Shown: positions 1 to 46,376 of the stretch, piece after piece | Layout: each line of letters opens with the position of its first letter | Numbering within the stretch: position 1 is the stretch's first letter | Virus record (IMG/VR): IMGVR_UViG_3300037963_004322 | Coordinates: 11,623-57,998 of that record | Source of the DNA: a virus | DNA: 46,376 nt | Strand: one strand, 5' to 3' | The notes under the pieces: generated by a model | Databases searched by the model: none | Told to the model about the DNA's origin: nothing | What the model saw: only the letters and a program-made list of their open reading frames with translations | Position numbers and translations under genes: made by a program

Positions 1-1
1 A

Positions 2-391
2 AATGACAATCGTGCAGATTACTTAATGTCTTCTGAAGGAAGTATTGGATTATCTTATCATGCACTTTCAGAAGCATATCGAAAAGGTAATGATAAGTAT
101 TTGTTGTTGGTTGATTATGATGATTTAGTAAAAAATCCTCAACAAGAATTGAATAAAATATATGACTTCTTAGAAATACCAAAATTCACTCATAATTTTG
201 GTAGTGTAAAAACTAAAGAAGATGAAAATGATAGTGTATATGAGTTAGAAAATATGCACACAGTTAGAGACAAAGTAGAAAAAATATATCGAGACAATAC
301 TAAGTTCTTAAGTAAGTATATTTTAAATAAATACAAGAACATGGAGTTCTGGAAAAATAGAACTCAGAAGTATTCTATATTTGGACTCTAA
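2..391 (+). CDS. Sulfotransferase family protein, C-terminal part
   Basis: The frame is open to the left edge of the window, so the 5' end is missing and the first internal ATG (26) is probably not the start. About 129 residues remain. The stretch YDDLVKNPQQELNKIYDFLE is the typical C-terminal signature of PAPS-dependent sulfotransferases; the PAPS-binding N-terminal loop would lie upstream. The family transfers sulfate to carbohydrate or protein hydroxyls. The stop overlaps the ATG of the next gene (TAATG), so it is translationally coupled to a kelch-like fibre gene and sits in a module of glycan enzymes. A role in sulfating fibre or surface glycans is inferred from position only. The family call is fairly firm, the substrate unknown. 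Confidence 0.68.
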   Translation, partial: NDNRADYLMSSEGSIGLSYHALSEAYRKGNDKYLLLVDYDDLVKNPQQELNKIYDFLEIPKFTHNFGSVKTKEDENDSVYELENMHTVRDKVEKIYRDNTKFLSKYILNKYKNMEFWKNRTQKYSIFGL

Positions 392-2352
392 TGGCAGTAT
401 TCTCATTAAATGAAGTCAGAAGTCTTCAGGTAGAAAATAAAGATACTAATTTTACTAGTTGGTCTGAAGATCTTTATAAGTCTAACTTTGCAGAAAATTA
501 TGTATTTTTGGGTTCGGTAATAACAAAATATACTTTCTCCACTGATGTAGATTCTTTACCAGGTAATAATGTTGCTCAGTGGAATGGTCTAACTTCGACT
601 GGCAATCATTCGTATGCAAATGATGTCAATAACTCAATTGGATATCTTAGTAACAATCCAACTCTTGTTCAAAAATTTGATGTGACTAATGAAGTTAATT
701 CATCTCTTCCAACAATACCATCAGATAGTCCTGCCTATGGTTTTAATATGGGTATAGTCAATTCGCCAACTGCTTTTTATGCTAATGGTGGAACACCAGG
801 AGCATTTGGTAAAACCAATATTAATAGAATGCCCTTTTCTGATGAAACATTGGTTAATATAGGTACTGGTGCGTTTGGCAGGCATCGACAATCTACATTT
901 TCAACTCCACCAGATGATGTAGGATATATTTTTTCTGGAGAAAGATATGGTGGTGGTGGTGCTCTAGATTATGATGAAATGTCAAAAATTGAAAGATTTA
1001 CTTTTTCTACAGAGACTATTGAACAGATAGCAAATAGTACTCCTTCAAGTTATATTTGGAAACGACGTGGTACTGTACAAAGTTCTCAGTATGGATACTT
1101 AATTGGAGGAATTATTACTCCACCAGTGATGCCACCACCACACACTGAAACTGGTATAGTATCTAGATATGAATTTAAAACAGAAACATATCAAAATACT
1201 ACACCTGGCGCACATCTTCCACAAAACAAACAAAGTGTTAGTGCAGGATTTAGAAGCTCTGATTATGGATATTATGGCGGCGCTTATAGTAGAAATGCTG
1301 GAACTCATTATTCTAATATCTACAAGCTTAATTTTGAAACAGAAACTCTACATGGACCTGTTCAAAATTTTTATACCAATGTTGGTGGAGTAAATGCACT
1401 ATTGGGTACAGCAAGTGCTATTAAACCAAATCATAATCACATGCAATATGCTTATTTCTGGGGAGGTACCTTATCTACTGGTGCCCCATCTGCATATGGT
1501 TACATTCAGAAGTATGAATTTGCTACTGGTACCAGTGGTCCATTTAATCCGTTCACATCACAGAAAGGTGGTGCTGTAATATCAACCCATGAACATGCAT
1601 GGAAAATGGGTGGGGAAGGTCCCACTCCCCCCAACCCTGCCAGAAAAAGTTGGGTGTATAGGTATGATTTTTCATCGGATAATGAACAGATAAGATCTGG
1701 AACTCATCCACTTCCAACTGGTGTATCAAATGGATTATCTTATCAAACTAGAGCAGGAGATAGAGGATACTTTTCTCAGTTTTGGCCAGGTCCTGATACC
1801 ATTATTAGGCAAGAAAACCAAACTGAAACATTATCATCTCTTACAGGTACTTTAAATAATCTTACTTTTAATTTTACTGGACAATGTACAAAAAGTTATG
1901 GATATAGTTTTGGGGGATCTCAACCTGACAATAGTGTTCCAGCCGGAATAAACAGATTTGATTTTTCCACCGAATCTTATACATCAATTCCAGCAACACT
2001 AGACACAGCAGTAAAATTTGGTGCAGCAGCAGCAAGTCCACAACGTGCGCACATATTTGGTGGAATTGGTGTTCCTGGATCTTACACTAATAACATAGAT
2101 CAATTTGAATATTCTACAGAAACGGCATCAGATTTTCCTCTTAATATGCCTTACTCTGCATATGCAGTAGGTGCAGTTTCTAATACCCAAGAAGCATTTT
2201 TACATGGTGGAGTAATTCCTAATGGTCCACCATGGGCCTCAAGTAGAAAAAACAGACTTACATTTTCTGATGGTACACTTAGTACATTAACATCTGGAAG
2301 TAATATAGGACATAGAGGAGATGATGGATGTACCAATAGTCCTTTCAAATAA
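391..2352 (+). CDS. Kelch-like repeat fibre protein
   Basis: A 653-residue protein built of about ten to twelve imperfect units of 45-55 residues. Each carries a YGY-F-GG core followed by a segment like 'RFDFSTETxxxx' and then a Ser/Thr/Pro-rich linker. The pattern resembles kelch or galactose-oxidase beta-propeller blades. The N-terminus (MAVFSLNEVRSLQVENKDTN) is shared with the paralogue at 4187, whose start is GLNSVYAKQVENVENSNFAS, which suggests a common virion-attachment peptide. It is coupled by TAATG to the sulfotransferase. Cyanophages carry such proteins among tail-fibre genes, so a receptor-binding or fibre-tip role is likely but inferred. No signal peptide or membrane segment is visible. 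Confidence 0.6.
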   Translation: MAVFSLNEVRSLQVENKDTNFTSWSEDLYKSNFAENYVFLGSVITKYTFSTDVDSLPGNNVAQWNGLTSTGNHSYANDVNNSIGYLSNNPTLVQKFDVTNEVNSSLPTIPSDSPAYGFNMGIVNSPTAFYANGGTPGAFGKTNINRMPFSDETLVNIGTGAFGRHRQSTFSTPPDDVGYIFSGERYGGGGALDYDEMSKIERFTFSTETIEQIANSTPSSYIWKRRGTVQSSQYGYLIGGIITPPVMPPPHTETGIVSRYEFKTETYQNTTPGAHLPQNKQSVSAGFRSSDYGYYGGAYSRNAGTHYSNIYKLNFETETLHGPVQNFYTNVGGVNALLGTASAIKPNHNHMQYAYFWGGTLSTGAPSAYGYIQKYEFATGTSGPFNPFTSQKGGAVISTHEHAWKMGGEGPTPPNPARKSWVYRYDFSSDNEQIRSGTHPLPTGVSNGLSYQTRAGDRGYFSQFWPGPDTIIRQENQTETLSSLTGTLNNLTFNFTGQCTKSYGYSFGGSQPDNSVPAGINRFDFSTESYTSIPATLDTAVKFGAAAASPQRAHIFGGIGVPGSYTNNIDQFEYSTETASDFPLNMPYSAYAVGAVSNTQEAFLHGGVIPNGPPWASSRKNRLTFSDGTLSTLTSGSNIGHRGDDGCTNSPFK

Positions 2353-2355
2353 ATA
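2348..2355 (+). promoter_or_regulatory. Candidate T4-type late promoter (AATAAATA)
   Basis: An AATAAATA octamer lies about 20 bases upstream of the GT4 gene and overlaps the preceding stop codon. It fits the T4-like late promoter core recognised by gp55/gp33-modified RNA polymerase. Short motif, so moderate confidence. Confidence 0.4.
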
Positions 2356-2376
2356 ATCTTACTTGATTTATTATGC

Positions 2377-3309
2377 ATGATATCTGGAGCAACTGAAAGT
2401 TCATTTTATTATCTTGCTCAACATTATAAGTTTCCTGATGATGTTGATGTAAAAAGAACGACACAAGAAATAATAGAGTCTAATAAGAAATATAAAATCA
2501 TCTGGGCACATGATAATTGTGACCAGATGGCACATTATAATCTACCGCAACATCTTGATAAAGTGGATGTTATTGTCTGCGTATCAAATTGGGAAGCAGA
2601 ACAATATGTAAAATTCAATAGGGCACCTGCCGAAAAAATTGCAGTGATTCCAAATGGTATTTCAGAAGAGTTCAAACCATATGGTAAGAAGTCAAAGACT
2701 GCAATCTTTTTTTCAGCACCACATAAGGGAGTATCTGCACTACCAAAAGTATGGAAGCAAATTATAAAAAATCATCCTGATGCAAAGTTAAAAGTTTTTT
2801 CTTCATATGATCTTTATGGCCAAGATCATGTAGAAAGAAATAAGATACCAGAATTTATCGAAGCAATTGAAGAACTTAAAACTCTTCAAGGTGTGGAGTA
2901 TTCTAAATGTATTGATCGAGAAGAACTTCTGCCCCACATACAAGATGCTGCATTCTTTATGCATCCAAATCTATGGGAAGAAACATTTTGCGTTTCTATG
3001 GCAGAAGCAATGGCATGTGGATGTTATCCAATCGTAAGTGACATTGGAGCACTCAGAGAAGTTTCATTCAATCGTGGCAAATATGTTCCAATGCTTGGAG
3101 AAAATACTCCAGAAGGTTGGAAACCATCCTCAAAATTTATTAATGAATTTGCACAAGAAGTTTCAAGGTGCTTTGACTTTTTTGATAAAGAACCAGAAAC
3201 TTTTTATGCAGCAACAAATGATCTCTCAAGGATTACTAGAGATACTTATTCTTGGAAAAAAATCTCTGAGTATTGGAAACAAATGATTAATCACATAACT
3301 AATAAATAA
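2377..3309 (+). CDS. GT4-family glycosyltransferase
   Basis: A 310-residue GT-B type glycosyltransferase (Glycos_transf_1 domain). The N-terminal half holds a short acceptor domain ending in VIVCVSNWEAEQYV, then the interdomain IPNGIS turn seen in most GT4 enzymes. The C-terminal nucleotide-sugar domain has the E-x7-E motif at E202 and E210 within HPNLWEETFCVSMAEAMACG. It would move a sugar from a nucleotide donor to a glycan or protein in the host cytoplasm. It is slightly shorter than usual GT4 enzymes, mostly in the acceptor domain. It lies between two kelch-like fibre genes, so fibre glycosylation or surface-glycan modification is an inference. Start ATG 2377; an out-of-frame ATG lies at 2373. 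Confidence 0.8.
   Translation: MISGATESSFYYLAQHYKFPDDVDVKRTTQEIIESNKKYKIIWAHDNCDQMAHYNLPQHLDKVDVIVCVSNWEAEQYVKFNRAPAEKIAVIPNGISEEFKPYGKKSKTAIFFSAPHKGVSALPKVWKQIIKNHPDAKLKVFSSYDLYGQDHVERNKIPEFIEAIEELKTLQGVEYSKCIDREELLPHIQDAAFFMHPNLWEETFCVSMAEAMACGCYPIVSDIGALREVSFNRGKYVPMLGENTPEGWKPSSKFINEFAQEVSRCFDFFDKEPETFYAATNDLSRITRDTYSWKKISEYWKQMINHITNK
3301..3308 (+). promoter_or_regulatory. Candidate T4-type late promoter (AATAAATA)
   Basis: AATAAATA about 30 bases before the gene at 3338, overlapping the end of the glycosyltransferase gene. Same core as the other late-promoter candidates in this window. Confidence 0.4.
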
Positions 3310-3337
3310 AAACAATACGATTAATATTTGGATTAGT

Positions 3338-4180
3338 ATGTCTAACAATTATGAAACCATTGCCTTGGCAACATCTAAAGAGGTTTTAGATGATAGTAAT
3401 GAATTTATGTTTCAGGTTCTATCTGAATGTAACCGTTGGAGAGAAAGCGAGAGAGAACTAGCACAAGGTCGATCAAACTTTCAGATTGAAAAGTTTATTG
3501 TTCATGACAACTTTACAATTCCTTCTGCATTTAAAGCAGCAATTATCAATAGAAAATCTGTTGCTGAAGGAATGCTTTCAAGAATTGTGGAAGCAAAGCA
3601 GGCAGCAAGAGAATTTCATTATAAGTGGGATGGTAAAGATAAGAGTCAACCAATTTGGTGGAAGACTAGAGAAGGTGGAGAATCACTATGTTGGTATGAC
3701 ATTGATGAGTTTAATTTTAATCGATTGCTTGAAGATATTAACAGTGGATTCAAAGCATCTGTAGATGAACTTGAATTTTTTGATAAGGTGATTGGTAGAT
3801 TGGTAGAACTCAACGGAGGAAAACTAATTACTAAAGATCAGTATGATGCCGACCAACCAGAGTACTGGCAGAGAAGACTTTCTAATCAGTCTCTTGATGA
3901 TCTACTGTCGGCAAGAACTGGTGTCAATGCAGGTAATATCCGCTCTATGAGAAGGGCCAGTGCCCCTACAGTACTCGAAGATGATGTCAATAGAACGAAG
4001 GGTTCTTTCGGTGATGCAAGCAATCCTATGGAGTTCCTGAACGCACTTCAGGAGAATGTTGCTGCTGGTATTGAAGAGATTACTAAAGCGGATCAAAATT
4101 TTCTTCGCGGTATTGAAGAGAAAGAAGAAACTAAAGAATTAAAATCAACATCATTTTTTAACCAAGACCTAAAGCAGTAA
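3338..4180 (+). CDS. Conserved cyanophage protein of unknown function, probably virion-associated
   Basis: A 280-residue, charged, mostly helical soluble protein. The middle (about residues 95-120) is Trp-rich (WDGKDKSQPIWWKTREGG). The C-terminal third is low in structure, rich in Glu/Asn/Gln, and ends with a short acidic tail. I recognise no catalytic motif or named domain. It sits between the two kelch-like fibre paralogues with only a few bases before the next ATG, so it is probably made together with them and may be a fibre adaptor or assembly factor. That is inference from position. Confidence 0.55.
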   Translation: MSNNYETIALATSKEVLDDSNEFMFQVLSECNRWRESERELAQGRSNFQIEKFIVHDNFTIPSAFKAAIINRKSVAEGMLSRIVEAKQAAREFHYKWDGKDKSQPIWWKTREGGESLCWYDIDEFNFNRLLEDINSGFKASVDELEFFDKVIGRLVELNGGKLITKDQYDADQPEYWQRRLSNQSLDDLLSARTGVNAGNIRSMRRASAPTVLEDDVNRTKGSFGDASNPMEFLNALQENVAAGIEEITKADQNFLRGIEEKEETKELKSTSFFNQDLKQ

Positions 4181-4186
4181 AACCTA

Positions 4187-6097
4187 ATGGCAATTGTAGG
4201 GGATGTATTCGGATTAAATTCTGTATATGCAAAGCAGGTAGAAAATGTAGAAAATTCTAATTTTGCCAGTTGGCCAGAATCTTCTAATCTTCTTTTTAAT
4301 TATGCTGGATATTTTGGTGGTGGATATACCCCTAAAAGTCACATAGGTCGTCTTGATGTGTCTGTAAACACATGGAGTCTTCCAGGAGATTATGCTCCAG
4401 CAGCACTGGATGGTTTTAGTAATGGAGTTTCAACATCTCAATATGGATATTTTGGTTCTGCTGGAAACCAGAATGATTACACATACTTTTCTTACGTTTA
4501 TCGATTAGATTTTAGCAATACAACAAGTTCACTTCCTGGTGCAATATTGACAGCAAGTCCAGCGGTAAATGATGTTGGAGGTGTTCAAACTCCTACGAAA
4601 GCATATTTTGCTGGAGGTTCTGCTGGTGGAGGTACTCCGAGTGTCAACAATAAAATAGAAAAATTTACTTTTTCTAATGAATCCATATCAACATTACCGT
4701 CTACTTTATCTACAGCTAGAGGTAGTATGGGATCAGTTCATTCTGAAAGTTATGGTTATTTTGCGGCTGGTTTTATTGGTCCTCCTTCCCCTTTCACGAC
4801 TGATGTAATAGATAGACTTGGGTTTGATACCGATACTACTTCTACTCTGCCTACCACTTACCCTGCATCAGATAATAATATTCCATCTACTTCATCATCA
4901 GAATATGGATATTTTTTAAATACTTCTCATCTTGTACGTTTAAATTTTAATACAGAAAGTTTTACTACTATCTCTAATGCCACACCTGTGGAGGCGCCGG
5001 GTAGAGCTGCTATGAGCAATAGCAATTTCAATACTTATTTTGCTGGTGGATATGGACCAGACTATCTTAGTTCAACATTAAGACTTGACTACGGCAGCGA
5101 AACTATATCTGATATTGGTGCAAATTATCCCGAGGGTCCTTTTTCTTCTGCAGGAGGAGTTTCTGGAGGAAAGTCTCTTAGATCATTTACTATAAAATCT
5201 TATGGATATAACAATTCAGCATCAGCTGAGATAAAATTTAATAGGGTTGATTTTGCTACAGATGGTGTCAGTTTATCGCCTGGAATGACAAAACTTAATC
5301 AAGGTTTTGCAAGAGGAACTGCATTTTCAGACTTACATTGTGGATATTATACTGCAGGAATATCTTATCCTCCTGGGGCTTTTGTTAGTTGGACAAGAAG
5401 ACATGATTTTTCAAGTGAAACAAGTTCAACACCTGGTGATAAATGTCCCTATAATGCAAGAGATCTAAGATCTGTAAGTAGTAAAGAGTATGGTTATATA
5501 TCGGGTGGACAGATCCCTCCAGTACCAGCATATTTCTCATTCACAGCAAGAATGGACTTTTCGACCACAACTTTTGATGCTGCTCTAAACAGTGGAAGAA
5601 ATATGTCATCTAATAAGGCTGCTCATATAGGAATTCAAAATTCATCTTATGGATATTTTGGTGGAGGGTACAAATATACCACAGAAACTATAACTTATAG
5701 TACGGTTGACCGATTAGATTTTTCAACTGAATCTTATAGTCTTTCTGCTAATCTTACAACTCCAACTTCGACAGGTTTGATGCATGGGAACGGATTTGAA
5801 AATGGAGTTTATGGTTATTTTGGTGGTGGTTATACCAATCCTCCAAAAGTTGATAGATGTCAAATATACAGACTAGATTTTTCTAACGAAACAATATCAA
5901 GTGGTGGAAATTTAAATTCTAACTTTAGCAGAGCTAGTGCCATGAGTGGTTTATATGATGCATGGTGGATGTTTGGTAGTCCCGGTCTTTCAGGATCACG
6001 TAGATCTAGATATAATTACTCAACAGATACTGCATCAGCACTTCCAGATCTTACTATAGGATCAGGAACTGCTGCTTCAATAGAGTTTGAAAATTAA
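4187..6097 (+). CDS. Kelch-like repeat fibre protein, paralogue
   Basis: A 636-residue protein of the same architecture as the gene at 391: repeated units with YGYFGGGY-type cores, each followed by RLDFSTET-like segments and variable Ser/Thr loops. The clearest units are in the last third (SSYGYFGGGYKYTTETITYS, then GVYGYFGGGYTNPP). The two proteins share their N-terminal plan, but their repeats differ in sequence and register, so they are diverged paralogues and not a recent duplication. A beta-propeller or stacked-blade fibre domain for host contact is the likely role. No enzyme motif is visible. Confidence 0.6.
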   Translation: MAIVGDVFGLNSVYAKQVENVENSNFASWPESSNLLFNYAGYFGGGYTPKSHIGRLDVSVNTWSLPGDYAPAALDGFSNGVSTSQYGYFGSAGNQNDYTYFSYVYRLDFSNTTSSLPGAILTASPAVNDVGGVQTPTKAYFAGGSAGGGTPSVNNKIEKFTFSNESISTLPSTLSTARGSMGSVHSESYGYFAAGFIGPPSPFTTDVIDRLGFDTDTTSTLPTTYPASDNNIPSTSSSEYGYFLNTSHLVRLNFNTESFTTISNATPVEAPGRAAMSNSNFNTYFAGGYGPDYLSSTLRLDYGSETISDIGANYPEGPFSSAGGVSGGKSLRSFTIKSYGYNNSASAEIKFNRVDFATDGVSLSPGMTKLNQGFARGTAFSDLHCGYYTAGISYPPGAFVSWTRRHDFSSETSSTPGDKCPYNARDLRSVSSKEYGYISGGQIPPVPAYFSFTARMDFSTTTFDAALNSGRNMSSNKAAHIGIQNSSYGYFGGGYKYTTETITYSTVDRLDFSTESYSLSANLTTPTSTGLMHGNGFENGVYGYFGGGYTNPPKVDRCQIYRLDFSNETISSGGNLNSNFSRASAMSGLYDAWWMFGSPGLSGSRRSRYNYSTDTASALPDLTIGSGTAASIEFEN

Positions 6098-6098
6098 C

Positions 6099-6106
6099 AA
6101 TAAATA
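6099..6106 (+). promoter_or_regulatory. Candidate T4-type late promoter (AATAAATA)
   Basis: AATAAATA directly after the stop of the kelch-like gene, about 23 bases before the 2OG oxygenase ATG at 6129. Confidence 0.4.
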
Positions 6107-6128
6107 ATTTTATCTAAATTATTCTGAT

Positions 6129-6788
6129 ATGAATGATATTCTTTCTCATGTTTTAATTCAACCTAACGTAGTGACTGGAGATGGTTTGAATAGGTTGGTT
6201 ACTCATATGAAAAATGCTCCTAAGCAAAAGATGGGAGTGTTTGATCCTGAACAAGCAGATAAAACTAGAGCCAGTCAGTCAAAGATTGATACTAGTACGA
6301 GGAATGTGGATTGTGCAGAACTTGATGGGATTGTGCCTGAGATTGAAGAGTTGATGGATAATATTGTTCGTCATGTAATTAATCCATTTTATAATTTTAA
6401 AGTAAGAGATGCTGAACCACCACAGTTACTCTGCTATGAACCTGGAGGACATTATTTACCTCACAATGACGGTCAAGGATTATGGACAAATCCTGATGGA
6501 ACGAAAGTTTGGAAGAAGACTATGGATAGGGACTTATCCATGGTGCTGTTTTTAAATGATGATTTTGAAGGAGGATATTTCTCATTTCCAGGACTAAGAA
6601 TTAAAATTAAACCAGAACCTGGACTGTTAGTTTGTTTCCCATCAACAAGATTCTATGTACACACTGTTGAACCTGTGACTTCTGGAAACAGATATGCAAT
6701 GGTAACATGGATGAGAGTTTTGGGTATGCCAACAAAAGAAGATCAGGATAAAGAAATTGCAGATAAATATGGTATAGAAGTTTATTGA
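6129..6788 (+). CDS. 2OG-Fe(II) oxygenase (prolyl 4-hydroxylase-like)
   Basis: A 219-residue dioxygenase of the 2-oxoglutarate/Fe(II) superfamily. The iron-binding triad is visible as H112-N-D114 (GGHYLPHNDGQG) and H178 (YVHTVEPV), with R188 (GNRYAMVTW) placed to bind the 2-oxoglutarate carboxylate. The core barrel strands lie between them (LSMVLFLNDDFEGGYFSFPG). Members hydroxylate protein side chains or small molecules. It is the first of four such enzymes in 6129-9585, beside a fibre-assembly chaperone and glycan enzymes; a structural-protein substrate is inferred. The length is close to phage P4H-like proteins and all key residues are present. Confidence 0.82.
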   Translation: MNDILSHVLIQPNVVTGDGLNRLVTHMKNAPKQKMGVFDPEQADKTRASQSKIDTSTRNVDCAELDGIVPEIEELMDNIVRHVINPFYNFKVRDAEPPQLLCYEPGGHYLPHNDGQGLWTNPDGTKVWKKTMDRDLSMVLFLNDDFEGGYFSFPGLRIKIKPEPGLLVCFPSTRFYVHTVEPVTSGNRYAMVTWMRVLGMPTKEDQDKEIADKYGIEVY

Positions 6789-6792
6789 TAAT

Positions 6793-7557
6793 ATGGCACA
6801 ACTAGTCAAGCATTATTTTAAAACACTTAGTGGTGATTGGGCAACTAATCTCACTAAAGGATTAGTTATGCCAAGAATTGAAGGATTGGATGTAAAGTAT
6901 TGGATGACAGACTCTAATGGAGTCCAATACATGCTTTCTCATGTTCCAGAAACGAAAGAAGTAATTACTAATGTAGGTTATCACGATTACTCCAAATATG
7001 GGGATGATGGTGATACACCAATAGAATCTCAATTGGAGATGTGGAAGTCTGATAATAATATAACTGGAATCATAACAACTGAACAATATACCTATGAAGA
7101 AATTAATGATACAGAGATTGTAGAAGCAGAGCAATCTGGCGTAGAAAGAACAGGATTTAATATTACACATACCAAACCGATAGTTTTAGAAACATCAGTT
7201 GGACTATCAACACTCACAGAAGCAGAGTGGAATACTGAAATTTCAACATATGATACTAGACAACAAAATAAAAGATATGATGCAATCAGAGTGACAAGAG
7301 ATAAAATGCTGACTCATACTGATTGGAAAGTAGTTCAAGAATTGGAAACATCTGGATCAGTATCTACAGATGTTTCTAACTGGAGACAAACATTAAGAGA
7401 CTTACCAAATAATGTAGGATTTCCAACCTGTTATCCAGATCTTCCAACAATATTTGAAAATGATTCTACCTTAGTATCTTTAACTGGATCTTTTGATCAT
7501 GATGTAAGATCTATTGTAATGATCAATGATCCATTACCAGAATTAGAGATTGAGTAA
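6793..7557 (+). CDS. Phage tail-fibre assembly chaperone-like protein
   Basis: A 254-residue protein. The C-terminal region (about 155-210) holds RYDAIRVTRDKMLTHTDWKV followed by a Trp-containing helix and RQTLRDLPNN. This is the hallmark of the phage tail assembly chaperone domain (PF16778 type) found in many fibre-assembly proteins and fibre tips. The N-terminal part is acidic with no known motif. It starts 4 bases after the oxygenase gene. The 3' end overlaps by 15 bases the convergent minus-strand gene, so there is no room for a separate terminator. It probably helps fold or trim a fibre protein; direct virion incorporation is the alternative. Confidence 0.6.
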   Translation: MAQLVKHYFKTLSGDWATNLTKGLVMPRIEGLDVKYWMTDSNGVQYMLSHVPETKEVITNVGYHDYSKYGDDGDTPIESQLEMWKSDNNITGIITTEQYTYEEINDTEIVEAEQSGVERTGFNITHTKPIVLETSVGLSTLTEAEWNTEISTYDTRQQNKRYDAIRVTRDKMLTHTDWKVVQELETSGSVSTDVSNWRQTLRDLPNNVGFPTCYPDLPTIFENDSTLVSLTGSFDHDVRSIVMINDPLPELEIE

Positions 7558-8124
7558 GTCAAAACACTTTTTATTACGATCATATGCATAGTCAGCATAC
7601 TGACCATTCTTTCTTACATAGTGTAAGAACAGTTGCATAAATCGATCATTTTTATGAGTTCTTAATGGAGATCTCCAGTGAGGAACAATAGTTCCAAGAT
7701 ATGCTAAACCATCACCTGTAGGTGTTACAACCTCTCTACGTTTTCCTGTAAGGTCTTTTAATTTGATGGGCCACTCAGCATCTCCACAGATATTCATTGT
7801 TACTGATACTTCACAAGACGGTCTATCCGTATGACAATTCATCCATCCTTTATTGTGATACGTTGTAGTAAACCAGTATGTTGGAATAAGTTCTTCTCCA
7901 AGTGCTTCTTCTAGTATTGGTTTTAGTCTATGAACTACAAAAGTTGAAGATGGAGGAGCATAACAACACATTACATTACCTCTTTCAGGATCATAATGGG
8001 TCTTAAGACCACCAAGATCATGAACAGCACCCATTAAGTTCTGATATTTAATTTGTATTGCTTCTTCTTTGGTAATAATGTTGGGAATATAATGCCAACC
8101 CTTCTTTGAGAATGGTGTACTCAT
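7543..8124 (-). CDS. 2OG-Fe(II) oxygenase-like protein
   Basis: A 193-residue protein on the minus strand. The iron-binding H98-T-D100 lies in WMNCHTDRPSCEVSVT, and a likely distal ligand is H149 in IVPHWRSPL. A later conserved block is QLFLHYVRKNG. The same blocks (H-x-DRPSCE-SVS, PHWREPL, FFHYVLADG) occur in the plus-strand gene at 8890, so the two are paralogues. No clear 2-oxoglutarate-binding arginine in the usual spacing is visible. The substrate is unknown. It is the only minus-strand gene in the first 23 kb and faces a consensus promoter on the other strand. Confidence 0.68.
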   Translation of the reverse strand: MSTPFSKKGWHYIPNIITKEEAIQIKYQNLMGAVHDLGGLKTHYDPERGNVMCCYAPPSSTFVVHRLKPILEEALGEELIPTYWFTTTYHNKGWMNCHTDRPSCEVSVTMNICGDAEWPIKLKDLTGKRREVVTPTGDGLAYLGTIVPHWRSPLRTHKNDRFMQLFLHYVRKNGQYADYAYDRNKKCFDLLNL

Positions 8125-8204
8125 CTTATGTATTATTATATACTACTATGTATCTTTAACGGCGACAAACCTAGTCTACTGGCATTTGGATGTTCTGTCA
8201 AGTC

Positions 8205-8232
8205 TTGACAAATAATAGGATCTGAGTATAAT
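8205..8232 (+). promoter_or_regulatory. Sigma70-type promoter, TTGACA-N16-TATAAT
   Basis: A perfect -35 hexamer (8205-8210) and a perfect -10 hexamer (8227-8232) lie 16 bases apart in the divergent gap 8125-8262. The -10 ends 30 bases before the ATG at 8263. It should drive the two plus-strand oxygenase genes with host-type RNA polymerase, unlike the neighbouring genes, which have late-type motifs. Confidence 0.8.
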
Positions 8233-8262
8233 GATACATACCTGTAGTTGATTTTTTTATTA

Positions 8263-8883
8263 ATGGCATTTCAGAGTATTTGGTATTTTAGTGACTTGCC
8301 CAAAAAAGTTGTTGATGTTCTTGAAGAAGACATATCAGATAATTTTGCAGATAAGATGGCAGACTCTCGCGTAATGGGAGATCTTCTTAATAAAGATAAG
8401 AGAAATTCAAAAAACACCTGGATCCCAACCACACACTGGACTGCAGGATTTATCTGGCACTATATTGAAAGAGCAAATCGTGAAAATTTTCTTTATGATA
8501 TTCGCAATATCGATGGGGAAAGTATGCAGTACACTCAGTATGGTGTAGGACAATATTATAGTTGGCATAATGATGCTGGATTAGCATCACAATATAAACC
8601 TGTATCAGTTGGTAATCATCATGAAGGAAGACAACATGATTTTGTAAATGAAAATCTTGAATTAGTTAGAAAACTTTCATTTACAGTTCAACTATCTGAT
8701 CCTGATGAATATGAAGGTGGAAATGTTCAATTTATGGATGAATCTGGTAAATCATATTTTGCTCCCAGACAAAGAGGTGCGATAGTTCTATTCGACTCTC
8801 GTACTCAGCATCGAGTATTAAAAGTAACTAAAGGTGTGCGTAGATCTTTAGTTGGTTGGGTTGTTGGCCCTCGTTGGAAGTGA
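8263..8883 (+). CDS. 2OG-Fe(II) oxygenase, PKHD-type hydroxylase
   Basis: A 206-residue hydroxylase. ATG 8263 (MAFQSIWYFSD) was chosen over an upstream in-frame TTG at 8248 because the protein then begins as in related phage proteins. The iron triad is H102-N-D104 (YYSWHNDAG) and H183 (RTQHRVLKV), with R193/R194 (GVRRSLVGWVVGPRW) as the 2-oxoglutarate anchor. The core strand is LSFTVQLSDPDEYEGGNVQF. This is the PKHD/PiuC-like type common in T4-like cyanophages. The substrate is unknown; protein or nucleic-acid hydroxylation are both possible. It is the first gene after the consensus promoter and is followed 6 bases later by another oxygenase-like gene. Confidence 0.85.
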   Translation: MAFQSIWYFSDLPKKVVDVLEEDISDNFADKMADSRVMGDLLNKDKRNSKNTWIPTTHWTAGFIWHYIERANRENFLYDIRNIDGESMQYTQYGVGQYYSWHNDAGLASQYKPVSVGNHHEGRQHDFVNENLELVRKLSFTVQLSDPDEYEGGNVQFMDESGKSYFAPRQRGAIVLFDSRTQHRVLKVTKGVRRSLVGWVVGPRWK

Positions 8884-8889
8884 GGTAAA

Positions 8890-9585
8890 ATGGCAGAACG
8901 AATGACTAGCAAAGACATTGCATTTGCAGAAAAAATGTGCAGTGGAACATCAAAAACAAATAATGAAGACTTTGATAAGAACGGTTATCTAGTTGTCAAG
9001 AATCTATATGACCCAGAAAAACTTTACAGACCAGTTCCAGAAATAAGAGGTCAACTTAATTACTGGGGAAAAAATGAAGATGAGTTTAGACATACTCCCC
9101 TAGAAGCACAAGTTGAAGGATCTATTGCATGCTATTGGCATCCTCAATATAGAGATGTACATTCTCATATTAGATTAAAACTTGAAAAAATAATTGGAAA
9201 AAAACTTTTTAATACTTATTATTACGATCGTTTTTATTTTCCTGGACAAGAATTAAAAATACATTGTGATAGACCATCTTGCGAAATTTCTGTGTCAGTT
9301 CATGTCAGTTCTAACGTTAAGGAACCTTGGAAATTGTGGATTAAAACTCCTGATATAGATGATGTTAAAGGTGAAAATCATTCGGTAATTCTTGATGTTG
9401 GTGATGGTATGATATATAAAGGGTGTGAGAGACCACACTGGAGAGAACCTCTACCGAAAGAGTACGAAAGAAAATGGTATGGTAAAAAAGTAGAGAAAGA
9501 AGGTCTCTACTACCATCAAATTTTCTTTCATTACGTCCTCGCAGATGGTATTAGAAGTCATTTTGCTAATGACGCAGCCCATTAA
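8890..9585 (+). CDS. 2OG-Fe(II) oxygenase-like protein, paralogue of the minus-strand gene
   Basis: A 231-residue protein sharing its core with the minus-strand gene ending at 8124. It has H125-C-D127 in LKIHCDRPSCEISVSVHV, a distal histidine H183 in CERPHWREPLPKEYERKW, and a final FFHYVLADG block. The N-terminal 90 residues are specific to it and include FDKNGYLVVKNLYDPE, a form often seen at the start of phytanoyl-CoA or prolyl hydroxylase-like folds. It runs directly behind the PKHD-type gene and is probably cotranscribed. The substrate is unknown. Confidence 0.68.
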   Translation: MAERMTSKDIAFAEKMCSGTSKTNNEDFDKNGYLVVKNLYDPEKLYRPVPEIRGQLNYWGKNEDEFRHTPLEAQVEGSIACYWHPQYRDVHSHIRLKLEKIIGKKLFNTYYYDRFYFPGQELKIHCDRPSCEISVSVHVSSNVKEPWKLWIKTPDIDDVKGENHSVILDVGDGMIYKGCERPHWREPLPKEYERKWYGKKVEKEGLYYHQIFFHYVLADGIRSHFANDAAH

Positions 9586-9606
9586 TTATTATTTTAAGAG
9601 TATTAA

Positions 9607-10593
9607 ATGTCTGAAAATTTTGTAAAACTTGCTATAGAGGGTGGAGGATCTATTCACCCTTTAATTATTCCTTCTGATAATTTGAAAGGACCTTCGATTA
9701 CGAATCCTTCCATCTATAATGATAACGGTAAAATTATTACTAATTTGAGGAATATTAATTATACTCTCTATCACTCCGAGAAAAATATCTTTGAGCATCA
9801 ATGGGGACCTCTTGTATACATTCATCCTGAAGATGATTGGAGACTGAGGACTTGGAATGTTATTGGTGAACTTGATGAAAATATGAGACTCAAATGGCAT
9901 ACTCACATTGATACATCAAAACATCCAGACAAAGAACTTTGGGAATTTGTTGGTCTTGAAGATGCTCGGATTTTCAGATGGGATGATAAACTTTGGACTT
10001 GTGGTGTTCGTCGTGATCTTGATAAAATAGGTACTGGTAGAATGGAACTCTGTGAAATTGAGATCCAAAGAGATGGTGTAGTTAAGGAGTTGAGTCAACA
10101 TCGTATTCCCACCCCAGGAGATGACACATCTTACTGCGAAAAGAACTGGATGCCAATTCTTGATATGCCATATCATTTTGTGAAGTGGACTAATGGAACT
10201 GAGGTTGTAAAATATGATATTGAATCTGGAAAGACGGAGAAAGTTGTAGTCACAGATTTTAGAGATCTTGGTTGTATTGATCTTCGTGGTGGATCTCAAG
10301 TCATTCCTTTTGGAGAGTATAGACTTGCGTTATGCCATGAAACATTCTTAACTAAGAGTCCTGCAGGTAGAAAAGATGGAACATATCGTCATCGATTTGT
10401 TGTGTGGGACAAAGACTGGAATATTGTAAAAGTATCAAGAAGATTTTCTTTCTTAGAGGGTGAAATTGAATTTGCTGTTGGTATGTGTGAGTATGGAGAT
10501 GACTATTTAATTACCTTTGGTTTCCAAGATAATGCTGCATATCTTGTTAGGATTAATCAGGAGTTCGTTAAAAATTATATTTTTGAAGAATGA
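9607..10593 (+). CDS. Glycosidase-like five-bladed beta-propeller protein (GH130/GH43-like fold)
   Basis: A 328-residue protein. The repeated strand pattern (NPSIYNDNGKIITNLRNINY, VGLEDARIFRWDDKLW, EKNWMPILD, IDLRGGSQVIPF, FLEGEIEFAVGMCEYGDDYL) is that of a five-bladed propeller related to GH130/GH43 glycan-active proteins. The GLEDAR element resembles the ED(P/A)R motif of GH130 phosphorylases. Whether it is an enzyme or a glycan-binding module is not clear. Its ATGA overlap with the GT11 gene and its place before the large glycosyltransferase fusion put it in the same glycan operon. The fold call is moderate and the activity unassigned. Confidence 0.5.
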   Translation: MSENFVKLAIEGGGSIHPLIIPSDNLKGPSITNPSIYNDNGKIITNLRNINYTLYHSEKNIFEHQWGPLVYIHPEDDWRLRTWNVIGELDENMRLKWHTHIDTSKHPDKELWEFVGLEDARIFRWDDKLWTCGVRRDLDKIGTGRMELCEIEIQRDGVVKELSQHRIPTPGDDTSYCEKNWMPILDMPYHFVKWTNGTEVVKYDIESGKTEKVVVTDFRDLGCIDLRGGSQVIPFGEYRLALCHETFLTKSPAGRKDGTYRHRFVVWDKDWNIVKVSRRFSFLEGEIEFAVGMCEYGDDYLITFGFQDNAAYLVRINQEFVKNYIFEE

Positions 10594-11348
10594 TTTCTTT
10601 TAATAACCTTGGACATATGGGACGTTTGGGTAATCAAATGTTCCAGTATGCGGCTTTGAAAGGAATTGCTTCCTATAGAGGATATGAGTATTCTATTCCT
10701 TCTCATGACATGATGTTAAAGCAGTGCTTTAAAATACCAGAGACTAAAAGTAATAATAATATAAAATCATATTCCTTCGATGGTATTGAGTATAATAAAA
10801 ATTATGTAAACGATTGTCCCGATAATGTTGATATATCTGGATACTTTCAATCTGAAAAATATTTTCAACATATTAGATCAGAGATACTTAAAGACTTTAC
10901 TTTTCATGATGATGTTTATAAGTCGTGCTCATCATACATGAGTGGATTATTTGGTTCTGATAGGGTGATTGGTATTCATGTGAGAAGAACAGATTTTATG
11001 ACCGACCCTCAATTTTTTGCGTTAAAAATAGATTATTATGTGGAAGCACTTAGACATTTTTATAATAAAAATCCAGTTATGATTGTTAGTGACGATCCAC
11101 AATGGTGTAAACAAAATTTTACCGATGATAGATTTTTTATATCCTCTTCAAATAATATGTTTGTTGATTTATGCTTACTATCTTTGTGCGATTATCACAT
11201 AATTGCGAATAGTTCTTTTAGTTGGTGGGGATCATGGTTAGCAGGTAGTAGTAAAACTATTGCACCAAGACGGTGGTTTTCTCCAACAGGTAATTTTAAA
11301 GACTGGTCAACCGATGACCTATATAATCCAGATTGGAGTTTGATTTAA
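10590..11348 (+). CDS. GT11-family alpha-1,2-fucosyltransferase-like protein
   Basis: A 252-residue GT11 enzyme. The N-terminal motif GRLGNQMFQYAAL (residues 11-23), the GDP-fucose-binding HVRRTDF (130-136) and the late block IIANSSFSWWGSWLA are the three signatures of bacterial alpha-1,2-fucosyltransferases. GYFQSEKYF in the middle is also typical. It would transfer fucose, or a related sugar, from GDP-fucose to a terminal galactose. It overlaps the propeller gene by ATGA and ends 2 bases before the next ATG. It is somewhat short for the family (usually about 280-300) but intact. The acceptor is unknown. Confidence 0.8.
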   Translation: MISFNNLGHMGRLGNQMFQYAALKGIASYRGYEYSIPSHDMMLKQCFKIPETKSNNNIKSYSFDGIEYNKNYVNDCPDNVDISGYFQSEKYFQHIRSEILKDFTFHDDVYKSCSSYMSGLFGSDRVIGIHVRRTDFMTDPQFFALKIDYYVEALRHFYNKNPVMIVSDDPQWCKQNFTDDRFFISSSNNMFVDLCLLSLCDYHIIANSSFSWWGSWLAGSSKTIAPRRWFSPTGNFKDWSTDDLYNPDWSLI

Positions 11349-11350
11349 TT

Positions 11351-14263
11351 ATGGAATTAAAAGATAATAAAAATTCTGTTTCTGTTATTACTGCATGTAA
11401 GAATAGAGTAAAAGCATTAAAAGTTTCTTTAGCATCTTGGTTGACATTTGATGAAGTTAAAGAAGTTATTATTGTTGATTGGAATTCTGATGATCCAATA
11501 AATTATCTTACTAAATTAGATCCAAGAGTTAAAGTAGTACGAGTTGATGATAAAGAACATTTTAACCAACCACAACCTTTAAATCTTGCAGCTAGTATTG
11601 CTACAGGAGAGTTTATTGTAAAGGTTGATGCTGATCATACCTTTAATCCGTATGATGATGTATTAAAAAATCATTGTCCATCTGATGAAGAATTTTTTTG
11701 TGGACAGTTAAAAACTGATAATCCTGTAGAGCAGTGGCGTAATGAGTCTGGAGATGCTTGCATTAATGTAAATCAGGATAAAGAAGACTTTAGACAATAT
11801 CTTCTAACATATAATTCATTTTATCGATACTTAGTTGGTATTTTATATGTAAGTAAAAAACATTTTGATGCTGTCGGTGGATATAATGAAAAACTTGGAG
11901 ATTGTTATGCATATGAAGATGATGAAATGTGCCAAAGATTAGAAGTCTATGGTCTAAAGAAAAACAAATATCATGTGAATAGTTACGAATTCATTCATTT
12001 ACCACATGGAGATAATAAAAGAATTGAAAACTTCAAAGGATTTGAAGGGCAAGAATATTATGAGAATTGTTGCTATGAAAAAAATAAACAATTTTATTCT
12101 GGAGACGTTTTAAAATGGCAAATTGAATATGCTTTATCTGAGAAACATACTGAAGTAAACAAACATATGATTGGTGAAGTTTTAGATTATAAAGTGGATA
12201 ATAAAACTGAATGGAAGATCAGTAATATTGATGATCAAAATTACTATGCTGTAGATGTTACTGAGAGTGAAGAGATTACTTTAAAACATGAGAATTTATC
12301 ATCACTTCCTATGATTAGATTCATCTCTTTAGAAGAGAGTAAAGATAGGAGAGAAGAACTAATAAATGTTTTCAAATCTAACGGCATCAGTAGTAAATGT
12401 TATGTTTCAAAAAGATTTCATGAGTGTAATTATAAAATAACTGGCAAATATGCTGACACTTTAAACGATGGTACAAAAGGATGTGTAGTATCACATCTTG
12501 AAATGATTAAAGATTGGTATGATAATACTGATGAAGACTATGGATTTTTTGCTGAAGATGATCTAAGTCTTGAAACCGTACAATATTGGGATTTCACATG
12601 GGAAGATTTTATATCAAACACTCCAGAGGATGCTGATTGTATTCAACTTTTAGCAATTAGAGATAAATTCCCAACCATGCAAATTCGTGGAAGATATTGG
12701 GATGATTGGGGAGCAACTGCATATATCATTACCAGAGATTATGCTGCCAAAATCATTGACACTTACATAAAAGAAGATGAATATCATCTAGAGATTCCTG
12801 GGTCTTCTATTCAACCTTTGGTTGAGAATCTAATATTTACTTTAGGTAAAACTTACACCATTCCATTATTTGTAGAAAATATTAAGTTTTCATCTACATT
12901 TGAAAATAGAGATGATGATGTGGAAGATGGTGGAAAAAATAATCACGTTATCGCTGCTAAAAAAGTATTAGACTGGTGGAAAACAAAAAATACTCCACAA
13001 CAAAAAAGTGAACTAGAAGATCTTATTCATCAGTACTCCATAGATACTGAAAATCCAGAGACTAATTTTAATCTTGCCTATTATTATTACGATCAGGGTC
13101 ACACTGCACCAGCTTTATCATATTTCTTGCGGTGTGCTGAAAGGGGTAAGGACACTCATCCTGATCTAGCATACACTGCACTCATTATGGGATCTTATTG
13201 TTACTTCAAGCAAGGGACGAGAGATCAGAGTGGTAGAGGATTATTGTGGCAAGCGCAAATGTTCTTACCAAAACGACCAGAGGCCTATTTCCTTCTTGCT
13301 AGATATGCAGAGAAAATGCAATGGTGGCAAGATTGTTATTCAACTGCTGAATTGTGTTTGATGGTGTGTGATTTTAATTTAGAAAAACTTCCTATTGATG
13401 TAGAATATCCTGGAAAGTGGGGAATCATATATGAAAAATCACTTGCATCGTGGTGGTGGGGTAAGGAATCGGAAACAAGACAATTAGTAAGAAAAATTAG
13501 AGATGATCATCATGAAGACATTCAAAATAAAGAACATTTTAAAGCGATTCAAGATACATTAATTAGACTTGCTACTGGTTATATATCTGAAGAAGAATTA
13601 AAGTATGATAAAAATAGGAATCAAAAATTAAGATTTAAATTTGATGGTTGGGAATATGTGGATAAAAATTATTCGCAGGCATTCCAAGATTTATTTGTTC
13701 TCTCAGCACTGAATGGTAAAAAAAGAGGTCTTTATCTGGAAATAGGTGCTCAACAACCTTTCTATCAAAATAATACTGCATTACTTGAAACTAAATTTGG
13801 ATGGGATGGAATTTCTATCGAGATAAGACAAGATCTTTGCGATCAATTCTTTAGAGAAAGGGATAATAAAATTTTATGTGCAGATGCTTTGACAGTAGAT
13901 TATGATAAACTTCTTACTAAGTTCGATAAAGGAACAGTATTTGATTATCTTCAAGTTGATTGTGAACCATCTGAAACCACATATCAAATATTAACTAAAA
14001 TACCATTTGAAAAGTACAAGTTTGCACTAATTACTTATGAGCACGATGATTATGTTGATCTCTCAAATAAGTATAAAAAACTATCTAGGGATTACCTCCA
14101 TTCAAAGGGATATAAAATGTTAGTATCTGATGTATCTTTGAATGAAAATAGTTCATTTGAAGATTGGTGGTATCACCCAGAATTAATTGATCCTTCCATA
14201 GTCGAAAATATGCAAAGACTTGACCAAATTGTAGATGTTCGTTCTTACATGATTGAGGTATAA
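11351..14263 (+). CDS. Four-domain glycan enzyme: GT2 + GT25 + TPR-like + FkbM-type methyltransferase
   Basis: A 970-residue multidomain protein. ATG 11351 was chosen over an in-frame TTG at 11333. Residues 1-230: GT-A family 2 transferase with SVITACKNR and D93-A-D95 (KVDADHTF). Residues about 321-490: a GT25-type domain (MIRFISLEESKDRREEL, GCVVSHLEMIKDW, E402-D-D, then WGATAYIITRDYAAKIID). Residues about 565-690: TPR-like helical pairs (NLAYYYYDQGHTAPALSYFL). Residues about 770-960: a SAM-dependent FkbM/Methyltransf_21-like domain starting with YSQAFQDLFVLS and YLEIGA near 794. It would build and cap a glycan in one polypeptide. GT25 members include LPS and procollagen galactosyltransferases. 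The substrate is unknown. Confidence 0.78.
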   Translation: MELKDNKNSVSVITACKNRVKALKVSLASWLTFDEVKEVIIVDWNSDDPINYLTKLDPRVKVVRVDDKEHFNQPQPLNLAASIATGEFIVKVDADHTFNPYDDVLKNHCPSDEEFFCGQLKTDNPVEQWRNESGDACINVNQDKEDFRQYLLTYNSFYRYLVGILYVSKKHFDAVGGYNEKLGDCYAYEDDEMCQRLEVYGLKKNKYHVNSYEFIHLPHGDNKRIENFKGFEGQEYYENCCYEKNKQFYSGDVLKWQIEYALSEKHTEVNKHMIGEVLDYKVDNKTEWKISNIDDQNYYAVDVTESEEITLKHENLSSLPMIRFISLEESKDRREELINVFKSNGISSKCYVSKRFHECNYKITGKYADTLNDGTKGCVVSHLEMIKDWYDNTDEDYGFFAEDDLSLETVQYWDFTWEDFISNTPEDADCIQLLAIRDKFPTMQIRGRYWDDWGATAYIITRDYAAKIIDTYIKEDEYHLEIPGSSIQPLVENLIFTLGKTYTIPLFVENIKFSSTFENRDDDVEDGGKNNHVIAAKKVLDWWKTKNTPQQKSELEDLIHQYSIDTENPETNFNLAYYYYDQGHTAPALSYFLRCAERGKDTHPDLAYTALIMGSYCYFKQGTRDQSGRGLLWQAQMFLPKRPEAYFLLARYAEKMQWWQDCYSTAELCLMVCDFNLEKLPIDVEYPGKWGIIYEKSLASWWWGKESETRQLVRKIRDDHHEDIQNKEHFKAIQDTLIRLATGYISEEELKYDKNRNQKLRFKFDGWEYVDKNYSQAFQDLFVLSALNGKKRGLYLEIGAQQPFYQNNTALLETKFGWDGISIEIRQDLCDQFFRERDNKILCADALTVDYDKLLTKFDKGTVFDYLQVDCEPSETTYQILTKIPFEKYKFALITYEHDDYVDLSNKYKKLSRDYLHSKGYKMLVSDVSLNENSSFEDWWYHPELIDPSIVENMQRLDQIVDVRSYMIEV

Positions 14264-14267
14264 AATT

Positions 14268-14501
14268 ATGTTTACAGTTTACTCAAAAAATGGTTGTCCG
14301 TATTGCGAAAAAATCAAGAGTGTGTTAGAGTTGACAGAGCAGAGACATGTCGTCTATTTGCTCGGTAGAGAATTTACAGGCCAAGATTTTTATGATAAGT
14401 TCGGTGAAGGATCTACATTTCCACAGGTCGTGTATGACGATAAAAATTTAGGAGGATGCGTTGACACACTCAGATTCCTCAGAGAACAAAAAATCCTCTG
14501 A
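14268..14501 (+). CDS. Glutaredoxin
   Basis: A 77-residue single-domain glutaredoxin. ATG 14268 is preferred over an upstream in-frame TTG at 14253. The active site C10-P-Y-C13 follows the first strand (FTVYSKNGCPYC). The cis-proline loop STFPQVVYDD and the glutathione-binding GGCVDTLRFL are in place. The protein would reduce phage ribonucleotide reductase or other disulfides in the cytoplasm, as T4 NrdC does. It begins 4 bases after the glycan fusion gene. Length and motifs are complete. Confidence 0.9.
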   Translation: MFTVYSKNGCPYCEKIKSVLELTEQRHVVYLLGREFTGQDFYDKFGEGSTFPQVVYDDKNLGGCVDTLRFLREQKIL

Positions 14502-14508
14502 ATTGTCA

Positions 14509-14516
14509 CTAAATAA
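14509..14516 (+). promoter_or_regulatory. Candidate T4-type late promoter (CTAAATAA)
   Basis: CTAAATAA in the short gap after glutaredoxin, about 37 bases upstream of the small gene at 14554. A 5-bp hairpin (CCCTG at 14526, CAGGG at 14538) follows it in the leader. Confidence 0.4.
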
Positions 14517-14553
14517 AGACAAGAACCCTGGTATTAACAGGGGGATTGAACTC

Positions 14554-14715
14554 ATGCTTAATGGAGGTAAGAGAAAGCAGAAACAACCATTTCATATCAT
14601 TGTTGAAAAGATGGTTTGCTTTCTCAATCGGGAAGTAAACGTCTATTTTGAGTTTTCCTTTAATTCAAAAAAGAAGAAACGAGTTTCCCGAGGTAAGAAA
14701 AATGTTAGCAGTTAG
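14554..14715 (+). CDS. Small basic conserved phage protein, unknown function
   Basis: A 53-residue protein beginning MLNGGKRKQKQPFHIIVEKM and ending in a Lys/Arg-rich tail. The middle alternates hydrophobic residues (VYFEFSFN), suggesting a small beta-sheet. A purine-rich ribosome-binding site (AGGGGGA) lies about 8 bases before this ATG, which is why the start is set here and not at an in-frame TTG at 14461 inside glutaredoxin. The 3' end overlaps the next gene by 14 bases. No known domain. Confidence 0.6.
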   Translation: MLNGGKRKQKQPFHIIVEKMVCFLNREVNVYFEFSFNSKKKKRVSRGKKNVSS

Positions 14716-14932
14716 TTTAGTTTTCGGTTCATTAATGACCGTATTGTTTTTAATCGTGGGACTTATAGGAGGTTGGACTGCCAGAGAATATATGATGAAC
14801 TATCGGGAAGTACCAAGACCTCACCCCGAAATGTTTGATAATCAGGGTAACCTGATTCCTGATGAGGTCATTGCATTTAATTTTGAAAACTATTATGACG
14901 ACAACCAAATCGAAGAAGACGACGACAACTAA
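14702..14932 (+). CDS. Small single-pass membrane protein
   Basis: A 76-residue protein. The N-terminal segment (about residues 2-24, MLAVSLVFGSLMTVLFLIVG) is one hydrophobic helix without a preceding charged region, followed by a soluble acidic tail containing EVPRPHPEMFD and ending EEDDDN. GAGGTAAG about 7 bases before ATG 14702 is a good ribosome-binding site and fixes the start. It overlaps both neighbours (14 and 38 bases). Similar proteins occur in T4-like cyanophages with no known role; insertion in the host plasma membrane is the likely fate. Confidence 0.65.
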   Translation: MLAVSLVFGSLMTVLFLIVGLIGGWTAREYMMNYREVPRPHPEMFDNQGNLIPDEVIAFNFENYYDDNQIEEDDDN

Positions 14933-15494
14933 AAAGAAAAGTGCTCCTACACCAATTCCAGAACTGGCCGCAAATCCATTTGCATTTGAAGTTTTGGAAT
15001 TGGCATCAAAGCAGAGAACAATTGCTAAAAAAGTAGAAGTTCTTGAAAAGTATAAGGATCCTTCTCTTACTGCAATTTTTATTTGGAACTATGATACTGC
15101 TTTGATTTCTGCACTTCCTGAAGGTGATGTACCATATGCAGGAACAGATGAGCAAGGATCATTCAGCATGACTCTTGGACAAAAAATACAAGATGCTGTT
15201 GCTAAGATGAATGAACTTGGTAGTAAGTCACTAGGATCACAAGATCAGGGACACTCTTCTATTCGTAAAGAGTATACTAAGTTTTACAATTTCTTGAGAG
15301 GCGGTAATGATAGTCTGAGTAATCTCCGTAGAGAAACGATGTTCATCAATATTGTTTCAGGGCTTCACCCACTAGAAGCAGAAATTGTACTTTTATGTAA
15401 AGACAAAAAACTGCAAACAAGGTATAAACTTGATAAAAAGCACATTGCGAAAGCATATCCCGAAATCAAATGGCGTGATGGATTTACACTATGA
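14895..15494 (+). CDS. DUF6433-like conserved phage protein
   Basis: A 199-residue protein. A Lys/Thr-rich N-terminal tail (1-18) precedes a helical core: NPFAFEVLELASKQRTIAKK, FIWNYDTALISALPEGDVPY, then RKEYTKFYNFLRGGND, RRETMFINIVSGLHPLEAEI, and AYPEIKWRDG at the end. This order matches a family I know as DUF6433 in T4-like phages; its function is unknown. ATG 14895 is internal to the membrane-protein gene, whereas the upstream in-frame start at 14862 would give an unrelated extension. The gene couples to the next by ATGA. Confidence 0.6.
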   Translation: MTTTKSKKTTTTKKKSAPTPIPELAANPFAFEVLELASKQRTIAKKVEVLEKYKDPSLTAIFIWNYDTALISALPEGDVPYAGTDEQGSFSMTLGQKIQDAVAKMNELGSKSLGSQDQGHSSIRKEYTKFYNFLRGGNDSLSNLRRETMFINIVSGLHPLEAEIVLLCKDKKLQTRYKLDKKHIAKAYPEIKWRDGFTL

Positions 15495-15853
15495 GTGATC
15501 AAATTATATCTCCAGATCAAGAACAGTCCACAGAGGAAAAAACTAGTATGGAATCATGGACATCAGTAGAAAAAGAAAGTTCTAAGCAGAGATATGGTTG
15601 CGAAATCATGATCGAAAATGGATCATGGGAGCAAGTCAGCACTACTGATTGTCCTAATGATGCTAGAATTATAAAGTATGAAGTTGATGGTCAGGTCAGA
15701 TATGATCTCACTAGAAGTCAAAAGGAAGTTAAAATTTTTGACATGTACTGGGATAAGTTTGGATCTAACTTAAAGTCAATCGACTTTGGAAATGGTAGAA
15801 TCAATCCAAAACTGTGGGGATACAAAGCACCAGAATCTAAAAAAAGAAAATGA
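15491..15853 (+). CDS. Conserved hypothetical protein
   Basis: A 120-residue soluble protein. The acidic, Ser/Glu-rich N-terminus (about 1-35) looks disordered. The rest holds YGCEIMIENGSWEQVSTTDC, then DLTRSQKEVKIFDMYWDKFG, and a basic tail (ESKKRK). No motif that I can name. It overlaps both neighbours by ATGA, so it is part of one translationally coupled series from 14895 to 16011. Confidence 0.6.
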   Translation: MSDQIISPDQEQSTEEKTSMESWTSVEKESSKQRYGCEIMIENGSWEQVSTTDCPNDARIIKYEVDGQVRYDLTRSQKEVKIFDMYWDKFGSNLKSIDFGNGRINPKLWGYKAPESKKRK

Positions 15854-16011
15854 AAAAGAAGTATGATGAGAAGTTGAAAGATGAACTTATGAAAGAGTTC
15901 AAAAGTCAAATGAATATAGATATTGATGAAAAAGAATTAGAAAAAGTTCTTAAAAGATATCGCAAGATCAATAGATCAAATATTAATGAGATCAGGAAAT
16001 TGCAAAAGTGA
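15850..16011 (+). CDS. Small helical, highly charged protein
   Basis: A 53-residue protein, almost entirely charged and helical (start MKKKYDEKLKDELMKEFKSQ, end INRSNINEIRKLQK). It resembles a short nucleic-acid or protein-binding helix pair. The ATG overlaps the previous stop (ATGA) and its own stop is followed 8 bases later by a strong terminator, so it is the last gene of the operon. It is supported by coupling and by the terminator; no function assigned. Confidence 0.55.
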   Translation: MKKKYDEKLKDELMKEFKSQMNIDIDEKELEKVLKRYRKINRSNINEIRKLQK

Positions 16012-16019
16012 TTTCAAAG

Positions 16020-16049
16020 TTGCCGGGTAAATTTCCCGGCAATTTTTTT
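16020..16049 (+). terminator. Rho-independent terminator
   Basis: An 8-bp perfect stem TTGCCGGG/CCCGGCAA (16020-16027 with 16035-16042) with a 7-base loop, followed by seven T residues. It closes the operon ending at 16011. Confidence 0.92.
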
Positions 16050-16095
16050 GGTTTGTAAAGATTTTATAAAATTGTATCACATGTTACAATAGAAC

Positions 16096-16124
16096 TTGAC
16101 TAGATAGAGAGTATAGGTTACAAT
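16096..16124 (+). promoter_or_regulatory. Sigma70-type promoter, TTGACT-N17-TACAAT
   Basis: -35 TTGACT (16096-16101) and -10 TACAAT (16119-16124) lie 17 bases apart, just after the terminator. The predicted transcript starts near 16131, so the leader begins almost exactly with CGTTCATCC. It drives the small-gene cluster from 16144. Confidence 0.75.
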
Positions 16125-16132
16125 ATACCTGT

Positions 16133-16141
16133 CGTTCATCC
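16133..16141 (+). promoter_or_regulatory. CGTTCATCC leader box (5' half of a riboswitch-like element)
   Basis: CGTTCATCC lies 2 bases before the ATG at 16144 and recurs before the ATG at 16380. CGTTC can pair with GAACG at 16362-16366, beyond the small gene. No Shine-Dalgarno sequence lies between it and the ATG. It resembles the 5' conserved part of glutamine-riboswitch/downstream-peptide RNAs, recalled and not searched. Confidence 0.4.
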
Positions 16142-16143
16142 AT

Positions 16144-16344
16144 ATGTTAGCACTACTGCTGGCATTCACCCTTGCCCATCATAATGACGGCACCCCTTAC
16201 GGGTGGCACATGTCTTGTGAAAGGTGGTTACAACGATCTACGGAAATCCGAGCAGATTCAAACCTTGACCTTCGGTCTAAGTTGAATCTAATCGCTTACC
16301 TTAAATCGAAAGTAGAAGGAGAATGCAACGGAGTGTATACATAG
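16144..16344 (+). CDS. Small conserved cyanophage protein with hydrophobic N-terminus
   Basis: A 66-residue protein. The first 11 residues (MLALLLAFTLA) look like a short signal or membrane anchor. The remainder (HNDGTPYGWHMSCERWL and a helical C-terminus ending in EGECNGVYT) has two Cys that could form a disulfide outside the cytoplasm. It is the first gene after the promoter at 16096 and is flanked by the two halves of a riboswitch-like element, with no Shine-Dalgarno before the ATG. The function is unknown; similar small proteins are frequent in cyanophages. Confidence 0.65.
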   Translation: MLALLLAFTLAHHNDGTPYGWHMSCERWLQRSTEIRADSNLDLRSKLNLIAYLKSKVEGECNGVYT

Positions 16345-16378
16345 GACGCAAGTAAGTCGCGGAACGGAGCGTTCATCC
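16344..16378 (+). promoter_or_regulatory. Repeated small-gene spacer: GGACGCAA-N9-GGAACGG then CGTTCATCC
   Basis: This 35-base spacer holds GGACGCAAGTAAG (16344-16356), GGAACGG (16361-16367) and CGTTCATCC (16370-16378), ending 2 bases before the ATG at 16380. The same GGACGCAA-N9-GGAACGG spacing recurs at 16526. GAACG can pair locally with CGTTC (16370-16374) or with the leader copy at 16133-16137, giving two alternative folds. The words match my memory of glutamine-riboswitch-type RNAs. Confidence 0.45.
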
Positions 16379-16379
16379 C

Positions 16380-16541
16380 ATGTTTGATTTTTTACTATAC
16401 TCTGGTATTGCTTGTGTAGATGCTGCTGAGATGATCAGTCGTATCGAAGCAAACAAGAATGTAGATCAAATCATTACCACTGAGGTTATTGAGACCGTAA
16501 AGGAAGCAACACCTGAGTGTAATTGGGACGCAAACGACTGA
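16380..16541 (+). CDS. Small acidic conserved cyanophage protein
   Basis: A 53-residue protein starting MFDFLLYSGIACVDAAEMIS and ending ATPECNWDAND. It is helical and acidic, with a conserved-looking Cys in each half, and the N-terminal helix is hydrophobic. There is no Shine-Dalgarno; the ATG directly follows CGTTCATCCC. The last codons are part of the second GGACGCAA element, so coding and RNA signals overlap. Function unknown. The framing by repeated elements and the similar size of its neighbours support it as a real gene. Confidence 0.62.
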   Translation: MFDFLLYSGIACVDAAEMISRIEANKNVDQIITTEVIETVKEATPECNWDAND

Positions 16542-16549
16542 AGGAACGG
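16526..16549 (+). promoter_or_regulatory. Second copy of the GGACGCAA-N9-GGAACGG element
   Basis: GGACGCAA (16526-16533) and GGAACGG (16543-16549) have exactly the spacing of the copy at 16344. GAACG here can pair with CGTTC at 16370-16374 across the intervening small gene. A 4-bp hairpin with a GTAA tetraloop follows (16561-16572). Confidence 0.42.
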
Positions 16550-16612
16550 GAAAACGGATCCTGCGTAAGCAGAGAAGGTTAATTTCACCCTAGTATTTCA
16601 GGAGTCAGACAA

Positions 16613-16777
16613 ATGAACACACTTCTAATGATCAAGAAGCAAATTGACAAGGCAGCAGCACTGCACGATGCACAGATCACTCATACCGCATATCGTGGTG
16701 TCAAGTGTGAAGTTCATAAGGCAGGTAAGGAGTCACACGGCACCTTCTGCTACCGTGGTCGCAGCTACACCAAGTGA
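16613..16777 (+). CDS. DUF4278-like small protein
   Basis: A 54-residue protein with two copies of a Y-R-G strand: TAYRGVKCEV in the middle and FCYRGRSYTK at the C-terminus. This is the pattern of DUF4278, a small domain common in cyanobacteria and their phages. A helical N-terminus precedes it (MNTLLMIKKQIDKAAALHDA). GGAG 8 bases before the ATG is a normal ribosome-binding site, unlike the two genes upstream. Function unknown. Confidence 0.65.
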   Translation: MNTLLMIKKQIDKAAALHDAQITHTAYRGVKCEVHKAGKESHGTFCYRGRSYTK

Positions 16778-16781
16778 TATC

Positions 16782-16871
16782 ATGGAAGCAATTCAAGTTA
16801 CTGGGATCGTATCCCTTAGTATGATTGCATTCTTATCACTTATCTACGGGGAGATGAAACTCCTCAAATGA
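16782..16871 (+). CDS. 29-residue single-pass membrane peptide
   Basis: MEAIQVTGIVSLSMIAFLSL followed by IYGEMKLLK: one hydrophobic helix with a charged C-terminal end. It starts 4 bases after the DUF4278-like gene and ends 9 bases before a terminator stem, so it fits as the last gene of the operon. The size and layout recall the tiny single-helix subunits of photosynthetic complexes, but the sequence does not identify it as one. Membrane insertion is a firm guess; the function is not known. Confidence 0.5.
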   Translation: MEAIQVTGIVSLSMIAFLSLIYGEMKLLK

Positions 16872-16877
16872 ACGATG

Positions 16878-16905
16878 AAAGAGGGGTTCTCACCCCTCTT
16901 TTTTT
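16878..16905 (+). terminator. Rho-independent terminator
   Basis: A 7-bp perfect stem GAGGGGT/ACCCCTC (16881-16887 with 16892-16898), a TCTC loop and seven T residues. It ends the small-gene operon. Confidence 0.93.
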
Positions 16906-16906
16906 A

Positions 16907-16915
16907 TGGTATAAT
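16907..16915 (+). promoter_or_regulatory. Extended -10 promoter (TGGTATAAT)
   Basis: TATAAT (16910-16915) preceded by TGG fits an extended -10 (TGn) promoter. No good -35 is visible because the terminator occupies that place. It lies 22 bases before the ATG at 16938. Confidence 0.5.
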
Positions 16916-16937
16916 GGTGAAGTAACTCTTTGGCATT

Positions 16938-17105
16938 ATGGAGAAAGAAAGATTAAAATTAATTGTCAGAAATCTTGAACTTCTTGTCGAGTCTCTGAAA
17001 GCAGAAGTCTATTCTGATCCCAACTCTTATATTGATAAGAGAGAGAACTATGATGATCCTGTGGAATATCAGGCACAATATGATGATGATGGGTATCCTG
17101 ACTGA
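16938..17105 (+). CDS. Small acidic hypothetical protein
   Basis: A 55-residue protein with an N-terminal amphipathic helix (MEKERLKLIVRNLELLVESL) and an acidic, Tyr/Asp-rich tail (YDDDGYPD). No domain recognised. Its stop overlaps the next ATG (TGATG), so the two small genes are translationally coupled, and the extended -10 promoter lies just upstream. Confidence 0.6.
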   Translation: MEKERLKLIVRNLELLVESLKAEVYSDPNSYIDKRENYDDPVEYQAQYDDDGYPD

Positions 17106-17248
17106 TGGGAAGAACTGATGATCTTGTAAAATTGCTTGAAAGATTTATCAAGCAAGAACATGCATACAAACCAGAGTATATTGATGAAATGAAAGCACAG
17201 CTTAGTGCTATAAAAAAGCAAATCGAATCCAAAGATCAAAGTAATTGA
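17105..17248 (+). CDS. Small hypothetical protein
   Basis: A 47-residue helical protein beginning MGRTDDLVKLLERFIKQEHA, with a probable second helix YIDEMKAQLSAIKKQIESK. It is coupled to the previous gene by TGATG and ends 5 bases before thyX. Two short helices suggest a helical hairpin. Function unknown. Confidence 0.55.
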   Translation: MGRTDDLVKLLERFIKQEHAYKPEYIDEMKAQLSAIKKQIESKDQSN

Positions 17249-17253
17249 AGAAC

Positions 17254-17872
17254 ATGAGTGTAAAACTGATTAGCGTAACTCCCGATGCGGAACAGACCAT
17301 GGCCTATGTTGCTCGTGTGTCAAATCCTAATAATCAGGAGAACCCAAATTATGCAAAACTGTTAGGATACTGCATCAAGCACAATCACTGGTCTGTGTTT
17401 GAACAGGCATTTATGACTCTTGAGATTGAAACTACAAGGGGACTAGCGGCTCAAGTGCTCCGGCACCGTTCTTTCACATATCAAGAATTTTCACAACGCT
17501 ATGCTGATTCTTCCCTACTCGCGGAGACGATCCCGTCAAGACACCAAGAATCGTCAGAATTCTATTGATGATATTGACCCGTTTGTTCGTCAGGAATTCC
17601 AAATCAAAATGCAAAGGCACTTTGAAGAGGGAATGAAACTCTACAAAGAAATGCTAGATGCATCGATTGCAAAGGAGTGTGCCCGGTTTGTATTGCCTTT
17701 AGCAACGCCAACCCGAATGTACATGTCCGGTTCAGTTCGGTCATGGATCCATTACATCACTCTGAGGTCTGCTAACGGTACTCAAAAGGAGCACATGGAT
17801 ATTGCACTAGCATGCAAAGAGATCTTTGCAGAACAGTTTCCAACATGTGCTGAGGCGCTTGGTTGGGTCTAA
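17254..17872 (+). pseudogene. thyX: Flavin-dependent thymidylate synthase ThyX, frame-disrupted
   Basis: ThyX makes dTMP from dUMP with FAD and methylene-tetrahydrofolate. The first frame (17254-17568) gives the N-terminal half with RHRSFTYQEFSQRY at residues 70-83 (ThyX signature) and ADSSLLAETIP. The second frame continues from about 17540 with RQDTKNRQNSIDDIDPF to the stop at 17872, including SGSVRSWIHYITLRSANGTQ. The coding frame therefore changes near 17533-17540. Between ETIP and RQDTKN I expect roughly five more residues in intact cyanophage ThyX, so a deletion of about 17 bases (2 modulo 3) is the simplest explanation. No slippery site is seen. Sequencing error or true inactivation cannot be told apart here. 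Confidence 0.85.
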
Positions 17873-17876
17873 ATAA
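17869..17876 (+). promoter_or_regulatory. Candidate T4-type late promoter (CTAAATAA)
   Basis: CTAAATAA overlaps the thyX stop codon, about 20 bases before the ATG at 17897. Confidence 0.4.
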
Positions 17877-17896
17877 AATATATGTAATTCATAACA

Positions 17897-18145
17897 ATGG
17901 CGACATACCCTGTGGTAAACACCAAAACTGGTGAACAAAAAGAAGTGAGAATGAGCATTCATGAATGGGATCAGTGGCGTAAAGACAATCCAGATTGGCT
18001 TAGAGATTACTCTGATCCATCAACTATGCCTGGTGTGGGTGAAGTTGGTGAATGGAAAGACAAACTCGTAGCAAAAAATCCAGGATGGAATGATGTTTTA
18101 GCAAAAGCATCAAAGCAACCTGGAGCAGGAAACCTAAAGATCTAA
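17897..18145 (+). CDS. Small conserved T4-like phage protein
   Basis: An 82-residue protein. The start MATYPVVNTKTGEQKEVRMS and the following helix (EWDQWRKDNPDWLRDYSDPS) have the shape of the FmdB-like zinc-ribbon family, but there are no Cys residues, so it would be a metal-free derivative. The C-terminus (NPGWNDVLAKASKQPGAGNL) matches what I recall from T4-like cyanophages. It precedes phoH by 7 bases. Function unknown. Confidence 0.55.
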   Translation: MATYPVVNTKTGEQKEVRMSIHEWDQWRKDNPDWLRDYSDPSTMPGVGEVGEWKDKLVAKNPGWNDVLAKASKQPGAGNLKI

Positions 18146-18152
18146 AGAACTT

Positions 18153-18911
18153 ATGGCAAGAAAGAAAAGGAACAATGATCTCCAACCCATTGGAGTTGGA
18201 TTGACGACCAAACAAATGAAAAGAAAAAAACCTGTTAATAGTGATTTTCTTGTAGACATTCAACCGTTAACTGAAAATCAAGAACAACTATTCAAATCTT
18301 ATAAAGAAGGAAAACACTTAGTTGCATATGGATGTGCTGGAACAGGTAAAACTTTTATTACCCTTTACAATGCGCTGAGAGATGTTCTTGATGAGAGAAC
18401 ACCTTATGAAAAGGTCTACATGGTCCGTTCCTTAGTTTCTACCAGAGAGATTGGTTTTCTCCCTGGCGACCATGATGATAAATCTGCACTGTATCAGATT
18501 CCTTATAAGAACATGGTGAAGTACATGTTCCAAATGGCAACTGATGCAGACTTTGAGATGCTGTATGGCAATCTTAAAGCACAGGAAACTATCAAGTTCT
18601 GGTCAACTTCTTTCCTTCGTGGAACAACTCTTGATAATGCAATCATCATTGTTGATGAATATCAGAACTTGAATTTTCACGAACTTGATAGTATAATTAC
18701 AAGAGTTGGTGAGAACAGCAGAATTTGTTTCTGTGGTGATGCTCGTCAGTCTGACTTGACTAAGACCAATGAAAAGAATGGTATTCTTGATTTCATGAAG
18801 ATCATTCGTTCAATGCCATCATTCGATGTTGTTGAATTTGGTATTGAGGATATTGTCCGTTCTGGTCTTGTTAAGGAATACATTGTTGCTAAAATGGAAG
18901 CAGGTTTTTAA
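18153..18911 (+). CDS. phoH: PhoH-like P-loop ATPase
   Basis: A 252-residue PhoH-family ATPase. A Q-rich leader (LTENQEQLFKSYKEGKHLVA) precedes the Walker A motif GCAGTGKT at 60-67. MVRSLVSTREIGFLPGD and the Walker B strand IIIVDEYQN (about 164-172) follow, then the sensor segment CFCGDARQSDL. These are the family's hallmark blocks. PhoH proteins occur in most marine phages; an RNA-related ATPase or helicase role has been suggested for bacterial members, but the phage function is not settled. The gene is coupled by TAATG to the exonuclease gene. Confidence 0.9.
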   Translation: MARKKRNNDLQPIGVGLTTKQMKRKKPVNSDFLVDIQPLTENQEQLFKSYKEGKHLVAYGCAGTGKTFITLYNALRDVLDERTPYEKVYMVRSLVSTREIGFLPGDHDDKSALYQIPYKNMVKYMFQMATDADFEMLYGNLKAQETIKFWSTSFLRGTTLDNAIIIVDEYQNLNFHELDSIITRVGENSRICFCGDARQSDLTKTNEKNGILDFMKIIRSMPSFDVVEFGIEDIVRSGLVKEYIVAKMEAGF

Positions 18912-19591
18912 TGTTCAATCATGTTGATATTACTCTCCCTCAACTTGAGAGGGAGACCATTGATGGGGTACGATACTACAAAGTACCCGATAACGAAGAA
19001 CTACTCCGACTGGTCTCCATTACTTCGGTGACCAGTCATTTTAATAAGGAGATTTTTGTTAAATGGCGTAAGAAGGTTGGAGATGAGGAAGCAGATCGTA
19101 TCACCAAGGCAGCAACTGGTCGTGGTACTGACATGCACACACTGGTAGAATATCTACTTAAAAACGAAGAACTACCAAAAGTTCGTCCTATCTCTAAGTT
19201 TTTATTTGATATTGCCAAACCAGATTTAAATAACATTGACAATATTCACGCTTTAGAAAGTTCGCTATATAGTAGACAACTTGGTATTGCTGGAACTGTT
19301 GATTGTATTGCTGAATATAATAACGAATTAGCAATTATAGATTTTAAAACATCTAAAAAACCAAAACCACGCGAGTGGATCGATCACTACTTTGTGCAAT
19401 GTGCTGCATATGCTTGTATGTTGTATGAACTGACAGGAATTGCTGTCAAAAAATTTGTAATTATTATGGCCTGCGAAAATGGAGAATGCGTCGTCTATGA
19501 AGAGCGAGACAAATCAAAGTACATCAAACTTCTTACCAAATACATTAGAAAGTTTGTTACAGATAAACTGGAACTCTATGAAACCAAATAA
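18911..19591 (+). CDS. PD-(D/E)XK exonuclease (RecB/Cas4-like)
   Basis: A 226-residue nuclease. Motifs in order: GRGTDMHTLVEYL near 75 (the N-terminal His of RecB-like nucleases), GIAGTVDCIAEY near 125-136 (GxxDxI), IIDFKTSKKPKP with D144 and K146 (D-x-K of the active site), and QCAAYACMLYE (motif QxxxY). It would degrade DNA ends with Mg2+. It lies between phoH and gp33 in the replication/late-transcription cluster and overlaps gp33 by 14 bases. Cyanophages usually carry such an exonuclease here. Substrate polarity cannot be read from the sequence. Confidence 0.85.
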   Translation: MFNHVDITLPQLERETIDGVRYYKVPDNEELLRLVSITSVTSHFNKEIFVKWRKKVGDEEADRITKAATGRGTDMHTLVEYLLKNEELPKVRPISKFLFDIAKPDLNNIDNIHALESSLYSRQLGIAGTVDCIAEYNNELAIIDFKTSKKPKPREWIDHYFVQCAAYACMLYELTGIAVKKFVIIMACENGECVVYEERDKSKYIKLLTKYIRKFVTDKLELYETK

Positions 19592-19838
19592 CGAATTAGA
19601 AAAGGCAATAGAAAGTAAATTTCTTACTCCTTCTAAATTCGCACTAGAGATTGAAAAGATTGTTGCAGAGGAAAAAATCAATTATATTGATGCCATCTGT
19701 CAGTATTGCGAAATCAACGGTGTTGAGGTAGAATCAGTAACGAAACTAATTTCTAAACCCCTCAAGGAAAAATTGAAGTGGGACGCAACTCGTCTCAACT
19801 TCATGAAAAAAACATCTAGAGCTAGACTTCCATTATGA
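19578..19838 (+). CDS. 33: Late-transcription coactivator gp33
   Basis: An 86-residue protein. The core KFALEIEKIVAEEKINYIDA / ICQYCEINGVEVESVTKLIS / KPLKEKLKWDA matches block by block the T4 gp33 region (FIIEKMVEEFGMSYLEA / TTAFLEENSIPETQFAKFIP / SGIIEKIQSEA), and it ends in a hydrophobic LPL where T4 gp33 ends in FLL, the sliding-clamp-binding tail. In T4, gp33 bridges RNA polymerase and the gp45 clamp to activate late promoters. Position upstream of gp59 and gp32 fits the T4 order. ATG 19578 was chosen; an in-frame ATG at 19479 lies inside the exonuclease. The abundance of CTAAATA/ATAAATA motifs agrees with the role. Confidence 0.78.
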   Translation: MKPNNELEKAIESKFLTPSKFALEIEKIVAEEKINYIDAICQYCEINGVEVESVTKLISKPLKEKLKWDATRLNFMKKTSRARLPL

Positions 19839-20431
19839 AAATTGAAGTATTAAAAGATCCGTTTCCCCATGTGATTATAAGAGATTTATATGATGAAAAT
19901 GAATTAGAAGCAATATGGGATGAATTAAAATTTTTTACTCGTCCTGGAAAATTATTACCCGGAGAACAGTACGGTTCTGCTCCAGGTAGAACAAATGCAA
20001 ATGCTGTAATTTTGGATCAAGTTTTTACTGATATTTGTTTTTCTAATATCATGTCTTTGGATACTAAAATTTTTGGTAGTGATGCGTTAGAAAGATTGGG
20101 AGAAGTTCATGAATCATGTGCATATTTCAATCGTCCTGGTCTTAGATTGACAACTAAATTGCGTTATTATCATGATGGTGAAGTATATGATACTCATACA
20201 GACTACAGTTATCAATTTCTAGTATTTTCATATTTTCATAAAGAACCTAAAAAATATAGTGGTGGTAATTTATTTTTTGAAAAACATGATTACACATATG
20301 GATGCGATAATAATTCGTGTATAATAATTCCTGGATATATTCCTCATGGAGTTGGAGAAGTCGCTATTGATGATTCTGATTATTATGATGGAAATGGTAG
20401 GTATTGTATATCTATTTTTGCACAACCTTAA
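19835..20431 (+). CDS. 2OG-Fe(II) oxygenase inserted between gp33 and gp59
   Basis: A 198-residue dioxygenase. The start KIEVLKDPFPHVIIRDLYDE is typical for P4H-like proteins. The iron ligands are H121-T-D123 (YDTHTDYSYQ) and H171 (YIPHGVGEV). RYCISIFAQP supplies a probable 2-oxoglutarate-binding arginine about 18 residues later. The strand FLVFSYFHKEPKKYSGGNLF is the central jellyroll. It overlaps gp33 by ATGA and gp59 by TAATG, so it is embedded in the T4 33-59-32 series. It differs in detail from the four oxygenases at 6-10 kb. Substrate unknown. Confidence 0.8.
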   Translation: MKIEVLKDPFPHVIIRDLYDENELEAIWDELKFFTRPGKLLPGEQYGSAPGRTNANAVILDQVFTDICFSNIMSLDTKIFGSDALERLGEVHESCAYFNRPGLRLTTKLRYYHDGEVYDTHTDYSYQFLVFSYFHKEPKKYSGGNLFFEKHDYTYGCDNNSCIIIPGYIPHGVGEVAIDDSDYYDGNGRYCISIFAQP

Positions 20432-21027
20432 TGATTATGTCACCCTTTGAAACTTATCAACATTATTTGTCTCTAAAAAATCATTTTACAAATCCAAAAT
20501 ACGACTTCTTTAAATACGGTGCGAAGACCCGTGCTAGTATAACTTCTTTCAATAAAAGGAAAGATAAGTACTGGTTTGAAAAAACTTCGCGAAAGTATTC
20601 TGATAAAGAGGTCGTAAATTTTTTGGTATCTAATTTTGCATACTCCGACAACCCACAGAACCTATGGATTGGAGAAATTATCAATTCTGGAGAAAGGACT
20701 TACGCCGAATGGATGAAACGACAGCAGAGTTTAAGTTACTTGTTCAAAGAACAAAGCAACGAATTGTTATCGGAAAACGAATTAGAGGATCTATTCAACT
20801 GTTCCAAAGGACATCCAGTCCTGCTGAGAAAATTCCTGGGTGGAGAAGTATCAGTAGAAACTTTAGCAATCTACGAAAAAATCTTTAGTTTTTCAAAAAA
20901 CTTTAACAAGCAACTGAATGATCCTGTGTGGGAAACCGTCAATTTAAAAATTAAAAAATATGTACCATTTCTAAATATTGATGTATTCCAATACAAAAAA
21001 ATATTAAGGGAATTGGTAGATGAGTGA
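20431..21027 (+). CDS. 59: gp59-like helicase loader
   Basis: A 198-residue protein starting MIMSPFETYQHYLSLKNHFT (an alternative start is 20437). T4 gp59 (217 residues) begins in the same way, with two helices contacting fork DNA. The patch YDFFKYGAKTRASITSFNKR followed by DKYWFEKTSRKYSDKEVV fits the family's N-terminal DNA-binding domain. gp59 loads the gp41 helicase onto gp32-coated forks. Position between gp33 and gp32 is the T4 order. The TAATG start is coupled to the oxygenase gene. Confidence 0.82.
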   Translation: MIMSPFETYQHYLSLKNHFTNPKYDFFKYGAKTRASITSFNKRKDKYWFEKTSRKYSDKEVVNFLVSNFAYSDNPQNLWIGEIINSGERTYAEWMKRQQSLSYLFKEQSNELLSENELEDLFNCSKGHPVLLRKFLGGEVSVETLAIYEKIFSFSKNFNKQLNDPVWETVNLKIKKYVPFLNIDVFQYKKILRELVDE

Positions 21028-21358
21028 ATTTTTCGACTCTGATTTGGTTAAAGAAGAATTAGAGCAAATCAATAAACTTCAAGAAGAAATAACTGGAAGT
21101 ATCTTTACTTTCAGTGCCATGACTCGTGAAGAGAAATTGGAAAACATTGACAAACTAAAACTTCTTCTTGAAAAACAGAAGATCATGTACACTCGTATGT
21201 CATTGTCTGATGATCCTCAGGCCCTTGAGACCAAAGAGAGACTGCAGAAATCTGCAGAGATGATGGGTTTTAACTCATCGACGGATCTAAACACAATATT
21301 CGACACCATGAATGCAACCATCGAATCTTTGGTCGCATACCTTGACGACGAGGACTGA
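21020..21358 (+). CDS. DUF1825-like protein
   Basis: A 112-residue helical protein. FFDSDLVKEELEQINKLQEE at the start, REEKLENIDKLKLLLEKQKI in the middle and LNTIFDTMNATIESL near the end fit DUF1825, a family otherwise found in cyanobacteria, where the function is unknown. It lies between gp59 and gp32. I considered gp33, whose T4 gene is nearby, but the gene at 19578 is the better match. It overlaps gp59 by 8 bases. The gp32 promoter lies in its last codons. Confidence 0.62.
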   Translation: MSEFFDSDLVKEELEQINKLQEEITGSIFTFSAMTREEKLENIDKLKLLLEKQKIMYTRMSLSDDPQALETKERLQKSAEMMGFNSSTDLNTIFDTMNATIESLVAYLDDED

Positions 21359-21370
21359 ACCTGTTATACT
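21342..21370 (+). promoter_or_regulatory. Sigma70-type promoter for gp32, TTGACG-N17-TATACT
   Basis: -35 TTGACG (21342-21347) lies inside the end of the DUF1825-like gene and -10 TATACT (21365-21370) just after its stop, with 17-base spacing. The -10 ends 55 bases before the gp32 ATG. A separate early/middle promoter for gp32 would match its need in large amounts. Confidence 0.65.
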
Positions 21371-21424
21371 TATCCAGTACACAACCGTACATCCCCCGAA
21401 TCCAATCAATCCGAGGAAATCCTA

Positions 21425-22351
21425 ATGTCTTTCGCAGATCTTAAAAAGCAATCAAAACTTGGTTCTCTCACCGAAAAGTTGGTGAAGCAAGTTGAAAAGA
21501 TGAATAACACTGGCAACAATGCTGATGAGCGTCAGTGGAAACTAGAGTGTGACAAAGGTGGTAATGGTTATGCAGTTATCCGTTTCCTGCCTGCCCCCAA
21601 TGGCGAAGACCTTCCATTTGCAAAGGTCTACTCCCATGCCTTCCAAGGTCCAGGTGGATGGTTTATCGAGAACTCTTTGACTACTCTGGGACAGAAGTGC
21701 CCCATTTCTGAGTACAACTCTCAGCTTTGGAACAACGGTACTGATGCTGGTAAAGAGCAGGCACGTAAGCAAAAGCGTAAACTGACTTACATTGCTAACA
21801 TCTATGTTGTAAAGGATCCTGCCAATCCTGAGAACGAAGGTAAAGTCTTCCTGTATAAGTTCGGCAAGAAGATCTTCGACAAACTGACTGCTGCCATGCA
21901 ACCTGAGTTTGAAGATGAGGAAGCAATCGATCCCTTTGACTTCTGGCAAGGTGCTAACTTCAAACTGAAGGCAAAGAATGTTGCTGGTTATCGCAACTAT
22001 GATTCTTCTGAGTTTGCTCGCTCTTCTGCTCTCTTGGAAGATGATGATGCAATGGAAGCAATCTGGAAGAAAGAGTATTCTCTTGAAGAGTTCCTCGATC
22101 CTAGTCAGTTCAAGTCTTATGATGAACTGAAAAAGCGTCTGGACTATGTTCTTGGTATCAAGGGCACTCCTAAGTTCCAAGATCAAGAGACCGTTGAAGA
22201 GGAAGAGAACTTCCGTCGTGAGAACCGTGGTGAATCTACCAACTTTGGTGCATCACCCGACTTCAATGCTCCAGATATCACTCCTACTACTTCCACTACT
22301 GAAGATGAGGATGATGCAATGTCCTACTTCGCACGACTCGCTGAAGAATGA
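21425..22351 (+). CDS. 32: Single-stranded DNA-binding protein gp32
   Basis: A 308-residue gp32 (T4: 301). The basic N-terminus (SFADLKKQSKLGSLTEKLVK) gives cooperativity. The core holds YAVIRFLPAPNGEDLPFAKV, KRKLTYIANIYVVKDPANPE, GKVFLYKFGKKIFDKL and FWQGANFKLKAKNVAGYRNY, all clear T4 counterparts. The acidic C-terminus (TTEDEDDAMSYFARLAEE) binds partners. It coats single-stranded DNA in replication and recombination. Of the T4 zinc ligands, H71 and C92 remain, but the other two cysteines are replaced (ENSLTT where T4 has a Cys; S95 in CPIS). GAGGAAAT precedes the ATG. Codon third positions look more G/C-rich than in the fibre genes. Confidence 0.95.
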   Translation: MSFADLKKQSKLGSLTEKLVKQVEKMNNTGNNADERQWKLECDKGGNGYAVIRFLPAPNGEDLPFAKVYSHAFQGPGGWFIENSLTTLGQKCPISEYNSQLWNNGTDAGKEQARKQKRKLTYIANIYVVKDPANPENEGKVFLYKFGKKIFDKLTAAMQPEFEDEEAIDPFDFWQGANFKLKAKNVAGYRNYDSSEFARSSALLEDDDAMEAIWKKEYSLEEFLDPSQFKSYDELKKRLDYVLGIKGTPKFQDQETVEEEENFRRENRGESTNFGASPDFNAPDITPTTSTTEDEDDAMSYFARLAEE

Positions 22352-22366
22352 TCCGATGGACATATG

Positions 22367-22387
22367 AGAGGGTCTGTCTGACCCTCT
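22367..22387 (+). terminator. Terminator-like hairpin after gp32
   Basis: A perfect 8-bp stem AGAGGGTC/GACCCTCT (22367-22374 with 22380-22387) with a TGTCT loop. The following TTGGTTGTT is only a weak T-tract, so termination may be partial. The hairpin could also stabilise the 3' end of gp32 mRNA. Confidence 0.6.
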
Positions 22388-22421
22388 TGGTTGTTGCTAC
22401 TTACTATTCACTGGTGTTCAA

Positions 22422-23009
22422 GTGAAAACTGATTACACAATAGATCGTGTAACCAAATCCGAAGCCGCAGATTTACTTCTGCGGTTTCATTATTTGAAGG
22501 ATATATCTAAAACCTTTAAGTCTGGTTATAATTATGGTCTATATAAAAACAATGAATTTTGCCCTTTAAACATTGGAGGTATTCAGGGAGTCTGTATTTT
22601 TACAGGTCTCCCTGTTCCAGAAATTGCAAAAGGTGCTTTTGGATTAGAACGGCATGAACAGAACGGACTTTTTGAACTCTCCAGACTCTGCATCCACCCG
22701 AATACTCAGCAGAGCGAGTATAATATCACTTCTTGGTTTGTATCAAAAGCGATTAGACGCCTTAGAAAGGAGACCAACGTCAGGGGGATTATTTCATACG
22801 CTGATAGTGACCACCACAGTGGCACAATTTATCGTGCTTGTAACTTTAGGTACTGTGGTCTATCAGAACCAAAAAAAGATTTCTACTTTGCAGATGGAAC
22901 TAAACACTCCAGAGGAAGTGTCAAAGGATCAGATGGTGAATGGAGAGACAGATCTCGCAAGCACAGATATGTAATGATCTTTGATAAAACTTTAGAGTTG
23001 TTATGGTAA
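22422..23009 (+). CDS. Mom-like DNA-modification protein (GNAT-type)
   Basis: A 195-residue protein starting at GTG. The conserved blocks EAADLLLRFHYLKDISKTFK, GLFELSRLCIHPNTQQ, ADSDHHSGTIYRACNFRYCG and RSRKHRYVMIFDK are those of the phage Mu Mom family and its cyanophage relatives. Mom converts adenine in DNA to a carbamoylmethyl derivative, protecting phage DNA from restriction. The sequence fits an acyltransferase-like fold, but whether this copy does the same reaction is inference. It follows gp32 and its hairpin. Its 3' end overlaps the convergent gp53 gene by 9 bases. Confidence 0.7.
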   Translation: MKTDYTIDRVTKSEAADLLLRFHYLKDISKTFKSGYNYGLYKNNEFCPLNIGGIQGVCIFTGLPVPEIAKGAFGLERHEQNGLFELSRLCIHPNTQQSEYNITSWFVSKAIRRLRKETNVRGIISYADSDHHSGTIYRACNFRYCGLSEPKKDFYFADGTKHSRGSVKGSDGEWRDRSRKHRYVMIFDKTLELLW

Positions 23010-23648
23010 AGTGTTGAGAGTATTTTCTGTTTGAATGGTAGTTCTATCAACGTATTGAGAAGACTCGCCATAGAACAATTCATTCCTAATATCTTTCAAT
23101 ACTTGCTGTAAGTATTCTGGTCTTAAGATGTATATTAAAGACTTTTTATTATTAAGATCAGTCTCATATTCAAAGTTTGATATACCAGTTACAGGATTTA
23201 ATATTCCTGTAGGAACATCTGGATTAGGTATCGTAAAATTGCTATTAACTTCTAGTCCCTTTTCAAGAATTAATCTACCTTTTGAGTCTTTGACTTCTGT
23301 AGTAACATAATGATGAACATCATTAAGTGAAGTTCCATAAACTCTATCACAGTAATCATACAACTCTTTATTTGACATAGGCCATTCTTCTCTTATATTA
23401 ACTATTCCAGAAGAAATAATAACAACCCAGTCATACGTGTCACTTCCATAAACTTCTTCAGCAACTAGTTCAGGTCTAGTCCCATCTGCAATTTCATATT
23501 TGTAAAAGAGTGTAAAGACATTTTGAAGATCATCTCTAAGTTTTGCTCTTCTAAAAATATTTTTTACTAAGATATATTCATGTGAAGAATTTTTATCTGA
23601 TAGAAATGATTGATACCTTACGTTTGGCAGTTCTCTAAAGTAACTCAT
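23001..23648 (-). CDS. 53: Baseplate wedge subunit gp53
   Basis: A 215-residue protein (T4 gp53: 196). It starts MSYFRELPNVRYQSFLSDKN. The block EEVYGSDTYDWVVIISSGIV followed by NIREEWPMSNKELYDYC is the family signature, related to a LysM-like phage wedge fold. TTEVKDSKGRLILEKGLEVN and ETDLNNKKSLIYILRPEYLQ complete the usual layout. gp53 joins neighbouring wedges around the hub in the baseplate. It is the last gene of a four-gene minus-strand block and shares one base with the gp48 stop. Confidence 0.87.
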   Translation of the reverse strand: MSYFRELPNVRYQSFLSDKNSSHEYILVKNIFRRAKLRDDLQNVFTLFYKYEIADGTRPELVAEEVYGSDTYDWVVIISSGIVNIREEWPMSNKELYDYCDRVYGTSLNDVHHYVTTEVKDSKGRLILEKGLEVNSNFTIPNPDVPTGILNPVTGISNFEYETDLNNKKSLIYILRPEYLQQVLKDIRNELFYGESSQYVDRTTIQTENTLNTLP

Positions 23649-24625
23649 TAGTAACCAACTCCTCCTTGTGCTGCAGGTGAATCGTAGTCTTCACTGTAAA
23701 TTGGCGATAGTTCTTGGAACTGTAGATTCATTACCATGTGAACTGGTGTAGAATCTGTATAAGATGCATATTGACCAGAACCAGAATAATCAACACTCAT
23801 ATTTGTTAGAGCACATACTTTAAATTTATTCAAGAATGGATGATCTCTATCTCCTTGCATAAACCTCAATAAGAATACTTTTGGAGATTTAACAAAGAAA
23901 CCAGATGCTGCATTAGTTCCTGCTCCTTTAGATGGAACCATATTCTTTTTAAAAACTCTAATAATTTTTCTTATATTTTGACCTTCAGTACTACTTCTGG
24001 GCATCATATCAAACTGAAAGTTAAATCCACCTCTCAGTGTTACACCGTTGAATAATAATTCAACGTTTGGATTAATAATGCTTCCAGTTGCTCTGGAAAC
24101 TAAACTATTAATATTTAATTGATTAGAATTTCCCACTAATGAATTGACTGCCAATCCTGTTGCGGCAGATGTTATTTTGCTTGTATCTTTTCCTGCATTA
24201 GTAAAAACATTTCCGATTGTAGCGGCAGCTTCTCCTAAACCTTCAGTTATTGCAGATTGTGCAACACCGATTCCTGCTGCAATTAAAGCATTAACACTAT
24301 CTTCACCCCAACTTGCAGACTGACCATCAGTGATTGCTCTTGGTAGAGGTAAAATTATATTTTCGATATATTGTTTTATATAAGCACCATCTCTATCTGT
24401 TTCGCGAAGAATATCAAAATTGTTAAGTTGTGATGCATTTCCGAATCCGCCAGTCTTTGTTCCCAACCCTGGAGGAATATAATCTATTGTGGTGATCAAT
24501 AGATAATCATCTTTTTTTGAGATGGGTTTTTCTGGATATCTTAATATTCTTTCTCTATCTTTTCCCACACCTCTATTCTGCGGTGTCCCCGCATAAGTTC
24601 CATCTTTGTTAGGTGTACTTGCCAT
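23648..24625 (-). CDS. 48: Baseplate tail-tube cap gp48
   Basis: A 325-residue protein. The C-terminal half contains NVELLFNGVTLRGGFNFQFD, then RSSTEGQNIRKIIRVFKKNM and FKVCALTNMSVDYSGSGQYA with LQFQELSPIYSEDYD. This is the tube-like fold shared by gp48 and gp54. The N-terminal region is polar with a Ser/Ala/Gly-rich low-complexity stretch in the middle. In T4, gp48 sits on the hub and starts tail-tube growth with gp54. A CTAAATAG motif on the minus strand lies 13 bases upstream. Confidence 0.83.
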   Translation of the reverse strand: MASTPNKDGTYAGTPQNRGVGKDRERILRYPEKPISKKDDYLLITTIDYIPPGLGTKTGGFGNASQLNNFDILRETDRDGAYIKQYIENIILPLPRAITDGQSASWGEDSVNALIAAGIGVAQSAITEGLGEAAATIGNVFTNAGKDTSKITSAATGLAVNSLVGNSNQLNINSLVSRATGSIINPNVELLFNGVTLRGGFNFQFDMMPRSSTEGQNIRKIIRVFKKNMVPSKGAGTNAASGFFVKSPKVFLLRFMQGDRDHPFLNKFKVCALTNMSVDYSGSGQYASYTDSTPVHMVMNLQFQELSPIYSEDYDSPAAQGGVGY

Positions 24626-24637
24626 TTATTTTTTAAA

Positions 24638-24645
24638 CTATTTAG
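24638..24645 (-). promoter_or_regulatory. Candidate late promoter (CTAAATAG) on the minus strand
   Basis: CTAAATAG read on the minus strand, just upstream of the gp48 start at 24625. The leader would be very short. Confidence 0.35.
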
Positions 24646-24647
24646 AG

Positions 24648-25160
24648 TTAATTTTGAATAAATCTAGCATAGTTTATACTCCTAAGAGTGTTGAACTCTT
24701 CGGTAGTCACTTCATAAAAACCATCTTGCACTTCTGGAAAAGTATATTGGCGTACTTTGCCCCAATGATAGTTAAACCCAAAAAACCCCTTTCCGTTCAT
24801 ATTAAAGTCACCCATCATAATTAATGGATGAAGATCATATAAAATGTTTGGAGTTTTTGCCCTGTATATGTATGTATAATACTTTCCAGGGGATAATTGT
24901 CTTGTCTTAGTATCTTCAAGTGCTTTTATGATATTATACATCAACTCTCCAGGTCTTTCTACACCTATCAAGTCTGTTCTTATTCTTAGTATTCTATTAT
25001 CATCTTCTTCGACTTTGGGAGCTCTTTGGTCTCTTCTTAGACCATCATCATAAACATTAGAACCTACTGGAATATTAGGATCTGAACTGGATGTTACTTC
25101 TCCAGTTTCTGATCTATAAAAATACTTCCTACCAATTCTTCCGCCTGATCGTATTGGCAT
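24648..25160 (-). CDS. Conserved cyanophage baseplate-region protein, unknown function
   Basis: A 170-residue protein. The N-terminus is RSGGRIGRKYFYRSETGEVT, the centre EEDDNRILRIRTDLIGVERP and GKYYTYIYRAKTPNILYDLH, with a Trp/Tyr-rich end (FGFNYHWGKVRQYTFPEVQ). It shares one base with the gp4 stop and lies between gp4 and gp48, so a baseplate or head-completion role is plausible. I recognise it from cyanophage genomes but know no function. Confidence 0.55.
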   Translation of the reverse strand: MPIRSGGRIGRKYFYRSETGEVTSSSDPNIPVGSNVYDDGLRRDQRAPKVEEDDNRILRIRTDLIGVERPGELMYNIIKALEDTKTRQLSPGKYYTYIYRAKTPNILYDLHPLIMMGDFNMNGKGFFGFNYHWGKVRQYTFPEVQDGFYEVTTEEFNTLRSINYARFIQN

Positions 25161-25597
25161 TACTTGATACCTAGTTCGTCTTCGGTGATGATTTTAAACT
25201 TCCATTGACGATCTTCACAGAACTCCTGGGCAACTTTCCACTTTGCTTGATTTCTTGCCCACTCTCTAACTTCATAGATATAACCCCTAGTTTTTTTCTT
25301 TTGAACTTTGGGTTCAATAGTTTGTTTCTTTGGTTTTACTTCAATGATATACTTTTGAATCTGTCCATTACTTTCACGTACTTTAATATAAAAGTCTGGA
25401 AAGTATCTGTGGATCCTATTGTCTAGTGGTGAACGGTATGGAAGTGCTAGTTCTTCACTCCCCCATTCAAGAACATTTTCATTTATATCACAGTAATTCA
25501 TAAACTTTCTTTCCCACAAAGACCTATAAACGATGTTTGTAGGATCACCTTTGTATTTTTTGGGATAGGATGGTTGATATTTTCCTCTGTATGCCAT
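25160..25597 (-). CDS. 4: Head completion protein gp4
   Basis: A 145-residue protein (T4 gp4: 150). YPKKYKGDPTNIVYRSLWER, then KFMNYCDINENVLEWGSEEL and RIHRYFPDFYIKVRESNG with YIIEVKPKKQT are the family's hallmark. The E...D...E-V-K spacing is that of a TnsA/PD-(D/E)XK-like nuclease core. In T4 it acts on filled heads before tail joining. It is the first gene of the minus-strand block and starts in a gap with two opposed late-promoter motifs. Confidence 0.88.
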   Translation of the reverse strand: MAYRGKYQPSYPKKYKGDPTNIVYRSLWERKFMNYCDINENVLEWGSEELALPYRSPLDNRIHRYFPDFYIKVRESNGQIQKYIIEVKPKKQTIEPKVQKKKTRGYIYEVREWARNQAKWKVAQEFCEDRQWKFKIITEDELGIK

Positions 25598-25605
25598 CTA
25601 AATAC
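25598..25605 (+). promoter_or_regulatory. Late promoter CTAAATAC, plus strand
   Basis: CTAAATAC, 35 bases before the GTG start of gp54. It is the mirror image of the minus-strand motif at 25632-25639. Confidence 0.55.
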
Positions 25606-25631
25606 TTATATAATAAAAAGAGTCGTCATAG

Positions 25632-25639
25632 GTATTTAG
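25632..25639 (-). promoter_or_regulatory. Late promoter CTAAATAC, minus strand
   Basis: The minus strand reads CTAAATAC here, 34 bases before the gp4 start at 25597. With the plus-strand copy it forms a perfect inverted repeat 26 bases apart. Confidence 0.55.
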
Positions 25640-25640
25640 A

Positions 25641-26423
25641 GTGCCATTTCCAATACAACCATATACCGCAAAGACATTATTTGGTAATCTTGCACAATCT
25701 TCACATTATGAAGTTAGATTCCAGATTCCTGGTCCTGTAGTTGACTACTTGTTCACTAAAGGTGTTTCACCATTTTATTGTGTGAATGATTTTGGGTTAC
25801 TTTGTTTCAATACATCACTACCCACATCTGCATATGCAACTTCTGAAGTAACTCCATATGTTGGTATCAGGCAAAAAATTGCCCATACCAGAATGTACAC
25901 AAACATGACAATGGAGTTTTATGTTGATAATAAGTACAATACTATAAAGGTTTTAGAGCACTGGATGGATTTTATTTCCAGTGGATCTGATGATGAAATC
26001 TCAAAACTATCGGATGATTATTACATTAAAATGCAATACCCTGATAGTTACAAATCAACTGAAACAAAAATTATTAAATTTGATAGAGATTATAGAAGAG
26101 ACATTGAGTATACTTTTAGAGGACTATTTCCACAATCAATCTCTGCAGTTCCAGTAAGTTATGCTGGGTCTGATGTATTGAAAGTTGCAGCAACTTTTGA
26201 ATATGATCGTTATATTGCTGGAAGAACAACAAGTCTTGACTTTTTTAAAGGAACCAATGAAAATAAAGAATCTTCTGTAAAAGAAAGAATACCTGTTGAA
26301 GGTAGAACTCCAATAAGAGGACAAGGTGGTGTGGTTTGGATTCCAAAAGGTTTGACTTATGCGGAAGCATCTTTCCAAGATAAAATTTTTAGTGGTCCTA
26401 GAGGGGATGCAAAAGGTTTCTGA
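25641..26423 (+). CDS. 54: Baseplate tail-tube initiator gp54-like
   Basis: A 260-residue protein starting at GTG. VRFQIPGPVVDYLFTKGVSP, then IAHTRMYTNMTMEFYVDNKY and LEHWMDFISSGSDDE, and later ATFEYDRYIAGR follow the tail-tube (gp19-like) fold shared by gp54 and the tube protein. Length and position next to baseplate genes favour gp54, which nucleates the tube on gp48. The C-terminal extension with KGTNENKESSVKERIPVEGR and a Gly-rich end is longer than in a plain tube protein. A gp19-type tube paralogue is the alternative. Confidence 0.72.
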   Translation: MPFPIQPYTAKTLFGNLAQSSHYEVRFQIPGPVVDYLFTKGVSPFYCVNDFGLLCFNTSLPTSAYATSEVTPYVGIRQKIAHTRMYTNMTMEFYVDNKYNTIKVLEHWMDFISSGSDDEISKLSDDYYIKMQYPDSYKSTETKIIKFDRDYRRDIEYTFRGLFPQSISAVPVSYAGSDVLKVAATFEYDRYIAGRTTSLDFFKGTNENKESSVKERIPVEGRTPIRGQGGVVWIPKGLTYAEASFQDKIFSGPRGDAKGF

Positions 26424-26431
26424 TAAGCATT

Positions 26432-26439
26432 CTAAATAA
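26432..26439 (+). promoter_or_regulatory. Late promoter CTAAATAA
   Basis: CTAAATAA in the 38-base gap before gp26, about 22 bases upstream of its ATG. Confidence 0.5.
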
Positions 26440-26461
26440 TTTTACTAGATCATAACATATT

Positions 26462-27181
26462 ATGCCGTTACCAAAAGTATCTACTCCAACATATGAGTTG
26501 GTCATCCCTTCACTGAAGAAAAAGATTAAATATAGACCTTTTCTGGTAAAAGAAGAAAAGATTTTAATCATTGCAATGGAGAGTGAAGATCAAAAACAAA
26601 TTACCAATGCAGTCAAAGATGTAATTTCAAACTGCATTATTACAAGAGGGGTAAAGGTAGATCAACTGGCTACTTTTGATATTGAATATCTCTTCCTTAA
26701 CATTAGAGGTAAATCTGTAGGCGAAACTGCAGACGTTTTAATTACATGTCCAGATGATGGAAAAACACAAGTTCCTCACAGTGTTAATTTGGATGATATT
26801 CAAGTTGAAGTTAGTGATGATCACAGCAGAGATATTAAATTAGATGATGATCTTACTGTAAGGATGAAATATCCTTCAATGAATGAGTTTATTAAAAATA
26901 ATTTCTCTGCATCAACTGATATAACAGTTGATGACACATTTAATGTAATCACTGCATGTATCGAGCAAGTTTATAATGAAGAAGAATCTTGGGCAGCATC
27001 TGATTGTACTAAGAAAGAACTTAAAGAGTTTATTGAGCAACTAAGTTCAAAACAATTTAAAATGATTGAAAACTTTTTCAATACTATGCCTAGGTTGAAG
27101 CACGTTATTAAGGTAACTAATCCAAATACTGGAGTAGAAAATGAGATTGTTCTTGAGGGCTTAACATCTTTTTTCGCCTAG
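26462..27181 (+). CDS. 26: Baseplate hub protein gp26
   Basis: A 239-residue member of the T4 gp26 baseplate family. The start PLPKVSTPTYELVIPSLKKK is followed by KIKYRPFLVKEEKILIIAME, then FDIEYLFLNIRGKSVGE, a zinc-free CPDDGKTQ loop, and KYPSMNEFIKNNFSA. The C-terminus reads EFIEQLSSKQFKMIENFF then NTMPRLKHVIKVTNP and stops at TAG. It helps assemble the central hub. The last codons (TCT TTT TTC) form a slippery heptamer leading into the next frame, so a longer 298-residue product is predicted. Confidence 0.85.
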   Translation: MPLPKVSTPTYELVIPSLKKKIKYRPFLVKEEKILIIAMESEDQKQITNAVKDVISNCIITRGVKVDQLATFDIEYLFLNIRGKSVGETADVLITCPDDGKTQVPHSVNLDDIQVEVSDDHSRDIKLDDDLTVRMKYPSMNEFIKNNFSASTDITVDDTFNVITACIEQVYNEEESWAASDCTKKELKEFIEQLSSKQFKMIENFFNTMPRLKHVIKVTNPNTGVENEIVLEGLTSFFA

Positions 27182-27208
27182 CAATGACGCATGAGAACCT
27201 CGCGTCAT
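27169..27208 (+). promoter_or_regulatory. Predicted -1 ribosomal frameshift signal
   Basis: The slippery heptamer T TTT TTC (27169-27175) is in the correct zero-frame phase at the end of gp26. After an 8-base spacer, a 7-bp perfect stem ATGACGC/GCGTCAT (27184-27190 with 27202-27208) with an 11-base loop follows. Slipping back one base reads TTT TTT CGC CTA GCA and enters the 57-residue frame at its ATG. Confidence 0.7.
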
Positions 27209-27357
27209 ATTATAAAATGAATTTTGCCTTGGTTCAGCATCATAAATACTCTTTGACGGAGTTAGAAAATATGATACCGTGGGAGAGAGAAGTTTATGTT
27301 TCTCTACTTCAACAGTATATTGAAGACGAAAATCTAAAGAACGGTAATGGCACCTAA
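27184..27357 (+). CDS. 51: gp51-like small tail-assembly protein
   Basis: A 57-residue frame: MTHENLASYYKMNFALVQHH, KYSLTELENMIPWEREVYVS, LLQQYIEDENLKNGNGT. The W-E-R-E-x-Y-x-x-L-L block is typical for the C-terminal part of phage tail-assembly chaperones and for the small hub-assembly protein that follows gp26 in T4-like phages; T4 gp51 itself is much longer, so the name is tentative. It starts 2 bases after the gp26 stop. It may be made alone or, by a -1 shift at 27169, as the C-terminal end of a gp26 fusion. It overlaps the next gene by 11 bases. Confidence 0.6.
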   Translation: MTHENLASYYKMNFALVQHHKYSLTELENMIPWEREVYVSLLQQYIEDENLKNGNGT

Positions 27358-28978
27358 TTCTCCAATCTTAGGATCACAAGCAAGACAAAATATCGTTGGT
27401 GGTGGTAATATCTACCAAGGTGTTGGTGGTGCTGGTGCTATTCCTGTTATGGGGCAACCTTTTGCCACCATGGATGATATAAGACGTATTGAAGAATCTG
27501 TAAATAATTCTACAAATCAGACAGTAGAAAGTTTAAATATACTCAGTCAAGGATTCCAAGGTTTAGAAACACAGATATTGCAATTGAGTCTTGGTATAAA
27601 TGGTATTGTTCCATTAATACAACAAGATACTGACGAACAAAGAAGAATTTTATTGGAGCAGCAAGAAAGAGAAAGAGTTCTTGCCGAAGCAAACGTGAGG
27701 CGTGGAAAAGAAGATCAAATAGAATCAAAAGTATCATTTGCTTTTGATAAAGCAGCACGTCCCTTAACAGCAAAAGTCAGAGGACTATTTGATAGGATAA
27801 GTGAAGCAATAATGTACTTGATGGGTGGGTGGTTAGCAGTTAATGTTAGTAAGTTATTAGAAGCACAAGAGAATGAGAATGTAAATTTAATAGCAGACAT
27901 TAAACGTAGACTTGCTGATGGGTCAAAGAATTTCTTAAATTCTTTAATTTTACTTGGGGGAGGAATTTCAAAGTCTATAGCAACAGTTCTTGGTATAACT
28001 AAAAGTATTGGTGGTTTCATATTTAAAAGACCTTTTGATGCGATTAAAAACTTCTTTGGAATCGCAACAGATGCTGCAAAGAAACGTAAATCTGCAGGAG
28101 GTTTTGGAACTTTTGTTTCATCAGTTGCAGAGATTGTTGATGGTTTATTAACTAATAGACCAGAAAATCTTGCCGAAGGTGCTGTAGGTTTAGCATCATT
28201 TATTCCAGGACCTGCTGGAAAAGCAGCTAAGGTTATTTTCTGGGGAAAGCAGATCATGGATTTGGGAAGTGCATTCCTAGGATCTCCAGATAATAAGCAA
28301 CCAACACAGTCTAGTAATCCTACTATGACTGGAAATAATACAACTACAGAAAATACTAAAGTAGAGGCAAATACTGCAAATGCCAACTTTAGTGAGGCTG
28401 GAGAGAGTACAGAAACTCAGACAGTTACTTTAAATGAAGAGCAACTAGCAAATTATAATAAGGCACTTCAATTTAAAGATAATCCACTTGCTAAAGGGAG
28501 GATTGCTGAAGAATTTAATAAGATGAGTCCTGAGAATCAACAACTGTTCAGAGATTATGCTGCGCAGCAAGGTGATGATTTTAGTAATGTAATACCTCCA
28601 GTAGTTGCACAAGTTGAACCTAAGTCTGGAATTATGACAAACAAGGCAACAGAAAATTTGCAGGTTGGAGAGACTAATGCTGAAGTTCAACAGATTGCAC
28701 AAGAAGAGATAAATTTTGTTGCCAAATCAAATAACGCTCAGGTTAGTGCTAATTCTGAAAATGTTCAAGCACCTCCACCAAAATTACAAGAACCAGCACA
28801 ACTTTCAGAACCAGCACCTCAAATTGTTCCTATGAATTCTGGAGGTGGAACACAACAACCAATGGTAAATATTCCTGAGCAAAAGGATCCGATGACGAAT
28901 GTTCCTAAGATTGCTTCTTCCAATCCTGAAAACTTCTATACATTATATTCATTACATTCCTATAATGTGGTAGTATAA
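27347..28978 (+). CDS. Large tail/baseplate structural protein, tape-measure-like
   Basis: A 543-residue protein. Residues 1-40 are Gly-rich; 45-130 form a long coiled-coil-like helix (MDDIRRIEESVNNSTNQTVE, then EQQERERVLAEANVRRGKED). Residues 140-320 hold several hydrophobic helices separated by Gly (YLMGGWLAVNVSKLLEAQEN, ILLGGGISKSIATVLGI, GLASFIPGPAGKAAKVIFWG), as in tape-measure proteins. The C-terminal third is polar and low in structure, ending in Pro/Gln-rich segments. It lies just before a peptidoglycan-hydrolase-bearing tail protein and the hub, where T4 has gp29-type genes, but I see no direct gp29 match. Confidence 0.55.
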   Translation: MAPNSPILGSQARQNIVGGGNIYQGVGGAGAIPVMGQPFATMDDIRRIEESVNNSTNQTVESLNILSQGFQGLETQILQLSLGINGIVPLIQQDTDEQRRILLEQQERERVLAEANVRRGKEDQIESKVSFAFDKAARPLTAKVRGLFDRISEAIMYLMGGWLAVNVSKLLEAQENENVNLIADIKRRLADGSKNFLNSLILLGGGISKSIATVLGITKSIGGFIFKRPFDAIKNFFGIATDAAKKRKSAGGFGTFVSSVAEIVDGLLTNRPENLAEGAVGLASFIPGPAGKAAKVIFWGKQIMDLGSAFLGSPDNKQPTQSSNPTMTGNNTTTENTKVEANTANANFSEAGESTETQTVTLNEEQLANYNKALQFKDNPLAKGRIAEEFNKMSPENQQLFRDYAAQQGDDFSNVIPPVVAQVEPKSGIMTNKATENLQVGETNAEVQQIAQEEINFVAKSNNAQVSANSENVQAPPPKLQEPAQLSEPAPQIVPMNSGGGTQQPMVNIPEQKDPMTNVPKIASSNPENFYTLYSLHSYNVVV

Positions 28979-28979
28979 G

Positions 28980-30902
28980 ATGTCAATACAATCAATTATC
29001 AACGCAAACACTAATCAACAGAGAATTGGCGTTAATATCTTGATGACCAAAAAGTCTCTAGATAATATAAGAGAAACAACTGCTAAAACTCAAACAAGTG
29101 TAGATAATATATACAGAATAATTGAGGGTAGAATTGAAGAAAGAGCACAAATTGTTAATAGGACTAATTTACTCAGAAATAGGAGAGAAGAATTACGAGT
29201 AAGAAGTGCAAAAGAAGCGGAGATTGAAGCAGGAAATTTAAATCCCAAAAAAGCAATACCTGGACAAAAGGTAATGAGTAATGCTGGGGGTAGTTTCTTT
29301 GATAGAATTTTAGGATTTCTTGGATGGACTACTGTTGGATGGATTACTCAAAACTTTCCAGTATGGAAAGAAATGGGAGAAAATTTTATAAAAAGAGCTA
29401 GAATTCTTGGCGATACTCTTATAAAATTTCCCGGAAATATGGTAAGAATTTTTAGGGCATTTACTGCAGTTTTAGATGCTCAATTGAAAAATATTCTATA
29501 TTTTGATTTTCGAGATGAGAGTGGAAGAGTCTCTGCTGCGACGAGTGAATTAGATATGTCTCTTAAAATAATGCAAGAGTCTTTTGAGGATGCTTTTTCT
29601 GTATTTGATCCAAATGCATTTAAAAACGTTGGTAATGAAGATGATGGTAATAATGGTAGTGGTGGTAGCACTGGTAGTACTGCTGGAGCAGGAACAGGGC
29701 AGAAATTCACATCGAAAGGTGGTACAAAAATAGAAGACCCTGGTGGTCAGGACTACGGATACTATAATCCAAATTCAATGGGAAGTAGGACATCTACGAG
29801 AGTTCACGGTGTTGGTGGAGAAATGGGACACACTGGTGAAGATTATGCTATGCCAATTGGTACACCACTGACATTATTGGTTGGAGGAAAAGTAGTTGAT
29901 GTTGAAAAAAATGAGTCTAAAGGTGGTGGATATGGTAAGTTTGTTGTCGTTCAATTAGAAGATGGAAATTATTTAAAACTTGCTCACATGGACTCTATCA
30001 ATGTAAATATTGGTGATGAAGTTGGAATGCAAGAGGATGGTACAGCACCAGTACTTGGATTTAGTGGAGACACTGGATTAAGTAGTGGTCCTCACTTACA
30101 CTTGGATTATGCATCAGGATATGATCCAAGTAGTGCCATGGTCTCTGGAACAATGAATCCCAAAATAATTATTGAAAGTGGAGGTCTTGTAAAGGGCGAT
30201 AATGTTAGAGAGATAAAAGTTGAAATGCCACCAGCTCCAGTTCAACCTTCCCAATCGGCAAATTCATCCTCTACAACTCAAACTTCTACACCACAAAATA
30301 AACTGATTCCATCATCTGGAGGTAACTATAGTATTGCTGATATGGTTCAACTTGCTAAAAACGCTGGATTTAGTGATAGTGATGCTGCGATTATGGCATC
30401 AATAGCAATGGGAGAATCGGGTGGTGATGCTCGTGCAAGATACAATCCAGATGGGAGCACTGAAGATTCATATGGATTATGGCAGATTAATATGGATCCC
30501 AAATATATTGATGAAAGGTTGCAAATGTTTGGTATTTCAAGTAAAGAGCAATTGTTTGATCCTGCGACAAATGCAATGGCTGCTAAGAAACTATGGGAAC
30601 AGCAAGGATTTAGAGCATGGACTGAATATAAAAATAAGGATTATAAAGAGTTTCTCCCCGAAGCACAGTCTGTTGTGATGTCTTCTGGTAGACCTGAACA
30701 AAGCATTGCTAAGTCATCTCAAGTTACTCCAGAACGAAAGGGACCTACTGTAATTGTTGATCAGGGTGGAGGATCTCAACTCTCTATGCCATCACCCATG
30801 GTTGCCCAATCACAGGGTAGTGATAGTGGATCTGTAGATCCACTTACCATGTTAAATAACTTTATGAAACAAAAATTACTCTTAGATTTTAGTTACCTAT
30901 AA
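28980..30902 (+). CDS. Tail-associated peptidoglycan hydrolase: M23 peptidase + lytic transglycosylase-like
   Basis: A 640-residue structural enzyme. The first 200 residues are helical and include a hydrophobic stretch (FDRILGFLGWTTVGWITQNF). The middle is a LytM/M23 endopeptidase: H284-T-G-E-D288 and, at 370-376, G-P-H372-L-H374-L-D (zinc ligands), with LAHMDSINVNIGDEVG between. After a Ser/Thr/Gln linker comes a lysozyme-like domain: IMASIAMGESGGDARARYNP with E479 as the likely acid, then SYGLWQINM and KKLWEQQGFRAWTEYKN. Together they cut peptide cross-links and glycan strands to let the tail through the wall. This activity is in gp5 in T4. It couples to the hub gene by TAATG. Confidence 0.78.
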   Translation: MSIQSIINANTNQQRIGVNILMTKKSLDNIRETTAKTQTSVDNIYRIIEGRIEERAQIVNRTNLLRNRREELRVRSAKEAEIEAGNLNPKKAIPGQKVMSNAGGSFFDRILGFLGWTTVGWITQNFPVWKEMGENFIKRARILGDTLIKFPGNMVRIFRAFTAVLDAQLKNILYFDFRDESGRVSAATSELDMSLKIMQESFEDAFSVFDPNAFKNVGNEDDGNNGSGGSTGSTAGAGTGQKFTSKGGTKIEDPGGQDYGYYNPNSMGSRTSTRVHGVGGEMGHTGEDYAMPIGTPLTLLVGGKVVDVEKNESKGGGYGKFVVVQLEDGNYLKLAHMDSINVNIGDEVGMQEDGTAPVLGFSGDTGLSSGPHLHLDYASGYDPSSAMVSGTMNPKIIIESGGLVKGDNVREIKVEMPPAPVQPSQSANSSSTTQTSTPQNKLIPSSGGNYSIADMVQLAKNAGFSDSDAAIMASIAMGESGGDARARYNPDGSTEDSYGLWQINMDPKYIDERLQMFGISSKEQLFDPATNAMAAKKLWEQQGFRAWTEYKNKDYKEFLPEAQSVVMSSGRPEQSIAKSSQVTPERKGPTVIVDQGGGSQLSMPSPMVAQSQGSDSGSVDPLTMLNNFMKQKLLLDFSYL

Positions 30903-32224
30903 TGGACGCAACTCAAAAGTCAATATATGATGAAGTTATTTTAGAGTCTAATGATCAATCTAGAAGTATTGATCTAAGTGCTGGTGCAGTCGCATTTGAA
31001 TATTTTGAAGATATATTTTCTCCAGTAATTACTGCAAGACTTAAAGTTATTAATACTGCAGACTCTATTGAAAAAGATGGTGTAATGCAGAGTATTTACA
31101 ATGGATTACCTCTAAGGGGTGGAGAAAGATTATCACTCAGATTAAAAGCGAATACTGCATCAAATATTGATTTAGATTTTGCATCTAGGATAGAAGATTA
31201 TTTTTATGTTTCTTCTGTTAGTGATGTAATAAAAGAACAAGATGGTGAGTCATTTACATTGCAACTAGTTTCTAGAGAAGCAATCTCAAATGAAATGACG
31301 AGAGTGTCTAAAAAATATCCTAAAGGTAAGAGTGTATCTGAGCACGTAAAAACTATTCTTACAGAAGTTTTACAGACAAATAAAATTGGAAAAATTGATG
31401 CAACTTCAAATCATTATGGATTTATTGGGAATATGAGAAAACCTTTTACAGTCTTAACATGGTTAGCTTCTAAAGGTGTTCCGTCAACTTCAAAAGATGG
31501 TACGGCAGGATTTTTATTCTATCAAACAAAAGATGGATTCAATTTTAGGTCAATTGATGAATTGAATAAGCAAGAAGCAGTGGCAGCATATGTCTATAGT
31601 GAAGTAAATGAGGCATATACATCTGATGGTCAAAAGAAAAATAATGATTTTAAAATATTAGATTATTTTGTTGAAAGAAACTCCGATCTTTTAACAAAAT
31701 TAAGATTGGGAACATATGCATCGCAGAGAGTTTATTTTAATCCCTTAGATTTTTCCTTTACATCTTTACAGCAAGGATTATTCAAACAATCTGATTATAT
31801 AAAAGAAACTGAAAATCTTGGAGATAGACTTCAACTTCCAAAAATGAGTGAGGGTTCTGATAAAACTCTAGGAGATTATCCTTCAAGAATGATTGTTCAA
31901 GTTTTGGATGTTGGTACCATGGAAAAGGGTGTTACTACAGAGGAAAATTCTGATCCTACAAAATATCAATCACAATCTTTAATGAGATATAATACTTTAT
32001 TAACACAAAGATTGCAAATGACTGTGGCACTTAATACAAATTTAAAGGCTGGAGATTTAATTGATTGCAACTTTCCAAGATCAACCTCTTCAGATGAAAG
32101 TGAATTTGATGCTGAAACAAGTGGACTATATATGATAAAGGAATTGTGCCATCACTTTAATACAACAAGTTCTTACACATCATTAAAACTGGTCAGAGAT
32201 AGTTACGGACCCAAGAAGAAATGA
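30902..32224 (+). CDS. Baseplate hub protein (gp27-like)
   Basis: A 440-residue protein. It starts DATQKSIYDEVILESNDQSR, has a hub-type beta domain (AFEYFEDIFSPVITARLKVI), a helical middle with SKKYPKGKSVSEHVKTILTE, and ends with TVALNTNLKAGDLIDCNFPR and SGLYMIKELCHHFNTTSSYT. The last block is typical of gp27/gpD-type hub proteins, which form the trimeric socket for the spike. It couples upstream by TAATG and downstream by ATGA with gp5. Direct similarity to T4 gp27 is weak, so it is named by layout and position. Confidence 0.68.
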   Translation: MDATQKSIYDEVILESNDQSRSIDLSAGAVAFEYFEDIFSPVITARLKVINTADSIEKDGVMQSIYNGLPLRGGERLSLRLKANTASNIDLDFASRIEDYFYVSSVSDVIKEQDGESFTLQLVSREAISNEMTRVSKKYPKGKSVSEHVKTILTEVLQTNKIGKIDATSNHYGFIGNMRKPFTVLTWLASKGVPSTSKDGTAGFLFYQTKDGFNFRSIDELNKQEAVAAYVYSEVNEAYTSDGQKKNNDFKILDYFVERNSDLLTKLRLGTYASQRVYFNPLDFSFTSLQQGLFKQSDYIKETENLGDRLQLPKMSEGSDKTLGDYPSRMIVQVLDVGTMEKGVTTEENSDPTKYQSQSLMRYNTLLTQRLQMTVALNTNLKAGDLIDCNFPRSTSSDESEFDAETSGLYMIKELCHHFNTTSSYTSLKLVRDSYGPKKK

Positions 32225-34854
32225 TAGACGAATCAATTTTAAAAAGTAATTTTTTAGGAAGAGACGGATTCCGATGGTGGATCGGTCAAGTCCCTCCTAT
32301 TGGTTCGCAAAAAGGGCAAGCAAATGGAGAGGGTTGGGGTAATAGATTAAAGGTAAGAATATTAGGTTATCATCCTGCAGATCCCAATGAACTATCTAAT
32401 GATGATTTACCTTGGGCACAAGTTATGTTGCCTACAACGACTGGTAGTGGGGCTGGAAGTTATGCAGTTAATCCTAAAGTAAGACCAGGTGACACGGTTC
32501 TAGGATTTTTCTTAGATGGTGATAATGCACAAATCCCAGTAATTATGGGATGTTTTGGTAGAACTGGTGAAGTACCTTCCTCCCAATATCTTGCACCTTT
32601 TGTACCTTTTACTGGGTATACAAATAGAGTTAAAAAACCAAATGGAACTCTTGCTCCATCAGAAGCATCTGAAGATAGTACGCAAGCACAAAAATCGCCA
32701 AGAAGAGTACCTCCAGAAACATCTGCAAAATTAAATGAAGATAGTGAAGCAGAAGAGGGGGAAAAGAATGAAGTATCTTATAGCACTGCTATAGGAAAAA
32801 AATTAGTTCTTGCAACTACAAATGATACCAAATCTGCATCAATAGAAGCAGAAACATATAATTTAATTAAGAAAGTAAATGATCCTTTTAATAAAGTTCT
32901 GAATAAAGTTGCGGAAGTTAGTAAGGCAACTGACAAAATTATGGGTATTGTTGAAGGCATAGTTGGTCAATGTACAAATTCATTATATACTGGATTGATT
33001 CCCATTCTTCAAGCAGGACTTACAGCACTTTATAAAGGAGTTTATGCTGCTGTTTTTGCCGCAACAGGAAATGCTGCTGTTGCACATCTTGCAGGTGTTG
33101 CCGCACAAAAAGCAATGGTGATTCCTGTAAAAGCATTACAATCAATGATACCAAAAATACCAGGTATGGTTGTAAATACATTATTTGGAACTGTCCAGAG
33201 TATGATGACAGATGTTGTTGATAATGTTAAAAAACCAAATTCATGTGTTTCTCATCAAGTTACTGCTGGTATTATCAATGAAATATTGAGAAAAATACAG
33301 GGAGGACTTTCTGGAGTATTGGGTGGTGTTAATAAAATTTTATCTGCAGGATTTAATGTTATTGATTTCTTGACAAGTGGAGTTGCTGCTATTAAAGGTA
33401 TTAGTGGATTTTTTGATGTTAACCAAAATAAAAATAAAAGTTATAATAGCACTGATGTTTGGAAAATTGGAATTGGCCCAGCAAATATTGCAGATAAGTT
33501 GTTAGACTATAAAGAAATATTAGATAACATGAATAGGGCAAATGCTGCCAGGAAGAATTTATCTGATGAAGTTAAATCTGGAGTAGATGGAGTTAAAGCA
33601 GGATTTGATGTTTTCTCTGAAATAACAACGCAAAAAACTAGTAAGTGTTATACAGGACCATCTGCATGTACCAGTCCACCAAGAGTTAAGTTCTTTGGAG
33701 GAATGGGTAAAGGTGCTTTAGGTGAAATTATCATGGGAAACTTTGAAAGAAATCCTCTTGGAGAAGTTATTAGTGGGAGTATTATAGGAGTTAATGTTCT
33801 AAATGGTGGAGAAAACTACAAATATCCTCCATTTGTTGAAATAGTTGATGATTGTGATTTGGGATATGGTGCAGTAGCTAGATCTGTAATTAATGAGGAA
33901 GGAGTTGTGACTGGTGTTTATATTGCTTCTCCAGGGGAGAGTTATCCAATAGGAAATGTCAATATCAATACTGGACAGGTTAAATCAGAGACTAACCCAG
34001 AAAATCTTCCCAATTATGTTGATAAAGTTATTGTTCAGACAACTGGAACAGGATATAAGACAACAGATCCTGTGTTTGATGATATTGGAAATGTATATAA
34101 TTTGACCGTTGACCCAGATGGATCTATAATTGAAGTAAATATTACATCTCCTCCACCAGATTCTCCATTAATTACTGGTCAAACTCCTGTTGATCAAATT
34201 CTCCTGTCCGATCCATTTTCATCTGTACCAATTATAACAAATCAAGCAGAATTTACTCCTAATAATTATCTAATTACACTTGAATTGCCAACAATTACTA
34301 TAAATTCTAACACTGGATCTGGTGCTATCTTGAGACCTGTGCTCAAGAAGATTCCATTCAATACAGATCTATTAGGACCAGATGGAAGAATAGATCCACA
34401 AAAACTAAGAAAACTAAGAACAATCAAATTTGTCAAGGATTGTGTTGGTGGGGAGGAGCAACTTATTGGATATGTTAATGGAGACCCTTATTATGGTCCA
34501 TTCCATGTGCATCCACTGACGGGAGTTAGGATGGTAGGTGCTGTTCATATTGATGAACCTCACGAAATTATATACAATACTCGTGAAGAGAGTCTAGGAA
34601 AATCACCCACTACTGCAGTACTCACACCTCAACCTTTAGACCAACGTCAACCAACATCTGTCACTCCTAACCCTACACCAACAACTGATGTAGTAACATT
34701 TGTTGCAGATTCAACACCAACACCTGCTCCAGCACCTGCACCAGCACCTGCCCCAACACCAACTCCTGCTCCCGCACCAGCACCTTCACCAAGTCCTTCT
34801 CCAACTCCTCCCCCAAGTGGCGGTGGCGGTGGCGGTGGATATGGAGGATATTGA
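32221..34854 (+). CDS. 5: Baseplate central-spike protein gp5 (OB-fold), without lysozyme domain
   Basis: An 877-residue protein. Residues 1-125 form the gp5 OB-fold (NFLGRDGFRWWIGQVPPIGS, LKVRILGYHPAD, LPWAQVMLPTTTGSGAGS, VRPGDTVLGFFLDGDNAQIP, VIMGCFGRTGE). Residues about 190-400 are Ala/Val-rich helices that might line or plug the hub. About 510-660 hold beta repeats of the type GGENYKYPPFVEIVDDC and GTGYKTTDPVF. Near 760 is HVHPLTGVRMVGAVH. The C-terminus is Pro/Ala/Thr repeats ending in a Gly-rich tail. No T4-type lysozyme motif is seen; the neighbouring gene at 28980 carries the hydrolases. The beta-helix needle is in the next gene. Confidence 0.78.
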   Translation: MIDESILKSNFLGRDGFRWWIGQVPPIGSQKGQANGEGWGNRLKVRILGYHPADPNELSNDDLPWAQVMLPTTTGSGAGSYAVNPKVRPGDTVLGFFLDGDNAQIPVIMGCFGRTGEVPSSQYLAPFVPFTGYTNRVKKPNGTLAPSEASEDSTQAQKSPRRVPPETSAKLNEDSEAEEGEKNEVSYSTAIGKKLVLATTNDTKSASIEAETYNLIKKVNDPFNKVLNKVAEVSKATDKIMGIVEGIVGQCTNSLYTGLIPILQAGLTALYKGVYAAVFAATGNAAVAHLAGVAAQKAMVIPVKALQSMIPKIPGMVVNTLFGTVQSMMTDVVDNVKKPNSCVSHQVTAGIINEILRKIQGGLSGVLGGVNKILSAGFNVIDFLTSGVAAIKGISGFFDVNQNKNKSYNSTDVWKIGIGPANIADKLLDYKEILDNMNRANAARKNLSDEVKSGVDGVKAGFDVFSEITTQKTSKCYTGPSACTSPPRVKFFGGMGKGALGEIIMGNFERNPLGEVISGSIIGVNVLNGGENYKYPPFVEIVDDCDLGYGAVARSVINEEGVVTGVYIASPGESYPIGNVNINTGQVKSETNPENLPNYVDKVIVQTTGTGYKTTDPVFDDIGNVYNLTVDPDGSIIEVNITSPPPDSPLITGQTPVDQILLSDPFSSVPIITNQAEFTPNNYLITLELPTITINSNTGSGAILRPVLKKIPFNTDLLGPDGRIDPQKLRKLRTIKFVKDCVGGEEQLIGYVNGDPYYGPFHVHPLTGVRMVGAVHIDEPHEIIYNTREESLGKSPTTAVLTPQPLDQRQPTSVTPNPTPTTDVVTFVADSTPTPAPAPAPAPAPTPTPAPAPAPSPSPSPTPPPSGGGGGGGYGGY
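34714..34851 (+). repeat. Proline-rich low-complexity tail of gp5
   Basis: Short imperfect repeats of CCAGCACCTGC/CCAACACC type encode alternating Thr/Ala/Ser-Pro, followed by GGCGGTGGC repeats encoding seven Gly and a YGGY end. Pure coding repeats; likely length-variable. Confidence 0.7.
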
Positions 34855-34860
34855 TCAATC

Positions 34861-34868
34861 AATAAATA
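34861..34868 (+). promoter_or_regulatory. Late promoter AATAAATA
   Basis: AATAAATA in the 55-base gap between gp5 and the spike-tip gene, about 42 bases before its ATG. The gap is otherwise AT-rich with no hairpin. Confidence 0.5.
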
Positions 34869-34909
34869 GTATTATGATAAAGCAATAACTACGACAGACT
34901 GTATATAAT

Positions 34910-35674
34910 ATGTCAAAGTCAAGGTACAATTGGGAAGCGAGGGACATACTATCATTAGGTCCTAAAGTTAGATTTGATAGTAATAACCCTCAAATGGGGG
35001 CTAATGGATCTGATGTTTATGATTTATATGGAGTAACTGATGAAAATTATCAGTGCGTAATTGGATTGGATGAAGGTGGCAGATTTAGTATCTATAATGA
35101 TAAAGATGTAGAATTTATTGCTGGAAATAAGTCTGATTCGGAAGGATGTGATATTAATTTTGCAGCAATGAGTGGTGATATATGCATCACCGCAATGAGA
35201 AATGGGGAAGTAAGAATAAAAGCTAAAAGAATTGTTCTTGATGCAGATGAAGATATCGATCTTGTTGCAGGAAGAAATATTACTTTGCATGCAGACCAAA
35301 GAGTCCTTTTAGATGCACCAAGGTGTGAAGCAAAAGGACTTCTTGGCAATTTAATTCCCGATAAGAAACTTTTTGGTCCACAAGTATTTGCTAAAAGTTT
35401 TGTTGGATTTGATTTCTTATCTGGAAAAGGCATGATACCAGATGTCCTTCCAAATGTTATTGGATCACCTGTTGATCTTGCTATGGGTGCAATAAGTGGT
35501 GCTGCTAGTGGTGGAATCGGTGGTTTAGTGCAAGGTGCTGCAGACTTTGCTACTGGAAACCTTACTGCGGGACTTCCAATAGATGAAGTTGCTGATGTTG
35601 CTCTACATGGAATGCAGAATCCAGTATCTGGTGCATTAGCAGCATCAAAAATTATAACTGACACCGGAGACTGA
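34910..35674 (+). CDS. Baseplate spike tip protein, gp5 C-terminal/VgrG-like beta-helix
   Basis: A 254-residue protein. Residues about 65-145 repeat short strands with alternating charged and hydrophobic residues (GDICITAMRNGEVRIKAKRI, VLDADEDIDLVAGRNITLHA, DQRVLLDAP). This is the pattern of the gp5 C-terminal or VgrG triple beta-helix. The end is Gly/Ala-rich and helical (GAISGAASGGIGGLVQGAAD). It probably forms the piercing needle on top of gp5, which lacks this part. It is followed 5 bases later by the collagen-like fibre gene. Confidence 0.65.
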   Translation: MSKSRYNWEARDILSLGPKVRFDSNNPQMGANGSDVYDLYGVTDENYQCVIGLDEGGRFSIYNDKDVEFIAGNKSDSEGCDINFAAMSGDICITAMRNGEVRIKAKRIVLDADEDIDLVAGRNITLHADQRVLLDAPRCEAKGLLGNLIPDKKLFGPQVFAKSFVGFDFLSGKGMIPDVLPNVIGSPVDLAMGAISGAASGGIGGLVQGAADFATGNLTAGLPIDEVADVALHGMQNPVSGALAASKIITDTGD

Positions 35675-35679
35675 AGAAA

Positions 35680-38600
35680 ATGGCAGATATACCTGATCCC
35701 GATAATTCGACTATTATAGGTCAAAAATCATATTTTAATGAAAAGGCTACCTTTTTTGGTGGAATTGAAGTTTTTGGTGGTGCCATTGAAGGAGAAACAG
35801 GAAAAAAATTAGGTACTGGCACTGGTGATGGTGATGGTGGTAAAGGACCTCAAGGTGCCCAAGGACCTTTAAGTAACTTCCAGGGTACTCAAGGTAAGCA
35901 AGGTACTCAAGGAGTTCAGGGTGTTCAGGGTAGAGGTTTTCAGGGTCTTCAAGGTACTCAAGGTCCTTTAAGTAACTTTCAGGGTACTCAAGGTCTTCAA
36001 GGACTACAAGGTCTTCAAGGTCTTCAAGGTTTAAGTAATCAAGGTGTTCAAGGAAATCAAGGTCTTCAAGGAGTTCAAGGTCTCCAGGGACTTCAAGGTG
36101 TTCAAGGTCTCCAGGGACTTCAGGGTAATCAAGGTAATCAAGGTAATCAAGGACTACAAGGAAACCAAGGAAACCAAGGCCTTCAAGGTGCATTATCCGA
36201 TTTCCAAGGTACTCAAGGTTCTCAAGGAAATCAAGGTACTCAAGGTGCTCAAGGAAATCAAGGCACCCAAGGACTCCAAGGAAATCAAGGTACCCAAGGA
36301 ACGAGAGGAAATCAGGGTTCTCAAGGCGTCCAAGGTTTAAGTAATCAAGGTGTTCAAGGTACTCAAGGACTTCAAGGTATTCAAGGATTGCAAGGTACTC
36401 AAGGTCTCCAGGGTGCTCAAGGTAGAGCGATTCAAGGTACTCAAGGTCTTCAAGGAAACCAAGGTAATCAAGGTACTCAAGGTCTCCAGGGTGCTCAAGG
36501 TAGAGCGATTCAAGGTACTCAAGGTCTTCAAGGAACTCAAGGACATCAGGGTACTCAAGGTCTTCAAGGTCTTCAAGGTAGAGCGCATCAAGGTAGTCAA
36601 GGAACTCAAGGACATCAGGGTACTCAAGGACTTCAAGGTGTTCAAGGACTTCAGGGTACTCAAGGACTTCAAGGACTTCAAGGTGTTCAAGGACTTCAGG
36701 GTACTCAAGGACTTCAGGGACTTCAAGGTCTTCAGGGTTTAAAGGGTGATGTAGGCGAAGGAAGTCAAATTGATCTTTTTGATGATAATGATAGTCCTAG
36801 AAAGATTTTTGTGGGACTTTCTACAACTAAAGATACATCACTAACTGGGGTTAGTTCGATAACTGTATCATCTGAAAAGTTAGTCTTTCAACCAAGTACA
36901 GGAAGCCTTGCGATTGGAACTTCTGAAATAGCAACAGTTGATGGTAATGATGTTTCACTGACTGTTAGTGGAATTGCAACTGCAGATTCATATTATGGTG
37001 ATGGTGTAAATCTTGTTGGTATTGTAACTCAATTAGTATCTGGGATTGGTATTGATTTAGATCCCACTAATGGTAAAGGTAAAGTAACGGTTACATCATA
37101 TAAACCGACAGGAAAAACTATATTTGTTGCACAAAATGGTGACGATTCTAACACTGGATTGAGTGAGAATCATCCAAAAAGAACAATCAAAAATGCTGCA
37201 GAAATTGCAAGCACTGGTGATACTGTAAAAGTGTTCCCAGGTGTTTATGTAGAAAATAATCCGATTATTTTAAATGAAAAGACTGCTGTAGAAGGAACTG
37301 AACTTAGAAACTGTATTGTAACACCGCAAAATGGAGGGTCTGATCTATTCCATGTTAATAATGGATGTCATGTTACGGATTTAAGTTTTGTTGGAACAGC
37401 ATCTACTAACGGTGCGGCAATTGTTGCATTCCAACCTCTTGCTGGTGTTTCTTCTGATCGCTTCTTTGATGCTGCCAGAATGATTCGTATGAATCTTGAT
37501 TTTATTGCAAAGCAAGCAGTTGGTTACTTAATGAGTACAGACTACAAGAGTCCCGCATTCTCTTTAAGTAGTGCGGATAAAACTTCATGTATTGATGATG
37601 TTAAGGATGTGTTTAGAGCGGTATGCTTTGATATTACAAGAGGAGGCAATTCCAAATGTGTAGGTGCTGGTCAATCCTATTACAATGGATCAACTTTACT
37701 TCACATTACTGGCACCGATAGTAATGGATACAGTATAAAAGATGCCACCGTTGATACAATGGATTATGCGATAGGAATTGCACGATCTTGTGTTAATAAC
37801 CAAACTTGGCAATCTGATGGATCAAATACTATAACTGTCGGTGGTGTAGAACTTTATTCGGATGAAATAACTCAGATTAAAGATTTATCAATACAAGTTG
37901 ATTCTAATTCATCTCCTTGTGCAAACGTATTATCTGCAGTTACTACTTGTGTAGGAATAACTACAGGCATTATTGAACATGGTTTAAATCCTTTGGGTAG
38001 AGCATCTTCTCCAGGAATTACCACAACTTATCCTGCAGATTATAATGGACAAGCAACAAATAATTATGGTGATAAGTTATTTGGTGCGGATAACTACTCT
38101 CCAGGTGTTGGTGTAATCTCTCAAGGACCTTATATAAGGAACTGCACTAACTTCATTGGAAATAGTATTGGAATGAAAGTTGATGGTTTCCATGCAGAGC
38201 CTGGAGACGAAATTGATAATGGTGTGACAGGATCAATGTCAGTTGATTCTTATACACAGTATAATCAAAATGGAATTGGAGTGTCGATATCTAATGGTGC
38301 ATATGCTCAGTTAGTTTCCATCTTTACTATCTGTAATGATATTGGACATTGGGCTACTGGTGGTGGGCAATGTGATATTACAAACTCCAATTGCTCTTTC
38401 GGCAATAAAGGTCTTGTTTGTGATGGTGTTGGTGATCAAAATTCAAGATCAATTTATAGGTATACTGGAGAAATTATTAATGAAGTTGATGTGAATGGTG
38501 ATAATCCAGATACTATTGAAGTCACTGGAGTTGGAAATATAAGACCCTATGATGGACAGGCAATTTACATTGGAGAACTATATTATGAGATTACTAGTGT

Positions 38601-39228
38601 CACAGTAACTAATGGTGGTTCTGGTTATGATTCAACAAATCCACCAACAATAGTATTGGGTGATCCTACAGGTCCAAATGGTATTACTGCTGAAGTATCT
38701 GTAAATGTGGGTACTTCTGGAGAGGTTACTTCTATCGATGTTATCAACACAGGATCTCAATATTTAACCACACCAACTGCTACAATAACACAAAATGGTG
38801 GATCGAATTTAACATTCACCATTAATTTAGAACCAATTTATTATGGTGTAGAAAGTGCAACACCACCATCTGCTGGTATTAGCACAGTTGTTCTATTACA
38901 GAATCTAAATAATACTGTAAGTTCTGGAAGTACAGTTTATTTTACCAGATCAAGTCTGCAACTTACATCTACTATTTCTTTAGAATGGGTTGGTAGTGGA
39001 ACAGATATAAATTCTGCAAGACCTGGTGTTGGTGGAGTTGCAATTTTAGATAATGAATTTGTTAAGCAAAATGGAGGAAGAATTATATTTACGGGAACAA
39101 ATCAGGCAGGAGACTTTAAAATTGGTCCTGATGTAACAATTAATCAACTAACAGGAACTATTTCTGGAAGAGCATTCAACCAAAGTCTGTTAAATACAGT
39201 AACTCCTCTAATCATTGCGTTAGGATAA
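35680..39228 (+). CDS. Collagen-like tail fibre with C-terminal beta-helix domain
   Basis: A 1182-residue protein. Residues 1-55 are a short head (virion-binding end). Residues about 56-356 are collagen-like G-x-Q triplets (GLQ, GTQ, GVQ, GNQ), broken by short non-triplet steps (LSNF, LSNQ, RAIQ). Residues about 475-620 start a parallel beta-helix with FVAQNGDDSNTGLSENHPKR, DTVKVFPGVYVENNPIILNE and HVTDLSFVGTASTNGA, typical of right-handed beta-helix phage fibres. The C-terminal part has a VTNGGSGYDSTNPPTIVLGD beta module like those in gp5. It probably contacts the host surface. The triplets have few Pro or Lys, so a collagen triple helix would depend on Gln and Thr. Confidence 0.72.
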   Translation: MADIPDPDNSTIIGQKSYFNEKATFFGGIEVFGGAIEGETGKKLGTGTGDGDGGKGPQGAQGPLSNFQGTQGKQGTQGVQGVQGRGFQGLQGTQGPLSNFQGTQGLQGLQGLQGLQGLSNQGVQGNQGLQGVQGLQGLQGVQGLQGLQGNQGNQGNQGLQGNQGNQGLQGALSDFQGTQGSQGNQGTQGAQGNQGTQGLQGNQGTQGTRGNQGSQGVQGLSNQGVQGTQGLQGIQGLQGTQGLQGAQGRAIQGTQGLQGNQGNQGTQGLQGAQGRAIQGTQGLQGTQGHQGTQGLQGLQGRAHQGSQGTQGHQGTQGLQGVQGLQGTQGLQGLQGVQGLQGTQGLQGLQGLQGLKGDVGEGSQIDLFDDNDSPRKIFVGLSTTKDTSLTGVSSITVSSEKLVFQPSTGSLAIGTSEIATVDGNDVSLTVSGIATADSYYGDGVNLVGIVTQLVSGIGIDLDPTNGKGKVTVTSYKPTGKTIFVAQNGDDSNTGLSENHPKRTIKNAAEIASTGDTVKVFPGVYVENNPIILNEKTAVEGTELRNCIVTPQNGGSDLFHVNNGCHVTDLSFVGTASTNGAAIVAFQPLAGVSSDRFFDAARMIRMNLDFIAKQAVGYLMSTDYKSPAFSLSSADKTSCIDDVKDVFRAVCFDITRGGNSKCVGAGQSYYNGSTLLHITGTDSNGYSIKDATVDTMDYAIGIARSCVNNQTWQSDGSNTITVGGVELYSDEITQIKDLSIQVDSNSSPCANVLSAVTTCVGITTGIIEHGLNPLGRASSPGITTTYPADYNGQATNNYGDKLFGADNYSPGVGVISQGPYIRNCTNFIGNSIGMKVDGFHAEPGDEIDNGVTGSMSVDSYTQYNQNGIGVSISNGAYAQLVSIFTICNDIGHWATGGGQCDITNSNCSFGNKGLVCDGVGDQNSRSIYRYTGEIINEVDVNGDNPDTIEVTGVGNIRPYDGQAIYIGELYYEITSVTVTNGGSGYDSTNPPTIVLGDPTGPNGITAEVSVNVGTSGEVTSIDVINTGSQYLTTPTATITQNGGSNLTFTINLEPIYYGVESATPPSAGISTVVLLQNLNNTVSSGSTVYFTRSSLQLTSTISLEWVGSGTDINSARPGVGGVAILDNEFVKQNGGRIIFTGTNQAGDFKIGPDVTINQLTGTISGRAFNQSLLNTVTPLIIALG
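35845..36750 (+). repeat. Tandem 9-base collagen-like (GGT-x-CAA) repeat array
   Basis: About 100 copies of a nine-base unit of the form GGT-NNN-CAA encode G-x-Q. Longer exact units are nested: 36391-36457 and 36469-36535 are identical for 67 bases with a 78-base period (26 residues), a sign of recent slippage or recombination. Confidence 0.85.
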
Positions 39229-39229
39229 G

Positions 39230-39571
39230 ATGGCACAGATACCCCTTAATCGATTTAGAACGATAAGACATGAATTAACTACAAATAATGTGGGTATTTA
39301 CACCTGTCCAAATGGAGTGTCAACAATTGTACTTCTAAGTCAAGTCACCAATACACATACCACAAATGCAAGTGTAACAGCATATCATTCCAGAACATCT
39401 GGGGGAGATTTTAAGATAGCAAATGCTGTCGTAGTTCCACCAAATGATTCATATAACGTTGTATCTGATGGTAGATTAGTTTTAGAAACTAATGATACTA
39501 TAAAAATAGAAGCAGATGCAAATAGTAAGTTAAATATAGTTCTAAGCATACTTGAAACAGCAAAACAATAA
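39230..39571 (+). CDS. Small beta-rich fibre partner protein
   Basis: A 113-residue protein. ELTTNNVGIYTCPNGVSTIV, then VVPPNDSYNVVSDGRLVLET and KLNIVLSILETAKQ, alternating beta strands with no long helix. It resembles the gene at 41502 (which has VNLAANDTFFVEPEYPIILD), so the two are probably paralogues with a jellyroll-like fold. Each follows a collagen-like fibre gene. A fibre cap, collar or chaperone role is inferred. It begins 1 base after the fibre stop. Confidence 0.6.
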   Translation: MAQIPLNRFRTIRHELTTNNVGIYTCPNGVSTIVLLSQVTNTHTTNASVTAYHSRTSGGDFKIANAVVVPPNDSYNVVSDGRLVLETNDTIKIEADANSKLNIVLSILETAKQ

Positions 39572-39578
39572 TTAGATA

Positions 39579-41462
39579 ATGCCAAAATATACTTCTGGAA
39601 GAACAAAAAGATTTGGTCAAAGAGATATTACGACCGATAGATATGATTTTCTTGGATTAGAACAAGCAGAACCTGATCTTGGAGACCCTACAGTTGGTGT
39701 GGGATCTACTGGTTCTAATCCCAAACCTGCAGGTCAAACTTATGTTTTGGCAGCAGTTGCAGGTTATGAGGGGAAAAGATATTGGGCACCAATTAATACT
39801 GATGGTGTTGAAGTTGACATTATTGGAGAACAAGGTACTCAAGGTGCTCAGGGAACTGGTGTTCAGGGGAATCAGGGGAATCAGGGTGCTCAAGGTCTTC
39901 GTGGAGGGTCAGCTTCCTGGTTTAGAGTAACATCGAATTACACTGCATCTGATGGTCAACAAATTATTGCAGATACAACAGGTGGTTCATTTACAATAAC
40001 ATTACCATCTAGTCCCACTGCAGGAACTAGTATCACAATTGCTGATGGTGGTCAATGGGAAACTACAAATTTAACTATTGATTCTAATGGAGCTAAAATT
40101 GAAGGTTCTACCGATGAGGAACTAATTGTTGATATTAGTCAAACCATGTTATTTCTTGTCTATGAAGATTCTACTGATGGGTGGCAAGTATATTCAACAG
40201 TAGGTCCTCAAGGCATTCAAGGTACAAGTAATCAAGGTACTCAAGGAACTCAAGGTGCAGGAGTTCAAGGCAATCAAGGAAATCAGGGTACAAGTAATCA
40301 AGGTCTTCAAGGAGTTCAAGGCACAGGAGTTCAAGGCACTCAAGGAAATCAGGGTGTGCAAGGCATGGGGCATCAAGGTGCTCAAGGAAATCAAGGTACT
40401 CAAGGAAAACGCGGAGATCAAGGTACTCAAGGACTTCAAGGCAACCAAGGTAACCAAGGTGTTGGTACTCAAGGAAATCAAGGCACTCAAGGACTACAAG
40501 GATCTAAAGGTGCAGGAGTTCAAGGGAATCAGGGTGCGTTTGGAAGCCAAGGATTTCAAGGAGTTCAAGGTGGTGGAGACCAGGGTACTCAAGGTCTTCA
40601 AGGAGCACAGGGAGCAGGTGACCAAGGCACTCAAGGTAATCAGGGAGTTCAAGGAAATACCGGAATTAGAGGTGCGGTAAGTCCCATGAGTTTTGGAATT
40701 CTTGATCCTAGAATTGATGATTTAGATATATCTAACGTTACACAAACTACGGTTTCTAGTGTTACTGGTATGCCCAACGCTACATGGTTACCAAGTAGTT
40801 CTAAAATATTTGTATTCGATCAAGGATCGGCATTTGCTGATAGGTATGTTAGAACTCTTGGGCATGTGTATTTACGCACTGTCAGTAGTCTATATTTTAC
40901 AGTATCTAAAGGTGGTGGAAGTGGATGGGGAGAAACTCCAAGTACAAACTGCAACTTACTACTCCAATACAAACAAGATGGTGGTAGTTGGACCACTATG
41001 CTTGAACTTGAACCTGTTGATGTTAGTGATAATGGTGTTTGGGAAGTATATGAAATTGGTATTCCTACTGCTGCAAAAATTCTTGGCGGAGTTCAAATAC
41101 AAATTATTCAAGAAACTCATAATGGGGAAAATTATGATACATGGGCATGCTCAGTATTGGTTCCAGAAGTAACTGGTAATCAAGGTGTTCAGGGTGCTCA
41201 AGGACTTCAAGGTCTGCAAGGTCTGCAAGGTCTGCAAGGTACTCAAGGTCTAAGTCACCAAGGTTTGCAAGGTTTGCAAGGTGTTCAAGGAAATCAAGGT
41301 ACTCAAGGAGTTCCTGGAGATTTTCAGGGTACTCAAGGTTCTAGAGGTCATCAAGGTTCTCAAGGTGCTCAAGGTTTCCAAGGTTTCCAAGGTCTTCAAG
41401 GTTTGCATGCAAGTACTATCATTGATCCAGAATCAGTCTTTGAAGTTATGCTATTTAACTAA
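39579..41462 (+). CDS. Second collagen-like tail fibre protein
   Basis: A 627-residue protein. Residues 1-80 are a compact head (KYTSGRTKRFGQRDITTDRY). Three collagen-like G-x-Q blocks follow at about 85-109, 208-367 and 533-611. Between the first two lies a beta domain (SDGQQIIADTTGGSFTITLP), and between the last two a jellyroll-like domain (residues 385-525) with LYFTVSKGGGSGWGETPSTN and WEVYEIGIPTAAKILGG. The protein thus alternates flexible collagen-like rods and folded knobs. The triplets are again G-x-Q. It shares the style of the fibre at 35680, but the globular parts differ. Confidence 0.7.
   Translation: MPKYTSGRTKRFGQRDITTDRYDFLGLEQAEPDLGDPTVGVGSTGSNPKPAGQTYVLAAVAGYEGKRYWAPINTDGVEVDIIGEQGTQGAQGTGVQGNQGNQGAQGLRGGSASWFRVTSNYTASDGQQIIADTTGGSFTITLPSSPTAGTSITIADGGQWETTNLTIDSNGAKIEGSTDEELIVDISQTMLFLVYEDSTDGWQVYSTVGPQGIQGTSNQGTQGTQGAGVQGNQGNQGTSNQGLQGVQGTGVQGTQGNQGVQGMGHQGAQGNQGTQGKRGDQGTQGLQGNQGNQGVGTQGNQGTQGLQGSKGAGVQGNQGAFGSQGFQGVQGGGDQGTQGLQGAQGAGDQGTQGNQGVQGNTGIRGAVSPMSFGILDPRIDDLDISNVTQTTVSSVTGMPNATWLPSSSKIFVFDQGSAFADRYVRTLGHVYLRTVSSLYFTVSKGGGSGWGETPSTNCNLLLQYKQDGGSWTTMLELEPVDVSDNGVWEVYEIGIPTAAKILGGVQIQIIQETHNGENYDTWACSVLVPEVTGNQGVQGAQGLQGLQGLQGLQGTQGLSHQGLQGLQGVQGNQGTQGVPGDFQGTQGSRGHQGSQGAQGFQGFQGLQGLHASTIIDPESVFEVMLFN
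40203..40680 (+). repeat. Tandem G-x-Q collagen-like coding repeats, central block
   Basis: Nine-base GGT/GGA-NNN-CAA units in the second fibre gene, with interruptions by GTGCAGGAGTTCAAGG-type variants (GAGVQG). A shorter block occurs at 39822-39905 and another at 41176-41410. Confidence 0.8.
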
Positions 41463-41470
41463 TTAAGTTG

Positions 41471-41478
41471 GATAAATA
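41471..41478 (+). promoter_or_regulatory. Late promoter GATAAATA
   Basis: GATAAATA in the 39-base gap before the gene at 41502. Confidence 0.45.
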
Positions 41479-41501
41479 TTTCAAAGATTTTGAGTTTATA
41501 G

Positions 41502-41897
41502 ATGCCGTTAGCAAGATTATCTATAGGTGATGTAGTCCAAGTTGCAGCAGGACAAACAGTTCCTATACTCACCGTTTCTAATAGTGAAGTAACATTTATA
41601 AGAACATTAATTATTCATGCAGCATCTTTGGAATCTACTACTCCAGATGCACCAGTCAATGTTCAAATATATGTCGTACCAAATGATCAAGGGAATGTAG
41701 GAGTTGCTACTGCAGGACATAGAATTGCAAGAGTTAATTTAGCTGCTAATGATACATTTTTTGTAGAACCTGAGTATCCTATAATTTTGGATACAAATAA
41801 TGATACACTTAAGGTGTATAATGAAGGCACTAATAATGCTGGTGCATCAGCTGCAACCATAAATGTATTAGCAATGGGCGATAGAGAGGTTCCTTAA
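41502..41897 (+). CDS. Small beta-rich fibre partner protein, paralogue
   Basis: A 131-residue protein with alternating strands: ARLSIGDVVQVAAGQTVPIL, TFIRTLIIHAASLESTTPDA, RVNLAANDTFFVEPEYPIIL and DTNNDTLKVYNEGTNNAGAS. Its layout matches the 113-residue protein at 39230 (virion-facing start, V-x-P/AANDT strand, long LVLE/IILD strand). It sits between the second collagen fibre and the Gly-rich adhesin. Adaptor between fibre pieces is a guess. Confidence 0.55.
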   Translation: MPLARLSIGDVVQVAAGQTVPILTVSNSEVTFIRTLIIHAASLESTTPDAPVNVQIYVVPNDQGNVGVATAGHRIARVNLAANDTFFVEPEYPIILDTNNDTLKVYNEGTNNAGASAATINVLAMGDREVP

Positions 41898-41900
41898 ACA

Positions 41901-43463
41901 ATGTTTAAAAATATTAATGCTGGATTAATTGCTTCAAGAGCAAGTTTTTTAACTAATCGAAATAGATTATTATATACTAGATTAATTAAAGATAGTACTG
42001 GTGAACAAGTGTACAGTTCATCAACTGGATACGTTTATCACATTTTTACACAACCTGGGTCATTTACAATGCATACTCCAGGATATGTAGATATTATGCT
42101 CGTCGGTGGTGGCGGCGGTGGTGGTGGCGGTACTGATAGAAACACAGAGTATTCACCCTATCTTCCATGGCATGGTGCTGGTGGCGGTGGTGCTGGCGGA
42201 GTAGCTCATTGGTATAATAAGTACATGCCAGGTGGTCCAGGTACTCTTGATACTGGTGCAGGTACCGGTGGTGTTCCTTCTAATTCACATATGCCTGGAA
42301 GGTATTATGTCCATGTTGGTGCTGGTGGTCCTGCTGGTGGTGGTGGGTTTATTATCGATCCTGGCGGTGACCACGAATTTGGCCATAAAGAAGGAGAACC
42401 TGGAAATTCTAGTTATATAGGAGCTCATCTAGATGATTCTCCAGTTGGTGCAAGTGCAGCGCAGGAATGGGGCATGCTGGTACCTAGTCTTTATGCCCCA
42501 GATACTTATCCTGACATAGGAGTAGTCCATTTGCGTTACCCATCGTCAGACCCAGGAAGAGTTTCTGAAAGACTTATTGCCATGGGTGGAGGTGGAGGCG
42601 GATTTGCTGGTTGGGGAGGCTTAGGTCGTGGCGAAATCTCTGGGTTCGATCCAGACAGTCATTATGTACCTGGAATACTGGGGAAAGATGGGGGATCACA
42701 AGGAGGGCACGGACATCTCATCAAAGATCCTCCTGGCGCAGCTTTCTATGCAGTAACAGTACCTGGAGCATTGGCTAATGGTAATGAAAGTTGGTTGCAT
42801 CCAGAAGAACTACCACAAGGAAATCCTGGTGGATTAAATGATGCAGCACCTGATCCTTCAGGTTCCATCGGCGGCGGTGGTGGCGGAGGTGCTGGTTCCC
42901 CTGGTCGTTATGGTCAGAAATCTTCTGACGGTTCAGCAACGTGGTTTGCTGGTGCTGGAGGTGCTGGCGTTGCTGCTTTCAATGGTGACACTGGAATTCC
43001 TAATGATTATGGCACTCCAGGACCTGCTAATGATCCTACTACTTTTACAACTCCTTTTCCAGGAAGTGTTCCTTCCGGTATACGTTCAAATAATGTTATG
43101 TTGGAGACTAGAACTAGGTGGTTTGGTGGTGGTGGTCATGGAGGATTTAATGATAATTGGAGTTGGTTAGATTCTGTAGTTAGAAGCTACGATTCTAACA
43201 GTGGCATTTATACATATTCGGCAGTAAATGGATATGTTGGTGGTGGTGGCGCACGTTTTGGTCCACCATCATTGAGTGGTTCTGATAATCCTGAAGAATT
43301 TGCTGAAAATGTGTATCCTTTCTGCCATTACCAAAATGGTAGAGCGAATACAGGTGGTGGTGGATGTGGAGGAGCTCACCGTAGTTACTCTGACACCGGC
43401 AATTATCCAGCAGGATCAGGAGGTTCTGGAATCGTCATAATTCGCTATCAGGCAGCTCATTGA
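41901..43463 (+). CDS. Glycine-rich adhesin-like tail fibre protein
   Basis: A 520-residue protein. After a polar head (about 1-60) and HIFTQPGSFTMHTPGYVDIM, the chain is dominated by Gly-rich loops (LVGGGGGGGGGTDRN, GAGGGGAGGVAHWYN, GGGGGGAGSPGRYG). It ends GSGGSGIVIIRYQAAH, the usual C-terminus of glycine-rich phage fibre domains. Such polyglycine sandwiches form the variable receptor-binding tips of T-even type gp38 adhesins. The loops hold many His, Tyr and Trp, fit for sugar contact. It follows the two collagen-like fibres by a few bases. Confidence 0.66.
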   Translation: MFKNINAGLIASRASFLTNRNRLLYTRLIKDSTGEQVYSSSTGYVYHIFTQPGSFTMHTPGYVDIMLVGGGGGGGGGTDRNTEYSPYLPWHGAGGGGAGGVAHWYNKYMPGGPGTLDTGAGTGGVPSNSHMPGRYYVHVGAGGPAGGGGFIIDPGGDHEFGHKEGEPGNSSYIGAHLDDSPVGASAAQEWGMLVPSLYAPDTYPDIGVVHLRYPSSDPGRVSERLIAMGGGGGGFAGWGGLGRGEISGFDPDSHYVPGILGKDGGSQGGHGHLIKDPPGAAFYAVTVPGALANGNESWLHPEELPQGNPGGLNDAAPDPSGSIGGGGGGGAGSPGRYGQKSSDGSATWFAGAGGAGVAAFNGDTGIPNDYGTPGPANDPTTFTTPFPGSVPSGIRSNNVMLETRTRWFGGGGHGGFNDNWSWLDSVVRSYDSNSGIYTYSAVNGYVGGGGARFGPPSLSGSDNPEEFAENVYPFCHYQNGRANTGGGGCGGAHRSYSDTGNYPAGSGGSGIVIIRYQAAH

Positions 43464-43488
43464 CAAATTATGAGACTTATGCTACAAT
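43460..43488 (+). promoter_or_regulatory. Sigma70-type promoter, TTGACA-N17-TACAAT
   Basis: -35 TTGACA (43460-43465, overlapping the adhesin stop) and -10 TACAAT (43483-43488) have optimal 17-base spacing. The -10 ends 23 bases before the ATG at 43512. Confidence 0.8.
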
Positions 43489-43511
43489 ACCTAGGTAGTC
43501 ACAGAATTTGA

Positions 43512-43703
43512 ATGACTGAACAAGATTATTTGACTCGTTGTGTTGTTGACCCCATGTCACGGACATTTTACCTGTACTCCAGTGAAGGCAATACACAAAC
43601 GATCGAGTGTGAGACGCTAGAACAGTTTATGGATGTTCTTGATGTTACAAAAATGCTTCTTGATGATACTGACTGCCTTGCATATACAAATCCACTAATG
43701 TAA
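43512..43703 (+). CDS. Small hypothetical protein
   Basis: A 63-residue acidic protein: MTEQDYLTRCVVDPMSRTFY then LYSSEGNTQTIECETLEQFM and a helical end with DVLDVTKMLLDDTDCLAYTN. No domain recognised. It is transcribed from the strong promoter at 43460 and is followed 1 base later by the Phd-like gene. It lacks RelE- or PIN-type toxin motifs, so I do not call it a toxin. Confidence 0.6.
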   Translation: MTEQDYLTRCVVDPMSRTFYLYSSEGNTQTIECETLEQFMDVLDVTKMLLDDTDCLAYTNPLM

Positions 43704-43704
43704 A

Positions 43705-43878
43705 ATGGAAATATTTACTTTGAAAGAATGGGAAGAGAACTTTGATGAACTTTTTGATCGAGTCGAAAATGGAGAAACGATCGGGATCATGAGAGAAGAT
43801 GGTCAAGCAGCAGTAATGATGCCTGCCGATGATGTCATGACAAAGATGTACATCGAAGACAACCACGAAGCATCTTGA
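43705..43878 (+). CDS. Phd/YefM antitoxin-like small protein
   Basis: A 57-residue protein. The pattern IFTLKEWEENFDELFDRVEN-GETIGIMREDGQAAVMMPAD follows the N-terminal dimerisation and DNA-binding fold of Phd/YefM antitoxins (a short strand, helix with F-x-x-L-x-x-x-V, GE, then a strand pair and VMMP). The C-terminal toxin-wrapping extension is very short. No toxin gene is visible nearby. It could repress its own operon or block a host toxin; both are inference. Its last codons contain the -35 of the next promoter. Confidence 0.55.
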   Translation: MEIFTLKEWEENFDELFDRVENGETIGIMREDGQAAVMMPADDVMTKMYIEDNHEAS

Positions 43879-43903
43879 CAAACCACCATTCTTACATTAT
43901 AAT
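43875..43903 (+). promoter_or_regulatory. Perfect sigma70 consensus promoter, TTGACA-N17-TATAAT
   Basis: Both hexamers match the consensus exactly (43875-43880 and 43898-43903) with 17-base spacing. No coding frame starts for 280 bases downstream. The predicted start near 43908-43910 lies just before a structured RNA and a tRNA, so this is an RNA-gene promoter. Confidence 0.88.
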
Positions 43904-43907
43904 TACT

Positions 43908-44083
43908 ACAGCGAGGACTTGAGACGTTCCAACCAAAGGTGCCCAGCGGTTCGGATATACCGAAACCCTGTAGTTGGGAATCAGCCCCCTTTGGATGTTC
44001 AGGGTGGACCCCTGTCCTACTCCGATGTGAAACTGTCAGTATACTGGGTGTAGCGCCCACATAGTATACGGATAAGTCCATCG
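43908..44083 (+). ncRNA. Candidate structured non-coding RNA upstream of a tRNA
   Basis: This roughly 175-base, GC-richer stretch has no plausible gene. The ends pair: CGAGGACTT (43912-43920) with AAGTCC-A-TCG (44074-44083), nine pairs with one bulge. Inside are TTCGG-ATATA-CCGAA (43950-43964), extended by GG/CC and CAG/CTG; CAGGG/CCCTG around 44000-44014; and GTATACT/AGTATAC (44039-44045 with 44063-44069) enclosing TGGG/CCCA. TTCCAAC (43927-43933) can pair with GTTGGGAA (43973-43980), which suggests a pseudoknot or alternative fold. It lies between a perfect promoter and a tRNA. I cannot match it to 6S, tmRNA, RNase P or a named riboswitch. Confidence 0.6.
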
Positions 44084-44087
44084 TCAT

Positions 44088-44159
44088 GGGACTATCGCAT
44101 ATTGGTTAATGCCCACTGCTTATAACGGTGTGAACTGGGTTCAATTCCCAGTAGTCCTA
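44088..44159 (+). tRNA. tRNA-Ile(UAU)
   Basis: A complete cloverleaf of 72 bases: acceptor GGGACTA/TAGTCCT (one G-U), D stem GCAT/ATGC with loop ATTGGTTA, anticodon stem CACTG/CGGTG with loop CTTATAA (anticodon TAT at 44121-44123), variable loop TGAA, T stem CTGGG/CCCAG with loop TTCAATT, discriminator A. CCA is not encoded. It decodes AUA, an abundant codon in these AT-rich genes. It shares the promoter at 43875 with the RNA before it. Confidence 0.85.
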
Positions 44160-44162
44160 TTT

Positions 44163-44170
44163 CTAAATAA
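44163..44170 (+). promoter_or_regulatory. Late promoter CTAAATAA
   Basis: CTAAATAA directly after the tRNA, 11 bases before the ATG at 44182; AGGA lies between as a ribosome-binding site. Confidence 0.45.
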
Positions 44171-44181
44171 AGGAAAAACCA

Positions 44182-44493
44182 ATGTCCTTTAAGTATAAGA
44201 TCACATCTTCATTTCATTGGTACAATAATGAAAGTATTGTTGTAAAGATGTATTTTATAAATGGAATTCCATTTACATTTGATGAGCTTCCAGATGGACA
44301 TCTCTATGACAGAGAGTTATGTGAGGAAGCAAATAAGAATAGATCTTATGAGATAGAAGATTTATATAGACTTTCTCTCTATTTGATAGATGAAGAAGCA
44401 CATCCATGTCTTTTTATGGTGGACTTGGAAAACCCAGAAGACATGCCTGATGACGAGTGTATTGTTTATGACGAAGAAGATCTGACCTCATAA
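44182..44493 (+). CDS. Acidic hypothetical protein
   Basis: A 103-residue, strongly acidic protein. SFKYKITSSFHWYNNESIVV starts with beta strands, followed by FINGIPFTFDELPDGHLYDR, a helix (LYRLSLYLIDEEAHPCLFMV) and an acidic tail (PEDMPDDECIVYDEEDLTS). No family recognised. The negative charge could suit a DNA mimic, but nothing specific shows that. AGGA precedes the ATG, and the stop overlaps the next late promoter. Confidence 0.55.
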   Translation: MSFKYKITSSFHWYNNESIVVKMYFINGIPFTFDELPDGHLYDRELCEEANKNRSYEIEDLYRLSLYLIDEEAHPCLFMVDLENPEDMPDDECIVYDEEDLTS

Positions 44494-44496
44494 ATA
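44490..44496 (+). promoter_or_regulatory. Late promoter ATAAATA
   Basis: ATAAATA (CATAAATAAA context) overlaps the stop of the preceding gene, about 33 bases before the large fibre gene at 44529. Confidence 0.5.
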
Positions 44497-44528
44497 AAAC
44501 ATAGAAATATTTCGTCAAGCATAGTCAG

Positions 44529-46376
44529 ATGCCTCTTAATAAGTTAGATAATTTTATCAAGAACACTGAAGGTAGAATTCTTTATGTGAACCCCAGTGAT
44601 CTTGACTCTACCGACTCGGTTACTAATGAAGGTAATTCACTTGCTCAACCATTCAAAACAGTTCAAAGAGCACTGTTAGAGGCAGCAAGATTTTCATATC
44701 TGCAAGGAAATAATAACGATATTACCGAAAAAACCACTATTTTACTATTTCCAGGTGAGCACACTATCGATAACAGACCTGGATGGGCAATTTATGATAA
44801 TAATAATGTTGCTTATATTGTTCCTCCATCAGGAGGTACTGGAGTTCCTGCAGCCCAAAATTTAAATTTACAACTCGATAGTAATTTTGATTTAACTCAA
44901 GAAGATAACCTACTTTATAGATTCAATAGTGTTCATGGTGGTGTTATTGTACCTAGAGGAACATCTATTGTTGGTCTCGACTTAAGAAAAACAAAGATTA
45001 GACCTAAGTATGTTCCTAATCCTACAGACACTTACGAAGATGCTCCACAGTCAGCAATCTTTAGAATTACTGGTGCATGTTATTTCTGGCAGTTTTCAAT
45101 TTTTGATGGCAACGACTCTGAAGAAGTATATACTAATCCTAAATCATTTGACACTAATAATAGATCAAAACCAAGATTTAGTCACCATAAGTTAACTTGT
45201 TTTGAATATGCGGATGGTGTCAATGTAGTCAATAGATCTGCATATGGAGAATTAACTGACCTTGATATGTATTACCATAAGGTTGGTAATGCATACAACG
45301 ATTATAGGGAAATTGAGAATCTATCTAAGTATCCCAAATCTTCCCTAGCATTTGCCAAGAGAGCACCTGAATGGGAAATTGTTGGTGCCTTCCAGGCAGA
45401 CCCTATCAATATTAGTGACATTAAATCTGGTAATGGTACAACTGCATCAACCAGAATAACTGTAACTACATCAACTCCACATAACCTCAACTCCAGTACA
45501 CCTATTATTATTCGTGGTGTAAGAGTAACTGATTATAATATCTCAACATTTGTTCAGGATATTATTGATGATTTTACATTTACTTATCTACTAGAGAAAC
45601 TTGAAAGAAATCTTGATGCATCACCACCACTAGATAATGCAACAGTAACAATTGAGACAGATACTGTCAATGGAGCATCTCCATACATCTTCAACATTTC
45701 ATTGAGATCTGTCTGGGGTATATGTGGAATGCATGCGGACGGCTCTAAAGCAGATGGTTTCCGTTCAATGGTTGTTGCACAGTTTACCGCTGTGTCCCTA
45801 CAAAAAGATGACCGTGCATTTGTAAAGTATGATGAAACAAGACGAGTGTATGATCAAGTCGAATATACTCCCGTAAATGGTGCGGCACTACCTGCAGGAT
45901 CATCCTCAACAAATAGTGCAAAAGTATATCACTTAGATCAAACTGCAATGTATAGACCTGGATGGGAATCCAGTCATATTAGAGTATCTAATGATTCTTT
46001 TATTCAGGTCGTTTCCGTTTTCGCCATTGGATTTGCATTCCACTTTGATATGGATACTGGTGCCGACGCATCAATTACAAACTCAAACTCAAACTTTGGT
46101 CAATTTGCACTAAAATCTGAAGGATTTAAAAAAGGAGCATTTGATAAAGACGATCATGCATATGTAACTGGACTAATTGCTCCAAGATCAATTGATCGTT
46201 CAATTGAAGATGATATTGAATGGTCAGAGAAAACCGAAGCTGCTGAGTATCAAGGCAGAAAAGTCACTCTTAACAAGCCTTTCAGAACACCTGATGGGCC
46301 AAAGAAGATGTCTGTATATGTCAAAAACGAAAAAGGCAATGTGGTCAAGGTTAACTTTGGTGACCCTAACATGAAG
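44529..46376 (+). CDS. Large tail fibre/structural protein with beta-helix domain, N-terminal part
   Basis: An open frame of 616 codons from ATG 44529 that runs off the right edge. The start MPLNKLDNFIKNTEGRILYV, then NPSDLDSTDSVTNEGNSLAQ and PFKTVQRALLEAARFSYLQG are the known beginning of a very large cyanophage virion protein with a pectate-lyase-like right-handed beta-helix (strand-turn pattern TTILLFPGEHTIDNRPG, GGVIVPRGTSIVGLDLRKTK, FWQFSIFDGND, HHKLTCFEYADGVNVVNRSA). WEIVGAFQADPINISDI, IIIRGVRVTDYNIS and FQVVSVFAIGFAFHFDMD-type strands follow. It probably forms part of the tail fibre or baseplate periphery. No enzyme site seen. Confidence 0.75.
   Translation, partial: MPLNKLDNFIKNTEGRILYVNPSDLDSTDSVTNEGNSLAQPFKTVQRALLEAARFSYLQGNNNDITEKTTILLFPGEHTIDNRPGWAIYDNNNVAYIVPPSGGTGVPAAQNLNLQLDSNFDLTQEDNLLYRFNSVHGGVIVPRGTSIVGLDLRKTKIRPKYVPNPTDTYEDAPQSAIFRITGACYFWQFSIFDGNDSEEVYTNPKSFDTNNRSKPRFSHHKLTCFEYADGVNVVNRSAYGELTDLDMYYHKVGNAYNDYREIENLSKYPKSSLAFAKRAPEWEIVGAFQADPINISDIKSGNGTTASTRITVTTSTPHNLNSSTPIIIRGVRVTDYNISTFVQDIIDDFTFTYLLEKLERNLDASPPLDNATVTIETDTVNGASPYIFNISLRSVWGICGMHADGSKADGFRSMVVAQFTAVSLQKDDRAFVKYDETRRVYDQVEYTPVNGAALPAGSSSTNSAKVYHLDQTAMYRPGWESSHIRVSNDSFIQVVSVFAIGFAFHFDMDTGADASITNSNSNFGQFALKSEGFKKGAFDKDDHAYVTGLIAPRSIDRSIEDDIEWSEKTEAAEYQGRKVTLNKPFRTPDGPKKMSVYVKNEKGNVVKVNFGDPNMK

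Follow-up and report, generated by a model that had tools for sequence, protein, structure and literature searches.

The window is a 46,376-nt stretch of DNA from a T4-like cyanophage (positions 11,623 to 57,998 of IMG/VR record IMGVR_UViG_3300037963_004322). The features of the junction described here are all located on its plus strand. Gene 26 lies at 26462 to 27181 and encodes a protein of 239 aa, identified as the short form (TAC-N) of a tail assembly chaperone. The protein matched PF12322 over its full length (E = 2.8e-73, 246.6 bits compared to a cut-off of 24.5) and phrog_150 with an E-value of 2.3e-80. The zero-frame end of the gene reads ACA TCT TTT TTC GCC TAG. The slippery heptamer T TTT TTC is found at 27169 to 27175, with TTT and TTC as its zero-frame codons, exactly in the phase that the original prediction had given it. 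An 8-nt spacer, GCCTAGCA (27176 to 27183), includes the gp26 stop codon TAG (27179 to 27181) and is followed by a 7-bp stem. The 5' arm of the stem is ATGACGC (27184 to 27190), the 3' arm is GCGTCAT (27202 to 27208) and the loop is 11 nt. The stem region of the window had a folding energy of -10.4 kcal/mol (z = -2.8). A Shine-Dalgarno-like sequence, GAGGG, is located at 27155 to 27159, which is 9 nt 5' of the heptamer. This is a probable upstream stimulator and was overlooked in the original prediction.

No stop codons were found in the -1 frame between the slip and position 27357. The extension in this frame (27175 to 27357) comprises 60 aa after the slip and a stop codon. It starts with R-L-A-M-T-H, is called 'gp51' in the annotations of relatives and is predicted to form the C-terminal domain of the long chaperone (TAC-NC). 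Counted from the ATG, the gp51 frame has 57 codons (27184 to 27357) and is probably no stand-alone gene. The predicted fusion is 298 aa in length (238 + 60). These figures agree with the spacer and stem claimed originally and with the claim of an open -1 frame leading into a 57-residue frame, giving a 298-residue fusion beside the 239-residue gp26. The short frame was matched by phrog_634 (E = 6.2e-26) and also by positions 239 to 278 of phrog_150, so some members of the latter family are already fused.

The window is AT-rich and contains 26 copies of TTTTTTC, with 23 expected. As the bare heptamer occurs at approximately chance frequency, only its phase and position are informative in a single genome, and conservation is the real test.

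The predicted model of gp26 (pLDDT 86.5) has the fold of the HK97 tail assembly chaperone. It aligned to this chaperone (2ob9) with a Z score of 7.9 over 84 residues at 4.0 Å and to yqbN (3klu) with a Z score of 7.2, and the next clearly unrelated match had a Z score of 2.3. A Foldseek search of the model against the PDB gave no significant E-value; the two highest probabilities among the matches listed were for the HK97 gp13 tail chaperone and yqbN. No relevant match was found in a sequence search of the PDB.

The ORF upstream of gene 26 (25641 to 26423) is tail tube-like (PF23849, phrog_45). Two ORFs located right after the -1 frame, at 27347 to 28978 (543 aa) and 28980 to 30902 (640 aa), are a candidate tape-measure region, and their tape-measure-like matches were partial only. 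The second of these ORFs also contains Peptidase_M23 and SLT lysozyme domains.

Conservation of the heptamer

The signal is kept almost base for base in hundreds of related viruses. The heptamer was in phase in all 80 IMG/VR relatives with gp26 identities ranging from 72 to 85%. Across the IMG/VR relatives, named phages and further scans T TTT TTN was in phase at 268 of 272 distinct gp26-family junctions. The last base of these 268 heptamers was C in 223, A in 27, T in 17 and G in one. Heptamer and phase were also present in Cr30, YB07, phiAS5, Aeh1, ACP17, OLIVR6, the KVP40-like phages and Melnitz. The four exceptions were a T4-type phage (L097), a T4-type locus (L352), the Ackermannviridae phage Vi01 (L098) and Vibrio phage D533 (L094). 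Alignment of the junction had been set beforehand as a test of the prediction, and the cyanophage relatives which keep both parts had lost neither the heptamer nor its phase.

A subset of 142 non-redundant loci from the 268 was used for the comparisons below. The heptamer is present in all 142 by construction, so control sites are the informative comparison, and as the loci are related to one another the counts are not independent events. A chance heptamer was ruled out by its conservation, with T TTT TTN at 268/272 junctions compared to 5/136 loci at another Phe-Phe that is conserved within these genes. At other places in gp26, T TTT TTN encoded 17/483 Phe-Phe/Leu pairs. TTT makes up 71% of the Phe codons in gp26. 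The second codon of the heptamer was TTA or TTG in 15/142 loci, which places Leu in the zero frame with the six T's retained. The distance from the heptamer to the stop was one codon in 132/142 loci.

Variant junctions were observed in two groups. In Melnitz-like methylophages (L099 and relatives among L260-L276) the heptamer runs into the stop codon as AGT TTT TTT TAA, which contains eight consecutive T's, and polymerase slippage could act there too. In Ackermannviridae (L098, L359 and L356) and Vibrio phage D533 (L094) a conserved -1 frame (..MPWH..) was found after gp26. The canonical heptamer was absent from these four junctions, among which the sequences GAA ATT TTC ATT TAA, CAG ATT TTC ATT TAA and TCA CTT TTC AAG TAA were found. 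Frameshifting at these junctions would require a non-standard slip or some other mechanism. The conserved -1 frame carries no annotated gene in Vi01 and RA148.

Probable stimulatory elements

One of GGAG, GAGG or AGGA was found in 116/142 loci, mostly 8 to 11 nt 5' of the heptamer, compared to 138/710 control windows. Codon choice at the Shine-Dalgarno-like site differed from that of the rest of the gene. Glu was encoded by GAG in 69% of cases at the site compared to 31% in the rest of gp26, and Gly by GGG in 23% compared to 7% in the gene body. The energy of the duplex with the anti-Shine-Dalgarno sequence was weak by itself (median z -0.66). It was rejected as a stand-alone test for this reason, and the informative evidence came from position and codon choice.

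Folding of the 50 nt 3' of the heptamer was compared to codon-shuffled controls which kept the -1-frame protein. Across the 142 loci the median z was -2.25 and the mean energy was -10.4 kcal/mol compared to -5.4 kcal/mol in the controls, with 58% of loci within the lowest 5% of this null. In 53/142 loci at least six of the seven pairs of the window-type stem were present with offsets unchanged, compared to 0 to 8 loci when the 3' arm was shifted. The third base of the codon after the ATG covaried with the 3' arm of the stem. In 67 loci picked by ATG position only, the codon after the ATG was GCT with GAG in the 3' arm 29 times and GCG with GCG in the 3' arm 11 times. The independent covariation changes were few (7 and 9), the sign test on them was not significant and three pairs only were supported in the independent-pair covariation test. 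Different stems were present in other lineages, including one of 12 bp in S-PM2 and one of 10 bp in S-N03. In the folding and pairing comparison, roughly one in five to one in four of the 142 loci showed no clear stem. A universal stem was ruled out, as L050, L183 and L194 folded no better than controls. The stem is a common, probable stimulator, with a folding excess and compensatory changes, but it varies with lineage and is not evident in some loci. An Rfam search gave no match.

The -1 frame and the T4-type arrangement

The -1 frame is also open in relatives. The first residue in this frame was Arg in 119/142 loci, encoded by either CGN or AGR, and had an entropy of 0.92 bits compared to 2.38 bits for the zero-frame residue (142 loci). 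No ATG was present within the first 15 codons past the slip in 46/142 loci, and none of ATG, GTG or TTG in 29/142. The gp51 stretch is without annotation in S-CAM1 and ACG-2014d. These missing starts and unannotated stretches are not explained by a free-standing gp51. An independent gp51 start was ruled out as the sole route, as about a third of loci have no ATG. The small 'gp51' of this phage is very probably no separate gene. The original prediction had linked it to hub assembly, and the C-terminal domain of the gp26 fusion is a better reading of it than a neighbouring hub gene. In the KVP40-like L340, L341, L096, L357 and L360 a TAATG stop/start overlap was found along with the kept heptamer and -1 frame. 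Reinitiation and slippage could coexist in these phages.

It was noted by Sullivan et al. (2010) that approximately 200 N-terminal residues are missing from cyanophage gp51 and that Aeh1 has no gp51. Aeromonas phage Aeh1 (L344) has the junction GAT TTT TTC GAC TGA followed by a -1 frame, with no ATG at the usual place. With an intact heptamer preceding a -1 frame of this kind, the 'absence' of gp51 in Aeh1 may well be an annotation effect. A frameshift would explain both the truncated cyanophage gp51 and Aeh1 without gp51. The cyanophage protein that bears the name 'gp51, baseplate hub assembly catalyst' is most likely the frameshift tail, and a widespread annotation error is corrected by this reading.

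The gp51 of T4-type phages matched PF12322 over residues 1 to 201 (E = 1e-54) and matched phrog_150 end to end. T4 gp51 is a paralogue of gp26 with the C-terminal domain fused in frame. Among the 16 phages searched, two PF12322 genes were found in the T4-type phage and one in each of the other 15 named phages. No tail chaperone was among the matches listed for the T4 gp51 model in VIA-align. In T4-type gp26 the Phe-Phe is mostly kept as TTC TTT, which is non-slippery, and in some the Phe-Phe is lost. The slip site is lost in T4-type gp26.

Proposed mechanism and known systems

On comparison of these sequences, it is very likely that two tail assembly chaperones are produced from one gene by programmed -1 ribosomal frameshifting. 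Most ribosomes would read gene 26 to the TAG and produce the short form of 239 aa. A fraction would pause on the heptamer while both of its codons, TTT and TTC, are occupied by tRNA-Phe, and slippage would be aided by the Shine-Dalgarno-like GAGGG approximately 10 nt upstream and the stem 8 nt downstream. Both tRNAs would then shift by one base in the 5' direction, onto TTT TTT, and reading would go on via CGC CTA GCA ATG to give the gp26-gp51 fusion of 298 aa. We infer both the slippage and its efficiency. If lambda gpG/gpGT is a guide, the tape measure protein would associate with the gp26 portion, and tail tube subunits would be brought in by the extra domain. The claim that gp26 is extended into gp51 by -1 slippage in the manner of lambda G/GT is strongly supported by the conservation comparison.

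Three other explanations were considered. Expression of gp51 as a separate small gene, by termination and reinitiation at the ATG just past the gp26 stop with the T-run incidental, is very unlikely. While the ATG at 27184 sits 2 nt past the TAG, which permits reinitiation, and a separate gp51 is annotated in many records, the start codons are missing from the loci counted above, the -1-frame codon preceding the ATG is conserved as Arg, the six T's outlast amino-acid changes and the stretch goes unannotated in S-CAM1 and ACG-2014d. Production of the frameshifted product by slippage of RNA polymerase on the T-run, and not of the ribosome, is highly improbable. The window and most relatives have just six T's followed by C, the codon phase is invariant and the stem and Shine-Dalgarno-like elements fit ribosomal slippage, although the eight T's of the Melnitz-like phages are perhaps enough for transcriptional slippage.

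A relic without function, or a side effect of the conserved Phe-Phe, is a scarcely credible account of the signal. By itself the heptamer often arises by chance in the AT-rich window, but this explanation is already contradicted by the low frequency of T TTT TTN at the control Phe-Phe and by the T4-type phages whose gene 51 is separate and fused, as these mostly retain the Phe-Phe but not the slip codons.

Extending ribosomal frameshifting to the wider group, it is reasonably likely that throughout the T4-like phages of marine origin, and in several further groups of myoviruses, the long form of gp26 is set by a Shine-Dalgarno-like site, T TTT TTN and a fast-evolving stem, a signal that has endured although the stem was repeatedly rebuilt. 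In the T4 lineage this signal would have given way to a duplicate of gene 26 that is permanently fused, as gene 51. What is annotated as the 'gp51 gene' in most cyanophages would therefore be no gene, and its absence from Aeh1 would be due to annotation. Frameshifting and gene duplication would then be two routes to a short and a long chaperone, one of which has been exchanged for the other in nature. The many natural variants of one signal are also useful for studying how slippage is stimulated.

Frameshifting is reportedly conserved in several T4-like groups. The tail assembly chaperones of T4-like phages were identified by Vladimirov, Gautam and Davidson (2022, Virology 566:9-15, PMID 34826709), as cited in PMC10885494 and PMC12846349. 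According to the PRFect paper citing that work, some T4-like phages have two chaperone genes, one short and the other a longer, fused copy, and according to the Adele paper poly-T slip signals are present in their TAC-N genes. From these citations the concept was already published, and the gp26/gp51 frameshift is not undescribed as originally suggested. As represented in the citing papers, the gp26/gp51 of Vladimirov et al. (2022) shares with this locus the protein families, the short and long chaperones and the poly-T slip signal in TAC-N. By comparison, an additional genome is described here and the stimulators are quantified. Neither the stem nor the Shine-Dalgarno-like site was found described in the literature, in which Vladimirov et al. 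(2022) is represented by its citing papers. On sequence grounds the locus is a well-supported member of the known class of tail-chaperone frameshifts.

G-T frameshifting is widely conserved among long-tailed phages, T4 excepted (Atkins et al., 2016), and the -1 frameshift of lambda gpG/gpGT is described in works cited in PMC5009743 (Levin, 1993; Xu, 2004, 2013). The lambda genes also have a tail tube gene upstream. Compared to lambda G/GT, the present locus has a larger gp26 (239 aa), and its T TTT TTN heptamer is flanked by a Shine-Dalgarno-like site and, in many cases, by a stem. The -1 cassette of Escherichia coli dnaX contains a Shine-Dalgarno-like element approximately 10 nt upstream, the heptamer A AAA AAG and a downstream stem. 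The same three-part arrangement, with T TTT TTN as the heptamer, is found in the window and in most relatives, with the stem not in all. The gene is a different one, and slippage gives a shorter product in dnaX compared to a longer one in gp26. In the Pakpunavirus/Vandenendeviridae chaperones a conserved -1 slip likewise ends TAC-N and the downstream frame is unannotated or misannotated (PMC12846349). These differ from the gp26 junction in phage family and in the slip motif, which is GTTTTT.
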